A stretch of DNA of 64,000 bases from Candidatus Bathyarchaeota archaeon A05DMB-5 (GTDB lineage: Archaea > Thermoproteota > Bathyarchaeia > Bathyarchaeales > Bathycorpusculaceae): assembly GCA_019685655.1 (NCBI GenBank), contig JABFQP010000001.1:62001-126000 (forward strand), given 5' to 3'. Within the stretch, counting starts at the first letter, position 1, and the number at the start of each line of letters is the position of its first letter. The notes beneath the pieces were generated by a model that made no database searches, was not told the DNA's origin, and was given only the letters and a program-made list of their open reading frames with translations. Position numbers and translations under genes: made by a program. Positions 1 through 64,000 of this stretch are shown here, one piece after another.

Positions 1-1617
1 TTTTCTAAAAACTTCTCTAATGGCTTTCTCAGATTCGCCAACCCACTTTGAGAAAACCTCTGGACCCTTAATTGTTATGAAGTTGGCTTCGCTTTCGGTG
101 GCAACAGCCCTTGCCAGAAGCGTTTTTCCACAGCCTGGCGGTCCATAGAGAAGTATGCCTTTTGGTGGTTTGATACCGAGGCGGTTGAACATTTCAGGGT
201 TTTTCATAGGCCACTCCACTGCTTCTTTTAGTTCCTGTTTTACTTCTTCCAGTCCGCCTATGTCTTCCCAGTGGACGGTGGGCACTTCAATGTAGACTTC
301 ACGCATGGCTGTGGGCGTGACTTCCTTGTAAGCGTTCATGAAGTCTTCCATTTTAACTTCCATTTTCTCTAGGACGCTTGGCGGTATGCGTTCTTCTTCA
401 AGATTTATTTGCGGCAAGTATCTGCGGAGGGCTTTCATGGCTGTTTCGCGGCATAATGCTGCTAAGTCTGCGCCTGTGTAACCATGAGTCATTTCAGCCA
501 GTTTTTTAAGGTCAACATCTTCCGCCAATGGCATTCCACGCGTATGAATCTGCAAGATTTCATGTCTTCCCTGCTTGTCCGGTACGCCTATTTCGATTTC
601 TCTGTCGAATCTGCCAGGTCTGCGCAGTGCCGGGTCAAGTGCGCCGGGTCTGTTGGTGGCGCCTATGACGATGACGTTTCCTCTTCCAGACAAGCCATCC
701 ATTAAAGCGAGAAGCTGCGCAACCACTCGCCTTTCAACTTCGCCGGTAACTTCTTCACGTTTTGGCGCGATTGCGTCAAGCTCGTCGATGAATATTATGC
801 TTGGTGCGTTCTGTTGGGCTTGCTGGAAAATTTCTCTAAGCCGCGCTTCTGACTCGCCGTAGAACTTGCTCATTATTTCTGGTCCATTTATTGAGAAGAA
901 GTTTGCTTCTGATTCGTTCGCAACAGCTCTGGCTAATAGCGTTTTGCCACAGCCTGGTGGACCGTGAAGCAGAACTCCTTTTGGCGGTTCTATTCCGAGT
1001 CTTTGGAAAAGCTCCGGATGCCTCAAGGGAAGCTCAACCATTTCTCTTACTCTTTGTATTTCTTCGTGTAAACCGCCGATGTCTTCGTATGTTGTTCGCG
1101 GTAATCCTTTTCCTTCCGGTGCTGGCTCGTTTAGAATGGTGAGTTTTGTTTCTGATGTGACTTTCACTATGCCGTGCGGGCGGGTTTTTGTTACTGTGAA
1201 GGGAATGGCGTGTCCAAGCATCATCACAAGCGTTGTGTCGCCTTCGACAAGCGTTCTTTCCATGAGGCGATTTTTCACGAAATTGGTGAAATCTTCATCA
1301 ACGTTTAGGCGCATGTCCACCGGCGCCAAAGTTATGCTTAACGCAGTTTTGACTTTGGCGGGGCGCACAACGACGTATTCATTTATGGCTACGCCGGCGT
1401 TTTTGCGTGTGAAACCGTCTATTCTTATCATGTCTCTGTTTTGGTCTTCGCTGTAGGCTGGCCAAGCTATGGCGGAAGTTGTTCTTTTTCCAGCTATTTC
1501 TATAACGTCGCCTGCTGTTATTCCTAATTTCTGCATTGTTTTTTGGTCTACGCGGGCTATGCCTCTTCCAACGTCTCTTTGTCTTGCGTCTCCGACGCGT
1601 AGTTGTACTTCACTCAA
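1..1617 (-). CDS. cdc48: Cdc48/VCP-family AAA+ ATPase (C-terminus cut by window edge)
   Basis: Two-ring AAA+ unfoldase that extracts and unfolds proteins, probably feeding the 20S proteasome. The visible 539 residues hold the N-terminal double-psi barrel domain (about 1-190), the complete D1 ATPase with Walker A GPPGCGKT, Walker [13 protein letters not shown] and the arginine-finger region RRPGRFD, then the start of D2 with a second GPPGCGKT. About 200 C-terminal residues lie beyond base 1. I chose TTG at 1617 because AAGGA sits just upstream and the protein then begins [10 protein letters not shown], as expected for the family. A TATA box lies at 1674-1686. Identification is by motifs and is secure. 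Confidence 0.96.
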
Positions 1618-1657
1618 TTAGAATCCTTCCCATTATTTGTTGATTGGGATACATCAC

Positions 1658-1686
1658 GAAACAAAGTTTCAATCCTATATAAATGT
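1658..1686 (-). promoter_or_regulatory. cdc48 promoter with GAAAC-AAA-GTTTC inverted repeat
   Basis: On the minus strand an archaeal TATA-like box (ACATTTATATAGG, 1674-1686) lies about 60 bases before the TTG start of cdc48. Directly downstream of it, at 1658-1670, is a perfect 5-bp-arm inverted repeat GAAAC-AAA-GTTTC. A protein bound there would cover the stretch between the TATA box and the transcription start. The TATA call is reasonable; the operator role is inference. Confidence 0.5.
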
Positions 1687-1705
1687 TTAAACCAAGTGTT
1701 TAAGG

Positions 1706-1981
1706 TTATCTGCTTGTTCTGCGCACCATGACAGTTTGCACTTGGCTTATTTCGTCCATGCCTTCCAGTTTCTTTTCAAGTTCTTCAAGTATGCCTGTCT
1801 TGTCTTCTGGAAAGGTTATCTGCACCAGCAGTGCTTTTAAACCGAAGGCTATTGGTTCTTCGCCGTATCCGCGAACCGCGGCAAACTCTGGAAGAGTCTT
1901 TTCAATCTTCTTTTTCAATGGGTCGAAGTTGTCGATTACTTCTTTTGGAAAGATTTTGTAGACAATTACGACGCTACCCAT
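1706..1981 (-). CDS. ef1b: Elongation factor 1-beta (aEF-1B, EF-1alpha nucleotide exchange factor)
   Basis: Guanine-nucleotide exchange factor that recharges EF-1alpha with GTP during translation. The 91 residues match the usual archaeal length of about 88-92 and form the expected alpha-beta sandwich: VVIVYKIFPKE at the start, YGEEPIAFGLKAL in the middle and ISQVQTVMVRR at the end. It lies 17 bases downstream of a small zinc-ribbon gene; this pair is a common archaeal arrangement. They are probably co-transcribed from the promoter at 2228-2239. Confidence 0.93.
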   Translation of the reverse strand: MGSVVIVYKIFPKEVIDNFDPLKKKIEKTLPEFAAVRGYGEEPIAFGLKALLVQITFPEDKTGILEELEKKLEGMDEISQVQTVMVRRTSR

Positions 1982-1998
1982 TCTTTAACCTCCATCAT

Positions 1999-2190
1999 TT
2001 ATGGTCCGACGAAACCGCATTTGGGACATTTATATGGACGCCCAAATTTTCTGCATTTTCCGCAACGGCGTATTTGGATTTCGCCGCAGTTTGGGCAGAG
2101 AAATTTTGTGGCTTCCGCTGCAGGCGGGATTGGTTTGCCACAGCTTGTGCAAGTAATTAGAGTGATTGCCGCGGTTTTTTCAGACATCAT
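1999..2190 (-). CDS. Small zinc-ribbon protein (two CxxC pairs in each half)
   Basis: A 63-residue protein with four Cys pairs: CTSCGKP, CPNCGE, CGKCRKF and CPKCGF. It can therefore bind two zinc ions. The family (sometimes called Zn-ribbon RNA-binding protein) is usually encoded next to EF-1beta in archaea, which suggests a role in translation, though its exact function is not known to me. Two adjacent Met codons (2190, 2187) are possible starts; GGGG just upstream favours the first or second equally. Confidence 0.85.
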
Positions 2191-2227
2191 GACCCCTTCA
2201 TGTGGTGGTTCAGTAATTGTCAGACTT

Positions 2228-2239
2228 CCTTATATCTTC
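2228..2239 (-). promoter_or_regulatory. TATA box for zinc-ribbon/EF-1beta operon
   Basis: Minus-strand GAAGATATAAGG lies 38 bases before the zinc-ribbon start codon, a fitting distance for a short-leader archaeal transcript. The divergent fen1 gene probably uses the separate AT-rich box at about 2257-2268 (TTTATTATTATA). Confidence 0.5.
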
Positions 2240-2297
2240 TATGTTCACCTCGCAAGTTTATTATTATAGTTCAAAGTGTATATTTCATGGGATTCTT

Positions 2298-3332
2298 TTG
2301 GGCGTAAACCTCCGCGACCTCGTTCCAAAAACAACCATAAGCCTCGAAAACTTAGCCGGGAAATCCATAGCCATAGACGCTTACAACGCATTATACCAGT
2401 TTCTAGCCATAATCCGCCAGCCAGACGGCACACCATTAAAAGACAGTGGCGGAAGAGTAACAAGTCACCTAAGCGGTCTGCTTTACAGAACAAGCAACCT
2501 CGTGGAGCTAGGCATAAAACCAATCTACGTGTTTGACGGAATCCCGCCAGCGCTTAAAGAAGTGGAAATAAAGAGGCGTATGAAAGTCAAAGAACAAGCT
2601 ATGGCGCTGTATGAAAAGGCGTTGAGTGAAGGCAGAATGGAAGAAGCCCGTATGTACGCGCAAGCGACATCACGCTTGAAGGATTACATGGCAGAAGACA
2701 GCAAAAAACTCTTAGATTTGATGGGGATTCCATGGATTCAAGCGCCTAGCGAGGGAGAAGCCCAAGCGGCTTTTTTGACAAAACGTGGCGATGCTGATTA
2801 CTGTGCAAGCCAAGACTATGACAGTTTACTTTTTGGCGCTCCAAGGCTCGTGAGAAATGTGACAATTTCTGGTCGGAGAAAGCTTCCAAGCAAAAACATC
2901 TACATTGAAGTTATTCCAGAAGTGGTTGAGCTTGAAAGTGTCCTAAAAGAATGTGGAATAACGTATGAGCAATTAGTTGATGTGGGAATACTGATTGGAA
3001 CAGACTTCAATCCAGACGGCATCGAAGGTTTAGGACCGAAAACTGCCTTAAAACTGATAAAAGAGCATGGAAACATAGAGAATGCCATGCCATATCTTAA
3101 AAACGCGAATTTTCCAGTTGAACCTCAAAGAATTAGGGAGATTTTTCTACACCCAAAAGTGACAGAGAATTACAAAATAGAATGGAAGGAACCAGACATT
3201 GAAGGAATAGTGAGCTTCATTTGTGGAGAAAGAGACTTTTCAGAAGACCGCGTGCGAAAAGCGCTGGAAAAAATGCAGGAAGGAGCTAAAAAACTTAAAG
3301 GAAAAACAACGTTGGAAAAATGGTTCGGCTGA
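2298..3332 (+). CDS. fen: Flap endonuclease 1
   Basis: Structure-specific nuclease that removes 5' flaps during Okazaki fragment maturation and base-excision repair. The protein is 344 residues, the normal archaeal length. The N-terminal XPG region begins GVNLRDLVPK and includes AIDAYNALYQF; the internal XPG region includes QAPSEGEAQAAFL and CASQDYDSLLFG with metal-binding acids; the helix-hairpin-helix GIEGLGPKTALKLI follows. The C-terminal TTLEKWFG is the PCNA-binding PIP box. I chose TTG at 2298, with GGGA five bases upstream, because family members start MGVNLRDL; the open frame upstream of it is non-homologous. Confidence 0.96.
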   Translation: MGVNLRDLVPKTTISLENLAGKSIAIDAYNALYQFLAIIRQPDGTPLKDSGGRVTSHLSGLLYRTSNLVELGIKPIYVFDGIPPALKEVEIKRRMKVKEQAMALYEKALSEGRMEEARMYAQATSRLKDYMAEDSKKLLDLMGIPWIQAPSEGEAQAAFLTKRGDADYCASQDYDSLLFGAPRLVRNVTISGRRKLPSKNIYIEVIPEVVELESVLKECGITYEQLVDVGILIGTDFNPDGIEGLGPKTALKLIKEHGNIENAMPYLKNANFPVEPQRIREIFLHPKVTENYKIEWKEPDIEGIVSFICGERDFSEDRVRKALEKMQEGAKKLKGKTTLEKWFG

Positions 3333-3402
3333 CGAAGTGAGTATAGAAATCTTTAACTTCTCTCCAAACATAATGCATTACCCCAAAAAATGGTGAAGTC
3401 AC

Positions 3403-4701
3403 TTGGAAAAAAACCAAATTTCACTTCCAGTAGATGAACTACCAACAAAATGGTTCAACATAAGTCCTTATCTGCCAGAACCTTTACCTCCACCGAAAGA
3501 ACCAGAAAATGGTCCTTCAAGAATGGAATTCCTTGGAAAAACAATGGTTCACGAATGCCTAAAACAAGAAATGTCAACCGACCCGTGGATACCAATTCCA
3601 GAAGAAATAAGAGAACTATACATTCAAGCAGGACGCCCTCGACCGCTTTACCGCGCAAAAAGATTAGAAAAATACTTAAAATTGAAAAAAGTGCGACTTT
3701 ACTACAAACGTGAAGACTTGTCTCCAACCGGCTCTCATAAAGTAAACACTGCACTGGCACAAGCGTATTATGCAGCAAAAGAAGGAAAAACAACACTAGT
3801 CACAGAGACAGGAGCAGGACAATGGGGAAGCGCTCTTTCCTACGCCGCTTCAATCATGGGTCTCAAATGCGTAGTCTTCTGGGTTCGAGCCGTGTATGAC
3901 TGGAAAAATGAACGACACACTTTGATGAAACTTTTAGGCGCAGAAGTGCACGCTTCACCAAGTAAAGAGACAAGCATCGGAAGAACGCTCTTAGCGCAAA
4001 ATCCGAATCATCAAGGGTCACTTGGAATAGCAGTCTCAGAAGGTCTAGAATACGCTGAAAAACATAGCAACAGCGTTTACTGTTTAGGTTCCGTTCTCAA
4101 CCATGTTCTGATACATCAATCAATAATTGGATTAGAAGCCATAAAACAGTTCGAACTTGCCGACGACTCACCAGACTTGATTGTTGGATGCCTAGGCGGA
4201 GGCTCAAACTTCGGCGGAATCGCACTGCCTTTTGCAGGTGAAGTTTTACAGAAAAAACGAGAATGCGAATTCTTAGCAGCCCAATCGCAAGCAGCACCAA
4301 ACCTTGTCAAAGGAGAATACCGTTACGACTTTGGCGATGTTGCTGAGCACACGCCTTTGTTAAAAATGTACACGTTAGGACACAAGACTGACATGGTGCC
4401 AATTAAGGCTGATGGTTTACGTTACCATGCAGCAGCACCTTTAATCAGCGCCCTCAGACACCACAACATAATGAGAGCTGTAGCTTATCCAGCAGACGAA
4501 AAAGCAATTTTTGAAGCAGCAAGAATTTTCCTGCAAACCGAAGGTTGGCTCATAGCGCCAGAATCAAGCTACGCAGTACACGCTGGAATAGACGAAGCGT
4601 TAAAGGCAGAAAAGGCTGGACAAGAAAAGGTCATATGCATGAATATTAGCGGGCATGGTTTTTTGGATTTGGTGGCGTACAAGGAGAAGTTGGAATTCTA
4701 A
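3403..4701 (+). CDS. trpB2: TrpB2-type tryptophan synthase beta chain
   Basis: PLP enzyme that joins indole and serine to give tryptophan. The 432-residue length and the long N-terminal extension (DELPTKWFNISPYLPEP) mark the TrpB2 subgroup rather than classical TrpB1. The PLP lysine is in GSHKVNTALAQ, the catalytic glutamate in ETGAGQWG, and the phosphate-binding loop in GCLGGGSNFGG. TTG start at 3403 with GGTGA upstream. It is not next to trpA or other trp genes, consistent with TrpB2 proteins acting as indole-salvage or stand-alone enzymes. Confidence 0.93.
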   Translation: MEKNQISLPVDELPTKWFNISPYLPEPLPPPKEPENGPSRMEFLGKTMVHECLKQEMSTDPWIPIPEEIRELYIQAGRPRPLYRAKRLEKYLKLKKVRLYYKREDLSPTGSHKVNTALAQAYYAAKEGKTTLVTETGAGQWGSALSYAASIMGLKCVVFWVRAVYDWKNERHTLMKLLGAEVHASPSKETSIGRTLLAQNPNHQGSLGIAVSEGLEYAEKHSNSVYCLGSVLNHVLIHQSIIGLEAIKQFELADDSPDLIVGCLGGGSNFGGIALPFAGEVLQKKRECEFLAAQSQAAPNLVKGEYRYDFGDVAEHTPLLKMYTLGHKTDMVPIKADGLRYHAAAPLISALRHHNIMRAVAYPADEKAIFEAARIFLQTEGWLIAPESSYAVHAGIDEALKAEKAGQEKVICMNISGHGFLDLVAYKEKLEF

Positions 4702-4719
4702 AAATTACACTTAGAACCT

Positions 4720-5289
4720 TCACTTCCTATAGTCTGAGACAAGCATCAGCCTCTTAGTTGTCAACTCAGCCAAAACTGCAAGGTCTTCAGTTGGCAAATA
4801 GTGACTAGCCGACAAATCAAAAAATATGCTCGCTGAAGGCTGAAGTTCACTATCGCCTTTCCATAAGACATACGTCAAAGCAACCATAGGCAAAGCTGGA
4901 ACCTCAACCGACACATCACCAAACTGGCATTTGACTCCACCTAAAACTTCAGCTGCCTCAACTAAACTTTCTGGGTTGTTTCCAAATCTTTTAGTTATTG
5001 GGTGAACCGCTCTCTCTAAGAATGCTTCCTCATAGGCGTAGCCTCCGGGCAAGTTTCTAAACTTAACAAGTTCACCAGTTTTCTGGGCGGGTTCAGCCTT
5101 AGAATAATGTGCAAGCAGAACATACAAGGTTTCAGGATTAGCCATATACATGTTTTTTATTTTATCGTAAACCTTGCCAGAACTCAACTCTAGTGTATAG
5201 CCTAAAAACTCAATAAAACCATGCTTGAAGCCAAGTCTACCACTTAAACTGCATATTTGCTCTGCATACGTCCTCCACAAAAATCTCAA
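4720..5289 (-). CDS. DUF3786-family protein
   Basis: 189 residues with no assigned activity. The central and C-terminal parts carry the signature blocks I associate with DUF3786: GGYAYEEAFLERAVHP, FGDVSVEVPALP, VLWKGDSELQPSASIFFD and YLPTEDLAVLAE. The start is uncertain: TTG at 5289 follows nine bases after the stop of pcm, so the two genes are likely co-transcribed. In other organisms DUF3786 proteins often occur near corrinoid or iron-sulfur proteins; none is adjacent here. Confidence 0.7.
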   Translation of the reverse strand: MRFLWRTYAEQICSLSGRLGFKHGFIEFLGYTLELSSGKVYDKIKNMYMANPETLYVLLAHYSKAEPAQKTGELVKFRNLPGGYAYEEAFLERAVHPITKRFGNNPESLVEAAEVLGGVKCQFGDVSVEVPALPMVALTYVLWKGDSELQPSASIFFDLSASHYLPTEDLAVLAELTTKRLMLVSDYRK

Positions 5290-5298
5290 ACCCGCAAG

Positions 5299-5976
5299 TT
5301 AGAATTTATGGCCGTACTTTCCTGTTAAAGGAACAAAGGCTACTCCGCCTAGGTTTTCCTCCTTAAGCTTTCCATTAACGCTTTTGGTGAGTTTCATTAG
5401 AGCTTGGAATAAGTGCACACTCCCAACAGGGATTAGCATAATTCCGCCTGGTTTTAACTGTTCAATCAGCGGTTTAGGAACGTCGGGTGCAGCAGCCGTC
5501 ACAAGAACCCTGTCATAAGGAGCCTTTTCAGGATAACCCAAAGAACCGTCAGCGCAAATTATTGTTACGCGGTCTCCGTAGCCTTCATTCAAAACGTTTT
5601 TCCTCGCATACTCCGCTAAGCCTTGAACAATTTCAACCGTGTAAACGTGACCCCACTCACTTCTTGGTGCATCTCTAGGCGCGACTATCTCTGCTATCGT
5701 GGCTGCGTGCCATCCGCTTCCCGCTCCAACCTCTAACACTTTATGCCCAATTTCTAACTGTAAGGCTTCATTCATTATTGAAACCATGTGCGGAGCCGAA
5801 ACTGTCTGTCCAAAACCAATAGGAAGCGGCGTGTCAACAGCGCTATAAGACTGCATGTTTTCTGGAAGAAATTTCCCACGTGGCACAGAACGCATCGCTT
5901 TAATTACTTTTGGCGAACGCAGAATGCCTTCTCTCACAAGGCTATCAATGAGTCTTTCCCAGTCCTTCCTCTCCAA
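5299..5976 (-). CDS. pcm: Protein-L-isoaspartate O-methyltransferase
   Basis: SAM-dependent repair enzyme that methylates isoaspartyl residues in aged proteins. The 225-residue chain shows the PCMT signatures: the substrate loop SYSAVDTPLPIGFGQTVSAPHM, here read across residues 43-64, and the SAM motif VLEVGAGSGWHAA, followed by YDRVLVTAAAPDVP and LKPGGIMLIPVG. TTG start at 5976 gives the usual N-terminus. Upstream of the DUF3786 gene with a nine-base gap. Confidence 0.94.
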   Translation of the reverse strand: MERKDWERLIDSLVREGILRSPKVIKAMRSVPRGKFLPENMQSYSAVDTPLPIGFGQTVSAPHMVSIMNEALQLEIGHKVLEVGAGSGWHAATIAEIVAPRDAPRSEWGHVYTVEIVQGLAEYARKNVLNEGYGDRVTIICADGSLGYPEKAPYDRVLVTAAAPDVPKPLIEQLKPGGIMLIPVGSVHLFQALMKLTKSVNGKLKEENLGGVAFVPLTGKYGHKF

Positions 5977-6052
5977 ACAAAGGCACCAAATGAATAATTA
6001 CAGCGTAGCCTTTTAACATTATTTGATTCAAGAAAGGGTGTTGGATGAAAAG

Positions 6053-7882
6053 TTATTTCACAGTGACTGATTTTGCAAGGTTTCTCGGCATGTCCGGGTT
6101 ATGTCCTCTTTCAACTGCCATGTAATACGCAAGCAACTGTAAGGGAATAACGAAGGGTATCGGCGACAAAACCTCTGGAATACCCTTGGGCACTTCTATG
6201 TAATCGTCTGCTAACTTTTTGATTTCTTCGTCGCCTTCCTCAATAATAGCGATTATGGACGCGCCTCGGGCTTTCATTTCCATTATGTTTCCAATCAGAG
6301 TCTTGTGCGTCTCATCCTTCTGGCATATGAAAACCACGGGAAAACCTTGTTCCACGAGGCTTATGGGTCCGTGTTTGCTTTCACCGGCTGGAAAAGCTAT
6401 GGCGGGCACGTAAGCGATTTCCATAAGTTTAAGTCTTCCTTCATAGGCTGTGGCTGTGCTTATTCCGCGACCTAGGAAGAAGAAAGTTTTTGCGTCCTTG
6501 TATTTCTTTGCAATTTGCTTTATTTTTTCCTCTTGCGTCTGAATTATCATCTCAACAATCTCTGGTAGCTTCTCCAACTTTTCAGCCAAAAAGTCCATCT
6601 CATCCTGAGAAACTTTTCCTCTTTTCTTTGCAAGCCTCAAAGCTAATTGGGCTAAAACTGAAAGTTGGGATGTGAAAGTTTTCGTTGCTGCCACGCCTAT
6701 TTCTGGACCGGACTGTTGTCCAATGTAAACCCGCGAGACACGCGTCAAAGTTGAGCCGATAACGTTAGTTAACCCAAGAACTGTTGCGGCTCTCTGACGG
6801 GCGCAGTTCACAGCGGCTAATGTGTCTGCTGTTTCGCCGGATTGACTTACTGCTAATATTGTGCTGTCGATGTTGACGGACTTGCCATGTTGCTCAACAA
6901 ACTCTGAAGCGATAACGGGATATGTTGCAAGAAAAGCGAGTTTGGAGAACATGTAGGATGCGGCTAAGCATGCGTGATAGGATGTGCCGCAGGCTACGAG
7001 GAAAACTTCTCGAGCACGGTCTAGAAAAGTCGCCATCAAATCAAGATAATGCTCTTGCAGTCTAAGCGTGTTCCGCAGAGTCTCGGGTTGCTCATGAATC
7101 TCCTTCAACATAAAATGCGGGTAACCCTGTTTAACAGCCATTTCAGGCGTCCAATCGATGATTTTTGGCTCTCGCAGAACAAGGCTTGCGTCGGCGATTT
7201 TCTTTATTTCGTAGCCTTCAAGCGAAAGAGTGACGAGCTCTCCATCATTGACTATAACAGCCTTGTTGGTTAATGGTAGAAATGCTGGAATGTCAGAGGC
7301 ACAATAAATTGCATTTTCGTTCACACCGACGACGAGTGGGCTTTCGTGTCTGGCGCATACTATTTTGTTTGGTTCCTTTGTTGAAATTACGGCTATTGCA
7401 TATGAACCATCAAGTCTTTTTGTTGCTTCCAGAACTGCGTCAGCAAAACCCAAAGAGGGATTGTTTTTTAAAACTTGCTCGATAAGATGGACAACCACTT
7501 CTGTGTCAGTTCTAGATTTAAAAACATGACCCAAACTTTCTAACTCAGCCTTTAGCTCGGCGAAATTTTCTATAATACCATTATGGACGAGAGCAATTTG
7601 TCCGCTGCAATCCACATGCGGATGCGCATTTACCTCTAAAGGCGCGCCATGCGTCGCCCATCGTGTGTGTCCGATGCCGAGACCCCCAGGCAAGTCGTCC
7701 AGGTCGCGTGTTTTGTGAACTTCGTCTATTTTTCCCTGGTCTTTTTTTATGTAGAGTTTGCCGTCGTGTATGGTTGCTTCGCCCACGGAATCGTATCCTC
7801 GATATTCGAGCCTTTTCAAAGCTTCATGGATTACTGGCGCTGCGTTTCCGTTTTTTAAGATGCACCCGAAGATTCCACACAT
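6053..7882 (-). CDS. glmS: Glutamine--fructose-6-phosphate aminotransferase (isomerizing)
   Basis: Makes glucosamine-6-phosphate from fructose-6-phosphate and glutamine, the first step to UDP-GlcNAc for surface glycans. The 609 residues have the expected order: class II glutaminase with nucleophile Cys2 (MCGIFGC), GIGHTRWATHG and HNGIIENF; then two SIS sugar-isomerase domains with CGTSYHA, SQSGETADTL and ARNLAKSVTVK-type C-terminus. Start ATG with GAGG eight bases upstream. No ribozyme-like leader is seen. Confidence 0.97.
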   Translation of the reverse strand: MCGIFGCILKNGNAAPVIHEALKRLEYRGYDSVGEATIHDGKLYIKKDQGKIDEVHKTRDLDDLPGGLGIGHTRWATHGAPLEVNAHPHVDCSGQIALVHNGIIENFAELKAELESLGHVFKSRTDTEVVVHLIEQVLKNNPSLGFADAVLEATKRLDGSYAIAVISTKEPNKIVCARHESPLVVGVNENAIYCASDIPAFLPLTNKAVIVNDGELVTLSLEGYEIKKIADASLVLREPKIIDWTPEMAVKQGYPHFMLKEIHEQPETLRNTLRLQEHYLDLMATFLDRAREVFLVACGTSYHACLAASYMFSKLAFLATYPVIASEFVEQHGKSVNIDSTILAVSQSGETADTLAAVNCARQRAATVLGLTNVIGSTLTRVSRVYIGQQSGPEIGVAATKTFTSQLSVLAQLALRLAKKRGKVSQDEMDFLAEKLEKLPEIVEMIIQTQEEKIKQIAKKYKDAKTFFFLGRGISTATAYEGRLKLMEIAYVPAIAFPAGESKHGPISLVEQGFPVVFICQKDETHKTLIGNIMEMKARGASIIAIIEEGDEEIKKLADDYIEVPKGIPEVLSPIPFVIPLQLLAYYMAVERGHNPDMPRNLAKSVTVK

Positions 7883-8068
7883 CTTTAAGCCTCATCGTTT
7901 AATTTTTGACTTCGCTGAGCCGTATTCAAGGCTTTTCTGCAGTAATAAGCTTTCTTAAGAGAAAAATTCGAGTTCTAAAAATTCCTTAAAAGTATTTTCC
8001 ATGAAACAGTAAGAATTTTGCTCTAATTTAAATGAGACCATTAACAAATTTTTTATAATGAACCAGTT

Positions 8069-9214
8069 TTATTTCAACGCTTTTCGCGCCATTTCAGCGC
8101 CTTGAACCAAGTTTTTCAATTTTTGAAAGGCCACTTCCCACGTTCTTGTTCTTAAACCACAATCTGTGCTGGCGCATATTCTGTTTGGGTCGCCAACAAC
8201 ATTAACTGCGTGTAATATCCTGTCTCTAACAAGCTCTGGCGGTTCGATGAAATCTGTGTGGACATCTACTACGCCTACACCGTATTTTCCATGGAACCCA
8301 TATTCCTCGAACAGTTTCAGTTCTTTATAGCCTATTCTCGCATCTCCAATCTGTCGGTTATCCCTGTTCGCAAATTCAAGAGTCAGCTGGCTACAGTTTC
8401 GCAATTCACAAGCGTATTTAGCGAGGATTTGATAGTTGCTGTAGCAATTGTGCAAGCTGAAAGTGCAGTTGAAACCCTTCACCGTTGCATTGAAGGATTC
8501 TACAAACAGTTCCATCTCTTCTTCGGTTGGGTTTGTCGTCGCTGCGGGTTCGTCGATTTGAATCCACTCTGCGCCGGCATTTACTAAATTTCTTATTTCT
8601 GGTCTAACAACCTCATTTACCAAATCAAAAAGAAACTCTCGCTTGGCTTCAAGTTTTCTTCGTCGGAAATCTTTAACTTTTCCGCTGAGCTTTTTTTCAT
8701 AATATTCGTTGAATGTCCAATCGACAAGCGTGTAGGGTCCAGTGAATGGAACTTTTATTTTTACATGTGTGTTTTGTTTGGTGAATAGAAATTCGTCAAC
8801 ATAGAAAGGCTTCACATATTTTGGTTTGCTTATGCACGCTGCCTTGTTGAAGTAGCGGTAATCAAAGGATTTCACGAGACCTAAAAATTCGAAACCCATC
8901 ACGTTTCTAATTATGTGTTCATACATCTCTGAGCGCCATTGTTCGCCGTCATAATAAACGTCTATGCCCGCTTTTTCGAAAAGTTTAATTGCGTATCTTG
9001 CAGACCATTCCAGAACAGTCTTTCGCTTTTTAGGAGAATCTTTCTCGGCTAGCAATTTAACAAGAACGCCCGTGTCTGTGATTCCTAGTCTTTTTCCCCA
9101 TTCCACAGCCTCAGCTAAATCCTCCGTTGATAGCGGCGTCCCTCTGTAGCTTTTTACTCTCCATGACGGTTTAGCGAGGCTGCCAACTTCTTGTGTAGGA
9201 AAAAGTTTATTCAT
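8069..9214 (-). CDS. metE: Methionine synthase, catalytic (C-terminal-type) subunit
   Basis: Cobalamin-independent-type methionine synthase core that transfers a methyl group to homocysteine. The zinc ligands are present: HNC in FSLHNCYSNY, Glu in LTLEFANRDN and Cys in ASTDCGLRTRTW. The homocysteine-binding WIQIDEPA block is also clear. It corresponds to the C-terminal half of bacterial MetE (381 residues). The N-terminal-half homologue lies upstream and overlaps by eight bases, so the two are translationally coupled. In some archaea such core enzymes take methyl from a corrinoid protein rather than folate; the donor here cannot be read from sequence. Confidence 0.88.
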   Translation of the reverse strand: MNKLFPTQEVGSLAKPSWRVKSYRGTPLSTEDLAEAVEWGKRLGITDTGVLVKLLAEKDSPKKRKTVLEWSARYAIKLFEKAGIDVYYDGEQWRSEMYEHIIRNVMGFEFLGLVKSFDYRYFNKAACISKPKYVKPFYVDEFLFTKQNTHVKIKVPFTGPYTLVDWTFNEYYEKKLSGKVKDFRRRKLEAKREFLFDLVNEVVRPEIRNLVNAGAEWIQIDEPAATTNPTEEEMELFVESFNATVKGFNCTFSLHNCYSNYQILAKYACELRNCSQLTLEFANRDNRQIGDARIGYKELKLFEEYGFHGKYGVGVVDVHTDFIEPPELVRDRILHAVNVVGDPNRICASTDCGLRTRTWEVAFQKLKNLVQGAEMARKALK

Positions 9215-10202
9215 TAATCTCCTCTCTCAGACGCTTAGCCACGCTGCCGATAAGGTGCATCTTTTCTTGTGCTCTCTCCCATGGTAAAAATTCTAAATCA
9301 CAGTTTGGGCAAACAAAAATGTCCTTTTGCTTTGAGCTATGCAAAGATTCAACTATTTCTTTTATGGATTCAATTAGAGTATCCGCTTCTTCAACTAACG
9401 AGTTTCGAGCATCAACTAAGCCTAAAGCGATGTCTTTATCAAAACTGTAATCTTTTAGTTTGTTAAGGTCTGTTTCGTACAAGTCTATCCCAAAATGATC
9501 AACGGGGAAATCCAAAGCGTCGGGTAAAATTTCACAGAAATCTCCGAAAAACGTTTGAAGGCATGTCTTTATTTGCGCGCCCTCTACAGAGACTTTTAAT
9601 GCTTCGTTTACTGTTTTTATTTTATCTTTTGAAATAGATTGTTTGAAGGGTTTATAGACTAAAGCTGGGTCGCTTAACTGAACATATTTAAAGCCTAGTT
9701 TGGCTAAGCTTTTGATTTCTTCGTTCAATATTTCGGCATACTTGAACATAAGTTCCTCGTTGCTTTTGTAAAACTTGTTTTCAGAAAGCTGCGTGAAAGT
9801 GTACGGTGCGGGTAGAATTGCTTTCCAAGGGATGTTTTTAGGTAAGAGTTTAATGTAACTTGAATTTTGGATTATGTTTTTTTCGCGTCTTAGTTCATTT
9901 ACTATCACGGGTTTTCTGTAAAACGTGTTGTTGTTAAACCATCTGGATAAACTTCCAACAGCTACTCCAGCAAGATTTTCCGTGAAGGGACGAAGCAAGT
10001 CTTGCCACTTGAGCATTCCATCAGTTATGTAAGTGAGCCCCGCAGAAGATTGCGCGTTTATTGCCTCCAACGTAGCATCTTCAAAAGCCTTCTCAAGTTC
10101 TCTTTTGCCAGCTTTTCCTCTTTCGTAGGCTCTCGTAAGTTCTACAAGCTCTTTTGTTCTTGGAAGTATTCCAGTGATGTAGCAGCCAATCATTTTAAAC
10201 AT
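9207..10202 (-). CDS. Methionine synthase, N-terminal-domain homologue
   Basis: 331 residues related to the N-terminal barrel of MetE. Supporting blocks are YITDGMLKWQDLLRPF, YVQLSDPALVY, LQTFFGDFCEILP, GLVDARNSLVEEAD and CPNCDLEFLPWERA, the last matching the end of the MetE N-terminal half. It lacks the HxC zinc site that the partner gene carries. The two proteins most likely form a two-chain MetE, as known in several archaea. First gene of the pair; eight-base overlap with the catalytic subunit. Confidence 0.8.
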   Translation of the reverse strand: MFKMIGCYITGILPRTKELVELTRAYERGKAGKRELEKAFEDATLEAINAQSSAGLTYITDGMLKWQDLLRPFTENLAGVAVGSLSRWFNNNTFYRKPVIVNELRREKNIIQNSSYIKLLPKNIPWKAILPAPYTFTQLSENKFYKSNEELMFKYAEILNEEIKSLAKLGFKYVQLSDPALVYKPFKQSISKDKIKTVNEALKVSVEGAQIKTCLQTFFGDFCEILPDALDFPVDHFGIDLYETDLNKLKDYSFDKDIALGLVDARNSLVEEADTLIESIKEIVESLHSSKQKDIFVCPNCDLEFLPWERAQEKMHLIGSVAKRLREEINE

Positions 10203-10300
10203 ACTCTGCTAAGCTTATTAGCGCAGGGTGTTGAATAGACTATTCGGCTACCGTAATAAAAATTTTAATAATAGATTAAGCTTTATCCACTTGAAAGGCT

Positions 10301-11266
10301 ATGAACAAAAAACTGCTTCTTCACGAAGAAGACAAAACACAAAAAGTTAAAGAAATCGCGATAGTTGAAGACCCGCAAAAGCTGAAAATGATGCTTAACA
10401 GGCTTAGCTGGAAAATTCTGGTTTTACTTTCTGAAAATGAGATGTACCCGCTTGAAATAGCAAAAAAATTAGGCATCCACGAACAAAAAGCCTACTATCA
10501 CATAAGAAAATTGGCAAAGGCGGGAGCTATAACTGTAGCGAGAGAAGAAGAAAAGAAAGGCGCCATAGCGAAATACTACAAGACCGTTTCGCCAGCGTTT
10601 GGAATAGAGCTTCCGCAAGAGTACAAACCAATAAAGAGGATTTCGCTATCAAGTATGAACGAACAAGTTCGAAAATTCTTTAAAGAATTCATAAAGGAAG
10701 ACGAAACTTTTGAAGGAAAAATAGTTGTGGGCAGCCCAATGCCTCACGGACCCTTCAAAACAAGCGCGAGAGACGGACATTACGCTTCTCACTTAACATT
10801 CTTTTTGGGGCAATTCGCAAGATTGCCAGAAGAATTTGCAATAAAATTGGATGTTGACGTGAAAGCTGAAAAGGAAGAGAAAAACAACCTGATTCTAGTT
10901 GGTGGACCCGGAACGAACCTTTTGACGCAAGAGTTGAATGGACATCTGCCGATAAGGTTTAACATGCAACCGTCTGCGCAAGGCTTTTTGTTCGGCGGTT
11001 TAGTTTCAAAGAAAACATCTAACGTTTACACTGCAGATGCTGTTGGATTGATAGCAAAAATCGTGAACCCATGGGACAGCACCAAACGCGTTATTGTTTT
11101 AGCTGGAAACAAAGCAGTAGGCACAAAAGCATGCGTTTTGGCTTTGACAAATTTCTGGAAGAAAACCTTGAAAAACTATCATGGCGAGGACACTTTCGCC
11201 ACGGTTATACAAGGCTTCGATTTGGATGGAGATGGAAAAGTCGATTCAATAGAAATTCTCGAATAA
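10301..11266 (+). CDS. HTH protein with S-layer-like C-terminal domain
   Basis: 321 residues, no signal peptide. Residues about 30-95 form an ArsR-like winged helix (LEIAKKLGIHEQKAYYHIRKLAKAGAI). The rest, about 140-321, resembles the C-terminal region of archaeal S-layer proteins: LILVGGPGTNLLTQELN, a GNKAVGTKAC block and the ending GFDLDGDGKVDSIEILE, which is typical of that family. The pairing of a DNA-binding head with a surface-layer-like fold in a cytoplasmic protein suggests a regulator with a sensor of S-layer ancestry. Function unknown. A TATA-like AAATTTTAATAAT lies about 40 bases upstream. Confidence 0.72.
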   Translation: MNKKLLLHEEDKTQKVKEIAIVEDPQKLKMMLNRLSWKILVLLSENEMYPLEIAKKLGIHEQKAYYHIRKLAKAGAITVAREEEKKGAIAKYYKTVSPAFGIELPQEYKPIKRISLSSMNEQVRKFFKEFIKEDETFEGKIVVGSPMPHGPFKTSARDGHYASHLTFFLGQFARLPEEFAIKLDVDVKAEKEEKNNLILVGGPGTNLLTQELNGHLPIRFNMQPSAQGFLFGGLVSKKTSNVYTADAVGLIAKIVNPWDSTKRVIVLAGNKAVGTKACVLALTNFWKKTLKNYHGEDTFATVIQGFDLDGDGKVDSIEILE

Positions 11267-11286
11267 TTTGTGTGGTGAAATAATAT

Positions 11287-11733
11287 TTGTTGACTGTCAG
11301 AATGGCAACGATGAAGGATTTACCTCATATTTTGGCGCTTGAGAAACGGAATGGCGAACCTACAAACGAGGATCTGCATGTCTTGTTTAAGTTAGATAAT
11401 CCAAATGAGAAATGTAGGTTTTTCGTGGCGGAGGAAAATGGCAGAATTGTTGGTTATTCACGTATACATCTATATAGATGGAACAATAGCGCATATATTA
11501 TAACAGTTCTCGTTGATGCTGAAGAACGACGAAAAGGTGTTGGAACAAACTTGCTTAAAGCCATGGAAGATTTTGCAAGAAAAAACAAAGCCAGAGTCTT
11601 AATGTTCGATACATCAGCAGATAATACTCCTGCTATACAATTGTGCTTTAAAAACGGTTTTAAAATCTGTGGATATAACGACAAAATCTATCGAAGCGGA
11701 AAAACGGCTGTCTACTTAGCGAAAGAGCTATGA
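11287..11733 (+). CDS. GNAT-family N-acetyltransferase
   Basis: 148 residues with the GNAT fold: an N-terminal helix region VRMATMKDLPHILALE, the acetyl-CoA loop VDAEERRKGVGTNLLKAME (motif A, R/QxxGxG/A) and the C-terminal NTPAIQLCFKNGFKICGY block. Substrate unknown. Two TTG codons (11287, 11290) follow GGTGA at 11275; either may be used. It lies 20 bases after the HTH/S-layer gene and may be co-transcribed with it. Confidence 0.85.
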   Translation: MLTVRMATMKDLPHILALEKRNGEPTNEDLHVLFKLDNPNEKCRFFVAEENGRIVGYSRIHLYRWNNSAYIITVLVDAEERRKGVGTNLLKAMEDFARKNKARVLMFDTSADNTPAIQLCFKNGFKICGYNDKIYRSGKTAVYLAKEL

Positions 11734-11761
11734 TAAGCAATCGATTGATAAGGTCAAAGAC

Positions 11762-12187
11762 ATGAAGTTTACTGAAACCATTATTGCATGCGGACACGAA
11801 AACATCCAAGCTACACATGCAACAACATTTGAAGTTACTAAGGAAAAGAAATTATCAAGAAAGGGTGACTGCATCATCGCAGTTTCAGCAAACAAGGCCT
11901 TAGCTGACCTATCTTCAGAGTTTAAGAAACGGTTACGACAAGATAATGCAAAGCTGACGATTTTGATTGAAGCCGGAGACATTGCTGACGCGGTTACTGC
12001 TTTTGGAAACTCAAAACTAATTTTGACTCATCCAACCGACATCGTTGTAAGAAAAAGCAGTTACATTTGTAATCGAACATTGGCGATACAAGCAGATAAG
12101 GCAGCATGTGACTTGTCACTGAAGCTTGTGGAGAAATTGAAAAATCCAAAACAAAAAGTGAAAATTACACTGAAATTGATAATTTAA
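11762..12187 (+). CDS. DUF371-family archaeal protein
   Basis: 141 residues matching the archaea-specific DUF371 family: it opens with the block ETIIACGHENIQATHATTFEVT followed by SRKGDCIIAVSANKALADL, and has LTHPTDIVVRKSSYICNRTLAIQADKAACDL, given here as the separate segments around residues 92-121. Function unknown. It converges on the Trm5 gene with a four-base overlap of the 3' ends. Confidence 0.8.
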   Translation: MKFTETIIACGHENIQATHATTFEVTKEKKLSRKGDCIIAVSANKALADLSSEFKKRLRQDNAKLTILIEAGDIADAVTAFGNSKLILTHPTDIVVRKSSYICNRTLAIQADKAACDLSLKLVEKLKNPKQKVKITLKLII

Positions 12188-13254
12188 TGAATTTTTGCAT
12201 CTATGACTGCTTGCCATTCATATGGTGCTGTTTCTCTGACAAACCTCGCAAAAAATATTTTTTCAACTTTTCTTCCGCATTTCTGAACAGCCTCTGCGAA
12301 GTGTAATTTCATGTTTTCTAATGAGTTGGAAGCGTTGATAAAGCTGTAAAAATGTATTACGCCACCTTCGGGCTTCAGCGTCTTGCATGCCGCATCCACG
12401 TATTCTATTGCTTTTTCCGGCAGGTTCATGATAACACGGTCGGCTAACCGTGCAAGCTTTTCCTCAACCACTTGTCTCGCATCACCAAGCAATGGGTAAA
12501 CTTTGCTTATTAAGCGGTTAAGCCTAACATTCTCACGCAAAAACTCAACAGCATATGGGTTAACATCCACAGCGTAAACTTTCACCTTCCCATGAGTTTT
12601 AGCAATCAATATCGCGAAGGGTCCAACACCAGTGAACAAATCCACAACAGTTTCGCCTTCCATGACAAGTGACGCAACTCTTTTATGCTCATAAGAGAGC
12701 CGTGGAGAAAAATACGCTTTAGTTAAATCCACACGAAACTGGCAGCCATGCTCCTTATGGATTGTCTCAGTTTTGGGCTCTCCAGCGATTACTACGAACT
12801 CTCTAAGGCGATATGTTCCACTGACGGCACCAACTTTAGCAAGCACGGTTCGCACATTCTTATGCGCTTTAAGAATTGCTTCGCCAATAACGCCCTTGTA
12901 TTCTGCAAGCTCTGGTGGAATCTCAGCGATGGCAATGTCGCCAACGAAATCTATTGCGCGTGGCAGATTAGCCAACAAGTGCGGGGGCAGCTTGCCTTGA
13001 AGCAACTCAAAGAATGAGACTACACGCTTTTTCCTTTCAGGAAACTTGTAGGTTTGAATTTCAATGGTTGGAATTTTTTCTTGAAGCATTTTTAGCTCAT
13101 CTTTCAATAAGTCACGAGCAAGCGGAATGTAAACGAATTCAGTAGTTCTTTGAATTTCCAGTTGTTTATCCACAATTTTTAGTTTGTTGGAAAAAACTAC
13201 GGCTTCTTCACCGTGCACTTTAGGAACTTTAATGCATAAAGCTTGTTTAGACAT
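12184..13254 (-). CDS. trm5: tRNA (guanine37-N1)-methyltransferase, Trm5 family
   Basis: SAM-dependent enzyme that makes m1G37 in tRNA, preventing +1 frameshifting. 356 residues: an N-terminal region, the D2 domain block AIDFVGDIAIAEIPPEL, the R-x-x-Y/F tRNA region FRVDLTKAYFSPRLSYEH, the SAM motif VVDLFTGVGPFAILIAK, the acid VYAVDVNPYAVEFLREN and the catalytic-site motif MNLPEKA (N-L-P in place of N-P-P, a known variant). The variant motif suggests the aTrm5b or Taw-related branch. It lies four bases after the FAU-1 start-side cluster and reads in the same direction. Confidence 0.9.
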   Translation of the reverse strand: MSKQALCIKVPKVHGEEAVVFSNKLKIVDKQLEIQRTTEFVYIPLARDLLKDELKMLQEKIPTIEIQTYKFPERKKRVVSFFELLQGKLPPHLLANLPRAIDFVGDIAIAEIPPELAEYKGVIGEAILKAHKNVRTVLAKVGAVSGTYRLREFVVIAGEPKTETIHKEHGCQFRVDLTKAYFSPRLSYEHKRVASLVMEGETVVDLFTGVGPFAILIAKTHGKVKVYAVDVNPYAVEFLRENVRLNRLISKVYPLLGDARQVVEEKLARLADRVIMNLPEKAIEYVDAACKTLKPEGGVIHFYSFINASNSLENMKLHFAEAVQKCGRKVEKIFFARFVRETAPYEWQAVIDAKIH

Positions 13255-13258
13255 AAAA

Positions 13259-14671
13259 TCACAAAACCTTCATTTTATTAACGTCACAGTTTCCTTCAAT
13301 TCTTTCAGCCATTTCCTTAACTTTTTCGAACAGTTTCCTACTTATGATGCCTTTTTCATAGGCTTTCTCAAGTTTTTCCATGTCTAAAACTTTAATTGAG
13401 CCGCCTGGATGGATGCAAACGTCAACTTCCAAATCCACATAACGTAACGCGTTTGGATAAACTTCCACAGGCGTGTTCAAGTTTATGTAGGTGCCCTTCC
13501 ACTCTCCGCCAGCCGAGAAATACCGCGTTGTTATGCACCACTCGCCAATCTTGGTCTCACTTATTGCCTTGTCTCCAGCTTCCTTTCTAACGCCTAACCC
13601 GTCATAGAAACCGTCACTTCGCATCCTTCTGCTATACTTTATTCGCTCTTGGTCTAAACTTTCTATCGTCGCTTGTCCCAAATGAAAGACGATGCCGCTA
13701 AGCTTGACATGCTCAACATCCACACTGGAGCCCTTTTCCGGAAACTTGCGGCAGATCTGCTCTTTGAATAACTCTTCAACATCACTTCTGGACTGCCCTT
13801 TTTCCAAAAGTTTCTCAGCCATTTCTAAAGCAGCCGCGATTTCGCCTCCGCAACTCTTGTAAAAGTGATGCCCTTCCAAAGTCAAAGTAGAACAGCCTCT
13901 TAATTTATCTAACATCTTTTTGGAAGAGTATGGAAACTCAACATCCACGAAACATGAGCCTTCAACTAAAAGCGAAGGAGCCTCAGCGGAGGAAGCCTTC
14001 GCATTTAAGGTTTTAACCTTCTCCGCCAACTCCTTTATTTCTTTCTCAAGCGCTTCTTTTTGCTGATTTTCAGAGGCGCTGCGCCAAATAATTCCCCAGC
14101 CTCTTGGTGCAAGTGTTTTTCCTAACTCGTAAAGTTCTGTCCGTCGCTTTAGGTCTTGAATTTTAAGGCTTACGCCCACTTTGCCGTTTCGCAGTAGGAT
14201 TGCGTATGTGCCAACAATTTTCAGTTTTGTGGTTAAAATTGGTTGTTTTGCGCCTAATCTTTTTCTTTCAACTTGAACAATTATTTGCTTGTTGTCTTCA
14301 TTGATGATTTCGTTTTTTGGAAGCTTGCCGATTATGCTGTTGCCGATGTCAACGTAAACAGCGTATTCGTTTGAGTCTGTAATGGCTCCTTTATAGATTC
14401 CGTCGACATTAACGTGCCATTTCCGTGTTAAGACATCATCAAAAGTAGACTGTAAGACAGCGTGAAACTTATTAATTGCTTCGCATGCGCCGAGTACTCT
14501 GACACCTTGCAAATCGTATCTGTCTTTTATCTTTAGGTCCGACGGCGAAACATCATCTACAATTTCAAACCGTTTCTTTATGGCTGGAGAAGGCTGAGCT
14601 ATTTCGAAACCGTTGTCTAAGAGCAGTTTTGTAAGAGCAGTTGAGTAAATTCCTCGAACCTTCACTTTCAT
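13259..14671 (-). CDS. fau1: FAU-1 family RNase/AU-binding protein (DUF402)
   Basis: Archaeal RNA-binding ribonuclease linked to rRNA processing. 470 residues: an S1-like N-terminal half beginning KVKVRGIYSTALTKLLLDNG and a C-terminal DUF402 domain with SAGGEWKGTYINLNTP, YVDLEVDVCIHPGG and LEKAYEKGIISRKL. I chose ATG 14671, four bases after the rtcA stop, because homologues start with VRGIYSTALT close to residue 5; an upstream in-frame extension overlaps rtcA and is not conserved. Part of an RNA-metabolism run rtcA-fau1-trm5. Confidence 0.88.
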   Translation of the reverse strand: MKVKVRGIYSTALTKLLLDNGFEIAQPSPAIKKRFEIVDDVSPSDLKIKDRYDLQGVRVLGACEAINKFHAVLQSTFDDVLTRKWHVNVDGIYKGAITDSNEYAVYVDIGNSIIGKLPKNEIINEDNKQIIVQVERKRLGAKQPILTTKLKIVGTYAILLRNGKVGVSLKIQDLKRRTELYELGKTLAPRGWGIIWRSASENQQKEALEKEIKELAEKVKTLNAKASSAEAPSLLVEGSCFVDVEFPYSSKKMLDKLRGCSTLTLEGHHFYKSCGGEIAAALEMAEKLLEKGQSRSDVEELFKEQICRKFPEKGSSVDVEHVKLSGIVFHLGQATIESLDQERIKYSRRMRSDGFYDGLGVRKEAGDKAISETKIGEWCITTRYFSAGGEWKGTYINLNTPVEVYPNALRYVDLEVDVCIHPGGSIKVLDMEKLEKAYEKGIISRKLFEKVKEMAERIEGNCDVNKMKVL

Positions 14672-14675
14672 GACG

Positions 14676-15713
14676 TCAGCCAACTTTCTCAACCTTGTAA
14701 AGCCAGTTTGTTTTCTGCACATTGAATTTTACGCCTAAAATTTTCTCAACAAGCCAAATGTTTGTTTCCAAATGGTCAGAAACTGCGCGGGTTAAGTAGG
14801 CGGATTTGCCTTTTGCTAATGCCATGTACGGAATTAGCATGTCAGCTAAGTGAACGTCAACTGTAGGCTTTGCGGCAACTTCCACGTAGAGTTTTTCAGC
14901 GGCTTCTTTCCCAACAGCCTCGCTTGTTTTTCTTAGCTCGCCGATTGCGTCAGCACCGATGTACGCGTTTGTGTTTGTTTCAGCCCATAAAACTAGCGAA
15001 CTGCCTTTCTGTAAAGGGTTAGATTTGTCGTTGACTATTTGAATGTCCGCTGTGTACCCTTTTTCTCTCAAGTAGTCGGTTGCCACTTTTGCTTGACGCT
15101 CAGCAACCTTTCTTTCTGCAAGAAAAGTGCAAACTGAAACTCCTCGGATAGCTTTGATTTTGCCAAAATTTCCCGCATAGAAAGGCTTCGGCGATTTGCA
15201 TGGCTCAACATTTACGGTTACTTCGCCCATTCCTTTTGGGTAATATCCATACCTCTGAACCGTTAAGAAAGCGTCTATTCCCATACGCTTGAGCGTAGGC
15301 AAAAGCACAAACCGCACGTAGTTTACAGTTGGCGCGTGCGAAACGTCCGTTCCGCCCTTCGTCACATGCAAATGCACGGTTTTCTCTGCGAAAGCACAGA
15401 TGGGAAACACGGTTAAGAGAAGCATTGGAATGCTTCCTGCCGTGCCAATTTCTGCCTCAATTTTTCCGCCTTTCACTTTTTTGGGATTAAACCAAAGCTC
15501 GCGTGAATTGAGCTCTGCTCCCTTAAGCTCGGCGTCACAGAGTCTTGCAGCAGTCAAAACCGCTTCTAAATGCTGCGGTCTCAAACCAGGCTGTGGTCTG
15601 TTCTGCCTAATATTGTAAATGTGCAGGGGTTGTCCGAGAATGGCGGCTAGAGCAACAGACAATCTGAGAATGGTTCCGCTTCCGCTTTTTTGACTCCCGT
15701 CAATTTCAATCAC
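14676..15713 (-). CDS. rtcA: RNA 3'-terminal phosphate cyclase
   Basis: Converts RNA 3'-phosphate ends to 2',3'-cyclic phosphates using ATP. 345 residues, the normal length. Signatures include IEIDGSQKSGSGTILR, NRPQPGLRPQHLEAV, HVTKGGTDVSHAPTVNYV and the active-site histidine in VDVHLADMLIPYMALA. The glycine-rich N-terminal loop reads QKSGSGTI where most homologues have GEGGGQI, a modest deviation. No RtcB is adjacent. Immediately upstream of fau1. Confidence 0.93.
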   Translation of the reverse strand: MIEIDGSQKSGSGTILRLSVALAAILGQPLHIYNIRQNRPQPGLRPQHLEAVLTAARLCDAELKGAELNSRELWFNPKKVKGGKIEAEIGTAGSIPMLLLTVFPICAFAEKTVHLHVTKGGTDVSHAPTVNYVRFVLLPTLKRMGIDAFLTVQRYGYYPKGMGEVTVNVEPCKSPKPFYAGNFGKIKAIRGVSVCTFLAERKVAERQAKVATDYLREKGYTADIQIVNDKSNPLQKGSSLVLWAETNTNAYIGADAIGELRKTSEAVGKEAAEKLYVEVAAKPTVDVHLADMLIPYMALAKGKSAYLTRAVSDHLETNIWLVEKILGVKFNVQKTNWLYKVEKVG

Positions 15714-15825
15714 GGGTTATGAGCACTCCCTCATTAATTTACGCATGAAATTTATTGTTTTATCAAAGCGTCAAAAACAATTAATAAATGAGTTAAGTAT
15801 TAAGGATTTGGAAAGGAGAACGCGT

Positions 15826-16248
15826 ATGAGTGAGCAAAAACAAACGTTGGAAAAGCTTGTGGAGAGAATTGACGAACTCCTAGTGGTTTTAAACAGAGTT
15901 GCCGAAGACTTGAGGCAAGTTTCCATTTCTCTAAAATCTATAGCCGTTTCGCAGCTTCCTCAACCAGTAACGCCTCCTACACCGGCGCCTACGCCTGCGC
16001 CTATGCCGGGAATGCCGAAAGCTCCGGAACGAGTGAAAGCCGTAGAGGACATAAAAATGATGTTTCCAGAAGATTTAGAGGGACTTTTGAATTTTGAGGA
16101 GAAAGAAGACTACATAATAATAAAGCCTCGGCAATTTTTAGGCTCTGAAAACTTTGCAAAGATTGCTTCCATAGTGCGGGGAATAGGCGGAGACTACGTA
16201 AGCGCTGGGAAAGGCTCACATTTCAGAGTGCCAAAGAAGAGAACTTAA
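15826..16248 (+). CDS. Uncharacterised protein with coiled coil, proline linker and small C-terminal domain
   Basis: 140 residues, not recognised. I chose ATG 15826 because AGGAG lies ten bases upstream. Residues about 5-45 are a heptad-like helix (LEKLVERIDELLVVLNRVAE). Residues about 49-75 are a proline/threonine/alanine linker with repeated PTPAP. The C-terminal domain (about 80-140) has alternating beta and alpha elements ending GKGSHFRVPKK, a basic end that could touch nucleic acid. It converges on surE with a four-base overlap. Confidence 0.7.
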   Translation: MSEQKQTLEKLVERIDELLVVLNRVAEDLRQVSISLKSIAVSQLPQPVTPPTPAPTPAPMPGMPKAPERVKAVEDIKMMFPEDLEGLLNFEEKEDYIIIKPRQFLGSENFAKIASIVRGIGGDYVSAGKGSHFRVPKKRT

Positions 16249-17063
16249 AAAATTACGTCGTAGCTTCTTTCGTTCAAGAATTTAGCAAGCTCTTTCATGT
16301 TTCTCTTCTGGTGTGCGAAATTCAGTTTTATTGGGGTGATAGAAGCGTAATTATTTTCTCTGATTGCGTGCGTGTCCGTTTCTGCTTCGTCGCATGGATA
16401 ATCTTCGAGAAACCACCCGCGAATTTGGTATCCGCCAGCTTTTTCGGCGAAAATGTCCGTGTAGCCCTTGTATGAAAGGCTTGTAATTTTAACGGTTCTG
16501 GACGCGGGGGTCTCTGGAACGTTAATGGAAATCACGTCAACATCTTTTGGCATTCCATTCGCTAATATGTACTCTGCAGTTTGCTTAGCTAATTCTGCAC
16601 AAAACTCTAAGCTTTCCATGTGTATATTCGCATGCACTTTTCCTTCACTGTCCGTTATTCTTTTTAGGCTATAAGAGACTGCAATTGCGGGAATTCCGTG
16701 GATTGCCGCTTCCAATGCTGCGCCTAAGGTTCCAGAAGTTAACAAATCATCTATTCCAAGGTTTGGACCCAAGTTTATTCCGGACACTACAATGTTTGGA
16801 GGATGCTGCAGAATCTTGAAGAGTGCAAGCAGACAAGCGTCTGCAGGGGTTCCGCTGATAGCGTATGCGTTTGTTCCATCAGCAAGTTGTGTTTCTTTGA
16901 CTTCGATTAGGCATGTTGAAACAGCTTTGCCCATGCCGCTTCGTTCATTTTCTGGAGCGACAACAGAAACCCTGCCCAACTCGTCCATTTTCTTTTTCAG
17001 AACCAGCAGTCCCGTTGAATGCACGCCGTCATCGTTTACTACGAGTATTTCTTTTGTTTTCAA
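16245..17063 (-). CDS. surE: 5'/3'-nucleotidase SurE
   Basis: Metal-dependent phosphatase that dephosphorylates nucleoside monophosphates. 272 residues, normal length. The metal site DD of VVNDDGVHSTGL, the serine/asparagine block APENERSGMG and the SGINLGPNLGIDDLLTSGTLGAA signature (split over residues 94-116) are all intact. Lies upstream of nothing obvious in the same pathway; the next minus-strand gene is acylphosphatase 55 bases away. Confidence 0.95.
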   Translation of the reverse strand: MKTKEILVVNDDGVHSTGLLVLKKKMDELGRVSVVAPENERSGMGKAVSTCLIEVKETQLADGTNAYAISGTPADACLLALFKILQHPPNIVVSGINLGPNLGIDDLLTSGTLGAALEAAIHGIPAIAVSYSLKRITDSEGKVHANIHMESLEFCAELAKQTAEYILANGMPKDVDVISINVPETPASRTVKITSLSYKGYTDIFAEKAGGYQIRGWFLEDYPCDEAETDTHAIRENNYASITPIKLNFAHQKRNMKELAKFLNERSYDVIF

Positions 17064-17118
17064 TTATTTTTCACGCACATCTTCCACAGAATTAGTCATC
17101 ACTCTTATTAAGGTAGAG

Positions 17119-17406
17119 CTAGAAGCGGTAGCCATATCTTATTTCGAAATTTTTGAATTCGCCGGTGTAATCCTCCCAGACAATATTTACGCCAGTTACT
17201 CTTGCGCCCGGCGGTCCGCGCTTGCAAAATTCGATGAGCTTTTTCACGTTTTCTTCTTCGCCTTCAAAAACAGCTTCAACTCTACCATCTGGCAGATTGC
17301 GAACCCAACCTTTTACGCTGTATTTTCTGGCTTCATATTGTGTTTCTGATCGAAAGAATACGCCTTGCACTCTGCCGCTTACGATTACGTGGGCTCTGGT
17401 TTTCAT
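17119..17406 (-). CDS. acyP: Acylphosphatase
   Basis: Small hydrolase for acyl phosphates such as carbamoyl phosphate and 1,3-bisphosphoglycerate. 95 residues of the ferredoxin-like fold with the catalytic arginine in GRVQGVFFR and the catalytic asparagine in [19 protein letters not shown]. Ends YGYRF, as usual. ATG start at 17406. Confidence 0.94.
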
Positions 17407-17544
17407 GAATTCACCGTTTTATGCGCGCTTAATTATGGTTTATGATTTTCACTTTAACTTAACTCTCTCTGCTGCTTGACCATGTCGCTCCTGCAGTTGT
17501 TTTAAAAGAGATTTTGGTGGAAGTTGTTTTCAGGCGGGTCTGTT

Positions 17545-17880
17545 ATGTTCGCGAATCATAATGGGAAACTGCTGGTTTATGCTTCAAGCGACATGTCTGA
17601 GGGAGAACGATTGAAGTCTGTGAGCGTCGCAGCAGAGAAAATGGCTAGACAGTTGCGACTTGGTGTGGAAGTTGTCACTTTTGAGGAAAAGTTTACGCCG
17701 ATTTACGTTTATTACAAGAACGCTGAAGAAGAACCCATACCTTTGTATTGCGATAAAGGCGGAACATCTAGCATGCAAGAAATTTACGATGCATTAAGAA
17801 AAATGATGTTTGTCTTGTCGTTTCACCCGAAACATTCAGCTTTAAAGCAGATAAGAGAAGAAGTCATACACTTTTCTTGA
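17545..17880 (+). CDS. Uncharacterised small alpha/beta protein
   Basis: 111 residues, not recognised. The sequence alternates short beta strands (GKLLVYASSD, VEVVTFEEKFTPIYVYY) with helices (ERLKSVSVAAEKMARQL, SSMQEIYDALRKMMFVL). ATG 17545 follows GGCGGGT; a TTG at 17524 with GGTGG is an alternative giving seven more residues. Its 3' end overlaps the convergent gene by 17 bases. Confidence 0.65.
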   Translation: MFANHNGKLLVYASSDMSEGERLKSVSVAAEKMARQLRLGVEVVTFEEKFTPIYVYYKNAEEEPIPLYCDKGGTSSMQEIYDALRKMMFVLSFHPKHSALKQIREEVIHFS

Positions 17881-18190
17881 ATTTTATTGTTTGATTTTCA
17901 AGGGTTACTTCATAGATTTGATTGACGTCGAAGTCTATGCCGAGGCTTTCGTATTCTTGCTCTGTTAAGAACAAGATTATTTTCGGAACTGTAAACTGTC
18001 CTCTTGCAGGAAACATTGGCAGCTGCTGTTGTAACGCTTGCAGCATGTCTTGCACAACTTTTGCTTCTTCAGTTTGTGGTCTAACCACGAAATGTGGGAT
18101 TGGGCGTTCCTCGATTAGTTCAATGCGTTTTCCAAGGTTTCCGTCAACATCTTGGATGGACTCGATTCGGTTTACTCTAACACGGAACAT
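17864..18190 (-). CDS. Small conserved archaeal protein, possibly arcadin-1-like
   Basis: 108 residues. The pattern RVRVNRIESIQDVDGNLGKRIELIEERPIPHFV (residues 3-35, given in parts: RVRVNRIESIQ and RIELIEERPIP), a long helix with KVVQDMLQALQQQLP and a C-terminal strand-rich segment recall arcadin-1, a partner of archaeal crenactin. I am not certain of that family, and no crenactin gene is in the window. It follows the GMP synthetase gene by 56 bases in the same direction. Confidence 0.55.
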   Translation of the reverse strand: MFRVRVNRIESIQDVDGNLGKRIELIEERPIPHFVVRPQTEEAKVVQDMLQALQQQLPMFPARGQFTVPKIILFLTEQEYESLGIDFDVNQIYEVTLENQTIKFKKSV

Positions 18191-18246
18191 AGCAAATCAT
18201 CAACAAAAGAGTATTACAGCTTGGTATTTACGCTTTCGGATAAAGT

Positions 18247-19443
18247 CTATTCCATTTCGATTGTTGCTGGCGGTTTAGGGGTAACGTCATAATAGATGGT
18301 TGACACGTTTGTGCATTTGTTGATTGTTTCTTCTGCGATTCTATTCAACGTTGCCCATGAGACATCTGACACTTGCGCTTTCAAGAAATCTTTAGTTTGC
18401 ACAGACCGTATGCCTATCACATATGGCTTTTTCTCAGCCAAGCCCTTCGCTGCATAGAAAACTCTTGCAACCGTTGGGTTTTCAGTAATTATCTTCGCTT
18501 GAAGAGCAACTATGTGCTGAATAGCTGTTTGGTGAACTTTTCCATTCATTGTGTCAACCTTCACACCAGCTACTTCGCCGTAGCGTCTCTGTCCGCCCTC
18601 CACGCCGGTAGCTTTGTCTCTGAAAATTTTTACGTGAACGTTTCTGGACGGAACATTGAGAAAACGTGCAACAGTCTCTTGAATGCGTGCACTTTTTGAA
18701 GTCTCTAAAGCTTCTTCATTGTCGATTATTACAGCAAAGTATTGGCTGGGCTTATACTGAGCCAACTCACGCTCTACGATTGCCGTAGCCTTCCGCAGAG
18801 TCTCCAATTTGTCAGGTCGAATTTCTCCAACAACACGCACTGACAAGCCAGGTCCAGGAAATGGTTGACGCTCAGAAAGCTCAGACGGCAGTCCAAGATA
18901 TCTCGCAACCATTCTGACTTGCTCCTTCAATAACGTCACAAGCGGCTCCATAACTTTGAAACCATAGCGTTCCATGGGGTTTATGCCCATTTGCTCCAGA
19001 ACATTATGTTGTGTTTTTACGCCGCCAACAGTTTCAATTATGTCTGCACGTATCGTGCCTTGCACAAGAACATTACAACCTTCTTTTTTGGCGGTTTCAC
19101 CTAAAACTTGATAGAAGGTTTCACGGAACATCTTGCGTTTTTCTTCCGCATCCCTCAAGCCTTTCATTGCTTGCAGGAAGCGTTCGCGTACGTTGACAAT
19201 TTTTGTAGGAACGTTTAGAGGCGGTTTAGACAAGATTTCTGCTACGTGTTCAGGTTCGCCTTCCCGCATGAAAGCATCATCCAATATCACACAGACAAGG
19301 GTTTCGCCTATTGCTCTATGCGTTAGTACGGCGCATGTTGAACTGTCAACGCCGCCAGACACAGCCACTAAAGCTTTTTCGTTGCCAATTTTTTTCTTTG
19401 TTTCTTCAATTTCGGTTTCAACGAATTTTTTAGGGTCAAACAT
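18247..19443 (-). CDS. guaAB: GMP synthetase, ATP-pyrophosphatase subunit
   Basis: Activates XMP with ATP and aminates it with ammonia from a separate glutaminase subunit. 398 residues: N-type ATP-pyrophosphatase loop ALVAVSGGVDSSTCAVL, the dimerisation-domain signature RQPFPGPGLSVRVVGE and the C-terminal IRSVQTKDFLKAQ with YYDVTPKPPATIEME. There is no amidotransferase domain, so this is the two-subunit archaeal form; the glutaminase gene is not in the window. ATG 19443 gives the usual MFDPKKF start; GTG 19461 is an alternative. Confidence 0.93.
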   Translation of the reverse strand: MFDPKKFVETEIEETKKKIGNEKALVAVSGGVDSSTCAVLTHRAIGETLVCVILDDAFMREGEPEHVAEILSKPPLNVPTKIVNVRERFLQAMKGLRDAEEKRKMFRETFYQVLGETAKKEGCNVLVQGTIRADIIETVGGVKTQHNVLEQMGINPMERYGFKVMEPLVTLLKEQVRMVARYLGLPSELSERQPFPGPGLSVRVVGEIRPDKLETLRKATAIVERELAQYKPSQYFAVIIDNEEALETSKSARIQETVARFLNVPSRNVHVKIFRDKATGVEGGQRRYGEVAGVKVDTMNGKVHQTAIQHIVALQAKIITENPTVARVFYAAKGLAEKKPYVIGIRSVQTKDFLKAQVSDVSWATLNRIAEETINKCTNVSTIYYDVTPKPPATIEME

Positions 19444-19461
19444 TTCCAAAGTATCCAGCAC

Positions 19462-19760
19462 TCCTTCTAAATTGCTAATTGATTTGCGCTTTCACAATTT
19501 ATGCATTTGCCAAAATGCAACGGAACAGTGGAGTATTTAGGTTAGAAGATAATAACTAAAGTGGAAAATTCACCATTTTCTATTCACACCATTTCCATTA
19601 AACAATAAAATCGCCTACGCCAAGACTGCGAGATTCAAACTATTCTTTAAAAAACTCAATGTTTCTTCCCGGAAGAGAGACATGATTGCTGAAACCTTCT
19701 GCAATTAAAGTTTTTTAGCCAAAGCCTATTTTATAATAAGAAAAGTGTCGAGATGATGCG
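19462..19760. other. 299-base intergenic region
   Basis: Long AT-rich spacer between the divergently read GMP synthetase gene and the 114-residue protein. I find no tRNA, no convincing small ORF and no box C/D pair. The sequence TATTTTATAATAAG at about 19728-19741 could be a TATA element for the downstream gene. Confidence 0.4.
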
Positions 19761-20105
19761 ATGAAGACTGAGGAAATAAAGACTAAAGGCAAAGTCATAA
19801 ATGAATTGAACGAAAGCTATTTTGACTTGATACAAGGCATGAAAGGAACGATAAGGGAAGTGAAAACTGCAAAGCAGCAGTGGAAGGACGGAAACAAATC
19901 AAGACTTATAAAATTAGGTTTGGCGTTAATAGTATTTCCAGAACCCACCCCCATAAGCGAAACAATAGGTTCGTTTTTAGTGGCTGCTGGCATGGTTCAA
20001 AAGGGAATCCGAAACCAAGCCATTTACATTGAAGATATTGGCAAGACATTTCAAAACACGCTCAGAGAAATAAGAACCACCACGGACGCTCTTAAAGAAT
20101 TATGA
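19761..20105 (+). CDS. Uncharacterised protein with hydrophobic hairpin
   Basis: 114 residues, not recognised. A charged helical N-terminus (about 1-50) is followed by a hydrophobic segment LIKLGLALIVFPEPTPISETIGSFLVAAGMV (residues 50-80, two short hydrophobic runs split by a proline turn) and a helical tail. It may be membrane-associated. The stop codon lies 63 bases before the RHH gene. Confidence 0.65.
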   Translation: MKTEEIKTKGKVINELNESYFDLIQGMKGTIREVKTAKQQWKDGNKSRLIKLGLALIVFPEPTPISETIGSFLVAAGMVQKGIRNQAIYIEDIGKTFQNTLREIRTTTDALKEL

Positions 20106-20119
20106 ATGTTTACCTAAAT

Positions 20120-20153
20120 CTTATATTTGCTACATGTTATATGCATAACATGT
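20120..20153 (+). promoter_or_regulatory. TATA box and 22-bp palindromic operator of the RHH gene
   Basis: CTTATATTT at 20120-20128 reads as a TATA box. The inverted repeat ACATGTTAT-ATGC-ATAACATGT, with perfect nine-base arms, fills 20132-20153. The transcription start expected 25 bases after the TATA box falls within it. The RHH gene begins 15 bases further on behind GGGGGA. This is the layout of an autorepressor operator; binding is inference. Confidence 0.7.
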
Positions 20154-20167
20154 TTGGGGGAAGAAAC

Positions 20168-20320
20168 ATGAAACTAGTAACAGTCCTATTACCTGAGGCT
20201 TATCTTGAAGGGTTAGATGAGCTTGTGAGAGCCAACATGTACCCGAGCAGAAGTTCAGCTATAAGGTCGGCGGTTAGAGATTTGCTTAAAAAAGAGCTTT
20301 GGGAAAGAAGAGAAAGGTAA
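20168..20320 (+). CDS. Ribbon-helix-helix (CopG/NikR-N-type) transcription factor
   Basis: 50 residues, the minimal RHH fold: beta strand MKLVTVLLPEAY, helix A LEGLDELVRANM, the turn YPSRSSAI and helix B RSAVRDLLKKELWERR. Such proteins bind palindromic DNA as dimers. I chose ATG 20168 with GGGGGA upstream rather than the longer frame from 20102, which runs through the promoter. A 22-bp palindrome directly upstream is a likely binding site. Confidence 0.88.
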   Translation: MKLVTVLLPEAYLEGLDELVRANMYPSRSSAIRSAVRDLLKKELWERRER

Positions 20321-20419
20321 AAACTGTCCTTTTTTCACATTTTCGTTAAGTTATGACGCTGTTTTGCGTTTACTCGTTGTTTGTGAAGGATGAAATCGTA
20401 AAGTTTAAAGGTAAGATGC

Positions 20420-20461
20420 TGTGTTCTGTGTTGCAATTGGTTAGTTAGGTGGTAGAACACA
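20420..20461 (+). promoter_or_regulatory. Inverted repeat TGTGTTCT...AGAACACA upstream of hppA
   Basis: Eight-base arms at 20420-20427 and 20454-20461 are separated by 26 bases, and a second overlapping pairing (TTGGTTA near 20437 with TTAGCCAA near 20464) is possible. The gap between the RHH gene and hppA is 178 bases and otherwise empty. It could be an operator or an mRNA hairpin in the hppA leader; I cannot decide which. Confidence 0.35.
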
Positions 20462-20498
20462 ATTAGCCAACAAAACACAATGAAGGAGAACAAGCGAC

Positions 20499-22469
20499 TT
20501 GAATCTTACATTGATAGCCCCAGTTGCCGGGCTTTCAGCGGTAATCTTTGCCATTTACAGAGCCTACCGCATGCTGAAGAAACCCAATGGCACATCAAGC
20601 ATGGTTGAGATTTCTAACACAATCAAAATAGGCGCTACCGCTTATCTTAACCGTCAATTCAAAACAGTTGCCGTCGTCGGTGCAGTTTTGACAGCCCTCA
20701 TCTCTTTAGCTTTTGGCGTTTTCGTCGCCTTAACATTCGCCGTCGGTGCATTCTTTTCAGCACTTTCAGCATACATAGGCGTTATAATCGCCATTCGTGC
20801 TAACGTTAAAACAGCCGACGCAGCCAAACGCGGCTTCAAAGAAGCCCTTGAAACCGCTTCGCACAGTGGCACCGTTGTCGGACTTTCTCTTACTGGGTTA
20901 GGCTTAGTTGGAGTTAGCGCACTTTACTTCTTACTTGGCGACCCGATACTTCTTGTTGGTTTAGGATTCGGCGCTAGCCTCATCGGCTTATTCGCAAGAG
21001 TGGGCGGAGGAATATATACAAAGGCGGCGGATATGGGCGCCGATTTAGCGGGTAAAGTGGAAATGGGTTTCCCAGAAGACGACGCTCGAAACCCAGCAGT
21101 CATCGCAGATCAGGTAGGAGACAACGTAGGAGATATTGCGGGCACGGGCACAGACGTTTTCCAATCTTACGTATGCACATTAGTAGCAACTATGATTCTT
21201 GGCATAACAGTCTACGGAAACGAAGGCTTAATTTATCCGTTGATAGTTCTTGGAGCAGGAATTTTCGCGTCAATGGTAGGGTCGCTTTTTATCAGAACAA
21301 AGAGTGGAGACGCAAGACAAGCCATGGACAAGGGCATGTACGTGGCAGCCGTCTTAGTCAGCATTGCCTCAGCCTTTGCGGCATGGACAATTTTTAACAG
21401 ATTCAGCGCTTTTTATGCCACACTCACTGGAGTCGTAGCAGTTGTTTCGCTTGCGTGGCTGACTGAACGCTACACTTCACCAAGTAAATCGCCTGTAAAA
21501 GCCATAGCGAGAGCTTCAAAAACTGGTCCAGCCACTAACATTTTAATGGGGCTCTCTTTAAGTTTTGAAAGTATAACTTTTCCCATAGTGATCTTTTCTG
21601 GAGCGGTGATGATTGCCTATTATTTTGAAGGCTTATATGGTATAGCTTTGGTGGCGGTTGGTTTTCTATCTATAACAGCAACGTTCATCGCCATGTCTTC
21701 TTACGGACCAATCGTAGACAACGCTCATGGCATGATTGAAATGACAAACTCAAGCCAAGAAGAACATAAAGTTGTGGATGCGTTGGATTCTGTTGGTAAC
21801 ATAACCAAAGCAGTTTGCAAAGTTTACGCCATAGGCACATCAGCATTAGCCCAAATTGCTCTATTCTCAGCGTACATTCAAGCAGCGCAACTTCAAACAA
21901 TCGATGTGATGAAGCCTTCCGTGATAACTGGAATGCTAATAGGTGGAATGTTATCCTTCGTGTTCTGTTCATTAATAATCAAAGCAGTTGGAAATGCGGC
22001 TTACAGCATGATTAGAGAAGTGCGCAAGCAATTCAGCGAAAACTTCGGATTGGCTAACGGAGAAGCCAAGCCCAATTACACCAGATGCATAGACATCAGC
22101 ACAAAAGCAGCATTAAGAGGCATGCTACTTCCAGCATTATTGTCAGTGGCAATCCCCCTTATGATAGGACTTTTATTGGGTAAAGAAGCAATGGGCGGCT
22201 TAATAGTCGGAAACCTCGTAACAATGCTTCCCCTCGCCATTGTCATGTCTATTGGCGGCGCAGCATGGGACAACGCCAAAAAATTCATCGAAGCAGGCAA
22301 TCTCGGCGGCAAAGGAACACCTGCACACACAGCAGCAGTTATCGGAGACACGGTTGGCGATTCATTAAAAGACGCAGCGGGTCCGTCATTAGATGTATTC
22401 ATAAACTTGATTGGAATAATTGCCCTGTTGTATGCAGCGTCTTTAGCGACGTATTCGCTTATTCCGTGA
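20499..22469 (+). CDS. hppA: Membrane-bound proton-translocating pyrophosphatase, K+-independent type
   Basis: Ion pump driven by pyrophosphate hydrolysis, with about 15-16 membrane helices in 656 residues. Active-site motifs are intact: DMGADLAGKVE, PEDDARNPAVIADQVGDNVGD and, near the end, GDTVGDSLKDAAGPSLD. The marker position in VGNITKAVCK (about residue 437) is Lys, as in K+-independent H+-pumps; K+-dependent enzymes have Ala. TTG start with AAGGAG ten bases upstream. It would recover energy from pyrophosphate made by biosynthesis. Confidence 0.95.
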   Translation: MNLTLIAPVAGLSAVIFAIYRAYRMLKKPNGTSSMVEISNTIKIGATAYLNRQFKTVAVVGAVLTALISLAFGVFVALTFAVGAFFSALSAYIGVIIAIRANVKTADAAKRGFKEALETASHSGTVVGLSLTGLGLVGVSALYFLLGDPILLVGLGFGASLIGLFARVGGGIYTKAADMGADLAGKVEMGFPEDDARNPAVIADQVGDNVGDIAGTGTDVFQSYVCTLVATMILGITVYGNEGLIYPLIVLGAGIFASMVGSLFIRTKSGDARQAMDKGMYVAAVLVSIASAFAAWTIFNRFSAFYATLTGVVAVVSLAWLTERYTSPSKSPVKAIARASKTGPATNILMGLSLSFESITFPIVIFSGAVMIAYYFEGLYGIALVAVGFLSITATFIAMSSYGPIVDNAHGMIEMTNSSQEEHKVVDALDSVGNITKAVCKVYAIGTSALAQIALFSAYIQAAQLQTIDVMKPSVITGMLIGGMLSFVFCSLIIKAVGNAAYSMIREVRKQFSENFGLANGEAKPNYTRCIDISTKAALRGMLLPALLSVAIPLMIGLLLGKEAMGGLIVGNLVTMLPLAIVMSIGGAAWDNAKKFIEAGNLGGKGTPAHTAAVIGDTVGDSLKDAAGPSLDVFINLIGIIALLYAASLATYSLIP

Positions 22470-22484
22470 AAAACCACTGAGCAT

Positions 22485-23249
22485 TCAATGTTTTGCTAAA
22501 TTTTTTATTTGTTCTGCGGTTTCTTCTGGCTTGTCAGACTGCACTATCGCTCTTCCAACAATGAGGTAACGAGCTCCCGCATTCAAGGCGGACTTTATTT
22601 CTCCACCTTGAGCTCCTATTCCAGGCGAATAAATTGGTGTTTGATTACCAAGTATTGAATATACTTCTCGTATCTTCTCTGGATATGTCGCACCAACTAC
22701 CGCGCCGTCAGCATTTATTTTTAAGGCTTTTTTTGCAAAAGAAACATATTGAGGCATTTTTTCGCCAGTTTCAGCGTCTATAATTGTTTGTCCATAGCCT
22801 TCTTTGGCGCCTTTATGGCTCATGTAAACAAGAAGAATTACGCCGCGCTGCTGTTTACGGGCAACATCAAATATTGGTTTTAAACCTTCTTCCCATCCAA
22901 TGAAAGGATTAGCGATTAAAGCGTCAAAGCCCGCCGCATAATAGTATTCGGCTATTGTTTCGTTTGTTGCGCCTATGTCGTTCACTTTGCAATCCATTAT
23001 TGCAACTAAACCCAAATTGTGAGCTTTCTCAACGAGTTTTTGAATGCCGTCAAAAACGCCGAGTGGAAGAACCAAGTGATGATTAAACTTAACTGCGCAA
23101 ATATGCGGGTGAACAGCGTTCAAAACATGTTCGGCTTTCTTGAAAAGTTTCTCGCGGTTTTCGGGCTTTTCGAACGGGAAGTCCAAGGCTAAAATAATTG
23201 GGGATTCCTTTTTCTTTGCAGATTGTTCTATTCTAAAACGGAAGGACAC
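22485..23249 (-). CDS. pyrF: Orotidine-5'-phosphate decarboxylase
   Basis: Last step of UMP synthesis. About 254 residues with the catalytic DxKxxD array in AIMDCKVNDIGATN, the N-terminal ILALDFPF block and the phosphate-binding end PGIGAQGGE and YLIVGRAIVQS. The start may be GTG 23249, with GGTGGT upstream, or GTG 23261. It follows the B3/4-domain gene with a gap of under 20 bases, so the two are probably co-transcribed. Confidence 0.93.
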   Translation of the reverse strand: MSFRFRIEQSAKKKESPIILALDFPFEKPENREKLFKKAEHVLNAVHPHICAVKFNHHLVLPLGVFDGIQKLVEKAHNLGLVAIMDCKVNDIGATNETIAEYYYAAGFDALIANPFIGWEEGLKPIFDVARKQQRGVILLVYMSHKGAKEGYGQTIIDAETGEKMPQYVSFAKKALKINADGAVVGATYPEKIREVYSILGNQTPIYSPGIGAQGGEIKSALNAGARYLIVGRAIVQSDKPEETAEQIKNLAKH

Positions 23250-23264
23250 ATTAAACACCACCTT

Positions 23265-23972
23265 TTACTCGTGTGTTGAACTAAAAACTTTTATCATTTC
23301 TATTTCGCCGCCAGCAACCTGTTTAATGTACGAGAGTGTTGTTTCCACTGCCTCTTTCAGTTGCCATTCACTAATTCCCGGAGCCCCGTAAGCGACTATC
23401 AAGACATTTCGTGTTTTTTCAGTAATTTTTGTAAAGTCAGAGTCACGATAAGGATAAATGCACAAAATTTGTTTTTGGTCAGCCAAAACTAGCATGTTAT
23501 CCGTTAAGGTCAAAGGTTTTGTCATGCCGATTCCCGTGAAAGCCTCGTCGTTCTCTGCAAATCGTATAACAAATGGCTGGTTCAGTTTTTCTTTATCAAA
23601 TCCGCTTATTGGAACTATTGTTTTCATTGAAGCCAAATTATAAGCGTCTACTGCTGTGGATATTGTTGGGAGTTCGTCGCCATGCAAAACTCTTCTGAGA
23701 AGAGCTTCGCCAGCAGGTCTTGTTTTGGTTGGGTCTATGCCAAGTTTCCAATAGAAATCTCTGTAGGCTCTGACGGTTTCGTTGTCTTTTAATGTTTCAA
23801 TTTTGTATTTGGCTCTAACTTCTTCGTAAACAACTTTTTTAAGCGCTTTGATTGTTTGGTTTTCCTTTTCTACATGCACTTTGTTGATTATGCCTATGCC
23901 GATTTGGAGTTTGCGAAATCTCCTTGAAACTGAATTGCCCCAATAAACGCTCACTTGTTCATCGCCGTCCAA
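23265..23972 (-). CDS. B3/B4 tRNA-binding domain protein
   Basis: 235 residues of the stand-alone B3/4 family, related to the editing-type domain of phenylalanyl-tRNA synthetase beta chain. Recognisable blocks are YRDFYWKLGIDPTKTRPAGEALLRRVL, given in parts around residues 67-93, the central STAVDAYNLASMKTIVPIS and YPYRDSDFTKIT. It may clear mischarged tRNA or sense amino acids; the true role is unknown. Its TTG start lies only about 10-25 bases after a strong TATA box (AAATATATAATATT), so the mRNA may be leaderless. Confidence 0.82.
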   Translation of the reverse strand: MDGDEQVSVYWGNSVSRRFRKLQIGIGIINKVHVEKENQTIKALKKVVYEEVRAKYKIETLKDNETVRAYRDFYWKLGIDPTKTRPAGEALLRRVLHGDELPTISTAVDAYNLASMKTIVPISGFDKEKLNQPFVIRFAENDEAFTGIGMTKPLTLTDNMLVLADQKQILCIYPYRDSDFTKITEKTRNVLIVAYGAPGISEWQLKEAVETTLSYIKQVAGGEIEMIKVFSSTHE

Positions 23973-24040
23973 TCTTTTAATTGTAAATATTATATATTTA
24001 ATGATTCAAGCAAAAACTGTCCCACTAAACCTTTGGAAAA

Positions 24041-24945
24041 TTGTGTGAAAAAATGATTGGCGAACTTGCAGCTTTAGGCGTAGCGATTTGCTGGACTGTT
24101 TCTGCTGTTCTCTATAAAGAGGCATTGTTAAAGGTTAAACCAATTTCAGCAAACATCATAAGACTTGCTTGCACCAGTGTGATTTTGCTCTTGTTTTTAG
24201 CGGTTGTTGGCAAGCTTGGAGTTTTATCAAGTTTACCAAGTTATGCCTTAATACTTGCATGTGTTAGCGGCATAATTGGATTGGATTCGGTGATACTTTA
24301 TACATGGCAAGTTTGAAGCTTGTTGGTGTTACGTGTGCTGTGCCAATAACATGCACTTATCCATTGTTTAACCTCTTGTGGGCTATATTTCTAATAGGAG
24401 AACAAGTTACTTGGTCAACAATTCTTGGCGCCGCCATAATAGTTTCTGGAATTTGGCTTTTGAGCAGAAGAGAAGCAAATGCGGCGGAAATGCAGAAGAA
24501 AGTCTTGGTTAAAGGCGTGATTTTTGCTCTGGCAACTGCTTTAATATGGTCTGTAAGCATAACGATGATTGATGTGGCGGTTACTCTTCCAGAAACAAAC
24601 ACTCTAGACCATGCGTTGGCAGTTAACACCATAAGAATAGTTTCTGTTGCTTCCGCTTTGCTGATTTTATCTCTCATAATAGATAAAAAGCTAAGTTTCT
24701 TCAAGACGCAGAGAAAATCAGTTGCTGCATTAATCAGTGGAGGCATAATCGCGCTTGGTTTAGGATAGTTTTTCCTATCATACAGTTTCATAAACACTTC
24801 AGAAGCCCGAGCAGTGCCAATATCTTCAACAACTCCTCTCTTTTCAACATTAACCGGAATCATTTTCTTACGTGAAAAAGTAACATTAGCGAACGCTATT
24901 GGGTCGGTATTGATAGTTGCCGGAATTTTTCTACTTTTCATATAA
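24041..24945 (+). pseudogene. EamA/DMT-family transporter, broken by frameshift and stop
   Basis: Ten-helix drug/metabolite exporter whose reading frame is broken twice. The first part (IGELAALGVAICWTVSAVLYKEAL ... GLDSVILYTWQV) ends at 24316; the family sequence continues in another frame from 24304 with MASLKLVGVTCAVPIT. One missing base near 24300 would restore it. An in-frame TAG at 24766-24768 interrupts the second EamA repeat, after which FFLSYSFINTSEARAVPIS and REKVTLANAIGS continue to a TAA at 24945. Repaired, it would give about 300 residues, normal for the family. Two lesions favour decay over a single sequencing error. Confidence 0.85.
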
Positions 24946-25005
24946 GTTTTTATAGTGCATTTCGCCTTTAGGGAAAATTCGGCGGACTGGAAAGGTCGCA
25001 TTTGC

Positions 25006-25773
25006 ATGTCTGTGTCTCCAAGCGTTCGTGAAGTTCTGGCGAGAAGAATCGCAGGCGAAATAATTCTTTCAAACAAGCCAGGCGCAACCATGCGAAAATG
25101 GCGCGAGCTTTTTGCGGTTTCTCAATTGACGCTTTCTGAGAAAATGGTTGTCTCCTCATCAGTTATCAGCGATTATGAAAGCGAAAGACGGAAGAGCCCA
25201 GGTGCGAAGTTTGTGCGACGGTTCGTTTGGGCACTGCTTAAAATTGATGAGGAACGTGGAAGCCGCTTTATCCGCGAATTCGCCAAGCTTACTGGCTCGC
25301 CGAGCAATGCCATAATTGACCTTCGAGAATTCCCAATACCCGTTCGTGTAGAGTATCTGTGCAGAGCGATACGCGGCGAAGTTATCGCATGCTCAAGCCA
25401 GCCTGTTAAAGATGTTTTAGGCTACACGGTTGTTGACAGCAAAAGAGCAGTGGAGACACTTTCTGGATTGGAATTTTCTCAGCTTTTCGGAGTAACAACC
25501 GAAAGAGCGCTAATTTTCACACATACCGACAATGGCATGTCACCCATGCTAATCGTGCGCATGAGCAACTTAAAGCCACGACTCGTGGTTTTCCACGGTT
25601 CTCGGCCAGATGAAAACTCAATTAAGTTAGCCGAGTATGACCACATCCAACTTATCTATTCTAATCTGCCAAGCGTCGAGCAGTTAGTGAAGTCTTTAAG
25701 AAAACTTTACCGAATTGCGCTTCGCAGAAAACTTGGCAGACCCGTCCGTCCGCCTCCAAAAATAAGTGCGTAA
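25006..25773 (+). CDS. Xre-type HTH regulator, archaeal conserved family
   Basis: 255 residues from ATG 25006, with GGAAAGGT upstream. The helix-turn-helix spans about residues 38-65 (WRELFAVSQLTLSEKM, SSSVISDYESERRKSPGAKF). The C-terminal 150 residues form a conserved archaeal module with VKDVLGYTVVDSKRAVETL and LIFTHTDNGMSPMLIVRM, perhaps a ligand-binding domain; I believe this corresponds to the predicted-regulator group COG1709. It ends nine bases before the DUF72 gene and may share its transcript. Confidence 0.78.
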   Translation: MSVSPSVREVLARRIAGEIILSNKPGATMRKWRELFAVSQLTLSEKMVVSSSVISDYESERRKSPGAKFVRRFVWALLKIDEERGSRFIREFAKLTGSPSNAIIDLREFPIPVRVEYLCRAIRGEVIACSSQPVKDVLGYTVVDSKRAVETLSGLEFSQLFGVTTERALIFTHTDNGMSPMLIVRMSNLKPRLVVFHGSRPDENSIKLAEYDHIQLIYSNLPSVEQLVKSLRKLYRIALRRKLGRPVRPPPKISA

Positions 25774-25782
25774 GGAAAAAGC

Positions 25783-26700
25783 ATGATTAAAGTTGGATGT
25801 TGCGGCTTTCCTACGTCCATGGCAAGATATTTTGAAAACTTTAGGCTTGTGGAGTTGAACAGCACTTTTTATGGTTATCCACGCATGGAGACTGTTGAGG
25901 GTTGGCGAGAAAAAGCTCCGAAGGATTTTGAGTTTACAGTTAAGGCGCATCAAGACATAAGCCACAAGGCAAAGCTGAAAATTGAAGAATTGAGCCTTCA
26001 AGCGTTTGAACAGATGAAACAAATCTGCAAGACATTAAATTCTAAGATACTGCTTATTCAAACTCCCGCTTCTTTCAAACCCGACAAGCTTGCGGATGCA
26101 GAGAAATTCTTCGAAAAAGTTGACCGTGAAAGTTTGATTTTGGTTTGGGAGACGCGCGGCGATGCTTGGGAATCAAAAGAAAACTATGAAAGGCTTAGAA
26201 AAGTTTTGAAAAATTTAGATGTTGGACATGTTACTGACCCGTTTAAGGTCATGCCCACTTATACAGGCGAGATAGCATATTTCAGATTGCATGGCTTGGG
26301 CAAGCAAATGTACTATTACCAATACTCAGACGAGGAACTGCAAAAACTTAAGGAGCTTATCACGCCATATGAGAAAAAAGGAAAAGACATTTACGTTCTT
26401 TTTAACAACCTTTCCATGTTTGAAGATGGAACACGCTTTAAAGAGTACCTGTCAAGTGGAAGTTTTCCAAAAATCACCCGCTCAACTGGTCTAGCATCTG
26501 TTAAAGAAGTGGCTGAAAAAACACGATATCCAACCACAAAGAGTATGCTGATTAAGAGGCTCGGTTGGCGGCTTGCGGAAGCGGAAGAAGGAAAACAGGT
26601 TAGACTTGAAAAGCTCTTGACGAATCTGCCTTCTAAAAGCTTCAATAGTGTTGACGAACTGGTAAAGGAAATACGGCTTAATAAGAAAATTAATGCGTGA
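25783..26700 (+). CDS. DUF72 (YecE-like) TIM-barrel protein
   Basis: 305 residues. DUF72 signatures include IKVGCCGFPTSMARYFENF, LVELNSTFYGYPRMETVEGW, FEFTVKAHQDISH, WETRGDAW and AYFRLHGLG, with IYVLFNNLSMFEDG near the end. The biochemical role is not established. A C-terminal extension of about 70 residues (KSMLIKRLGWRLAEAEEG) is helical and goes beyond the usual barrel. Its end overlaps the convergent uracil-DNA glycosylase gene by 11 bases. Confidence 0.87.
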   Translation: MIKVGCCGFPTSMARYFENFRLVELNSTFYGYPRMETVEGWREKAPKDFEFTVKAHQDISHKAKLKIEELSLQAFEQMKQICKTLNSKILLIQTPASFKPDKLADAEKFFEKVDRESLILVWETRGDAWESKENYERLRKVLKNLDVGHVTDPFKVMPTYTGEIAYFRLHGLGKQMYYYQYSDEELQKLKELITPYEKKGKDIYVLFNNLSMFEDGTRFKEYLSSGSFPKITRSTGLASVKEVAEKTRYPTTKSMLIKRLGWRLAEAEEGKQVRLEKLLTNLPSKSFNSVDELVKEIRLNKKINA

Positions 26701-27289
26701 TTGTTCTTTCCTTTTCCAATCTTTCTTTAAGCAGTTTGAAATCTTCAATTATCTGCTGTTTGTATTTTGGATGGTAAAGTGCAGCAGCTGGATGAAAAGT
26801 TGAAAAAACGGTTACTTTCATACCTAAAAGAGACACGTCATAAAATTTCCCATGAACCTTCGTTATACTTGTAAATGCTAATCCAGATTTGGAAAAAATG
26901 TAAGCAGTTGAGTGATTACCCAAAGTAACGAGGATTCTTGGCTGAATAGCTTTGATTTGTCTATCCAAATATGATGTACACGCTTGAACCTCGCTTGGTT
27001 GTGGTTCACGATTTCCAGGCGGTCTGCACTTCAAAACGTTACCGATGAAAACATCTTCTCTAGAAAATCTAATTTCTGATAAAAGTGAATCAAGGAATTT
27101 TCCTGCATCGCCAACGAATGGTCTTCCTTTAATGTCTTCCCAATAGCCTGGTGCTTCGCCAATAAACATGACTTGCGTGTTCGGGTTGCCTTCGCCTGGA
27201 ACAGCGTTTTTACGGGTTTTAGATAGTGGACATTTCTGGCAAATTATGACCTCAGCGGCTATGGTTTCGAGTGAATCATTTTTTGGCAA
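26690..27289 (-). CDS. udg: Family 4 uracil-DNA glycosylase
   Basis: Removes uracil from DNA, needed where cytosine deaminates. About 199 residues from TTG 27289, which has GGAGAG ten bases upstream and gives the normal family length; the frame stays open for 32 more codons upstream. Iron-sulfur cysteines lie in IICQKCPLSK, CRPPGNREP and VQACTSYL. Active-site motifs are FIGEAPGYWEDIKGRPFVG (residues 43-61) and FSTFHPAAAL. Confidence 0.92.
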   Translation of the reverse strand: MPKNDSLETIAAEVIICQKCPLSKTRKNAVPGEGNPNTQVMFIGEAPGYWEDIKGRPFVGDAGKFLDSLLSEIRFSREDVFIGNVLKCRPPGNREPQPSEVQACTSYLDRQIKAIQPRILVTLGNHSTAYIFSKSGLAFTSITKVHGKFYDVSLLGMKVTVFSTFHPAAALYHPKYKQQIIEDFKLLKERLEKERTITH

Positions 27290-27477
27290 GGTGGTGTTCT
27301 CTCCTATATTATGTTTCTTTTTGTTTTTCTTATAAATGTCAAAGCTCGGAAGAGGGGGTTTAAACGTGATTAAAGGATTTAACATTAATTAACAATTTTA
27401 AGTTTCAGAATCAGTCGTCAGATGACGGAATAACGGGTAAATATAGCAATCATGTTTTGGTAGTAACGGGTTCAAAA

Positions 27478-27744
27478 ATGATGGAAGCAAGTTTGCTAAC
27501 ACCATGCAACTATTACTGCGGTAACTGTATCATGTACAAGAAGAACAAATGTTTGGGCTGTTCGAAGGCAACAGAAAAGGCAAGTGCTGAAGGAAGAGTT
27601 TTCTGCGACATTGCAGTATGCGCTAAAGACAAAAAAATGCTTACGTGTTCGGATTGCAAGGATTACCCGTGTGAAAAATATGACAAGTCCATTTTCTCAG
27701 ATAGTTTCATCAAGTGGATAAGGGATAAATTGAAAGAACCATAG
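27478..27744 (+). CDS. DUF3795 cysteine-rich protein
   Basis: About 88 residues with ten cysteines in regular pairs: CNYYCGNCIMY, CLGC, CDIAVC, CSDCKDYPCEKY. This matches the DUF3795 family, which probably binds zinc or an iron-sulfur cluster. Function unknown. ATG 27478 is chosen; a second ATG follows directly. Confidence 0.8.
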   Translation: MMEASLLTPCNYYCGNCIMYKKNKCLGCSKATEKASAEGRVFCDIAVCAKDKKMLTCSDCKDYPCEKYDKSIFSDSFIKWIRDKLKEP

Positions 27745-27797
27745 TAAGCATTCAAACAGTCTAAACTCCTTTCTCCACATTTTTCTATTTTAGCCGT

Positions 27798-28574
27798 TCA
27801 GCGTGCTAGCGAATCATTATATTGTGAAATATCTGATGCTTGCAGAATTTCTCTTCTCTTCACGATTTCGCCGAAATCCACAAACTCACCGTTGACTATC
27901 TTCAGTTTTGCATCAATTTTTTTGCCTTTAACATCCACAACATTATATGAATTACAGAAGAACCCTCGCAGTTTTTCGCATGATGTGCTGCCTGCGTGAA
28001 CTACGAGCATGTCTTCCATTCGCCACCGCCACGGTCTATGCCTATGCCCGCACAAAACCAAGTTAACTTTCGACTTTACGATGCTTCTAAGCACGTCGCC
28101 AGCGTCAACGATTGTTATTTGGTCCGCTCCAGTGTCTGGAACTGGAATTATGTGGTGGTGAATCGCCACAATTTTCACTTTGTCCTTGTATTTCTCAAGG
28201 GTTTTTTCAAGCCATAGGTTTTGTCTGTGACCGACTTCTCCGTCATCTCTGTCTGGTCTTGCTGAGCTTAAAATAAGAATAACTGTGTCGCTAACCTCGG
28301 TTACTTGAGAAAACGGGAAAAACTCTTTAAACAATAGATAGCCAGTTGAGCGGTAGTCGTGGTTTCCACTTACGTATAATACTTTTTTGGTTTTCAGTTT
28401 TTTCAGTTCTTTTGCAGCCATTTCAAATTCTGATATCAAGCCATTTTCTGTTAAGTCGCCAGTAACCAGCACAATGTCTGGAGACATTTCGTTTATTTCT
28501 TTGATAGCTGCTCTTAGGGTTTCTTTGCGAAACATGGGACCGCAGTGAATGTCTGAAATTTGAACTAGTAACAT
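27798..28574 (-). CDS. Calcineurin-like metallophosphoesterase
   Basis: 258 residues of the Mre11/CpdA-like fold with all five metal motifs: ISDIHCG, VTGDLTENG, SGNHDYRST, AIHHHIIP and LCGHRHRP. The closest functional class is cyclic-nucleotide phosphodiesterase-like, but the substrate is unknown. It lies 15 bases after the DUF47 gene, and the pair is likely co-transcribed. Confidence 0.88.
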   Translation of the reverse strand: MLLVQISDIHCGPMFRKETLRAAIKEINEMSPDIVLVTGDLTENGLISEFEMAAKELKKLKTKKVLYVSGNHDYRSTGYLLFKEFFPFSQVTEVSDTVILILSSARPDRDDGEVGHRQNLWLEKTLEKYKDKVKIVAIHHHIIPVPDTGADQITIVDAGDVLRSIVKSKVNLVLCGHRHRPWRWRMEDMLVVHAGSTSCEKLRGFFCNSYNVVDVKGKKIDAKLKIVNGEFVDFGEIVKRREILQASDISQYNDSLAR

Positions 28575-28589
28575 GTCATCCCGCGTGTT

Positions 28590-29279
28590 TTATTCTCTGC
28601 TTGCAAGTATAACGATGTAGTCTGCTGTGTCGGCGCACATGTCTGCTGCTTGTTCTACGAATTCGATAAGGTCGTCGAATATGACCATTGCTCCGCAGTT
28701 GATTTTGTCGCTGTGTTTGACGAATAGGGCTTTGGTTTTGAGGTACATCTCGTCAAGTTTGTGTTCGATTTCTTCGACTTTTTCTGCTCCTTTTAATGCG
28801 TCAGCTGGGCTTCCAGTGATTTTTTCTATGCTTCCTCGCAGGGCTTGAGCGCAGTCTACAAGTAGCGAGGTTATACTCACCGCGTTTTCGCATAGTTCTG
28901 TTGGAAGTTGGGTTTCTTCGAGCATTTCTATGCATCTTGCTGCGTCTTTCACGTGGTCGGCGAGTGTGTCCAGTCTTTTTACAAGGTGAAGCAGGTCTTC
29001 TCGGTAGTCCGCCATAAGTGCAGCGCCTACAGATAATTCTTTGAAAACTTCTTTTCGTAGTTCGTCTACTTCTTCTTCTACTTTGAATAGGTTTTTGATG
29101 TGTTGTTTTGCTTCTTTTTTGTTTCCTTCAGAGAAGTTCTTTAATGCATGATGTAGTAGTGTGACGGTGTCGAGGGCTTTGGTTATTTGGGCGTGAGCTA
29201 AATCTAACCCTTTCGTGCGTCTTCGTCTTTCAAACCACGTGTAACTTTTTTTCTCCAAATTTACATGTCTCCTTTTCAA
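28590..29279 (-). CDS. DUF47 / PhoU-like protein
   Basis: 229 residues, almost all helical. The family signatures are KNLFKVEEEVDELRKEVFKEL and YREDLLHLVKRLDTLADHVKDAARC, given in parts at about residues 64-84 and 92-116, plus FDDLIEFVEQAADMCADTADYIV. Members bind metal clusters and are often linked to low-affinity phosphate transport (PitA). No phosphate transporter is adjacent. The gene begins a two-gene unit with the metallophosphoesterase. Confidence 0.88.
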   Translation of the reverse strand: MKRRHVNLEKKSYTWFERRRRTKGLDLAHAQITKALDTVTLLHHALKNFSEGNKKEAKQHIKNLFKVEEEVDELRKEVFKELSVGAALMADYREDLLHLVKRLDTLADHVKDAARCIEMLEETQLPTELCENAVSITSLLVDCAQALRGSIEKITGSPADALKGAEKVEEIEHKLDEMYLKTKALFVKHSDKINCGAMVIFDDLIEFVEQAADMCADTADYIVILASRE

Positions 29280-29342
29280 ACTATTCCAACAGTAAACTTA
29301 TAACTTTTCTTAAAGATTTGAAAATCTAAATCTGTTGGTGCT

Positions 29343-29798
29343 TTACCGTTCTGTTACCCAGCGGGCGCTTTTTTTGCCTTTTTCATCAATAATGTGTTCT
29401 TTTTTGAAAATCGGAACTTCTTTTTTGTAGCGTTCCACTGCTTCTTGTAAGGTTGGGAAAATGTTTTTGCGGTGAGCGCCAGCCACCATGACATACACGA
29501 GGTCTTCGCCAACATCGAACTCGCCTATTAAATGGTGAATTTGAACGTCCACTATGCCTTTTTTCTTTTTTAAATCTTCACAGATTTTTGCTAAAACTTC
29601 GTTTGCTTTTTCTTCGTAGGCTTCCAGCTCCAATTTTTGGACTTTTTTGCCTTCTAATGTCTCTCCGCGGACTACGCCTATAAATAGTGCGATTGCTCCG
29701 GTTTTTTTAAAGTCCGGTCTGTTTTTTACATTTTGTATTATGTCTGAAAGGATGATTGCTCCTTTTTCATGAACTCCAGAGTGTGTTATTGCCACCAT
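29343..29798 (-). CDS. moaE: Molybdopterin synthase catalytic subunit
   Basis: Inserts sulfur carried by MoaD into precursor Z to form molybdopterin. 151 residues with ALFIGVVRGETLEGKKV, the LELEAYEEKA block, VMVAGAHRKNIFPTLQEAVE and the active-site ending VPIFKKEHI. A MoaD-like gene exists at 55385-55669 but far away. It lies 18 bases after the DapB-like dehydrogenase gene. Confidence 0.93.
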   Translation of the reverse strand: MVAITHSGVHEKGAIILSDIIQNVKNRPDFKKTGAIALFIGVVRGETLEGKKVQKLELEAYEEKANEVLAKICEDLKKKKGIVDVQIHHLIGEFDVGEDLVYVMVAGAHRKNIFPTLQEAVERYKKEVPIFKKEHIIDEKGKKSARWVTER

Positions 29799-29816
29799 AG
29801 TGACCTCCGAAGTGCT

Positions 29817-30845
29817 TTATTTTAGGTATTTGCGTATATCTTCCACGGCCGCGGATGGAACTGGTAAATCTTTCATTGTGAGCAAACCGGCAGGCGCGTT
29901 GATTACTTTGGGAATTGCATTGACAATCATTGCCACGGTGCCTATGTCGCCGTGCACGCATGGCTGAATTTTTTGTTTGACAGTCGGGATGCCTTCAATT
30001 GTTATGGCATCGTATTCTTCTTCAGCACCTATGTACGCTTGAAAATCAAGACTTATAACCTCTTTTCCTTTCATTGTGCCTTTTGCCTTTTGTTTTAAAC
30101 CAGCAACCTTTCCCGCATCAACTTTTATATCTCTACTTTCCACGGGTTTCTCTGCGATTACTGATTCGACTGGCTCAACCTTTATTTTGTCAAGTTTCCA
30201 AGCTAAAGCGTCAGCAATCATAGCGATGGATTGTTCAAGTCCAACATGCCCCGTAATTTGTTTGCTCTCGATTTTCTGTTTGAATTCTTCAACTGTTAAG
30301 CCTGCGCCGACTTTCTTTTGGAATGGTAATCGTCTTGTGCCTGCGTTCATGACTCTGACTGCTTCGATTTTGTTTATTTTTTGGCATACTGCAGTGAGCG
30401 TTATTACTAAGGTGTCCATGAGGAAACCGGGGTTTATGCCTGTGCCTAATACTGTAACGTCATGTTTTTTTGCTAGCGCGTCAAGTTTCTCTGCGAGTGC
30501 GGGTTCAGAAAAGCTTGGGTATGATAGTTCTTCGCATGTGGATATGACGTTTACGCCGTTTTTGACTATTGAAGCGATTTGTGGGTAAGTGTCTTTGAGA
30601 TAGGAGGAGGTTGCGTGGATGGCGATGTCTGCTTTTGCCTTTGAAAGTGTAGTGTCTATGTTATTTGAAATGGTTATTCCTAAGTTTTTGCCTAAGCCTA
30701 AAACTGTGCCTAAATCCTTGTCTACTTTTTCTTTGGCTACGTCAACTGCGCCTACTATTTCGATGCCTTCTTTTTCCAGTAGAAATTTGGCGATTAGGCT
30801 GCCGACGGCGCCGATACCATACAATGCAGCTCTTATCTTTTTCAT
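29817..30845 (-). CDS. DapB-like dehydrogenase, 2,4-diaminopentanoate dehydrogenase family
   Basis: 342 residues. An N-terminal Rossmann domain (RAALYGIGAVGSLIAKFLL, with acid GAVDVAKEK) is followed by ATSSYLKD, VNVISTCEELSYP and VTVLGTGINPGFLMDTL. The overall layout fits the 2,4-diaminopentanoate dehydrogenase/homoserine-dehydrogenase-like group used in ornithine breakdown, but no other genes of that pathway are present, so the substrate is open. Upstream is a TATA box CTTTTATAGATT at about 30886-30897; the Hdr/Kor operon diverges from the same spacer. Confidence 0.75.
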   Translation of the reverse strand: MKKIRAALYGIGAVGSLIAKFLLEKEGIEIVGAVDVAKEKVDKDLGTVLGLGKNLGITISNNIDTTLSKAKADIAIHATSSYLKDTYPQIASIVKNGVNVISTCEELSYPSFSEPALAEKLDALAKKHDVTVLGTGINPGFLMDTLVITLTAVCQKINKIEAVRVMNAGTRRLPFQKKVGAGLTVEEFKQKIESKQITGHVGLEQSIAMIADALAWKLDKIKVEPVESVIAEKPVESRDIKVDAGKVAGLKQKAKGTMKGKEVISLDFQAYIGAEEEYDAITIEGIPTVKQKIQPCVHGDIGTVAMIVNAIPKVINAPAGLLTMKDLPVPSAAVEDIRKYLK

Positions 30846-30933
30846 GCCTATTCCTTCTTACGCATTTATTCATAATTTATGTTTAATCTATAAAAGCGTG
30901 TTTGATGTAGCGTGTATAGTGTGATGTTCCATG

Positions 30934-30964
30934 AAACCTTTACGTTTGTAAACCTTTATATCTA
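30934..30964 (+). promoter_or_regulatory. Hdr/Kor operon promoter with repeats
   Basis: AACCTTTATATCTA at 30951-30964 is a good TATA box about 35 bases before the first start codon. Just upstream are an inverted repeat TTTAC-GTTT-GTAAA (30939-30952) and a direct repeat AAACCTTTA (30934-30942 and 30950-30958), the second copy running into the TATA box. A regulator binding site over the BRE region is plausible but unproven. Confidence 0.55.
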
Positions 30965-30997
30965 TGGCAACAACCAAAAATAGAGAGGGCTCAAAAC

Positions 30998-32434
30998 TTG
31001 GAGTCCGCGAAACCAGTAATCTCTAAAGAGGATATAAGAAAAATCTTGGACATTGAACGGCTCAAATACTGCTTCGAATGTGGTATTTGCACGGCAAGCT
31101 GTTCTATGGCAGAACTGATGGGAAATGATTATAATCCGCGTGGGCTTCTGGAAAAAGTTTACTTGGACCCCGAGAGTGTTTTAGCTTCTGATGAGCTTTG
31201 GCTTTGCGCTTGGTGCTACAACTGTCACAAACGTTGTCCTCAAGCCTTACGGATACCCGAAATACTTCTTTTTTTCCGAACAATCGCGGCGAAGCATAGA
31301 TACACGCAGCCTTTTGAAGAAGCACTTGAAAAAATAGTAAAAAATATTCCGTTACCACTTGTGACAACCTTAGTTTGTTTTCACCCAGAACGTGCTGGAC
31401 TGGACAAAGATAAAGTCTTAGAAAGAATCGAGCAAAAACGTAAAGAACTTTTAAAGAAGGATAAAAAGAAGAAAGCAGCAAAAGTTTCAGAAGGAAAAAT
31501 TGCGGTCATAGGCTCAGGACCCGCCGGGCTTACGGTTGCATATGAACTAGCCCGAAAAGGGCGTAAAGTCACAGTTTTTGAAGCGCTTCCTGAAGCGGGT
31601 GGAATGTTGCGGAAGTGCATTCCAGAATATCGCTTACCAAAACATGTTTTAGCGAAAGAAACTCAGATTTTGAAAGATTTGGGTGTGGAGATAAAAACTG
31701 GTGTTCAAATTGGTAAGGATTTGGATTGGGACGAATTGTGGAAGGAAGGGTACAAAGCCGTATTCATTGGTGTTGGCGCCCATAAAAGCCAAAATTTGAG
31801 GATTGAAGGTGGAGATTTAAAGGGGGTCATGCATGCCCTCGACTTTTTATGGAGTGTTAATTTCGGCGAGAAAATAGAGGTTGGAAAAAATGTTGTTGTG
31901 GTTGGTGGCGGAAACGTCGCGGTAGACGTTGCAAGAACAGCGCTGCAGCTTGGAGCAGACAACGTGACCATATTATATCGTCGGTCAATGGATGAAATGC
32001 CCGCCAACCCGTGGGAAGTTAAAGAAGCAGAAAACGAAGGAGTTAAAATCGAATTTTTGGTCGCGCCTAAGAGGATTTTGGGAGAAAATGGAAAGGCCTC
32101 GGCGGTTGAATGTGTTCGCATGCAGTTAGGCGAGCCTGATGATACGGGAAGAAGAAGACCTGTTCCGATAGAAGGTTCAGAATTTACGCGGCAAACGGAC
32201 ATGGTTATTCTTGCGATTGGTGAGGCTTCAGACCTTGCGTTTTTGCCGAAAGAAGTTGAGCTAAATGAAGACGGCACTGTTTGGACTGACCCAATAACTA
32301 TGGAAACCACTATGCGCGGTGTTTTCGCAGGTGGAGATGTGGTGACAGGACCAGCAAGTGTGATAGAAGCAATATTTGCTGGAAAACGAGCCGCTGAATC
32401 AATTGAAGATTACTTGAAGTCTTCGGGAGGATGA
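30998..32434 (+). CDS. HdrC-like/GltD-like fusion flavoprotein (NAD(P)H-linked electron carrier)
   Basis: 478 residues in two parts. Residues about 1-150 are an HdrC-like domain with two 4Fe-4S motifs, CFECGICTASC and CAWCYNCHKRCP. Residues about 165-478 are a GltD/NfnB-type FAD and NAD(P)H domain: IAVIGSGPAGLTVAYELA, EALPEAGGMLRKCIPEYRLP, VVVVGGGNVAVDVARTA and GVFAGGDVVTGPASV. It would pass electrons between pyridine nucleotides and the HdrA protein encoded next. TTG start; stop is four bases from the hdrA start. Confidence 0.88.
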   Translation: MESAKPVISKEDIRKILDIERLKYCFECGICTASCSMAELMGNDYNPRGLLEKVYLDPESVLASDELWLCAWCYNCHKRCPQALRIPEILLFFRTIAAKHRYTQPFEEALEKIVKNIPLPLVTTLVCFHPERAGLDKDKVLERIEQKRKELLKKDKKKKAAKVSEGKIAVIGSGPAGLTVAYELARKGRKVTVFEALPEAGGMLRKCIPEYRLPKHVLAKETQILKDLGVEIKTGVQIGKDLDWDELWKEGYKAVFIGVGAHKSQNLRIEGGDLKGVMHALDFLWSVNFGEKIEVGKNVVVVGGGNVAVDVARTALQLGADNVTILYRRSMDEMPANPWEVKEAENEGVKIEFLVAPKRILGENGKASAVECVRMQLGEPDDTGRRRPVPIEGSEFTRQTDMVILAIGEASDLAFLPKEVELNEDGTVWTDPITMETTMRGVFAGGDVVTGPASVIEAIFAGKRAAESIEDYLKSSGG

Positions 32435-32438
32435 GAAA

Positions 32439-34877
32439 ATGGCAGAAAATAAGACGCAAACGACTAAAGAAACTGGCAGAGACGTTCGCATAGGAGTTTA
32501 TGTTTGCCACTGCGGTTTAAATATCGCTGGTTCCGTGGATTGTGAAGAAGTTGCAAAGTTCGCTTCAACGCTTCCCCACGTTGTTCTAGCCAAAGACAAC
32601 CGCTACACATGTTCAGACCAAGGGCAAGAACAAATAAAAAACGACATCAAAGAGCACAAGCTCAACCGCGTAGTCGTTGCTTCATGTTCACCACGCCTTC
32701 ACGAACCAACATTCAGAAAAGCATGCGAAGAAGCTGGCTTGAACAAGTACCTTTTTGAAATGGCTAACATCCGCGAACATTGCAGTTGGGTCCACCTACA
32801 CGACCACAAAGCAGCAACAGAAAAAGCGAAAGACCTCGTAAAAATGGCAGTAGCCAAAGCAGCTTTGCTTCAGCCAGCAGAAGAAATTGAAGTGCCAATC
32901 ATCCGCAAAGCGTTGGTCATCGGCGGCGGTGTCGCCGGCATTCAAGCCTCACTAGACCTTGCTGACACGGGTTATCAAGTATATTTGGTTGAGAAAGAGC
33001 CAAGCATAGGCGGTATGATGGCGCGCATTGATAAAACGTTTCCAACGATGGATTGTTCTATATGCATTCTCGCGCCTAAAATGTCAGATGTTGGACACCA
33101 TCCCAACATTGAATTGTTAACAAACAGTGAAGTAACTGAAGTTAAAGGTTACATTGGCAATTTCCGTGTAAAAGTTCTGAAAAAACCACGATATGTCACA
33201 AAAGATTGTTCAGCTTGCGGTGAATGCACGAAAGTTTGTCCAGTAGTCGCTCCAAACGAGTTTGACGTCGGCTTAGCCATAAGACACGCCATCTACACGC
33301 CTTTCGCGCAAGCAGTTCCATCCACATACATAATCGACATGAACCTATGCCTCAACAAAGACGGCGTAATAGTCTGCGATAAATGCATGAAAGCATGCGA
33401 AAGACAAGCCATAAAATTCGAAATGAAAACAGAAACCGTCGAACTTGAAGTAGGCACAATAATCGTAGCAACAGGTGCAGACGTTTTCGACCCGTCAACG
33501 CTTCCGCATTACGGATACGGCAGATACCCAAATGTTATCACATCACTCGAATTTGAAAGATTAATTAATGCTGGCGGTCCATCCCACGGGCATTTAATAA
33601 GACCAAGCGACAAGCAGATTCCAAAACGCGTAGCGTTTGTTCAATGTGTAGGTTCTCGCTCAGACAGAAACGGCAGACTCTACTGCAGCAACGTCTGCTG
33701 CATGAATACCATAAAAGACAGCCTACTAATCAAAGAGCATTGGCCAGAAACCGAAATCTACGTTTTCTACGTTGACATACGCGCTTACGGAAAAGGCTTC
33801 GAAGACCTATACAAACGCGCCCGAAGAGAAGGCGTCAAGTTCATTCGCGGGCTTCCATCAGAAATATTAGAAGACAAGAGAACGCGTAACTTGTGGCTTG
33901 TCGGAGAAAACACTCTGCAAAAGGAACTTTACAAAATGAATTTTGACATGGTAATTCTCTCCATAGGCTTAGAGCCTAGAAAAGACAGCGAAATGATACA
34001 GCGGCTATTGACGCTTTCTCGAACGCAAGACGGCTTTTTCATGGAGGCACACCCGAAACTTAGACCTGTGGACGCGGCTACTGGCGGAATATTTTTTGCT
34101 GGTTGCGCCGAAGCACCAAAAGATATCAAGGACAGTGTGACACAGGCAAGTGCGGCTGCAGCCAGAGCTGGCATATTGATGGCTAAGGGAAAAGTAACGG
34201 TTGAAGCCATAACGCCGATTTCTTATGCGGAAAAATGCAAGGCATGCGGTTTGTGCACGAAAGTTTGTCCATACAACGCTATAACGCTTGATAAGGAGTT
34301 AAAGCGAGTAAATATTATAGAGGCTGCGTGTGGCGGATGCGGAACATGCGCCGCTGAATGTCCCTTTGGCGCTTTGACTCAGAACCACTTTACTGACGAG
34401 CAGATTCTTGCGCAAGTAGACGCTGTTACTGAGCAGGATGCAGATAAGAAAATTGTTGCTTTTTGTTGCAACTGGTGCGCCTATGCAGGTGCAGACTTCG
34501 CTGGCGTAAGTAGAATGCAATATCCGCCGAACGTGCGCATAATTCGAACAATGTGTTCTGGACGTGTGTCACCGAAATTTGTTGAAAGAGCATTTGCAAG
34601 AGGCGCTGCAGCAGTTTTAGTAGCTGGCTGCCACCCGGGCGATTGCCACTACATAAACGCAAATTATCACACGCAGAAACGTGTGGAAAAACTCTCGAAG
34701 AAAATGGAGCAAAACGGATTAAACAAGGAACGGTTGCAGTTGTTGTGGGCTTCAGCGGCGGAAGGCGAACGCTTTGCCTCTAAAATTCGCGAAATGCAAG
34801 GGATAGTTGAGAAAGTAACGCGTGAAGAAATAGAAAAAGCCAAAAAGGTTTTCGAAAAGGCTTTAGGAGGAAACTAG
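32439..34877 (+). CDS. hdrA: HdrA-MvhD fusion (flavin-based electron-bifurcation subunit)
   Basis: 812 residues. The HdrA body has the N-terminal Cys region VYVCHCGLNIAGS, the FAD motif ALVIGGGVAGIQASLDLA, MDCSICILAPKM, and ferredoxin motifs CSACGECTKVCP and CDKCMKACE, then CKACGLCTKVCP and CGGCGTCAAECP near residues 605-640. The final 140 residues are an MvhD/FrhD-like [2Fe-2S] domain (FCCNWCAYAGAD, RTMCSGRVSP, VAGCHPGDCHY). HdrA bifurcates or confurcates electrons at its FAD. GGGAGG precedes the ATG. No HdrB gene is in the operon. Confidence 0.94.
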   Translation: MAENKTQTTKETGRDVRIGVYVCHCGLNIAGSVDCEEVAKFASTLPHVVLAKDNRYTCSDQGQEQIKNDIKEHKLNRVVVASCSPRLHEPTFRKACEEAGLNKYLFEMANIREHCSWVHLHDHKAATEKAKDLVKMAVAKAALLQPAEEIEVPIIRKALVIGGGVAGIQASLDLADTGYQVYLVEKEPSIGGMMARIDKTFPTMDCSICILAPKMSDVGHHPNIELLTNSEVTEVKGYIGNFRVKVLKKPRYVTKDCSACGECTKVCPVVAPNEFDVGLAIRHAIYTPFAQAVPSTYIIDMNLCLNKDGVIVCDKCMKACERQAIKFEMKTETVELEVGTIIVATGADVFDPSTLPHYGYGRYPNVITSLEFERLINAGGPSHGHLIRPSDKQIPKRVAFVQCVGSRSDRNGRLYCSNVCCMNTIKDSLLIKEHWPETEIYVFYVDIRAYGKGFEDLYKRARREGVKFIRGLPSEILEDKRTRNLWLVGENTLQKELYKMNFDMVILSIGLEPRKDSEMIQRLLTLSRTQDGFFMEAHPKLRPVDAATGGIFFAGCAEAPKDIKDSVTQASAAAARAGILMAKGKVTVEAITPISYAEKCKACGLCTKVCPYNAITLDKELKRVNIIEAACGGCGTCAAECPFGALTQNHFTDEQILAQVDAVTEQDADKKIVAFCCNWCAYAGADFAGVSRMQYPPNVRIIRTMCSGRVSPKFVERAFARGAAAVLVAGCHPGDCHYINANYHTQKRVEKLSKKMEQNGLNKERLQLLWASAAEGERFASKIREMQGIVEKVTREEIEKAKKVFEKALGGN

Positions 34878-34879
34878 TA

Positions 34880-35164
34880 ATGCCAGAAAGAATTAAACAT
34901 CAGCCACTTGACAAGGAAAAAGTAAAGCCACCTCAAGCGCAGATTTACTTGATTAAAGACCAATGTAAAGGCTGCGGTTTCTGTATTCAATTCTGCCCAA
35001 AAAAGGTTCTTGAAGAGTCCCAAGAAATAAATGCGCGGGGTGTTCACCCTCCGAAGGTTGTTGACGAAAGCAAATGTATTATATGCAGCTTTTGCACTGC
35101 AATTTGTCCAGACTTTGCAATTTTTGTTACTGAAAAATCATGTAAAGAGGATGTTGAAAAATGA
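34880..35164 (+). CDS. korD: 2-oxoacid:ferredoxin oxidoreductase, delta (ferredoxin) subunit
   Basis: 94 residues with two 4Fe-4S motifs, CKGCGFCIQFCPKKV and CIICSFCTAICPDFA. Carries electrons out of the KorAB core. It begins two bases after the hdrA stop behind AGGAGG, and its stop overlaps the korA start by four bases (ATGA), so translation is coupled across the whole operon. Confidence 0.92.
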   Translation: MPERIKHQPLDKEKVKPPQAQIYLIKDQCKGCGFCIQFCPKKVLEESQEINARGVHPPKVVDESKCIICSFCTAICPDFAIFVTEKSCKEDVEK

Positions 35165-36312
35165 CGGGAAAAAGAACTTTGCCAACAGGCGCACATTTCA
35201 TGAGCGGCGACATTGCATGTGCGGAGGGCGCGATTGCTGCTGGTTGCAGATTTTTTGCTGGTTACCCAATCACGCCCGCAACGGAAATCGCTGAACACTT
35301 GTCGGAGCGAATGCCTGAATTTGGCGGAATCTACATTCAAATGGAAGATGAAATAGCGTCTATCGCCGCTGTTCTGGGCGCTTCTTATGCGGGATTAAAA
35401 GCTATGACGGCAACTTCTGGACCCGGCTTTAGCCTCATGCAAGAAAATATAGGTTTAGCTGTTATGACTGAGACCCCATGCGTTATTGTTGACATCATGC
35501 GAGGCGGACCGAGCACTGGACAACCCACGCTACCGGGACAACAAGATGTTATGCAAGCCAAGTGGGGTTCTCATGGCGATTATGGCATCATAGCTTTGGC
35601 GCCTTCTTCTGTGCAGGAAATGTTCAACTTAACAATTGAAGCGTTCAATTTGGCTGAAACTTATCGTGTGCCAACATTGTTGATGGGTGATGAGATTGTT
35701 GCGCACATGTGGGAAAAAGTCGTTATACCTCCCACTTCAGAGATTAGGATAGTTAACCGCAAAAAGCCTCATGTTTCACCAAGCGAATACGCACCCTTCA
35801 TGCCTGAAGATGATTTGGTTCCGCCCATGGCTTGTTTTGGAGAAGGCTATCGGTTCCACGCGACAGGTTTAACGCATGATGAGCGTGGATATCCTCGAAC
35901 ACAAAACTCTGAAGTTCAAACTAGGCTTGTTAGGCGGCTTTGTGAAAAGATAAACAAGAACGCGGATAAAATAATAAAAGTTGAAGAGGTCATGCTTGAA
36001 GATGCAGATGTTGTGGTAGTAGCCTACGGAATTGTAGCCAGAGCTGCCTTAAGCGCTGTTAGAAAAGCAAGAGAAGCTGGAATAAAAGCTGGACTTTTGC
36101 GATTGATTACGCTTTGGCCTTTCCCGGAAAAGCACGTTGCAAGAATTGCTGGGCAAGCGAAGGCAATTGTTGTTCCTGAAATGAATTGCGGGCAAATTGT
36201 TCGCGAAGTCGAGAGAGCAGTGAAAGGAACTCCTGTCTCTTTTCTTTCTAAGTTAGGCGAAGACCCTCATACTCCGCATGAAATTCTTGATGTGGTAAGG
36301 AGGTGTTCTTAA
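35161..36312 (+). CDS. korA: 2-oxoacid:ferredoxin oxidoreductase, alpha subunit (2-oxoglutarate type)
   Basis: Part of the CoA- and ferredoxin-dependent oxoacid oxidoreductase, which converts 2-oxoglutarate to succinyl-CoA or the reverse. 383 residues: SGDIACAEGAIAAGCRFFAGYPITPATEIAEHL, here read across residues 14-46, MEDEIASIAAVLGASYAG, TSGPGFSLMQENIGLA and GGPSTGQPTLPGQQDVMQ. The 2-oxoglutarate assignment follows the KorA-like layout; closely related enzymes use 2-oxoisovalerate or pyruvate. Confidence 0.9.
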   Translation: MTGKRTLPTGAHFMSGDIACAEGAIAAGCRFFAGYPITPATEIAEHLSERMPEFGGIYIQMEDEIASIAAVLGASYAGLKAMTATSGPGFSLMQENIGLAVMTETPCVIVDIMRGGPSTGQPTLPGQQDVMQAKWGSHGDYGIIALAPSSVQEMFNLTIEAFNLAETYRVPTLLMGDEIVAHMWEKVVIPPTSEIRIVNRKKPHVSPSEYAPFMPEDDLVPPMACFGEGYRFHATGLTHDERGYPRTQNSEVQTRLVRRLCEKINKNADKIIKVEEVMLEDADVVVVAYGIVARAALSAVRKAREAGIKAGLLRLITLWPFPEKHVARIAGQAKAIVVPEMNCGQIVREVERAVKGTPVSFLSKLGEDPHTPHEILDVVRRCS

Positions 36313-37151
36313 TGGTTCAGGAAGTAGTGCATCCCTTTGCGAAGTATTTGCGTTCGGCGATGATGCCGCATATTTGGTGTCCCGGATGCGGAAACGGTAT
36401 TGTGCTGAACTGTTTTGTTCATGCGTTGGATGAGTTGCAGAAGGATTTGGACAAATTGGTGGTTGTGTCTGGCATCGGCTGCATCGGACGCACCGCAGGC
36501 TACACGAATGCGGATTCCTTCCACACGACGCATGGACGCGCAATAGCCTTCGCAACTGGAGTAAAATTGGCAAATCCAGAATTGGAAGTTGTTATTATAA
36601 GCGGTGACGGTGACCTCTTCGCCATCGGTGGAAACCACTTTATACATGCTGCGCGGCGAAACATAGGAATAAAAGTGATTTGTGCAAACAACTTTAACTA
36701 TGGAATGACTGGTGGACAGCAAGGTCCCACGACCCCTCTTGAAGCATCAACAACCACGACTCCTTACGGCAACATTGAACATCCATTTAACCTAGTCCAC
36801 TTGGCTGCGGCATCCGGCGCTACTTACGTGGCTAGATGGACAACCTTGCATGTGCGAAGATTGACGCAGTCGATAAAGCGGATGTTGCAGAAAGAAGGCT
36901 TCTGCTTCATAGAAGTGGTTTCGCCTTGCCCCGAAATTTTCGGTAGACGCAACAAAATGCGAACGGGTTTAGAAATGATGGAATGGTTTAGAAGAGCTTC
37001 TGTGGTTGAGAATTTCTCTGACCCGTCCAAAGCAGAAATCTCTCCGGAAAAGATAGTTGTAGGCGAGTTTGTTAACACAGAAAAGGTTAGTTATGAAAGA
37101 CTACTTCATGAGAAGATAGCTCAGATTAACGAGAAAGTAATGGGATGGTGA
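36312..37151 (+). CDS. korB: 2-oxoacid:ferredoxin oxidoreductase, beta subunit
   Basis: Thiamine-diphosphate and 4Fe-4S subunit, 279 residues from ATG 36312, which overlaps the korA stop (TAATG) and has a perfect AGGAGGTG upstream. Motifs: HIWCPGCGNGIVLN, SGIGCIGRTAGY, the ThDP loop SGDGDLFAIGGNHFIHA and NNFNYGMTGGQQGPTTP. The last is characteristic of the 2-oxoglutarate group. Confidence 0.92.
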   Translation: MVQEVVHPFAKYLRSAMMPHIWCPGCGNGIVLNCFVHALDELQKDLDKLVVVSGIGCIGRTAGYTNADSFHTTHGRAIAFATGVKLANPELEVVIISGDGDLFAIGGNHFIHAARRNIGIKVICANNFNYGMTGGQQGPTTPLEASTTTTPYGNIEHPFNLVHLAAASGATYVARWTTLHVRRLTQSIKRMLQKEGFCFIEVVSPCPEIFGRRNKMRTGLEMMEWFRRASVVENFSDPSKAEISPEKIVVGEFVNTEKVSYERLLHEKIAQINEKVMGW

Positions 37152-37155
37152 AAAA

Positions 37156-37701
37156 ATGCGAAAAGAAATTCGGTTTGCAGGGTTTGGAGGACAAGGAATA
37201 ATCAAGTCTGGAATAATCACGGCTGCAGCAGCTGCCATTCACAGCGGAAAAAACGCGGTTCAAACACAATCTTATGGCCCAGAATCAAGAGGCGGCGCGT
37301 GCAAATCTGAAGTTGTGATATCAGAAGAGGACATAGACTTTCCAAAAGTTACTGAGCCGGACGTGCTGGTTGTGATGTCTCAGCATGCCTACAATGAATA
37401 CGCAGAAGACGTGAAATCCGGCGGAGTGATAATTATGGACCCAGACATGATTCCGCATGAGAAAGATTTGAAAAATGTTAAAGTTTATCGTGTTCCAGCC
37501 ACGAAAATTGCTGAGGAGTTGGGAAGAAAGATAGTTGCTAACATAGTAATGCTGGGCGCTTTTGTGGCTATCACGGGACTGCTGGATAAAAACGCGTTGA
37601 AAGAGTCAATTAAAGCAAACATACCGAAAGGCACTGAAGAGCTTAATTTGGCTGCTTTTGAGAAAGGCTATGAACACGGAAAGGATTTGTTAAAAAGTTA
37701 G
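37156..37701 (+). CDS. korC: 2-oxoacid:ferredoxin oxidoreductase, gamma subunit
   Basis: 181 residues with the gamma-subunit signatures IRFAGFGGQGIIKSGIITAAA and VQTQSYGPESRGGACKSEV. Last gene of the operon, four bases after korB behind GGTGA. Ends two bases before the convergent ribosomal protein gene. Confidence 0.93.
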   Translation: MRKEIRFAGFGGQGIIKSGIITAAAAAIHSGKNAVQTQSYGPESRGGACKSEVVISEEDIDFPKVTEPDVLVVMSQHAYNEYAEDVKSGGVIIMDPDMIPHEKDLKNVKVYRVPATKIAEELGRKIVANIVMLGAFVAITGLLDKNALKESIKANIPKGTEELNLAAFEKGYEHGKDLLKS

Positions 37702-37703
37702 GT

Positions 37704-38321
37704 TTACTTTGCCTTTTGCGTTTGAATTTGCGGCAACTGTGCTAGTGGCGTGACTAGCTTTGATTTTCTGATACCTACATGACGCAGTGGAGCCAATTTT
37801 TTGGCCTCGTTGTATATATCTGAGGCTATTTTGCCTAAAACCATCTCTTGCGCAAACTCGTCTAATGTTAATGCAGATGCTTTTTCTCTGATTATTTTCG
37901 CCATTATAGCCCGAATTTCTTTCTCTTGCGACGTCTTAACTCGTGAAAGCGTAAATGCAGCTACAGCTACTTGCAGTTTGTATCCATCTTTTGTAGTTAC
38001 AGTGAAAAGCCCATCAACTTTTGTTGTTCTTCTTCTCACAAGGCTTCGCAGATAATCCCGCGAATACTCATGCCCCTTAAACATTGTTTTCGCGGTTTTG
38101 CCGTCAAGTTGGGTTATTTGGAAATATATCTTCAAATATTGATGGGCGAAGTCGTTTGTAACATCATAAAGAGTTGAGTCGATGACTCTTCCAACAAGTT
38201 TTTCCGGCTCGTCTGCGGGTATTGCTCCTAACTCAACGTTTCCGAAGTATGGCGGAGCTACTACAGTGTACCATGTTTTGCTTCGCCATTTGTCTCTTAC
38301 GCGTTTTGTTTTTGAAGACAC
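37704..38321 (-). CDS. rps3ae: Ribosomal protein eS1 (S3Ae)
   Basis: Small-subunit ribosomal protein, 205 residues, normal archaeal length. Begins with a basic stretch, then WRSKTWYTVVAPPYFGNVELGAIPADEPE (residues 12-40 in part), YLRSLVRRRTTKVDG and TKDGYKLQVAVAAFTLSRVK. In many archaea it follows uS15, RecJ-like and Pcc1; here SerRS lies between Pcc1 and this gene. Confidence 0.95.
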   Translation of the reverse strand: MSSKTKRVRDKWRSKTWYTVVAPPYFGNVELGAIPADEPEKLVGRVIDSTLYDVTNDFAHQYLKIYFQITQLDGKTAKTMFKGHEYSRDYLRSLVRRRTTKVDGLFTVTTKDGYKLQVAVAAFTLSRVKTSQEKEIRAIMAKIIREKASALTLDEFAQEMVLGKIASDIYNEAKKLAPLRHVGIRKSKLVTPLAQLPQIQTQKAK

Positions 38322-38371
38322 GTTAATCCTCCGAATGTAGCTTGAAAATTCGCATCAGAGTATTAAAAGTT

Positions 38372-39658
38372 TTACCGTTTAGGCGTTATTTTCTCGATGC
38401 CACCCATGTATTTTCTCAAAACTTTAGGAATAACGACTGAACCATCTTTTTGCTGGTAATTCTCAAGTATAGCAACCATGGTTCTGCTGGCTAACGCTGT
38501 GGAATTTAATGTGTGCACAAAGCCTTTGGGAGCCTCTCCTTCCTTTTCTCTATATCTTATGTTCAACCTTCTGGCTTGGTAATCAGTGCAGTTGCTGCAC
38601 GAAATTATTTCTCTATAGGCGTTTTGCGCTGGCATCCAAACTTCTATGTCATATTTTTTGGCGGCAACCGTTCCAATGTCGCCAGTGCACACGTTTACAA
38701 CATGGTATGGCAAACCGAGTTTTTGGACAAGTTCCTCAGCGTTTTGAATTAGCTCTTCATGGAATTTCCATGAATCTTCAGGTCGACAGAAAATGAACTG
38801 TTCAACCTTGTTGAATTGGTGAACGCGGAAGATTCCACGTGTGTCTTTGCCGTGTGCTCCCGCTTCTTTTCTAAAGTTTGTGCTTATTCCAACAAATTTT
38901 AGCGGTAGTTCATCCGCTTTCAGCACTTCATCCATGAACATGGCTGCGATTGGGTGCTCTGAAGTTGCAATCATGTATAAGTCTTCATTTTCAATTTTGT
39001 ATAAGACATCTTCAAAGTCGCTTAGGGCTGTGACGCCTTCATACGCTTTTCTTCGCATCATAAAGGGCGGCTCTATAGGCGTGTATTTTTTCTTAACCAT
39101 CTCTTCTATAGCAAAATTCATCAAAGCCATGTCAAGCAAAACTGCTTCATTCTTAAGATAGAAAAATCTGGCTCCGGCAACCTTCCCAGCTCTTTCAATG
39201 TCCATCACGTCAAGGCTTAAGCTTAAATCTATATGGTCTTTAACTGGAAAACTGAACTTGGGTATTTTGCCCCATTTTCTAATTGGGACATTATCGTGTT
39301 CCTCCTTGCCTGTTGGGACTGACTCGTGCAGAAGGTTTGGAAGTCTAAGCAGATAATAACGTACCTTTTCTTCGCACTCGTTCACTTGCCCTTCTAAAGT
39401 TGTTATTTCAGCGTCAATGGTTTTCGCCTTCGACAACTCTTTAGTTGCGTCTTTTCCCTTCTTTTTGAGCTCTGCAATTTGCGTGGTCACAAGTTTCCTT
39501 TCATGACGCAACTCGTTAAGCCTAGTCAAGCCTTGCCGCCATTTCTTGTCATAATCAATTAACTCGTCCAGCATCCTCAAGTTTTCAGGGTCGCCTCTCT
39601 TCATCAAATTATTTCTTACCAGCTCCGGGTTTTCGCGGATGAGTTTAATGTCCAACAT
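38372..39658 (-). CDS. serS: Seryl-tRNA synthetase
   Basis: Charges tRNA-Ser. 428 residues of the common (bacterial/eukaryotic-like) SerRS type: an N-terminal coiled-coil tRNA arm (about 30-105), the motif 2 region FRKEAGAHGKDTRGIFRVHQFNKVEQF (residues 266-292 in part) and motif 3 TLNSTALASRTMVAILENYQ. ATG 39658 gives the expected MLDIKLIRENPE start; TTG 39667 is an alternative. A strong TATA box lies upstream at 39764-39775. Confidence 0.95.
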   Translation of the reverse strand: MLDIKLIRENPELVRNNLMKRGDPENLRMLDELIDYDKKWRQGLTRLNELRHERKLVTTQIAELKKKGKDATKELSKAKTIDAEITTLEGQVNECEEKVRYYLLRLPNLLHESVPTGKEEHDNVPIRKWGKIPKFSFPVKDHIDLSLSLDVMDIERAGKVAGARFFYLKNEAVLLDMALMNFAIEEMVKKKYTPIEPPFMMRRKAYEGVTALSDFEDVLYKIENEDLYMIATSEHPIAAMFMDEVLKADELPLKFVGISTNFRKEAGAHGKDTRGIFRVHQFNKVEQFIFCRPEDSWKFHEELIQNAEELVQKLGLPYHVVNVCTGDIGTVAAKKYDIEVWMPAQNAYREIISCSNCTDYQARRLNIRYREKEGEAPKGFVHTLNSTALASRTMVAILENYQQKDGSVVIPKVLRKYMGGIEKITPKR

Positions 39659-39763
39659 CTCTCTCAATCAGCCACATCAGACGCTTAGCCTTCTAACCTT
39701 ACCCATAAATCAACTATTTAACCTTACGATAAAATCCATCCAACCAACCAAACACTAATTGAA

Positions 39764-39775
39764 CCTATTTATAAG
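39764..39775 (-). promoter_or_regulatory. serS promoter TATA box
   Basis: Minus-strand CTTATAAATAGG, preceded by a C-run (CCCCCC, 39776-39780 and on) that could serve as BRE. The adjoining 39775-39793 forms an imperfect palindrome centred on GCTATAGC. The distance to the serS start is about 105 bases, so the transcript would carry a leader of some 80 bases containing GGTTGGTTGGATGG. Confidence 0.55.
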
Positions 39776-39819
39776 GGGGGCTATAGCTCTCCCACATCTA
39801 ACAAACACACAACAATTAC

Positions 39820-40080
39820 TTAACCAAATTTTCTCGCAGCATGAAGCGTCTTCTCCGCAGTAGAAACACAAAACAGCAAATCATCAATCGTCGCAATAAA
39901 CGTTGGAAACTTCCCTTCACACTTAACTTGCGTAACAACCTTCTTCCCAATTCTAACCGTTCTCACCCACAACCCACTTGGCGTCTTAAAATTATCAGGC
40001 GAAACCGCACTCGCAACAGCTTCCGCAGTTCTCTCATCATCATACTCCAAAATTATTTCAGCTTCCAATCTTCTCACCAC
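39820..40080 (-). CDS. pcc1: KEOPS subunit Pcc1
   Basis: Dimerisation subunit of the KEOPS complex that makes t6A in tRNA. 86 residues from GTG 40080: VRRLEAEIILEYDDERTAEAVASAVSPDN (first part), WVRTVRIGKKVVTQVKCEG and FIATIDDLLFCVSTAEKT. The gene overlaps the 3' end of the RecJ-like gene, a common archaeal arrangement. A longer start at 40110 would increase the overlap. Confidence 0.88.
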   Translation of the reverse strand: MVRRLEAEIILEYDDERTAEAVASAVSPDNFKTPSGLWVRTVRIGKKVVTQVKCEGKFPTFIATIDDLLFCVSTAEKTLHAARKFG

Positions 40081-41509
40081 GCAACTGCCTTCCAAGAAGC
40101 TCATTAACAAACACTACAAACCCCGGAACATTCTCAATTGGAACCTGCGCTCCAGCAGCTATATTGTGTCCTCCACCATTCCCACCATATTTCTCCGCAG
40201 CCACCTGCATAACCACTCCAAGATTTACACCCTTGTTCGTCATAGTATCCACAGTCCTCGCAGAAAATTTCGCCAAACCCTCCTCAGCAACATTCGCATA
40301 CGCAATCAACGGTTTCTCAGGATTCGGCAAACTCGCAGAAAGAATAGAAGAAATCGCACCGACTATCTTATCATCAATAAAATCTTCACCATAAACAACA
40401 TAAATATTCTCAAACTCCCGTATCCGCTCAGGTTTCTCCATAACCCACCCAAGATACCTATTAATAGTCCGCCTATACTCCTCCAAAACCTTATTCGCCT
40501 CTTCAAAAGCCACACCACGATCACCCATACAAATAGCAACACCCAAACTTGGCCTATCCATACGCCCAGTCGCATTCAACAAAACAGCAAACTCCCTCGC
40601 ATCCCTAAGCGGAGTCCACGGTTCCTCATTGTTCAAAGTGTAAACATGCCCGATAAGATTTGTAACCTCATAATGCAAACCCTTAGACAACAAATAATCC
40701 GCAAGCCCAGTGCACAACCGCTTCTTTTCTTCATCAGAAAGGTCCCTCAAAGCCCGCCATCTTTCCCCATGCCTTGGCTTAATATCTAAACTTGCCAAAA
40801 AAGCCAAACTCTTATCTTCCTCTCCGCTGATGCCGGGAATAAAAGGATTAGTTGTCGACGACAATGTCTTGTGAATTGGACGAGTTTCTCTACCAAAGAA
40901 TATAAGGTCTTTTTCAACCGTCAAAAGCCCAGCATCCACCGCATCTTTAACTACTATCTCATTAAGCCCGCCAAGCAACCGCTGATCATACTTGTCCTGC
41001 AAATCTCCAAGAGCGCCAACTACCGCGATAGGCGCCAAATCCACATTAACTTTGTCAACAGTCTTAGCCACAAAATACGCAACACCAGAACCACTAATGT
41101 CCCGTGCACCGTCAGCACCATACAAATGAGGATTCACATGCACAATGTTAGATGCTTCCTTACCAGTAACTTGATGATGGTCCAAAATCACTATTCTGAA
41201 ATCTGCAAGCTTCTCATTTAACAAGTCAACGTAACCGCTTCCAAAATCCGCCAAAATTATCAGCTGCGGCTTATCAGCCAAAATTTCGCCCACAATTTTC
41301 TCGTCAATCCACTGAGTTATCCTAACCCGAAATTTAGCGTCTAATCTAGCCAACATTTTACCAATAATCCCAGCCGCAGCAACTCCATCAGCATCCAAAT
41401 GCGAAAAAACATGAACAAAACCATCCTCCTTCACAGTTTCCAGAATCGTTTTCGCCGCTTGTGTAGCTGAATCCAAAAGGCCAGCAGTTTTAGTTTCATC
41501 CGAAGCCAT
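40058..41509 (-). CDS. GAN/RecJ-like DHH exonuclease
   Basis: 483 residues of the archaeal RecJ family, some of which bind the replicative helicase factor GINS and degrade single-stranded DNA or RNA 5'-3'. DHH motifs: VFSHLDADGVAAAGIIGKML, LADFGSG, VILDHHQVTG, GALGDLQDKYDQ and, in the DHHA1 domain, YGGNGGGHNIAAGAQVP. ATG 41509 chosen over GTG 41518. Between uS15 and Pcc1, the classical order. Confidence 0.9.
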   Translation of the reverse strand: MASDETKTAGLLDSATQAAKTILETVKEDGFVHVFSHLDADGVAAAGIIGKMLARLDAKFRVRITQWIDEKIVGEILADKPQLIILADFGSGYVDLLNEKLADFRIVILDHHQVTGKEASNIVHVNPHLYGADGARDISGSGVAYFVAKTVDKVNVDLAPIAVVGALGDLQDKYDQRLLGGLNEIVVKDAVDAGLLTVEKDLIFFGRETRPIHKTLSSTTNPFIPGISGEEDKSLAFLASLDIKPRHGERWRALRDLSDEEKKRLCTGLADYLLSKGLHYEVTNLIGHVYTLNNEEPWTPLRDAREFAVLLNATGRMDRPSLGVAICMGDRGVAFEEANKVLEEYRRTINRYLGWVMEKPERIREFENIYVVYGEDFIDDKIVGAISSILSASLPNPEKPLIAYANVAEEGLAKFSARTVDTMTNKGVNLGVVMQVAAEKYGGNGGGHNIAAGAQVPIENVPGFVVFVNELLGRQLRGEKIGS

Positions 41510-41585
41510 AGCAACCACACTGAAAATAAGAAACAGATTATTTAAGATTTAAAATTCTCTAAGCAAAAAACGAAAAATATCCAAG

Positions 41586-42026
41586 CTAAGCAAGCGAAGC
41601 AATTTTCGGCTCGTACTTCCAATTCGGCGGCAAAACACCTTCACGCTTATAATACCTCGAAAGCTTATGAATCTTCGCTTCAATAATCTGAAGCGCCCTC
41701 TTATTATGCACATCCTTCTTATTCTTCTCCAAATGAGCAGCCAAACTCTCCGCCTTCTTCACCAAATTCCCCAAATCCTCCGGCATTGCCGGTGCAAGCT
41801 CAGCTTCCTTAAGTATCCGCGTTATTGTCTTCCCAGTTATCGGCTTCACAAGAGGAATAGCATATTGGTCTCTAAGAATTGTTCCAATGCGACTCGGAGC
41901 ATGCCCTTCCTTCGCCAACTTAATTACTAACGCCTCCACTTCTTCTGGCTGGTATTTGCACCAGCTTGGAGGACGTTTGCTAACTGGTCTTGTCTGATGA
42001 GATTTTCCTTTTTCCTGTTTTGGCAT
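41586..42026 (-). CDS. rps15: Ribosomal protein uS15
   Basis: 146 residues, with the archaeal N-terminal extension (SKRPPSWCKYQPEEVEALV, GHAPSRIGTILRDQYAIP) and the S15 core ending LSRYYKREGVLPPNWKYEP. ATG 42026 used; GTG 42029 precedes it directly. First gene of the uS15-GAN-Pcc1 run. Confidence 0.95.
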   Translation of the reverse strand: MPKQEKGKSHQTRPVSKRPPSWCKYQPEEVEALVIKLAKEGHAPSRIGTILRDQYAIPLVKPITGKTITRILKEAELAPAMPEDLGNLVKKAESLAAHLEKNKKDVHNKRALQIIEAKIHKLSRYYKREGVLPPNWKYEPKIASLA

Positions 42027-42076
42027 CACTTATCACTCTAAACTCTGTAAGAGCGAAGGATTGCGGATATTTAAAA

Positions 42077-42667
42077 TTATTGATGCTTCCGGTACCATTC
42101 AGCAAACTTGCGCAAAGCCTTTGCACGATGCGAATACTTGTTTTTTTCTTTTATGGTCATTTCCGCGAACGTTTTGCCGATGTTGACTGGCTGAAAAACT
42201 GGGTCAAAGCCAAAGCCAGAAGAATTATTCGCCACTCTTTCCTTCCTTGATATTTCTCCAACAACCTCGCCTTTAAAACATATCGGCGATTCCAAATCTG
42301 CCGAATAATAAGCGATTGCTGACTGGAAAACTGCCCTTCTGTTTTCAGTTTTCTCCATAAGCTGCAGCAAACCCTTGTTGCCTATTGTTTTGTAAACGTA
42401 TGCAGCATATGGTCCTGGAAAACCATTCAGTGCTTCCACGAATAACCCAGCATCCTCAACAATCACTGGTAAATTACATTTCCTAAAGGCTTCTATGACG
42501 CTTGCTTTTGCAATCTCCTCTAAACTATCGCTTTGAACTTCCAACGTTTTTACTCTAAGCATACCAACAGCTATCTTATATTCACCAAAAACCATGCGGG
42601 CTTCATTAAACTTGTTAACATTGTTTGTTGCGAAAAATATGACTCTGCCTTTCAACTGAAAATTCAT
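42077..42667 (-). CDS. rdgB: XTP/dITP diphosphatase (RdgB/HAM1)
   Basis: Removes deaminated purine nucleotides from the pool. 196 residues: FATNNVNKFNEARMVF, SLEEIAKASVIEAF, VIVEDAGLFVEALNGFPGPYAAYV, FGFDPVFQPV and the C-terminal FAEMTIKEKNKYSHRAKAL. Located between the VOC gene (gap six bases) and uS15. Confidence 0.95.
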   Translation of the reverse strand: MNFQLKGRVIFFATNNVNKFNEARMVFGEYKIAVGMLRVKTLEVQSDSLEEIAKASVIEAFRKCNLPVIVEDAGLFVEALNGFPGPYAAYVYKTIGNKGLLQLMEKTENRRAVFQSAIAYYSADLESPICFKGEVVGEISRKERVANNSSGFGFDPVFQPVNIGKTFAEMTIKEKNKYSHRAKALRKFAEWYRKHQ

Positions 42668-42673
42668 AGCAGT

Positions 42674-43075
42674 TCACAGCTTCTTCTTTGCACCTTCTGC
42701 GGCTACACTAAAATATTTTTGCCAATTTATCTGCGCTATTTCTAAGACATTGCCATCCGGGTCTGTGAAGGTTGCTTGTCTTCCACCCCATGGCTCATCA
42801 TGCAATTCCTTTGTGAATTTTACTCCTTTCTTTTTAAGTTCCTCGCATGTCTTATCCACATCATCCACAAGAAATTCCACTGAAGGCGACAAAAAACTTA
42901 CTTTCCCTTCTTTTCCAAGTTTGGGAATCAACCCAATTTCTACGCCGCCACACTCAAACCCAACATAACTTGAATACTCATACTTCTTCTCCAAACCCAA
43001 AACTTCTTCATAAAACTTCACGGCTTTCTTCAAATCCGAAACATAAAAGGTAACACACCAAACAGTCTTGATCAT
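42674..43075 (-). CDS. VOC/glyoxalase-fold protein
   Basis: 133 residues: CVTFYVSDLKKAVKFYEEVLGL, FECGGVEIGLIPK, VEFLVDDVDKTCEELKKKGV and PWGGRQATFTDPDGNVLEIAQ. Contains the usual metal-site positions (E at the end of both modules), but the substrate is unknown. Start overlaps the bud32 stop (ATGA), so it is translationally coupled to the KEOPS kinase gene. Confidence 0.85.
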   Translation of the reverse strand: MIKTVWCVTFYVSDLKKAVKFYEEVLGLEKKYEYSSYVGFECGGVEIGLIPKLGKEGKVSFLSPSVEFLVDDVDKTCEELKKKGVKFTKELHDEPWGGRQATFTDPDGNVLEIAQINWQKYFSVAAEGAKKKL

Positions 43076-43740
43076 GCCTTTTCACCTTTCCGTTCAGCAA
43101 CATACCGTCCTCTCTTTTCTATCTCCTTTATCTTATCTAAAACATTTTTCACAGTTTCAGCATCCATAACATTTGCATAGCCTTCAATAACCGCGTCAAA
43201 ACATTCTTCAGCAAACTGGAAATGCGTACTCTGCAAAGCCCTCTTCATAAGATGCAAGTCAACTCCTCTGTTCTCAAGTTCCTTCGTTTTTTCTCCAAGC
43301 CCGAAATCCACAAAGAACATCTTTCCTTCCGCGTTCAGAATCATATTAGATGTTGTCAAGTCGCCATGAATTATGCCCCACTCATGAAGTCTACCAATTA
43401 ACTCGCCAATTTTGAAACAGAAACTTTGTCTCTCTGCTTTAGAAACTTCGCTTAACAATAGCTTGACTTGCTTTCCCTCTATATAGTCCATTATTATTGT
43501 CGCATTTTCGATGTCAACCAAAAAAATTGTTGGTGTAGGCACTCCAGCCTTTTTCGCTTCATGCATCAACTGCGGCTCATGAATTGTCCGGTAAACTCGA
43601 ACCTGCTCATCCAACTCTGATGGACGATATTTCTTTGGCAACCGCTTCTTCATTATCACTTTTCTACCATGCCATTGTGCAAGGTAAAGGTTGGCTTCTG
43701 CACCCTTCTTAATCAACAATGGCAGCTTCATTTTATCCAT
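43072..43740 (-). CDS. bud32: KEOPS kinase/ATPase Bud32
   Basis: 222 residues. Small RIO-type kinase fold: KKGAEANLYLAQWHGRKVIMKKRLPKKYR (residues 11-39, in part), the hinge TIIMDYIEGKQVKLLL, catalytic IIHGDLTTSNMIL and metal motif MFFVDFGLGEKT. Overlaps Kae1 by 13 bases. In some archaea Kae1 and Bud32 are fused; here they are separate but coupled. Confidence 0.95.
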   Translation of the reverse strand: MDKMKLPLLIKKGAEANLYLAQWHGRKVIMKKRLPKKYRPSELDEQVRVYRTIHEPQLMHEAKKAGVPTPTIFLVDIENATIIMDYIEGKQVKLLLSEVSKAERQSFCFKIGELIGRLHEWGIIHGDLTTSNMILNAEGKMFFVDFGLGEKTKELENRGVDLHLMKRALQSTHFQFAEECFDAVIEGYANVMDAETVKNVLDKIKEIEKRGRYVAERKGEKA

Positions 43741-44750
43741 GGAACCTCAACCTCATCAAGCCGCCAACGCAACTTCACAAAGCTCTTTTCAATAGGTGTT
43801 ATAACACCATGTCGGTATGCTAGTGTTCCCGTCCACGCAATCATAGCACCATTATCAATTGCAAACTGGCTTGGCACAACACAGAATCTGGCATCATGTT
43901 CTTCAGCAATCGTCCTAATCATAGATTGCAATCTTTTGTTGGCAGCCACTCCACCAGTCAAAAGAACCTCCTTTTTCTCCGTGTGCGCCAAAGCTCTCTC
44001 GGTAACTTCTGTAATCATCGAAAACGCCGTTTCTTGAAGACTATAGCACAAGTCCTCAAGCTCATACTCATTCTTTTTTAGCAAGTTAACAGCAGCGGTT
44101 AATAAGCCACTATATGAAGTATCCATGCCTTTCACGGTATAAGGCAACGAAAGCAGCTTCTTTCCTTTAGAAGCAAGCTTTTCAACAACAGCGCCAAATG
44201 GCATGCCAATTTTCTGCCGAAGCCCAGCCTCTCTTGCAAAAACATCTAAACAATTTCCTAAAGCAATATCTAATGTTTCGCCGAAAACTCTGTAATGCCC
44301 TGAATCAAAAGCTGCAACTATCGTGTTTCCGCCAGAAACATAAAGCGTTACAGGATCTTTTGCGTTCGTCTCAAGCTTTCCAACCTCAATATGTGCTATG
44401 CAATGGTTCACGCCAACAAGTGGAATGTCAAGGTAAGACGCTAAAGCACGCGCAATCGTTGCGCCCGTGCGAAGACAAGGACCTAAACCTGGACCCTGAG
44501 AAAAAGCGACAACCGATAAATCATGTGGTTTTATTCCAGCTTTTACGAAAGCTTCCTCTAAGACTTTGCTTGCCACTTCAGCATGATGCCTCGCCGCTTC
44601 TCTAGGGTGAATGCCGCCTTCTTCCGGCACATAAGCGCTTATCACATTTGCTAATATTCTACCATCAAATGTTAATATTCCAACGCTGAAGTCATCAGCT
44701 GTCGACTCAATCCCCAAACAGTAAGATTCACTAAGTCTTTTGCCCTTCAA
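43728..44750 (-). CDS. kae1: KEOPS subunit Kae1 (TsaD family tRNA t6A enzyme)
   Basis: Catalytic subunit for threonylcarbamoyl transfer to A37 of tRNA. 340 residues. The metal-binding HPREAARHH and NHCIAHIE motifs, LYVSGGNT, GMDTSYSGLL and the ATP block LLTGGVAANKRL are intact. TTG 44750 with AAGGA eight bases upstream. Heads a co-directional run ending with eS1. Confidence 0.96.
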   Translation of the reverse strand: MKGKRLSESYCLGIESTADDFSVGILTFDGRILANVISAYVPEEGGIHPREAARHHAEVASKVLEEAFVKAGIKPHDLSVVAFSQGPGLGPCLRTGATIARALASYLDIPLVGVNHCIAHIEVGKLETNAKDPVTLYVSGGNTIVAAFDSGHYRVFGETLDIALGNCLDVFAREAGLRQKIGMPFGAVVEKLASKGKKLLSLPYTVKGMDTSYSGLLTAAVNLLKKNEYELEDLCYSLQETAFSMITEVTERALAHTEKKEVLLTGGVAANKRLQSMIRTIAEEHDARFCVVPSQFAIDNGAMIAWTGTLAYRHGVITPIEKSFVKLRWRLDEVEVPWIK

Positions 44751-44796
44751 TTTGTCAATCCTTCAACATACTTTCTTCTAAACATAAACATACACC

Positions 44797-44810
44797 TTTT
44801 TATTTAAAAA
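44797..44810. promoter_or_regulatory. Shared divergent promoter element of kae1 and RPC34-like gene
   Basis: TTTTTATTTAAAAA is nearly self-complementary and lies about 47 bases from the kae1 start and 41 from the RPC34-like start. It is the only strong AT-rich box in this 100-base spacer, so it could act as TATA element in both directions. Confidence 0.5.
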
Positions 44811-44850
44811 CACACATAATATCAATACAGAAGCTCGGAACTTGGTCAAA

Positions 44851-45228
44851 ATGCCGAAACGCAATGATTTAGAACAAAAAGCCCTTCAACACATAATGAA
44901 CGTTGGATTCGAAGGCATATTACAATCAGACTTATGGCGCAAACTCGGCGCAAGCAGCCGAGAAGGCTCCAGGATAGCCCTGAAACTAGAAGCCAAAAAA
45001 CTCATCCGCAGAGAAAAAGAACTACGTGAAGGAAGATGGACTTACAGATTATATCCGAAAAGAGCCCCAGCATCAATAGACTCGATTGCAGACTGCCCAT
45101 GCCTAATGTGCCCAGACAACGCTAGATGCGACCCATCAAGCTCGATTTCGCCACAAAACTGCGAAAGACTTACAGACTGGTTGCTTTTGATAGCAAAAGA
45201 CGAATCTGGCACGATTGGTGACAGTTAG
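44851..45228 (+). CDS. RPC34/RPC39-like transcription factor with Fe-S cysteine motif
   Basis: 125 residues. Residues about 5-65 are a winged helix (QSDLWRKLGASSREGSRIALKLEAKKLI). The C-terminus carries CPCLMCPDNARC, then SPQNCERLTDWLL. This spacing of cysteines and the SPxNC...W ending match the iron-sulfur tail of the eukaryotic RNA polymerase III subunit RPC39/RPC34, whose archaeal relatives occur in TACK and Asgard lineages. ATG 44851 chosen; a TTG lies nine bases upstream. Confidence 0.82.
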   Translation: MPKRNDLEQKALQHIMNVGFEGILQSDLWRKLGASSREGSRIALKLEAKKLIRREKELREGRWTYRLYPKRAPASIDSIADCPCLMCPDNARCDPSSSISPQNCERLTDWLLLIAKDESGTIGDS

Positions 45229-45230
45229 TT

Positions 45231-45848
45231 TTGCCAAAGGCGTGGATTCGAGAAAGAAAAAAGGATTATTATTATAGAATGGCTAAAGAGCGGGAATACC
45301 GATCCAGAGCAGCATTCAAACTGCTTCAAGCCGTCGAAAAATATCATTTTATAAAATACCGCGATGTCGTTGTTGATTTGGGTTCTGCACCAGGCGGTTG
45401 GATTAAAGTTGCAAGAAAAATCGTGGGAAGCAAAGGTTTTGTTTTAGGAGTTGACTTGAAATCCATTGAACCTTTTCCACAAGACAATGTTCGAACGATA
45501 ATAGGCGACATAAATGAACCAGAAACTCTTCAGGAAATTTCAAATATTCTCCCAAGAAAGGCTGACGCTGTAGTTTCAGATGTTTCTCCCAACATCTCTG
45601 GAATATGGGAAGTCGACCATGCCCGCCAAATAGATTTGGCACACCAAGCATTAAAAATAGCCCTAGAAACGCTCAAGCCGCGTGGAAATTTTTTTGTAAA
45701 GGTTTTTCAAGGAGATTTATTGGACGATTTTATCCAAAAAGTTAAAGAACACTTTGAAGTCGTCAGAATAATGAAGCCTAAAGCGAGTAGAACTAAAAGT
45801 TCTGAAATATTTGTTTTGGGAATGTACTTGAAGGAAACATCAGATTAA
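45231..45848 (+). CDS. rlmE: rRNA 2'-O-ribose methyltransferase RlmE/FtsJ
   Basis: 205 residues. SAM-dependent enzyme acting on U of the large-subunit A-loop. K-D-K-E tetrad: YRSRAAFKLLQ (K), VVVDLGSAPGGWIKVA, SDVSPNISGIW (D), GNFFVKVFQG (K) and SSEIFVLGMYL (E). TTG 45231, two bases after the RPC34-like stop; co-transcribed. Confidence 0.94.
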   Translation: MPKAWIRERKKDYYYRMAKEREYRSRAAFKLLQAVEKYHFIKYRDVVVDLGSAPGGWIKVARKIVGSKGFVLGVDLKSIEPFPQDNVRTIIGDINEPETLQEISNILPRKADAVVSDVSPNISGIWEVDHARQIDLAHQALKIALETLKPRGNFFVKVFQGDLLDDFIQKVKEHFEVVRIMKPKASRTKSSEIFVLGMYLKETSD

Positions 45849-45901
45849 ACAGCAAAGATAAATTCTATTGCCTATTTTATGTGTTAGGCAAGGTGGAATG
45901 T

Positions 45902-46594
45902 TTGAAAATTGTCGCGGCGGATTCCTCGTCCGCCATATTAAACAGCAAGTTTGAACCATTAACAATTGTTGCAGCGGCAGCCGTGCTGGTTAATCCGCCT
46001 TATCGAGAACCAAACGTATGCTTAGCCAAGCCGATTTTCATAAAGGCAGAAGACGGACATGAAGCAGTAATTCGCGAAGCAGAACTTTGCAAGGAACTGT
46101 TGGGAAGAGTGAAGGCAGACGTTGTGCATCTTGACATGTCCTTGGGCGCGGTTTCTCTTGAAGAGCTTTCACCCATACAGTTCTCAAACATGAAAGTTTC
46201 CAGCAAAGCAAGACAACATCTCCTGCGGATTTTGCCCAAGCTTAGGAAAATCAGCGGCGAAATCACACAGAAATACAGGATTGAAGTTCTCGCCATCGGA
46301 AAAGAAAGCATCCCCGTTAGAATTGCAGAGTTAACGTCTGGAGCACACGCAATTATCTACACATGCGAAAAGGCAATTGAAGAAAAAAAGATGCTAATGC
46401 TTGGTTTACCCTCTAAATGTCAACCTAGACTGGCTGAAAAAGGCGTGTATCTTTATTCTCTCATTGGAGCAGAACACGACGTTAGAGGATACGCCGAAGA
46501 TAAAAAAGAAATTCTCAAAAAAGTTAATATTATTGAAATGTTAAACCCAACTGCAAGAGGTTTCAGAATCTTAAAAATAACTCCAAAGGTGTAG
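45902..46594 (+). CDS. DUF4152-like archaeal protein
   Basis: About 230 residues from TTG 45902 with GGTGG upstream. Begins LKIVAADSSSAILNSKFEPLT with an RNase H-like acidic start, followed by VVHLDMSLGAVSLEEL and VLAIGKESIPVRIAELTSGAHAI. I associate this with DUF4152, an archaeal RNase H-fold group that may act as a nuclease, but the activity is unproven here. Acidic residues D15-type and HLDMS could be metal ligands. Confidence 0.62.
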   Translation: MKIVAADSSSAILNSKFEPLTIVAAAAVLVNPPYREPNVCLAKPIFIKAEDGHEAVIREAELCKELLGRVKADVVHLDMSLGAVSLEELSPIQFSNMKVSSKARQHLLRILPKLRKISGEITQKYRIEVLAIGKESIPVRIAELTSGAHAIIYTCEKAIEEKKMLMLGLPSKCQPRLAEKGVYLYSLIGAEHDVRGYAEDKKEILKKVNIIEMLNPTARGFRILKITPKV

Positions 46595-46613
46595 GGAAGG
46601 TGGAGGTCTTTTC

Positions 46614-47165
46614 ATGAAATTTGAATTCTGGAATCAATTTTCACCTTTTCATAAGAGAATATTTGTAATTGCGGTTTTCTTCATAATTTCTGTAATTGTA
46701 ACAATTGCTGGCACTTTAATTCCTCTTTCTGCTGCAGAAGCAGACGAAATAAACGACACAGTGAATCAAACAAGAAACACCTTGAATAATATGCCGTTGT
46801 TAAATCAAGTTACATTCATTTTTGGAAATAACTTTTTCATTTGCCTACTTGCTTTTATACCGATAGCTGGAATTTTTCTGGAACTTTATGCATTATTCAG
46901 CACCGGTATAACAATTGCCGGATTAAGTTATGGCCTTGCCCATCCTTCTTTAGTTTTTCTTAATTTGCTTGTTTTACCTTTTGGATTGTTAGAGTTTATA
47001 GCTTACTCCATAGGAATCAGCGAAGGTGTTTGGCTGTTTTGGCGCATAATAAAACACAGAGGCCGAAAGGAATTAGTGTATGCGTCGATGTTTATCACAA
47101 TTTGTGCGTTGCTACTTTTAGCTGCTGCATTCATAGAAATCGGGATAAATGCATTGTTGTCTTAA
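46614..47165 (+). CDS. SpoIIM-like (DUF95) integral membrane protein
   Basis: 183 residues with about four membrane segments (residues 17-39, 66-90, 95-130, 158-180). The central FGNNFFICLLAFIPIAGIFLELYALFSTG and LPFGLLEFIAYSIGISEG blocks fit the stage II sporulation protein M family, of unknown function in archaea. It lies 19 bases after the DUF4152-like gene behind GGTGGAGG. Confidence 0.78.
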   Translation: MKFEFWNQFSPFHKRIFVIAVFFIISVIVTIAGTLIPLSAAEADEINDTVNQTRNTLNNMPLLNQVTFIFGNNFFICLLAFIPIAGIFLELYALFSTGITIAGLSYGLAHPSLVFLNLLVLPFGLLEFIAYSIGISEGVWLFWRIIKHRGRKELVYASMFITICALLLLAAAFIEIGINALLS

Positions 47166-47171
47166 GCTAAC

Positions 47172-48038
47172 CTATTGTTTTCTGATTTTTCTAATTTCTA
47201 AGCTTATGTCAAGCGCTTTTGGACTGTGGGTTATTTCTCCTAAGCTTACAATATCGACGCCCGTTGATGCATACGCTAAAATATTTTCTGCCGTGATTCC
47301 TCCACTGGCTTCCAACAAAAGTTTGCCTTGGAATCCGGCTTTTTTAATCAGTCTAACCGCTTCTTTCAGCTGCTTTGGAGAAAAATTATCCAACATTATT
47401 ATATCTACGCCAGCCTTAGCCGCAACCAGAACATCCTCAACTTTGGTAACTTCTACTTCGATTTTCTTGCTGAAGGAGGCTTTTTCCTTCACTTTTCTTA
47501 TTGCTTCTTTTAAGCTTCCAACTATTGCTATGTGGTTGTCTTTGATTAGAACCATGTCATCCAAATGAAGCCGATGTGTGTCGCCGCCGCCAACTAGAAC
47601 CGCTTTTTTATCAAAATAAAGCAGTCCCGACGCTGTCTTTCGCGTGCATGCAACTTTCGTCTTAAGTCCCGCTTTCTGAATTTTTTCCACCAGCTTTCGT
47701 GTTGCTGTTGCTATGCCGCTCATGCGTGAAAGGAGATTTAGAACTGTGCGCTCAGCAGAAAGTAGCGTTCGTGTATCTCCAGAAATTTTCATAAGCACCT
47801 GTTTCGGCTTTATTTTTTCTCCATCTGCAACCAGCGGTTCAGTTTTTAGTTTTAAACTTTCAAGAAGGATTCTCGCTTCTTCGATTCCAGCAACAACTCC
47901 GACTTCTTTTGCTATTACTTCTGCCTCCGCAGTGCTTCCTTCAGGAACGGTGAGCACAGTGGTTATGTCTCCTTGCCCAACGTCTTCTTCGAGTATTTTG
48001 TGAAGTTTTTCTTCCAAAATTTTATGAGGCACAAACAT
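47172..48038 (-). CDS. nadC: Nicotinate-nucleotide pyrophosphorylase (carboxylating)
   Basis: Makes nicotinate mononucleotide from quinolinate in NAD synthesis. 288 residues: VGQGDITT, VLNLLSRMSGIATATRKLV, ACTRKTASGLLYFDKKAV, HRLHLDDMVLIKDNH and GKLLLEASGGITAENI. nadM lies 4 kb away on the other strand, so both ends of the pathway are in the window but not in one operon. Confidence 0.95.
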   Translation of the reverse strand: MFVPHKILEEKLHKILEEDVGQGDITTVLTVPEGSTAEAEVIAKEVGVVAGIEEARILLESLKLKTEPLVADGEKIKPKQVLMKISGDTRTLLSAERTVLNLLSRMSGIATATRKLVEKIQKAGLKTKVACTRKTASGLLYFDKKAVLVGGGDTHRLHLDDMVLIKDNHIAIVGSLKEAIRKVKEKASFSKKIEVEVTKVEDVLVAAKAGVDIIMLDNFSPKQLKEAVRLIKKAGFQGKLLLEASGGITAENILAYASTGVDIVSLGEITHSPKALDISLEIRKIRKQ

Positions 48039-48062
48039 ACTTTTAGTGTTTGAATTTTTTAC

Positions 48063-49250
48063 TTAAAATACTTGCTTATCCTCTGCTACGTTAACTATTG
48101 TGGCAACCGCTTCTTCTAGACCATCATATTTCAAAACTTCTTTTTGAATTTCCTTCAATCTCACGGGAATTTCGCTTTCCAAAATTTGCTGAATATTTTT
48201 CTGAAGGCTTCCCCTGTCGAGTTTTTCTTGAAACAAAACTTTTGCTGCGCCTAAGTCGGCGACTTGTTTTGCGTTGCTAATCTGCTCTGTGTGGCTCGGT
48301 GTAGGTATGAGTATCATTGGTTTACCATAACACAGGCACTGGGTTAAGGTTCCATGCCCTGCACGGCTTACAACCAAGTCGCATGCTTTCAAGTATTCGA
48401 AACGCCTCGAAGTCCACATATAAACGGTTACGTTATTACGGCGAAATGGTTTTTCATCCGCCTTTGGATAACCAAGCGACATGACAATTTCGTAATCCTC
48501 TGGAAACTCCATCAAAATTCTCTTCAAAATTCCGGTTAAGAAAGCTCTTTCTCTTATTGGACCACTTATTGGAACAAAGACAACTGGCTTGTTTGCTGGT
48601 AGTCCTAATTGCTTGCGAATTTCTTCCTTAGTCGGCAACGTTTCTGGACGAACTGGCAGTAGCGGCCCAATTAGTTTGACGTTTTTTCTGTAGGATTTGG
48701 GAATGTTCAGGTTGCCTGCGCATATAGTGTACGGCGGAGGAAAATCTGGTATCAAAGTCGTGTTTCCACTTGTCCACATTTTTCCAACAAGTGTAAGCGT
48801 TACGGAGTCTGCGAGCCTGGCTAACCGTAAAAACCGCTTTTTTCGTGGAATTATCACTTGAAACTGGTTCAGAATGCAAATTCTAGGAATCCCTAGCAGT
48901 CTAGCGGCTATTAACGGCGAGATTCGCGAATCTGAGACAACAATGTCAGGTCTGAAGTGTTGAATAGCTCGAACTTCAGCATCCACTTGTTTCATAAGCG
49001 TGAACGTCGACAAGAATGGACCAGGGTTTATTGCAGTCTGCTTAAAGTCTATGGTTCCATCTGGTTTGACTTGAAAACCGATTGGTGGAGCCTTTATGAG
49101 CGGAAACTTTTGTTGTTCAACGTAACGTAATCCTTCTCTGTAAGTGGAAAATACTATCTCGGCGTTTTTTTCCTGAAGTTTTTTCGCTATTGGAATGCAT
49201 CTGCCTACATGTCCTAAACCTATGCCGCATGGAGCGAAATAAACGCGCAT
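48063..49250 (-). CDS. Glycosyltransferase, MurG/GT28-like
   Basis: 395 residues, GT-B fold. YFAPCGIGLGHVGRCIPIAKKL at the N-terminus binds the acceptor; the C-terminal half has VVFVPISGPIRER, MWTSRRFEYLKACDLVVSRAGHGTLTQCLCYGKP (around residues 271-304) and HTEQISNAKQVADLGAA, which bind the sugar nucleotide. Similar genes occur with surface glycan or lipid glycosylation. The substrate is unknown. It lies four bases after the AMMECR1 stop. Confidence 0.88.
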   Translation of the reverse strand: MRVYFAPCGIGLGHVGRCIPIAKKLQEKNAEIVFSTYREGLRYVEQQKFPLIKAPPIGFQVKPDGTIDFKQTAINPGPFLSTFTLMKQVDAEVRAIQHFRPDIVVSDSRISPLIAARLLGIPRICILNQFQVIIPRKKRFLRLARLADSVTLTLVGKMWTSGNTTLIPDFPPPYTICAGNLNIPKSYRKNVKLIGPLLPVRPETLPTKEEIRKQLGLPANKPVVFVPISGPIRERAFLTGILKRILMEFPEDYEIVMSLGYPKADEKPFRRNNVTVYMWTSRRFEYLKACDLVVSRAGHGTLTQCLCYGKPMILIPTPSHTEQISNAKQVADLGAAKVLFQEKLDRGSLQKNIQQILESEIPVRLKEIQKEVLKYDGLEEAVATIVNVAEDKQVF

Positions 49251-49254
49251 AAAT

Positions 49255-49881
49255 CTATTTCCCGCCGAGGACTTTACGTTTCACTTTGCCTTTTGGTTTC
49301 TCTTCCTCAAAAATTATGGCTTGAAACTTGTAAATTTTGGTGCCGTCCAAAAGCCAATAATCTGGAGACAAACCCGCTTTCATGCAACATTGACATAGAA
49401 ATTCCTCCGCATCCCATTCCCATTCAACTGGCACTTGAGGCAGAAGTAGCCCTTTAAACATGCCTCTTTCAACAATTAGTCCATCTTCGCCTATTTTGAT
49501 TTTGTTTGGGTATTCGTTTGGTTTTTTAACTTCTATTATCTGCGGAGGTGTGAGCACGCTTACTTCAAAGACTACCTTGTCAAGTTCATCCAATGACAGC
49601 GGATAAAAGCGTGGGTCTTGAGTTGCTGAGCTTATTGCAGACTCTATAACTGCTTGAACTAATGGCGTGGTTGGATATGGATAGCCAATGCAGCCCCTTA
49701 GTTCTTTTTCGCCACTTTCTATGCTGTTGATTGTTACGAAAACTCCGCAAGGCTGCATTAGTTTATCATCAATGTTTTTGGGAGGGCTAATTTGCCTTCT
49801 GCTCTTTAGGTATTCTTCGACGGCTTTCCGTGCAAGCGTAACGAGGAATTCTCCCTCGTCTAAACTAAGCTCAAATGGCAA
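49255..49881 (-). CDS. AMMECR1-domain protein
   Basis: 208 residues with the invariant LRGCIGYPYP motif, preceded by GVFVTINSIE and followed by ISSATQDPRFYPLSLDEL and EVSVLTPPQII; VEWEWDAEEFLCQCCMKAGL is near the C-terminus. A universally conserved family of unresolved function, found in archaea near MEMO and radical SAM genes; neither is adjacent here. Confidence 0.93.
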   Translation of the reverse strand: MPFELSLDEGEFLVTLARKAVEEYLKSRRQISPPKNIDDKLMQPCGVFVTINSIESGEKELRGCIGYPYPTTPLVQAVIESAISSATQDPRFYPLSLDELDKVVFEVSVLTPPQIIEVKKPNEYPNKIKIGEDGLIVERGMFKGLLLPQVPVEWEWDAEEFLCQCCMKAGLSPDYWLLDGTKIYKFQAIIFEEEKPKGKVKRKVLGGK

Positions 49882-49962
49882 CTGTATGGTTCTCCGCCGT
49901 TTGATAGCAATAGCTGGAATATATTAATTGTAAGGTTTAACCTTTTGCAAAATTAGGGCGTT

Positions 49963-50583
49963 TTAGAACTTTATTGATTCTTCTTGTATTCCATCTTTGG
50001 TTATTAGCAGGAAATCTATTCCGTCGCCGCTCATGATGTCTCTGCTTATGGCGGATTTTATCGCTCTTACGACCAAATCTTTGGCTTCTTCCATAGTCAT
50101 GCCTTCTTTGTATGATTCTTCGAGTACTCCCATGGCGATTTCGGTGCCAGAACCTACTACAGCATACTTGTCAGGTATTACTGAACCTAGAATGTCAAGC
50201 ACGTAAAGCGATGCCCCTTCATCATCTAGTCCACCAACAATTGTTTGTGTAATCAACGGAGCTAAACGGCGGGCGAAAAGCAGGTTTGACATTAGTTTGG
50301 CTGCTGCTCTCACAGAAATTGGTCTGCCAGCGTCAAGATTGAAAAGCTGCGCGTATGCTTCTACTTCTCTTACGAGAATTTGCATGTCTGAAACGAGCCC
50401 AGCGCATGCTGCGCCTATTTGGTCAGTTAATTTGAAAACTTTTTTGCCGCCTTTGCTGACGACAAGATAACCGTAAGAAACACGTTTTTCAGAAGCTAAA
50501 ATAACGCCGTCCTGGCATACTACGCCGACGGTTGTGGCGCCTGGAATCCAAAGATATTGGGATTGCTGTGATTCTCTTTCCAT
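49963..50583 (-). CDS. psmB: 20S proteasome beta subunit lacking the Thr1 nucleophile
   Basis: 206 residues of the beta fold. Other active-site positions fit: Glu in the D17 position (ASEKRVSYG), the K33 lysine in KGGKKVF, SGTEI and SRDIMSGDGID. But the processing site reads PGATTVGVV, so Ala16 occupies the place of the catalytic Thr1 that normally reads G-TTTVG. This subunit should neither mature nor cleave peptide bonds, and presumably mixes with an active beta subunit encoded elsewhere. Inactive beta paralogues are known in Sulfolobus-type archaea. ATG start with GGTGAG upstream. Confidence 0.93.
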   Translation of the reverse strand: MERESQQSQYLWIPGATTVGVVCQDGVILASEKRVSYGYLVVSKGGKKVFKLTDQIGAACAGLVSDMQILVREVEAYAQLFNLDAGRPISVRAAAKLMSNLLFARRLAPLITQTIVGGLDDEGASLYVLDILGSVIPDKYAVVGSGTEIAMGVLEESYKEGMTMEEAKDLVVRAIKSAISRDIMSGDGIDFLLITKDGIQEESIKF

Positions 50584-50743
50584 TGGGACTCACCTTTCTC
50601 CGTGATATACGCAAGCAACTTATTAAGTTTAATCATAAAAGTTTTCGTACATTGTTCATGTAGATGTCAAAGAATTTAGCGTTTTTATTATTGTGGCGAT
50701 CAAATTAAAGAGATTAATAAGGAAAAAAGTTGAGGGGTGTTGC

Positions 50744-51064
50744 CTATTTTGGTGTGAGAGCTCGGCTGATTCTGGTTTTTAGGTCTGTGTATCTTTGTAA
50801 AATTTCGTTTTTTAGTCGAGAGATTTCTTGGCTAAGCCGTTGTTTAGATTCAGGAGCAAGGTCTGTTGATTTTACTATGTCTTTTTCTATTTTTTCCAAG
50901 TCATGATCTGCGGAACGTTTCGTTTCTTCTGTCTTTTTGAGTGCATCCAGTTTGGTTTTTTCCATTTTTGCAAACTCATTGTTGATGTCCTTTTCAGTTT
51001 TGAGAAGCTTTTCCCGTATTTTGCCAAGTTTCTCCATTAATTCACGTTCAGATGGCCCGCCCAT
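50744..51064 (-). CDS. Uncharacterised coiled-coil protein
   Basis: 106 residues, almost all charged helix with heptad spacing (KLGKIREKLLKTEKDINNEF, KSTDLAPESKQRLSQEISRL). No recognisable family. It has a good minus-strand TATA (AAACTATAAGGC, near 51093) and reads away from ogt. Confidence 0.65.
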   Translation of the reverse strand: MGGPSERELMEKLGKIREKLLKTEKDINNEFAKMEKTKLDALKKTEETKRSADHDLEKIEKDIVKSTDLAPESKQRLSQEISRLKNEILQRYTDLKTRISRALTPK

Positions 51065-51154
51065 TTTTATGTTCCACGATACTTAGAATTAGTGTAATGC
51101 CTTATAGTTTTTGCCGTCAAAAGCTTCATGTAAAATATGATTGTTTACTCAAAC

Positions 51155-51167
51155 TTCATAAATATAT
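51155..51167 (+). promoter_or_regulatory. ogt promoter TATA box
   Basis: TTCATAAATATAT lies 42 bases before the ogt ATG and is followed by AGGGAGTGG as ribosome binding site, so the leader would be short. Confidence 0.5.
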
Positions 51168-51208
51168 GACTAATGCTTTTACTTTATGCTAGGGAGTGGA
51201 AAAATTAG

Positions 51209-51805
51209 ATGATTAGTCTTCACATTCAAAGATACGAGAATGTTTGGTTTGGAGTGGCTTGCGATGAGGAAAAGGTTTTTGCAACGGCGTTTGGTTCCGC
51301 TGAAGAGACTGTAAGGCGAGACCTTCTACAGAACATCCCATTCAACACACCTTTTCAGAATGCTGAAAAGCTATCTCCGTTTGCTGAACGTGTTCTGGAA
51401 ACTTTGAAGAAAATATATTATGGAGAAGATGTTTCCGAGAACCTCGCATTAAGCACAGAACACCTTTCAGACTATTTCAGAAAAGTGATTAAGACAGCGT
51501 CTTTGATTCCCGTTGGATACGTGTCTTCTTACGGGTTAATTGCAAAGGTTGCTGGAGGAAGCCCAAGAGCTGTTGGGCGCGTGATGGCTATGAATCCGTT
51601 TGCGCCGCTTGTTCCTTGCCATCGAGTTGTCAGTTCAGACTTCACTTTGGGTGGATACGGTGGAGGTTTGAAAGCTAAACTTGCCTTTTTAGAACGTGAG
51701 AAGCGTGGTTACGCGGTGAAACGAGAGATTCCAGTTAACGGTAAGAAGTTGCAGGTTTTTCCGGTGGAGTTTGTTCTTAAAAAGGTAAATGTTAATTCGC
51801 TTTAG
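51209..51805 (+). CDS. ogt: Methylated-DNA--protein cysteine methyltransferase
   Basis: Suicide enzyme that removes O6-alkyl groups from guanine. 198 residues: IPVGYVSSYGLIAKVAGGSPRAVGRVMAMNP (residues 95-125), the active-site FAPLVPCHRVVSS and the arginine-rich helix. An N-terminal domain of about 85 residues is present, giving the usual two-domain shape. Confidence 0.95.
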   Translation: MISLHIQRYENVWFGVACDEEKVFATAFGSAEETVRRDLLQNIPFNTPFQNAEKLSPFAERVLETLKKIYYGEDVSENLALSTEHLSDYFRKVIKTASLIPVGYVSSYGLIAKVAGGSPRAVGRVMAMNPFAPLVPCHRVVSSDFTLGGYGGGLKAKLAFLEREKRGYAVKREIPVNGKKLQVFPVEFVLKKVNVNSL

Positions 51806-51836
51806 GTATTAATGTGTACGTGGTGGAATGAGCTTT

Positions 51837-52361
51837 ATGATGAAGCGTGGGCTTTATGTCGGGCGTTTTCAGCCTTTTCATCTTGGTCATTTAGGAGCCA
51901 TAAGAGACATTTTGGAAGAAGTTGAAGAACTAGTAGTCGTTATTGGAAGCGCACAATACAGCCACAACCTTAACAATCCATTTACCGCTGGCGAAAGACT
52001 GACTATGATTCGTAGGGCTCTGGAAGAAGCAAAAATTGACTGTTCGCGAGTTTGGATTGTGCCAGTGCCAGACGTGCACTTGCATATGATGTGGGTTTCG
52101 GCAGTAGAAGGCTACACGCCAAAATTTGATGTCGTCTATTCCAACGAATCCTTGACAAAGCGGCTTTTTATGGAAGCTGGCTACAACGTTAAGCCAATCC
52201 GTTTTCATGAAAGAAAGCTCTATTCGTCAACTGAAGTAAGGGAAAGGATGCTTAGAGACGAGAGTTGGGAGAAGCTTGTTCCAAGAAGTGTGGCGGCTTT
52301 CATAAGAGAGATAGATGGCATTAACAGACTTAGGGATTTGACTAAGAGCGACAAAGTATGA
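51837..52361 (+). CDS. nadM: Nicotinamide-nucleotide adenylyltransferase
   Basis: 174 residues, archaeal NadM type. GLYVGRFQPFHLGHLGAI carries the HxGH nucleotidyl transfer motif, NNPFTAGERLTMI binds nicotinate nucleotide and LYSSTEVRERML is the ISST-like motif. ATG 51837 has GGTGG ten bases upstream; ATG 51828 is too close to it. The end overlaps the convergent SAM hydrolase gene by 20 bases. Confidence 0.95.
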   Translation: MMKRGLYVGRFQPFHLGHLGAIRDILEEVEELVVVIGSAQYSHNLNNPFTAGERLTMIRRALEEAKIDCSRVWIVPVPDVHLHMMWVSAVEGYTPKFDVVYSNESLTKRLFMEAGYNVKPIRFHERKLYSSTEVRERMLRDESWEKLVPRSVAAFIREIDGINRLRDLTKSDKV

Positions 52362-53142
52362 TTTTGTCGCCACTTTTAACTCTGAGTTTTTCTGCTGCAT
52401 CTCCTTGATTTAAGGAAATTTCTAAGAAATTGTGGCTTCCAATAATAGCTAAGAGTTCTTGCGGTTTTGCTTCCGCGTAGGCTTTGCAGAGTTTCAACTT
52501 TAGCTTAGTATTTCCAACTTTAATATTTACATATCCTTTTGCGTTAACTGAGTTAAGCTCTTTTTCTCCAAAGTTTGTTACAATGTTTCCAAAATCGTCG
52601 ATGTAGATGATTTCGCCTACTAAGCCTTCTTTTCTTTCTGTTACTTTCGCAAATTTTGGTGTTACAATTTTCTGGATTTCAGGTCCAAACTCTTTTGGTG
52701 AAATTCCGTTCGCCAAGTAAGCTGCGACGGGCGCAAATATGTCTCTTCCATGAAATGTTGCGGAAACCTTGGGAAGCATAAAATTGCGGTTGGTAATCTC
52801 GTAAATGTGTTCTATGTCTTGTTTTTTTGCGGCTAAGACGAGGACGCCGTTGTCTGGTCCGACGTAGAAAGCTTGGTTTGTCTGTATTAGTAGTGAACGT
52901 CTTTTTGTTCCCACGCCTGGGTCTACAACTGCTATGTGGATTGTGTCCTTTGGAAAGTAGGGCGCCGCAGAAGCAAGGGCATATGCGCCCATTCTTATGT
53001 TGAATTTTTCTATTTCATGGGTTATGTCAACAATTGTGGCATTCGGGCTGATGCTTAAGATTACGGCCTTCATTTCCGCCACGTAGGGGTCTCTCAATCC
53101 GAAATCTGATGTTAAGGTGATTATTTGGCGAGGCATTGTCAA
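52342..53142 (-). CDS. SAM hydrolase (DUF62; SAM hydroxide adenosyltransferase)
   Basis: 266 residues. Splits S-adenosylmethionine into adenosine and methionine. IITLTSDFGLRDPYVAEMKAVIL, DPGVGTKRRSLLIQTNQAFYVGPDNGVL, FHGRDIFAPVAAYLANG and the C-terminal VYIDDFGNIVTNF-type domain (IIYIDDFGNIVTNFGE) are all present. Regulates SAM level or degrades unwanted SAM; no fluorinase-specific insert is seen. Confidence 0.9.
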   Translation of the reverse strand: MTMPRQIITLTSDFGLRDPYVAEMKAVILSISPNATIVDITHEIEKFNIRMGAYALASAAPYFPKDTIHIAVVDPGVGTKRRSLLIQTNQAFYVGPDNGVLVLAAKKQDIEHIYEITNRNFMLPKVSATFHGRDIFAPVAAYLANGISPKEFGPEIQKIVTPKFAKVTERKEGLVGEIIYIDDFGNIVTNFGEKELNSVNAKGYVNIKVGNTKLKLKLCKAYAEAKPQELLAIIGSHNFLEISLNQGDAAEKLRVKSGDKIILCRS

Positions 53143-53162
53143 TCAATAGCATTGAGTTTCAT

Positions 53163-53690
53163 TTATTTTGCATTTTCCTCTAGGGGTGTCATGTTTTTCA
53201 GATAAGCTTCTGTAACTTTATCCAATTCTTCAGTTTTCTTACGTTTTCTCCTGGAACGTATGTCAATGGCAAGCATCACAATGAAGGGTGCTATAAGATA
53301 GCCTACAGCTAGAAAAGGATTATAGAATAAACTTGAGAGACTGAAAAGGTGGTCGTTTAGTCCACTTGCGTAAGTCGTTATGACATCTTGAATTATGAGT
53401 GCTACAAGGGCTAAGGTTAAGCAGACAAGGAATTGAACAAGCACGCTTCTTTCTTTGCCGAGAATTACGGAAGGGATAACTGAAGACAAGACGAAAACCC
53501 ATGCGAAAGCATAAATGAAAGTTAACATGTCCATTCTAGAAGATAACCATGAACCTACAGAGGGCCACAATAGGTTGACATAGGATATTAATGTTGTAAC
53601 TGCTGTTTGAGTGAAAATTTGATAGCTAATCATTAAAGTCCAAGCGACAGAAATGTAGAGCGGTGTTGTTAAAGCTGCTCTTCCCATCAC
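53163..53690 (-). CDS. Uncharacterised four-helix membrane protein
   Basis: 175 residues, with hydrophobic segments at about residues 9-27, 51-75, 82-103 and 119-145, then a basic cytoplasmic tail (RSRRKRKKTEELDK). Not recognised as a known family. It follows the SAM hydrolase gene by 20 bases in transcription order upstream and may share its transcript. Confidence 0.7.
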   Translation of the reverse strand: MMGRAALTTPLYISVAWTLMISYQIFTQTAVTTLISYVNLLWPSVGSWLSSRMDMLTFIYAFAWVFVLSSVIPSVILGKERSVLVQFLVCLTLALVALIIQDVITTYASGLNDHLFSLSSLFYNPFLAVGYLIAPFIVMLAIDIRSRRKRKKTEELDKVTEAYLKNMTPLEENAK

Positions 53691-53840
53691 AATCTCTCCA
53701 CTGATTTATAAAAAGACATCTTATATCTTAAGTTTTACGCTACTCCAATCCTTAACAGCCTTCCACACCAAACAACTAAAATAAACGAACGTTATCCATA
53801 AACTCTGAAACCGCCCTCGCAATGATGGAAGGACAGCAGA

Positions 53841-54569
53841 ATGCAAAGAAATAGAAAGCTGACGACTGAAGATGTGGCACTAACTGTCTGTTTTTCGGCT
53901 CTTTACACTGTTTTTTGTCTTCTTCCTATATTTCAAATAGTTGGCTTACCAAGTAAATCCATAACTATGGCGGCAATTCTTGCCCCCTTAATCGGCATAC
54001 TTGTCGGACCATACTTAGGCGTATTATCAACAACTTTAGGAGGGGCAATTGGGCTTTTCATAGGACCCCTTTCACCGCCGGGTTTTGTCTCTGGTCTTGT
54101 CGCTGCATTTTTCGCTGGTACTCTTTACTTTGGCAAGCGAAGTCTTGCTGCATTCGCTTATTTCTCGTTACTATTTCTCTTCAGTTTTTATCCCTTCGTC
54201 GGACCAGTTTGGCTTTTTCCACCTTTGATGTGGTTTCAAATAGTTGGTTTTTTAATCCTTATTTCTCCATTGCAATCATCAGCTTTAAAGATCCTTAACT
54301 CTAACACCAACAATAACTCAGGGCTTCTTTTCGCTTTTTTCATAACTTCTCTAACGTCAACCTTAGCAGGTCAAATTGGCGGTTCCTTTTCGCTTGAAGT
54401 TCTTGCATGGCCTATCTTCATGGCTGACGTTAACGCGTGGAAAACCATATGGCAAGTAACAATTTTTCTCTATCCAATCGAACGAACAATCATTGCCGTA
54501 GCATCCGCGCTTATCGGCACACCTCTGCTAAAAGTTTTGAAAGCAACAAAAACAGTAACTCATGAATAA
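53841..54569 (+). CDS. ECF-type S-component-like membrane protein
   Basis: 242 residues with about six membrane helices. The start RKLTTEDVALTVCFSALYTVFC and the following AAILAPLIGILVGPYLGVL recall substrate-binding S components of energy-coupling-factor transporters (BioY, ThiT or RibU-like). The vitamin cannot be named; no EcfT or ATPase gene is adjacent, which fits group II ECF systems that share a central module. Confidence in the family is moderate. Confidence 0.6.
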   Translation: MQRNRKLTTEDVALTVCFSALYTVFCLLPIFQIVGLPSKSITMAAILAPLIGILVGPYLGVLSTTLGGAIGLFIGPLSPPGFVSGLVAAFFAGTLYFGKRSLAAFAYFSLLFLFSFYPFVGPVWLFPPLMWFQIVGFLILISPLQSSALKILNSNTNNNSGLLFAFFITSLTSTLAGQIGGSFSLEVLAWPIFMADVNAWKTIWQVTIFLYPIERTIIAVASALIGTPLLKVLKATKTVTHE

Positions 54570-54613
54570 AGAAGCAAAGCAAACAGAGAAACGTTAAGAG
54601 CCTAATCACACAT

Positions 54614-55378
54614 TTACTTGGAACATTTGAAAACATTCATGAAAATACATTCTTTAAATGGCATCATCATCTCTGTAGAGTTATAGACGTTATCGTTGAA
54701 TTCTACTGGGGCATCTTTAATCAATACTATTGGAGTTTTCTCCGACACTTCTCCCATTAACAGATGCGCCGCAGAAGCTAAATCATCTGCAACTGCGTGG
54801 TGCGTGATGACTAATGGTTTTCCATAAACATCCTTTTCTCCTCTGCGGTCTATCACTGGTTTAAAACCAGCCACAGCCAAAGCTAAACCTTCAGTGCCTT
54901 TCCTAAGCGGTGCTAAACCACTATCCACAATTAAGACTGCAACCTGCTTGCCTGTTCTGCGCATGATTTCTTCCTTTACGTTTTTTGCCCATTCTTGAGG
55001 GTTTTTCGGCCACAAGACTACGTGATTTTTGGGTGCGTTTTTGTTGTCTATACCTGCATTTGCGGTTAAAACTCCATTTTTAAGTGTTAAGACTGCTTTC
55101 TCTACGCCTCCGTAGATTTTGTCTGCTTCGCGCAAAACGAGTTCTGCAAATTCTGGTTGCAGCGAAAAGCGTTTTGCAAGTTTTTTTGCTTTTTCAGAGG
55201 GTTTTATGTCGTTTAAGTTTACTAAGCGATTCTGAGCGTATGATAGGATTTTTGAAGTTATTGCTAGCACGTCGTTATCTTCTAACTCTAAATTCTGCTT
55301 TTTCAGTGCCTCCAAAGTGATGTCTACTAGATTGTCTCCAGTTTTCACAAGCTCTATTTTAATGGCGTAAAGTCTCAT
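54614..55378 (-). CDS. cofE: Coenzyme F420-0:L-glutamate ligase
   Basis: 254 residues. Adds glutamate residues to F420-0 with GTP. Blocks NDVLAITSKILSYAQNR, NAGIDNKNAPKNHVVLWP, VLIVDSGLAPLRKGTEGLALAVAGF (residues 149-173) and ITHHAVADDLASAAHLLMG are typical. Its presence implies the organism makes or uses coenzyme F420. It lies six bases after a MoaD-like gene. Confidence 0.94.
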   Translation of the reverse strand: MRLYAIKIELVKTGDNLVDITLEALKKQNLELEDNDVLAITSKILSYAQNRLVNLNDIKPSEKAKKLAKRFSLQPEFAELVLREADKIYGGVEKAVLTLKNGVLTANAGIDNKNAPKNHVVLWPKNPQEWAKNVKEEIMRRTGKQVAVLIVDSGLAPLRKGTEGLALAVAGFKPVIDRRGEKDVYGKPLVITHHAVADDLASAAHLLMGEVSEKTPIVLIKDAPVEFNDNVYNSTEMMMPFKECIFMNVFKCSK

Positions 55379-55384
55379 TTGTGT

Positions 55385-55669
55385 TTATCCTCCATGTATT
55401 ACAGGAATAAAAACTACTTCGTCTCCATCTTTTAAGAGAGTTTGTAGACCGTTTAAGACGCTGATTTCTTTTCCGTTAACAAGTATGAGCGTGTTTGGTC
55501 GCGGGTCTTCCAGTTCTGGGTCAATCAAAACTTTTTTGAGCTCAGGTATTTTCTCAACAATTCTCTTTATCGTTTCTCTTAATGGTGTCTCTTCTTCAAA
55601 TTTTATGGTAATTTTGCTCTTTCCAGAAACCCCGCGGAAAGCGCCGATAAATCTCACTGTTATTGCCAT
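55385..55669 (-). CDS. moaD: MoaD/ThiS-type ubiquitin-like protein
   Basis: 94 residues of beta-grasp fold ending in the diglycine tail VFIPVIHGG, the hallmark of sulfur-carrier and SAMP-like proteins. It has the MoaD start ITVRFIGAFRGVSGKSKI and NTLILVNGKEIS. It may be the partner of MoaE at 29343-29798, or a protein modifier; sequence alone does not separate these. Confidence 0.85.
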   Translation of the reverse strand: MAITVRFIGAFRGVSGKSKITIKFEEETPLRETIKRIVEKIPELKKVLIDPELEDPRPNTLILVNGKEISVLNGLQTLLKDGDEVVFIPVIHGG

Positions 55670-55694
55670 TTTGTTCCCTTGTTTTTGCTTTTCT

Positions 55695-57071
55695 TTAAAG
55701 AACCACTATCAAGGAAATATCGTTGACATTTGTGCCTGTCGGTCCTGTAAATATTAAATCGCCGAGTTTTGAAAAGAAATTGTAGGAATCGTTTTCGGCT
55801 AGGTATTTTTCTGGTGCCAAGTCCAATGCCACGGCTTTCGTTAATGTTTTTCCGTCGACTATCGCTCCAGCAGCATCTGTTGGTCCGTCTATGCCGTCCG
55901 TGCTAAGCGAAGCCACAACCACTCCGTCCATTTCTTTCAGTTTTAACGATGCAGCTAACGCTATTTCTTGGTTTCTTCCGCCTTTTCCTTTTCCAGTAAC
56001 TGTGACGGTTGTTTCTCCGCCTGCTATTATGGCTGCGGGTTTTGGAGTCGGGGTTCCAGACACAGTGACTTCGCGTGCCATGGAAGCAAGCATTGTCCCT
56101 ACGTGCCGCGCTTCGCCTTCCAACGTTGCAGTCAACATAAGCGTGTTCAATCCTTTTGACTTAAGGTATTCAAATGCTGCTTGGCTTGCGAGTCGGTTGT
56201 TCCCGACAACAACATTAAAAACTTTCTTGAATGCTTCGTCGTCTGCTTTTGGAGTTTCTGGAATTACGCCTTTTTCTCCATCGGACAATACTTTCTTAAT
56301 TGGCGCTGGCGCTTTTTCCCACAAACCATATTTTTTCAGAATTTTTACTGCGTCACTAAAGGTGGTTGAGTCGGGAACTGTTGGCCCAGAAGCGATGAAA
56401 TCTAACGGGTCACCGACCACGTCGGAAAGTATGAGGTTTAAAATTGTGGCTGGATAAGCTTTTTTTGCGAGCCATCCGCCCTTGAAATCTGAAATGTGTT
56501 TTCTGACGGTGTTAATCTCGTTTATGTTGGCGCCGCACTTGAGCAATGCGTTAGTGATTTCTCTTTTGTCAGCGATTGTTATTTTGCCACGCGGCAACGG
56601 CATGAGGCTTGAACCGCCGCCAGAAATTAAGCATATAACCAAATCATTCTCTTCTGCATTTTCTACTATTTCCAACATGCGGCGAGTCCCTTCCACGCCC
56701 GCTTCGTCTGGAACAGGATGGCTTGCCCCGTGAAGTTTTATGATGCTTGTTTTGTGGTTGCTATCGTGGGGAACGTTAACAAAGCCGCTTTTTATTCGGT
56801 CGCCAAGAACATGTTCTAAGGCTTCAGCCATTGTGCCACTTGCTTTTCCTCCACCTATCACGTAAACGTTCTTAAATTTTTTTAAATCAAAAGAATAGTC
56901 GTTAACGTGAAGTGTTGAATTTTTCAGCTTGAGTTTCGATTTTATTATTCGTTTTGGGTCTACTGTTTCTAATGCGTGTTCGAGGCTTTCTAGGGCTAGT
57001 TTTCTTGCTTTTTGATTAAGCGGTGTCTCGCCGTTTTTGATTAGTTGTTCCTTGTTCCGTATTGTTAGCAT
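55695..57071 (-). CDS. gckA: Glycerate 2-kinase (MOFRL/GckA family)
   Basis: 458 residues from ATG 57071. Phosphorylates glycerate to 2-phosphoglycerate. Family blocks: VIGGGKASGTMAEALEHVL, LVICLISGGGSSLMPLPRG, GAHAS-like LHGASHPVPDEAG, ILSDVVGDPLDFIASGPTVP and the C-terminal GRNQEIALAASL with STDGIDGPTDAAGAI. Next to a divergent hydroxypyruvate reductase gene. Confidence 0.93.
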   Translation of the reverse strand: MLTIRNKEQLIKNGETPLNQKARKLALESLEHALETVDPKRIIKSKLKLKNSTLHVNDYSFDLKKFKNVYVIGGGKASGTMAEALEHVLGDRIKSGFVNVPHDSNHKTSIIKLHGASHPVPDEAGVEGTRRMLEIVENAEENDLVICLISGGGSSLMPLPRGKITIADKREITNALLKCGANINEINTVRKHISDFKGGWLAKKAYPATILNLILSDVVGDPLDFIASGPTVPDSTTFSDAVKILKKYGLWEKAPAPIKKVLSDGEKGVIPETPKADDEAFKKVFNVVVGNNRLASQAAFEYLKSKGLNTLMLTATLEGEARHVGTMLASMAREVTVSGTPTPKPAAIIAGGETTVTVTGKGKGGRNQEIALAASLKLKEMDGVVVASLSTDGIDGPTDAAGAIVDGKTLTKAVALDLAPEKYLAENDSYNFFSKLGDLIFTGPTGTNVNDISLIVVL

Positions 57072-57167
57072 AATTAACCCATTGTTGATTTCGCAAATTG
57101 CTTTGCGTAAGTGTAATAAGTCAATAACTAATAAAGAATTTCGCGTAAACAAGCTATGGGGATAATT

Positions 57168-58172
57168 ATGCCGAAACCAAAAGTTTACGTTACCCGCGAG
57201 ATTCCAGAAAGAGGCTTAAACAAAATAAAGAAGTATTTTGACGCTGAAGTTTGGCCGGAATATGCTCCGCCGCCCAAAAAGGTCATAATTGAGAAGGCTA
57301 AGAACGTTGAGGCACTTGCTACACTTTTGTCGGACAAAATAGACAGCGAAGTTTTCGATGCAGCACCTAAACTGAAGATTGTTGCTCAAATGGCTGTTGG
57401 TTTTGATAACATTGACATTCCAGAAGCCACTAAACGAGGAATTTACGTGACTAACACGCCTGAAGTTTTAACCGACACAACAGCGGATTTCGCTTGGGCT
57501 TTATTGATGGCTGTCGCGCGACGCGTTGTTGAAGCTGACAAGTATGTTCGCACTGGACAATGGAAGGTTAGTTGGCATCCGGCAATGATGCAGGGAAGAG
57601 ACGTTCACCACGCAACTCTAGGCGTAGTTGGCACTGGCAGAATAGGCTATGCGGTTGCGAAGAGAGCGAAAGGTTTCGACATGAAAATTCTCTTTTACGA
57701 TGTAATACCGAGACCAGAGATGGAAAAAGATTTAGGTGCAAAACGAGTTGATTTGGACACGCTTCTGAAAGAATCAGACTTTGTCAGTCTCCACGTACCA
57801 TTAATGAAAGAGACTTATCATTTGATAAATGCTGAAAAACTCAAACTCATGAAGAAAACAGCGTATCTAATAAATAACGCCCGCGGTCCTGTTGTGGACG
57901 AGAAAGCCTTGTACCAAGCTCTGAAAGAGGGCAGAATTGCAGGTGCTGGACTTGACGTTTTTGAACAAGAACCCACACCAGTGGATAATCCATTGCTGAA
58001 ACTGGACAACGTGGTTGTGGCGCCTCACATTTCAAGTGCCAGTTACGAAACACGTTCTCAAATGGCTGAGATGGTTGCGGATAATCTCATCGCGTTCTTT
58101 GAAGGGAAGAAACCGCCGAACCTTGTTAACCCAGACGTAATGAAAGTGCGACCACTGTCAAAGCTATTTTAA
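57168..58172 (+). CDS. gyaR: Glyoxylate/hydroxypyruvate reductase (D-2-hydroxyacid dehydrogenase)
   Basis: 334 residues from ATG 57168. NAD(P)-binding GVVGTGRIGYAVAKRA, catalytic Arg in INNARGPVVDE, Glu in DVFEQEPTP and His in VAPHISSASYE. High similarity in layout to archaeal glyoxylate reductases. With the adjacent glycerate kinase and aminotransferase it would convert serine-derived hydroxypyruvate to 2-phosphoglycerate. Confidence 0.92.
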   Translation: MPKPKVYVTREIPERGLNKIKKYFDAEVWPEYAPPPKKVIIEKAKNVEALATLLSDKIDSEVFDAAPKLKIVAQMAVGFDNIDIPEATKRGIYVTNTPEVLTDTTADFAWALLMAVARRVVEADKYVRTGQWKVSWHPAMMQGRDVHHATLGVVGTGRIGYAVAKRAKGFDMKILFYDVIPRPEMEKDLGAKRVDLDTLLKESDFVSLHVPLMKETYHLINAEKLKLMKKTAYLINNARGPVVDEKALYQALKEGRIAGAGLDVFEQEPTPVDNPLLKLDNVVVAPHISSASYETRSQMAEMVADNLIAFFEGKKPPNLVNPDVMKVRPLSKLF

Positions 58173-58260
58173 CCATTATTTTTCTGTTAATTACACTGTA
58201 ATAGTTAAATACTCAATGTTTTTTAACTGTCTTTTTCCTTTCAAGTTTAAGGTGATTTGA

Positions 58261-59433
58261 GTGTCCTCCATCTTTGCGAAAAGAATGGAAACTCTCGGAA
58301 CAGAAACAGCTTTTGAAGTGCTTGCGAAGGCAAAAGCGCTCGAAAAGCAAGGTAAAGAAGTAATACACTTGGAAATTGGCGAACCAGATTTTGACACGCC
58401 AAAATACATTAAAGAAGCTGCAATAAAGGCACTGAATGACGGTTATACGCATTATGTTCCATCAGCCGGCATTCCAGAACTTCGAGAAGCAATCGCTGAG
58501 CATATCGCAAAAACTAGAAACATTGAAGTCAGCCAAGACGAAGTGGTTGTAACTCCGGGCGCGAAGCCAATAATGTTCTTCGCTATTCTCGCTTGCGTGA
58601 ACCCCGGCGAAGAGGTTTTGTATCCAAACCCCGGCTTTCCAATTTATGAGTCTTTGATAAACTTTGTTGGCGCTAAAGCTGTGCCTATACCGCTCTTGGA
58701 GAAGAACGATTTTCGCATTGACCACGAGTATGTTAAGAAGAAGATAACAAAGAAGACAAAAATGATTATTTTGAATTCGCCGGAAAACCCGACGGGCGGT
58801 GTCTTGACTAAGGAAGATTTGAAGGTTATTGTTGACTGTATTGGCGACAGAGACGACGTGCTTGTGCTTTCTGATGAGATTTACGACCGAATAATCTATG
58901 AAGGAAAACATGAAAGCATTGCTTCGTTTCCGGGAATGAAGGAGAAAACAATTATTCTCAATGGCTTTTCGAAGATTTATGCGATGACCGGTTGGAGACT
59001 TGGCTATGGTGTGATGCGAAAAGACTTGGCACAGAAAGTCGCTCAACTCATGACTAACTCCAACTCTTGCACAAGTGCCTTCATTCAAATGGCGGGTGTA
59101 GCGGCTTTAAAAGGTCCACAGAAGGATTCGGAAAGAATGGTTGAGGAGTTCAAAAAACGAAGAGAAGTCATTGTTTCTGGTTTGAATAAGATTAAGGGTA
59201 TAACATGCAAGAAACCACGTGGCGCCTTTTACGTGTTTCCGAACATAACTGGAACTGGAATGGACTGTAGAAAGCTTGGTGACTACCTGCTTTACGAAGC
59301 TGGCGTTGCGGTTCTGCCTGGAACATCCTTTGGAAGTTATGGTGAAGGTTACCTGCGTTTGTCATTTGCCAATTCAGTTGAGAACATCAAAAAAGCCTTA
59401 GAGCGTATTTCTGTAGCTCTTGAAAAACGGTAG
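58261..59433 (+). CDS. Class I/II PLP aminotransferase (aspartate/serine-type)
   Basis: 390 residues, fold-type I. PLP lysine in GFSKIYAMTGWRLGY, PENPTGG and the SDEIYDRIIYEG block; C-terminal RLSFANSVENIKKAL. GTG 58261 with GGTGA upstream. Sequence fits the archaeal aspartate-aminotransferase group, but its place next to gyaR and gckA suggests that serine or alanine with glyoxylate or pyruvate could be its substrates. Specificity is inference. Confidence 0.9.
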   Translation: MSSIFAKRMETLGTETAFEVLAKAKALEKQGKEVIHLEIGEPDFDTPKYIKEAAIKALNDGYTHYVPSAGIPELREAIAEHIAKTRNIEVSQDEVVVTPGAKPIMFFAILACVNPGEEVLYPNPGFPIYESLINFVGAKAVPIPLLEKNDFRIDHEYVKKKITKKTKMIILNSPENPTGGVLTKEDLKVIVDCIGDRDDVLVLSDEIYDRIIYEGKHESIASFPGMKEKTIILNGFSKIYAMTGWRLGYGVMRKDLAQKVAQLMTNSNSCTSAFIQMAGVAALKGPQKDSERMVEEFKKRREVIVSGLNKIKGITCKKPRGAFYVFPNITGTGMDCRKLGDYLLYEAGVAVLPGTSFGSYGEGYLRLSFANSVENIKKALERISVALEKR

Positions 59434-59440
59434 TTTCTCC

Positions 59441-59815
59441 TTAATCTTCTATTTTTTCTCCAGTCAACGTTTCTACTATATCTGAGGCTAATTGTATTAG
59501 GGCGTCTGCTTTTTTCATGACTCTTTCTCCGTCTGCCTCGCCAAATTGTGCTAGTTGCTGTACTGTTCCTTCAATTTCGATTAGAAAACGCAGAAGAGGG
59601 TCTTCGATTGCTTGAGTTTTTTCGGCTGCGTCTCTGATGACGTTTTCTATGAACGCTGGTTCTCCAAGGCTGTAGTAGATGGCGTTTCGGGCTTTCCTTA
59701 TGGCTTCGAAAGCCAAGCTTGGAGCCATGTAAGGCATTTTTCTTGCGGCTTCAAGCTCTGCTTTTGCCTCCCTTAAGTATCGAAGCGCCCAACCACGCCT
59801 ATAAGCATCCATCAT
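59441..59815 (-). CDS. HEPN-like helical protein
   Basis: 124 residues, all helical: RYLREAKAELEAARKMPYM, LAFEAIRKARNAIYYSLG, FLIEIEGTVQQLAQFG. The layout resembles HEPN four-helix bundles, but the RxxxxH catalytic motif is not seen and no toxin-antitoxin partner (MNT nucleotidyltransferase) is adjacent. Function unknown. Confidence 0.6.
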   Translation of the reverse strand: MMDAYRRGWALRYLREAKAELEAARKMPYMAPSLAFEAIRKARNAIYYSLGEPAFIENVIRDAAEKTQAIEDPLLRFLIEIEGTVQQLAQFGEADGERVMKKADALIQLASDIVETLTGEKIED

Positions 59816-59867
59816 ACATTGTTAGCCTCTGTTTTATTCCTAAAGGAAATAGTCGTTATTTTTAAGG

Positions 59868-60101
59868 TTATTCTTCTTCCTCTTCTTCAGAGGTTTCGCT
59901 TGACGGAGAAGCGGTTTGAGCTCCGGCAAAGGCGTGTGTTATGTATCCTGCAATTTGGTTTCTCACTTTTGTGGTTGCGCCTAATACGAGCGTGTCAACC
60001 GCGCGTTTATTTTCGTCAAAATTGTTTGAGAATCTATTGGGAAAACGTCTAATGAGCTCTTTGGCTACTCGTTTAATTTGTTCTGTACGCACATTTCCCA
60101 A
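59868..60101 (-). CDS. rps17e: Ribosomal protein eS17 with acidic tail
   Basis: 77 residues from TTG 60101, which has GGGGGA about ten bases upstream and gives the expected GNVRTEQIKRVAKELI start. The core continues RFPNRFSNNFDENKRAVDTL and KVRNQIAGYITHAF, normal for eS17. The last 15 or so residues (SPSSETSEEEEEE) are acidic and beyond the usual archaeal length of about 62-67 residues. Confidence 0.9.
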   Translation of the reverse strand: MGNVRTEQIKRVAKELIRRFPNRFSNNFDENKRAVDTLVLGATTKVRNQIAGYITHAFAGAQTASPSSETSEEEEEE

Positions 60102-60185
60102 ACCATTGTTTCCCCCAAGCACTCAATGAAACTTTATCCTCCGCAGTTAAGACTGGGGCAAAGTAAACCATCAATAAACAACAAC

Positions 60186-60968
60186 CTAATTTAACTTTAC
60201 TCCAAAGAAAACTTCAAAATTCTTTATTATCTGCTCTGCAACATCTACAGCATCCATTTTTTTGATTTCTGCTATTGCTTTAACAATTGCTGGAATAAAA
60301 GCGGGCGTCGTTCTTTCGCCGTTAAAGGGCTGTTTAAAAAAGCGCACGGGTCCGTCAGTTTCCGTTAACAAATTAGTTAATGGTGCTCTTCTGATAACTT
60401 CGCGTATGCCATTTGAATATACTGCAGGTGGACCTTCGGTGATATAGTATCCTTTTTCAATGGCTTTAGCTAATGCGCTTATTGGGTTGCTGAACCAGTG
60501 AAGTAACAATTTCTTAACCTTATAGGAAGGCAGCATATCAACAATTTTGGCTGTCGTGCCACGAGAATGAATTATGACTGGTAAATCAAGTTTTTCAGCC
60601 AGATGTAGCATTTCGTCAAAAACTTTCAGTTGTTTATCCCATATCTTTTCGTATTTGATGTCTAACCCTACTTCGCCGATGGCAACCAGCATCTTGTTAG
60701 CTTTCTGCTCATAAATCAGTTCTATCGTTTTTTGAAGTTCCTCTTCAGTTAAAGCCTGCACGTTCCACGGGTGAACACCCAATGCAGCGTAAACCATCCC
60801 CTCGTATTTTTCAGCCAGCCTTAGACTTTCGACGCTTGTTTTAAAATCCATCGAGTTAGAGACTAAAGCGACAACGTTGGCATTTTTGGCTTCGCTGATG
60901 ATTTCATCTATGCATTTAGCGTATTCTTCGTCTGACAAGTGAACATGAGCGTCAACGAACCTCATCAT
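60186..60968 (-). CDS. TatD-family metal-dependent hydrolase
   Basis: 260 residues from ATG 60968 with GAGG upstream. Metal-binding blocks: MRFVDAHVHLSD, ALGVHPWNV, IGEVGLDIKYE, IIHSRGTTA, LLHWFSNP and LTETDGPVRFF. TatD proteins are DNases or D-aminoacyl-like esterases in different organisms; the activity here is not decided. Confidence 0.9.
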   Translation of the reverse strand: MMRFVDAHVHLSDEEYAKCIDEIISEAKNANVVALVSNSMDFKTSVESLRLAEKYEGMVYAALGVHPWNVQALTEEELQKTIELIYEQKANKMLVAIGEVGLDIKYEKIWDKQLKVFDEMLHLAEKLDLPVIIHSRGTTAKIVDMLPSYKVKKLLLHWFSNPISALAKAIEKGYYITEGPPAVYSNGIREVIRRAPLTNLLTETDGPVRFFKQPFNGERTTPAFIPAIVKAIAEIKKMDAVDVAEQIIKNFEVFFGVKLN

Positions 60969-61084
60969 AACATCCTCATTAAGCGCAGACCACATAATCA
61001 AGTATGCTTTTATAATTTACCTTCCAATAAAACAATAGCAAACATAGAAGCCCCATACTTAAAGCGCCGACTGGGAAATCAAAA

Positions 61085-61966
61085 ATGGAAAAACCAGAGC
61101 TTCTGGATACGTGGCGAGATTTCTCTGATTACTGGAGCCAAGCATGTTCCAAAAGCGTAGATAAGCAAATCGCATTATGGCGTAGTATTTACATGAAAAA
61201 GTATCCAGAATTGCTAAGCAAACAATTACAAACTTATGAGGAAGACGGGTTAAATTGGAAGGAAATAGCTAAGAAAATCTTTCCTTCATTTTCAAGCCGT
61301 TTTACGCTTATGCAAAAGGCGAGAAACAATATCATCCGCATATACAAGTCCATTTACTCGAAAGCCGCTGAAACTTTGACGCTTCATTTCAACATAACTT
61401 TCGTTGTTTATGTTGGCATCGGGTGTGGCGCTGGGTGGGCAACAACCTACAAGGAGCAACCAGCAATATTGCTCGGATTAGAAAACATCGCAGAAGAAAA
61501 GTGGCATACCAAACAAAAACTCGAAGGCTTAATTTCTCATGAAATTGGGCATCTTGCTCATATGAATTGGCGAGGAGAGTGGCAAATGTTTGAAAGGGCA
61601 GAAAAAGACCCGTTGTTCCAGCTTTACAGTGAAGGATTTGCTCAGAGATGCGAACACATAATTTTGGGAAAAGAAATTTGGCACTTAGCAGAAGATAAGA
61701 AATGGCTTCCTTGGTGCAAACGACATGAAAGTTGGCTAGCTAAAGAATTTCTTAAACGAATCGAAAATCAAATGGCAGTGGAAGACTTTTTTGGTTCATG
61801 GTTCAGCATTCAAGGTAGAAAGCAAACTGGATATTTTCTAGGCCACGAATTCATTCGCGTGTTAGAAGAAAATCGCAGTCTGAGGAAAATCGCAATTCTG
61901 AAAGCAGAGGATATCAGAAAACTCGGAATACGGTATCTGAATGCCTCAACGACAAAAAACCTTTGA
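61085..61966 (+). CDS. Zinc metallopeptidase-like protein (HEIGH)
   Basis: 293 residues without signal peptide. The gluzincin motif HEIGH is at residues 152-156, with a downstream acidic residue in YSEGFAQ (E183) as likely third ligand. The N-terminal 100 residues are helical and charged. Similar to DUF2268-type putative peptidases, but the family is not certain. Possible substrate unknown. Confidence 0.7.
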   Translation: MEKPELLDTWRDFSDYWSQACSKSVDKQIALWRSIYMKKYPELLSKQLQTYEEDGLNWKEIAKKIFPSFSSRFTLMQKARNNIIRIYKSIYSKAAETLTLHFNITFVVYVGIGCGAGWATTYKEQPAILLGLENIAEEKWHTKQKLEGLISHEIGHLAHMNWRGEWQMFERAEKDPLFQLYSEGFAQRCEHIILGKEIWHLAEDKKWLPWCKRHESWLAKEFLKRIENQMAVEDFFGSWFSIQGRKQTGYFLGHEFIRVLEENRSLRKIAILKAEDIRKLGIRYLNASTTKNL

Positions 61967-62053
61967 ATGAGAGAACGAAGTATTTCACGGAGAACATCAA
62001 CAATAAAGGTTAAATATTGCTTTAAATAGAAAAAGAGGCTACGAGGAGTCTTT

Positions 62054-62275
62054 ATGGTTGATTTAGAATTAGCTGTAGCCCCAATGCACAGATTATGTAA
62101 AAAGGCAGGAGCCGACCGCGTAAGCGAAGCAGCAGCAAAAGCCTTAGCCAAAGCGTTAGACGAGATTGGCGTGAAAATCGCCAAAGAAGCACTGGATTTT
62201 GCAATGCATGCTGGAAGAAAAACCATAAAAGCTGAAGACATTGAAATCGCCGCCAAAAAAGTTATGGGCAAATAA
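62054..62275 (+). CDS. Archaeal histone
   Basis: 73 residues, one histone fold. [26 protein letters not shown], then [31 protein letters not shown] with the helix-3 DNA-binding end. It wraps DNA in nucleosome-like multimers. AT-rich 5' region with TTAAATATTGCTTTAAATAG at about 62012 may be its promoter. A GAGG precedes the ATG. Confidence 0.96.
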
Positions 62276-62455
62276 TCTTTCATTTCCGCAATATCCCTCT
62301 TCTTTTTCAAACTTTTAGAGTGCACCATTTTTTCGATGAGCGCCATCTGCTGTTCTAAAAAGATAAACGCAAAGTTGAAATAACACGGAACGATTAAACG
62401 TAGAAAACCTAAAGAACCACGAAGCGACCTTTCAGTTATTGGAAGTTGATTAGTA

Positions 62456-62791
62456 ATGGGCGGTAAGAAAAAGCTCAGCTTAAAACAGATGGAACGTACA
62501 CAAGCGAAGAAGGACGAGGAAGAGAAAGAGAAGAAAGAAAAGAAAAAGGAAAAGGCAGGACCACCGAAAGAAAGAAAACCTCTCGCAATATCAGTTCCAG
62601 ACGTGAAAAATGAGAAGATTGTTGGAGAATTAAAAAAGATGCCTGTCTTAACGCCTTATGCCGTGGCTACACGCTTTAACATAAGAATAAGCGTAGCGAA
62701 GGATTTTCTCGAGCAACTCGAAGAAGAAGGCGTTGTGCAGCGGGTTTCGGGAAACCACACGATAAAAATATACAAGCCAGTAGCAGATTAA
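62456..62791 (+). CDS. rps25e: Ribosomal protein eS25
   Basis: 111 residues: a lysine/glutamate-rich N-terminus (about 1-48) followed by the winged-helix core KKMPVLTPYAVATRFNIRISVAKDFLEQL (residues 61-89). eS25 is found in eukaryotes and in TACK/Asgard archaea but not in Euryarchaeota, which supports the lineage suggestion. Upstream spacer of 180 bases holds no recognisable gene. Confidence 0.93.
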   Translation: MGGKKKLSLKQMERTQAKKDEEEKEKKEKKKEKAGPPKERKPLAISVPDVKNEKIVGELKKMPVLTPYAVATRFNIRISVAKDFLEQLEEEGVVQRVSGNHTIKIYKPVAD

Positions 62792-62848
62792 CTAGCCTAT
62801 AGCTTCACTTTTTATTTCATAATCCATTGTAGAGGTTCAGAACCTTAA

Positions 62849-63328
62849 TTGAGCTTTCCAGAGAGAATCTACACCAAAGAAGAAGTTAAAAAAGCCAAAG
62901 AACTCGTTGACAAGGGACATAAACACTGCTTAACAGTCAAAGGAAGTCAGCAATTCAAACAAAAAGTCGCACAAGCACTCGAACTTATCAAAACTGCTGG
63001 TTACTATGATTTTTTCAGAACTTACATTAACAAGATAACAGAGATTGACGGTTTAACACAGTTACGCGAGTCAGAGGCTGCAATTTGGGCAAATAAGTAT
63101 GCAGTCGAAAACACAGTAGACGCTGCCAGTCTTTTCATACAGAAAGCTAATCACATGAAAGAGTATCTTGAGGGCAAACTATACTATGGAGGAACCGCAG
63201 AAAAGCGCTCTGTTGAAAAACGCATTAAATTTCTCAAAGTTTTGAAACAAAAAACACAGAAAAACGAGATAAAAGAAGAATGCGAGAGACTCCTAAAATT
63301 CTGGAGCGAAAGCTCTCTAGTTTACTAG
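62849..63328 (+). CDS. Uncharacterised helical protein
   Basis: 159 residues, not recognised. Mostly helical and basic: YTKEEVKKAKELVDKGHKHCL, GSQQFKQKVAQALELIKTAGYYDFF, and FLKVLKQKTQKNEIKEECERLLKFW at the C-terminus. TTG start. It overlaps the convergent cyclophilin-like gene by 12 bases. Confidence 0.65.
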   Translation: MSFPERIYTKEEVKKAKELVDKGHKHCLTVKGSQQFKQKVAQALELIKTAGYYDFFRTYINKITEIDGLTQLRESEAAIWANKYAVENTVDAASLFIQKANHMKEYLEGKLYYGGTAEKRSVEKRIKFLKVLKQKTQKNEIKEECERLLKFWSESSLVY

Positions 63329-63706
63329 AAGCTCAACTCTGATTTTTGTTCCACTTTTTACTTGTTCAAAAATTTCCAAGTTTTTAATGACTTTTCCCAA
63401 CACATTTACTGGACTATAAGGTTGCGAAGTTCCAAAAAATATGCATACGGCGCTTCCCATAGGCCAGAATGCTATTGTTCCCTTTTCCACTGTACCTTTG
63501 GCTTTTTCTTCTCCCATTTTGATTGGTGTTTCGAAGTACACTTCTTCTTTCCATAAGGCTGCTCTGCCTTCTATTGGAAGTTTCCTTACTATCATGTCTA
63601 CTGTTCTTGGCGCTAGAAAACGTACGAGTTCACCCTCTGCCTCTCCAAGTTCTTCAATTACGAACTTTATTTTTACGCGTGAAATTTCTGCTGTTTCACC
63701 GCTCAT
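63317..63706 (-). CDS. Cyclophilin-like fold protein (COG2164/DUF369 type)
   Basis: 129 residues: KIKFVIEELGEAEGELVRFLAPRTV, ALWKEEVYFETPIKMGEE, GTIAFWPMGSAVCIFFGTSQP and PVNVLGKVIKNLEIF. The fold resembles a small cyclophilin, but peptidyl-prolyl isomerase residues are not conserved. It overlaps the end of the upstream GTPase gene by four bases. Confidence 0.82.
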   Translation of the reverse strand: MSGETAEISRVKIKFVIEELGEAEGELVRFLAPRTVDMIVRKLPIEGRAALWKEEVYFETPIKMGEEKAKGTVEKGTIAFWPMGSAVCIFFGTSQPYSPVNVLGKVIKNLEIFEQVKSGTKIRVELLVN

Positions 63707-64000
63707 TTTTTACCAGTCCTTTGAATGAACTCTGTCAAAATTTGTTCTAGCGAAATTGGTCCAAGAACCTTAAGTTCGTATTTCACTCTTACGGTCGGCT
63801 TGTTTATAGTCATTACTCTTCTTAAATCAATCGGCGTGCCAATCACGACCACATCGCATGGAGTTTTGTCAATTGTTTCTTTGAGTTCTGCTATTTGCTT
63901 TCCACCGTAACCCAACGCTGGAAGAATTGCTCCTAAATGCGCATATTTCTTGTAGGCTTCTTTTATTGAACCCACCGCGTATGGTTTCGGGTCAACGAGT
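63703..64000 (-). CDS. Cyclic 2,3-diphosphoglycerate synthetase-like GTPase, C-terminal part
   Basis: Only the last 98 or so residues are in the window; the frame runs open through base 64000. The end carries LVDPKPYAVGSIKEAYKKY, GAILPALGYGGKQIAELKETI and the conserved VVVIGTPIDLRRVM with KPTVRVKYEL. This fits the archaeal GTPase family that includes cyclic-2,3-diphosphoglycerate synthetases. The GTP-binding domain lies beyond the edge, so function rests on the C-terminal blocks only. Confidence 0.75.
   Translation of the reverse strand, partial: LVDPKPYAVGSIKEAYKKYAHLGAILPALGYGGKQIAELKETIDKTPCDVVVIGTPIDLRRVMTINKPTVRVKYELKVLGPISLEQILTEFIQRTGKK

Follow-up and report, generated by a model that had tools for sequence, protein, structure and literature searches.

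The gene at positions 49963 to 50583 on the minus strand of the window (the entire stretch of 64,000 nucleotides that was analysed) is, with good confidence, a structural beta subunit without catalytic activity, belonging to an archaeal 20S proteasome with two kinds of beta, and an orthologue of Saci0662 from Sulfolobus acidocaldarius. This reading is preferred because the alanine found in place of the catalytic threonine (Thr1) is conserved, because subunits of this kind fall into a single clade, and because Saci0662, the protein with the closest solved structure, is inert yet needed for alpha binding. The inert class of beta subunits is already known from Sulfolobus and is not peculiar to the source genome. 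What is new is its single origin across the phylum, and the proposed assignment of the ‘equivalent threonine’ of Saci0662 to Thr2.

The gene is a paralogue of psmB that encodes a protein of 206 amino acids, and it is supported by its profile match, its open reading frame (ORF) and an AlphaFold model. The first-pass annotation gave the correct coordinates for this ORF, leaving out the strand, and its remark that the gene is free of other lesions is borne out by a full-length reading frame with no stop codon and no frameshift. The protein passes the threshold of the archaeal beta subunit profile TIGR03634 (234.8 bits against a cut-off of 224), and it also matches PF00227. Its model (pLDDT 85.6) has the N-terminal nucleophile hydrolase fold, and the top fold matches are proteasome subunits without exception.

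Codon 16 (GCC, positions 50536 to 50538 on the minus strand) specifies the alanine of a PG-A-T-T-V-G sequence, wherein the V-G pair aligns with that of active subunits. Strand S1 of the AlphaFold model runs from residue 17 on, and thus Ala16 occupies the structural position of Thr1. Active beta subunits carry Thr1 directly after a glycine at position -1, and the window gene has Ala16 there instead. The replacement of Thr1 by Ala16 that had been proposed is therefore confirmed by the V-G register, the alignments and the model. The alanine is preceded by an N-terminal extension of 15 residues (MERESQQSQYLWIPG, positions 50539 to 50583 on the minus strand), which is mostly disordered in the model, with residues 1 to 13 of low confidence, and which is predicted not to be autoprocessed.

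Most of the remaining active site is intact. Glu17, Arg19 and Lys33 are as in active subunits, and the GSG serine, the RD aspartate and the SG serine are all retained. The Lys33 equivalent is encoded by codon 48 (positions 50440 to 50442 on the minus strand), and its alignment column is invariant across the inert class. These residues agree with the original suggestion that only the nucleophile has been lost, but that suggestion goes too far in one respect, since the Ser131-like residue located two positions after the GSG serine is alanine or threonine across the inert class in the alignment. A purely structural role gives no account of the invariance of Lys33, Arg19 and Asp166 in subunits that have no nucleophile. 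The fold may need these residues, and such a structural need is the simplest answer.

There are exactly three genes matching PF00227 in the source genome, whose assembly (1.51 Mb in 11 contigs) is 98.6% complete. They encode an alpha subunit (L003), a beta subunit that carries Thr1 (L001, GTTTIGVVCKDGVILASDTR) and the Ala1 beta subunit of the window. Thus, the second beta gene that the first-pass annotation proposed to look for is present, and its Thr1 is intact when it is aligned with the window gene. The Thr1 beta gene adjoins the gene for the ribonuclease aCPSF1/FttA, which is the usual location of psmB in euryarchaea. With the Thr1 beta gene in the customary place, the Ala1 gene is probably a moved, derived copy.

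The same division between two beta subunits was found in genomes spread over the phylum, where the closest paralogue of the window gene was taken as the inert representative. There are 82 such inert rows, in which position 1 is alanine in 75, glycine in six (the residue given by the V-G register, for which a one-residue deletion is an equivalent reading), serine in one and threonine in none. By comparison, position 1 is threonine in all 25 other beta subunits of the sample. Of the 35 families sampled, 34 have a beta subunit without Thr1, and the exception is a family represented by one genome whose assembly lacks an alpha gene as well. In each of six near-complete genomes, drawn from four families, there is one beta with Thr1 and one without. 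The inert gene is missing from assemblies G015 and G026 and the Thr1 beta from G023, G024 and G053; most, though not all, of the genomes missing one partner are fragmented metagenome assemblies.

A tree was built from 102 rows from the phylum after removal of the position-1 column. A single branch splits the inert subunits from the Thr1 betas (99/99, one change, 200/200 bootstrap trees), and the window gene falls in the inert clade, apart from the Thr1 betas. Because one branch and one change suffice in a tree that is blind to position 1, the loss of Thr1 is most simply explained as one ancient event that became near-universal in the phylum. The rarity implied by the first-pass annotation finds no support in these 82 rows, in the tree or in the 80 Bathyarchaeota loci described below. 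A built-in non-catalytic beta subunit would thus be the rule across a large archaeal phylum and not a Sulfolobus oddity. TIGR03634 and PF00227 label the inert betas as peptidases, a label that should not apply. No statement of a phylum-wide loss of Thr1, or of the register point, was found in a literature search that covered few subscription papers. An earlier statement that crenarchaeal betas lack Thr1 may exist in the paper behind structure 6z46 or in subscription reviews. Papers on Sulfolobus cell division and on Saccharolobus Urm1 contain no information on beta subunits.

The closest solved structure is 6z46, both by profile (293 bits, with the next at 207) and by fold, and its title names the S. 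acidocaldarius 20S proteasome (Saci0613/Saci0662). In reconstitution experiments, Saci0662 binds the alpha ring to form a 28-mer that has no activity, Saci0909 on its own fails to bind alpha, and the addition of Saci0909, at a lower ratio, yields an active particle (PMC4569737). The authors of this 2015 paper described Saci0662 as seemingly catalytically inert and took its corresponding threonine to be catalytic (PMC4569737). A protein from a Sulfolobus-type genome (L084) that is identical to chain H of 6z46 at 187 of 189 residues reads EELP-A-TAIG, and the chain in 6z46 starts one residue before TAIG. We infer that the 198 residues of this chain consist of a methionine, the 189 residues and an 8-residue tag. 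When the L084 sequence is set against this chain start, the presumed catalytic threonine of Saci0662 most likely corresponds to Thr2, with alanine at position 1. An alanine at that position would provide a plain sequence reason for the inertness of a subunit in which a catalytic threonine had been assumed.

Saci0662 and the window beta resemble each other in belonging to the inert clade (via L084), in being the best match by structure and sequence, and in having one alpha and one Thr1 beta alongside, the latter being L220 in the genome that carries L084. However, they are about 46-47% identical, the 15-residue extension ending in PG is a feature of the window gene, and Saci0662 has been tested biochemically whereas the window beta is known from sequence. 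By tree placement and best match, the window gene is an orthologue of Saci0662.

A mechanism can be proposed from these parallels. Because Thr1 is absent, neither autolysis nor peptidase activity is expected. The chemistry, together with yeast beta subunits that carry a T1A mutation, suggests that the Ala1 beta would neither cleave substrates nor remove its own N-terminal extension. In the yeast mutants the geometry of the site is kept, the propeptide is not self-removed and remnants of it are retained (PMC4792962). By analogy, a natural Ala1 subunit is expected to retain its extension without autolysis. The Sulfolobus reconstitution further suggests that the Ala1 beta probably packs against the alpha ring and probably accounts for some or most of the seven subunits in each beta ring. 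The places left over would go to the Thr1 beta, whose gene lies elsewhere in the genome and which would be the source of all peptidase activity. The first-pass annotation had envisaged an unprocessed subunit that could restrict or tune the chamber when mixed with an active beta. Such mixing fits the S. acidocaldarius reconstitution (PMC4569737), and the mechanism appears largely right. The nearest experiment, that on Saci0662, points to a scaffold role toward the alpha ring first, from which a dilution of active sites would follow.

One competing explanation is that the alanine reflects a mutation, an assembly error or a decaying pseudogene, in which case the codon would be ACC or the gene would be on its way out. 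A single changed residue in an otherwise intact gene, from a genome in 11 contigs, is what such an error might look like. However, there are 80 Bathyarchaeota loci in a genome scan (nearly all carrying that name), and position 1 is alanine in every one of these independent contigs, encoded by GCA in 33, GCC in 27, GCG in 11 and GCT in nine. PG precedes this position in 79 of the 80 loci. Several pairwise dN/dS values are saturated, and silent and replacement differences were therefore counted instead: relative to a copy from the same genus, the window gene has 32 silent codon differences and one replacement. The omega value of the Ala1 beta is about 0.04, and that of the Thr1 beta is similar. 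These codon comparisons indicate strong purifying selection on the gene. The occurrence of alanine in 80 of 80 loci via four GCN codons, along with the scarcity of replacements, argues that selection keeps the amino acid and not the codon. With the substitution being class-wide in the phylum as well, both the error and the pseudogene readings are rejected as vanishingly improbable. No viral copies of the gene were found in the viral contig set.

Another possibility is that the Ala1 beta is active by means of a shifted nucleophile, wherein Thr17 (Thr2) is exposed at the N-terminus. This would accord with the invariance of Thr2 in 82 of 82 inert rows, the retention of Lys33, Asp166 and Ser169 in the inert class, and the treatment of the corresponding threonine of Saci0662 as catalytic in the 2015 paper (PMC4569737). 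However, Thr2 is equally invariant in Thr1 betas and therefore is probably structural in both types, and in the model it already begins strand S1. Moreover, a Saci0662 construct whose start we place at that same threonine was inert with alpha (PMC4569737). The shared invariance and the inert construct make a Thr2 nucleophile very unlikely. A third reading holds that the inert beta is mainly a regulator, such that the ratio of inert to Thr1 subunits sets activity and barrels built only from inert subunits are idle or sequestering in the cell. The complete, inactive 28-mer that the Sulfolobus orthologue forms with alpha, and the lower ratio at which the active beta joins, are consistent with this idea, but recombinant ratios may differ from those in cells, and we consider a mainly regulatory role rather unlikely.

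Several observations concern the genes around the inert psmB and other proteasome components. Directly downstream lies an AMMECR1-domain gene (positions 49255 to 49881 on the minus strand), and this positional linkage is kept across Bathyarchaeota: in 71 of 80 loci the gene lies 3′ of the inert psmB and shares its strand, most of the other loci reaching a contig edge. There is no such arrangement in any of 20 loci from other families. On the other side, psmB adjoins an apparently genus-specific ORF of 106 amino acids with coiled-coil-like character (50744-51064, minus strand), for which there is no Pfam match and no tblastn match in 80 related loci. A nicotinamide-nucleotide adenylyltransferase-like gene (51828-52361, plus strand) stays no more than about 5 kb away from the inert psmB in roughly half of the sampled families of the phylum. 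No PAN ATPase scores above the TIGR01242 cut-off in the source genome or in any of 31 genomes from the order to which it belongs. The nearest is a two-domain Cdc48-like protein (L251; window positions 1-1617, minus strand, continuing in G000:C1), and its C-terminus, KPATPVA, is without an HbYX tail. Several Bathyarchaeota families have a divergent Thr1 beta (L040-L043) in which two residues are inserted near residue 24, either beside the usual Thr1 beta or in its place, and extra divergent alpha-like subunits (L051, L052) occur in two families of the order. The metagenome-assembled genome DRTY-6_2_bin_115 has two different Ala1 beta genes (L120, L123) on two contigs, which could reflect either duplication or a mixed bin.

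As a probable structural beta subunit, the window protein can be compared with several known systems. It shares with the active archaeal betas of Thermoplasma acidophilum (1pma), Archaeoglobus (1j2q) and M. jannaschii (3h4p) a common fold, Glu/Asp17, Arg19, Lys33, the GSG serine, Asp166 and Ser169, and differs from them in the absence of Thr1. The yeast T1A subunits have the same residue change, but they are laboratory mutants and not natural subunits. In the eukaryotic beta ring, three of the seven subunits are active and four are inactive. The inactive ones are like the proposed archaeal inert beta in that they lack the nucleophile and share a ring with active subunits. Nevertheless, a profile comparison, made without a tree, reveals no special kinship between the two groups; among eukaryotic subunits, the inert profile matches the catalytic beta5 best, with the inactive PSMB1 just behind. 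It is an improbable idea that one duplication and one loss of Thr1, close to the base of the phylum, established throughout this lineage a mixed ring that was the forerunner of the eukaryotic arrangement, as opposed to a parallel invention. The first half of this idea, a single duplication with loss of Thr1 near the root that gave rise to a mixed ring, is supported here. Whether the mixed rings of archaea and eukaryotes had one origin or separate origins is now a testable question.
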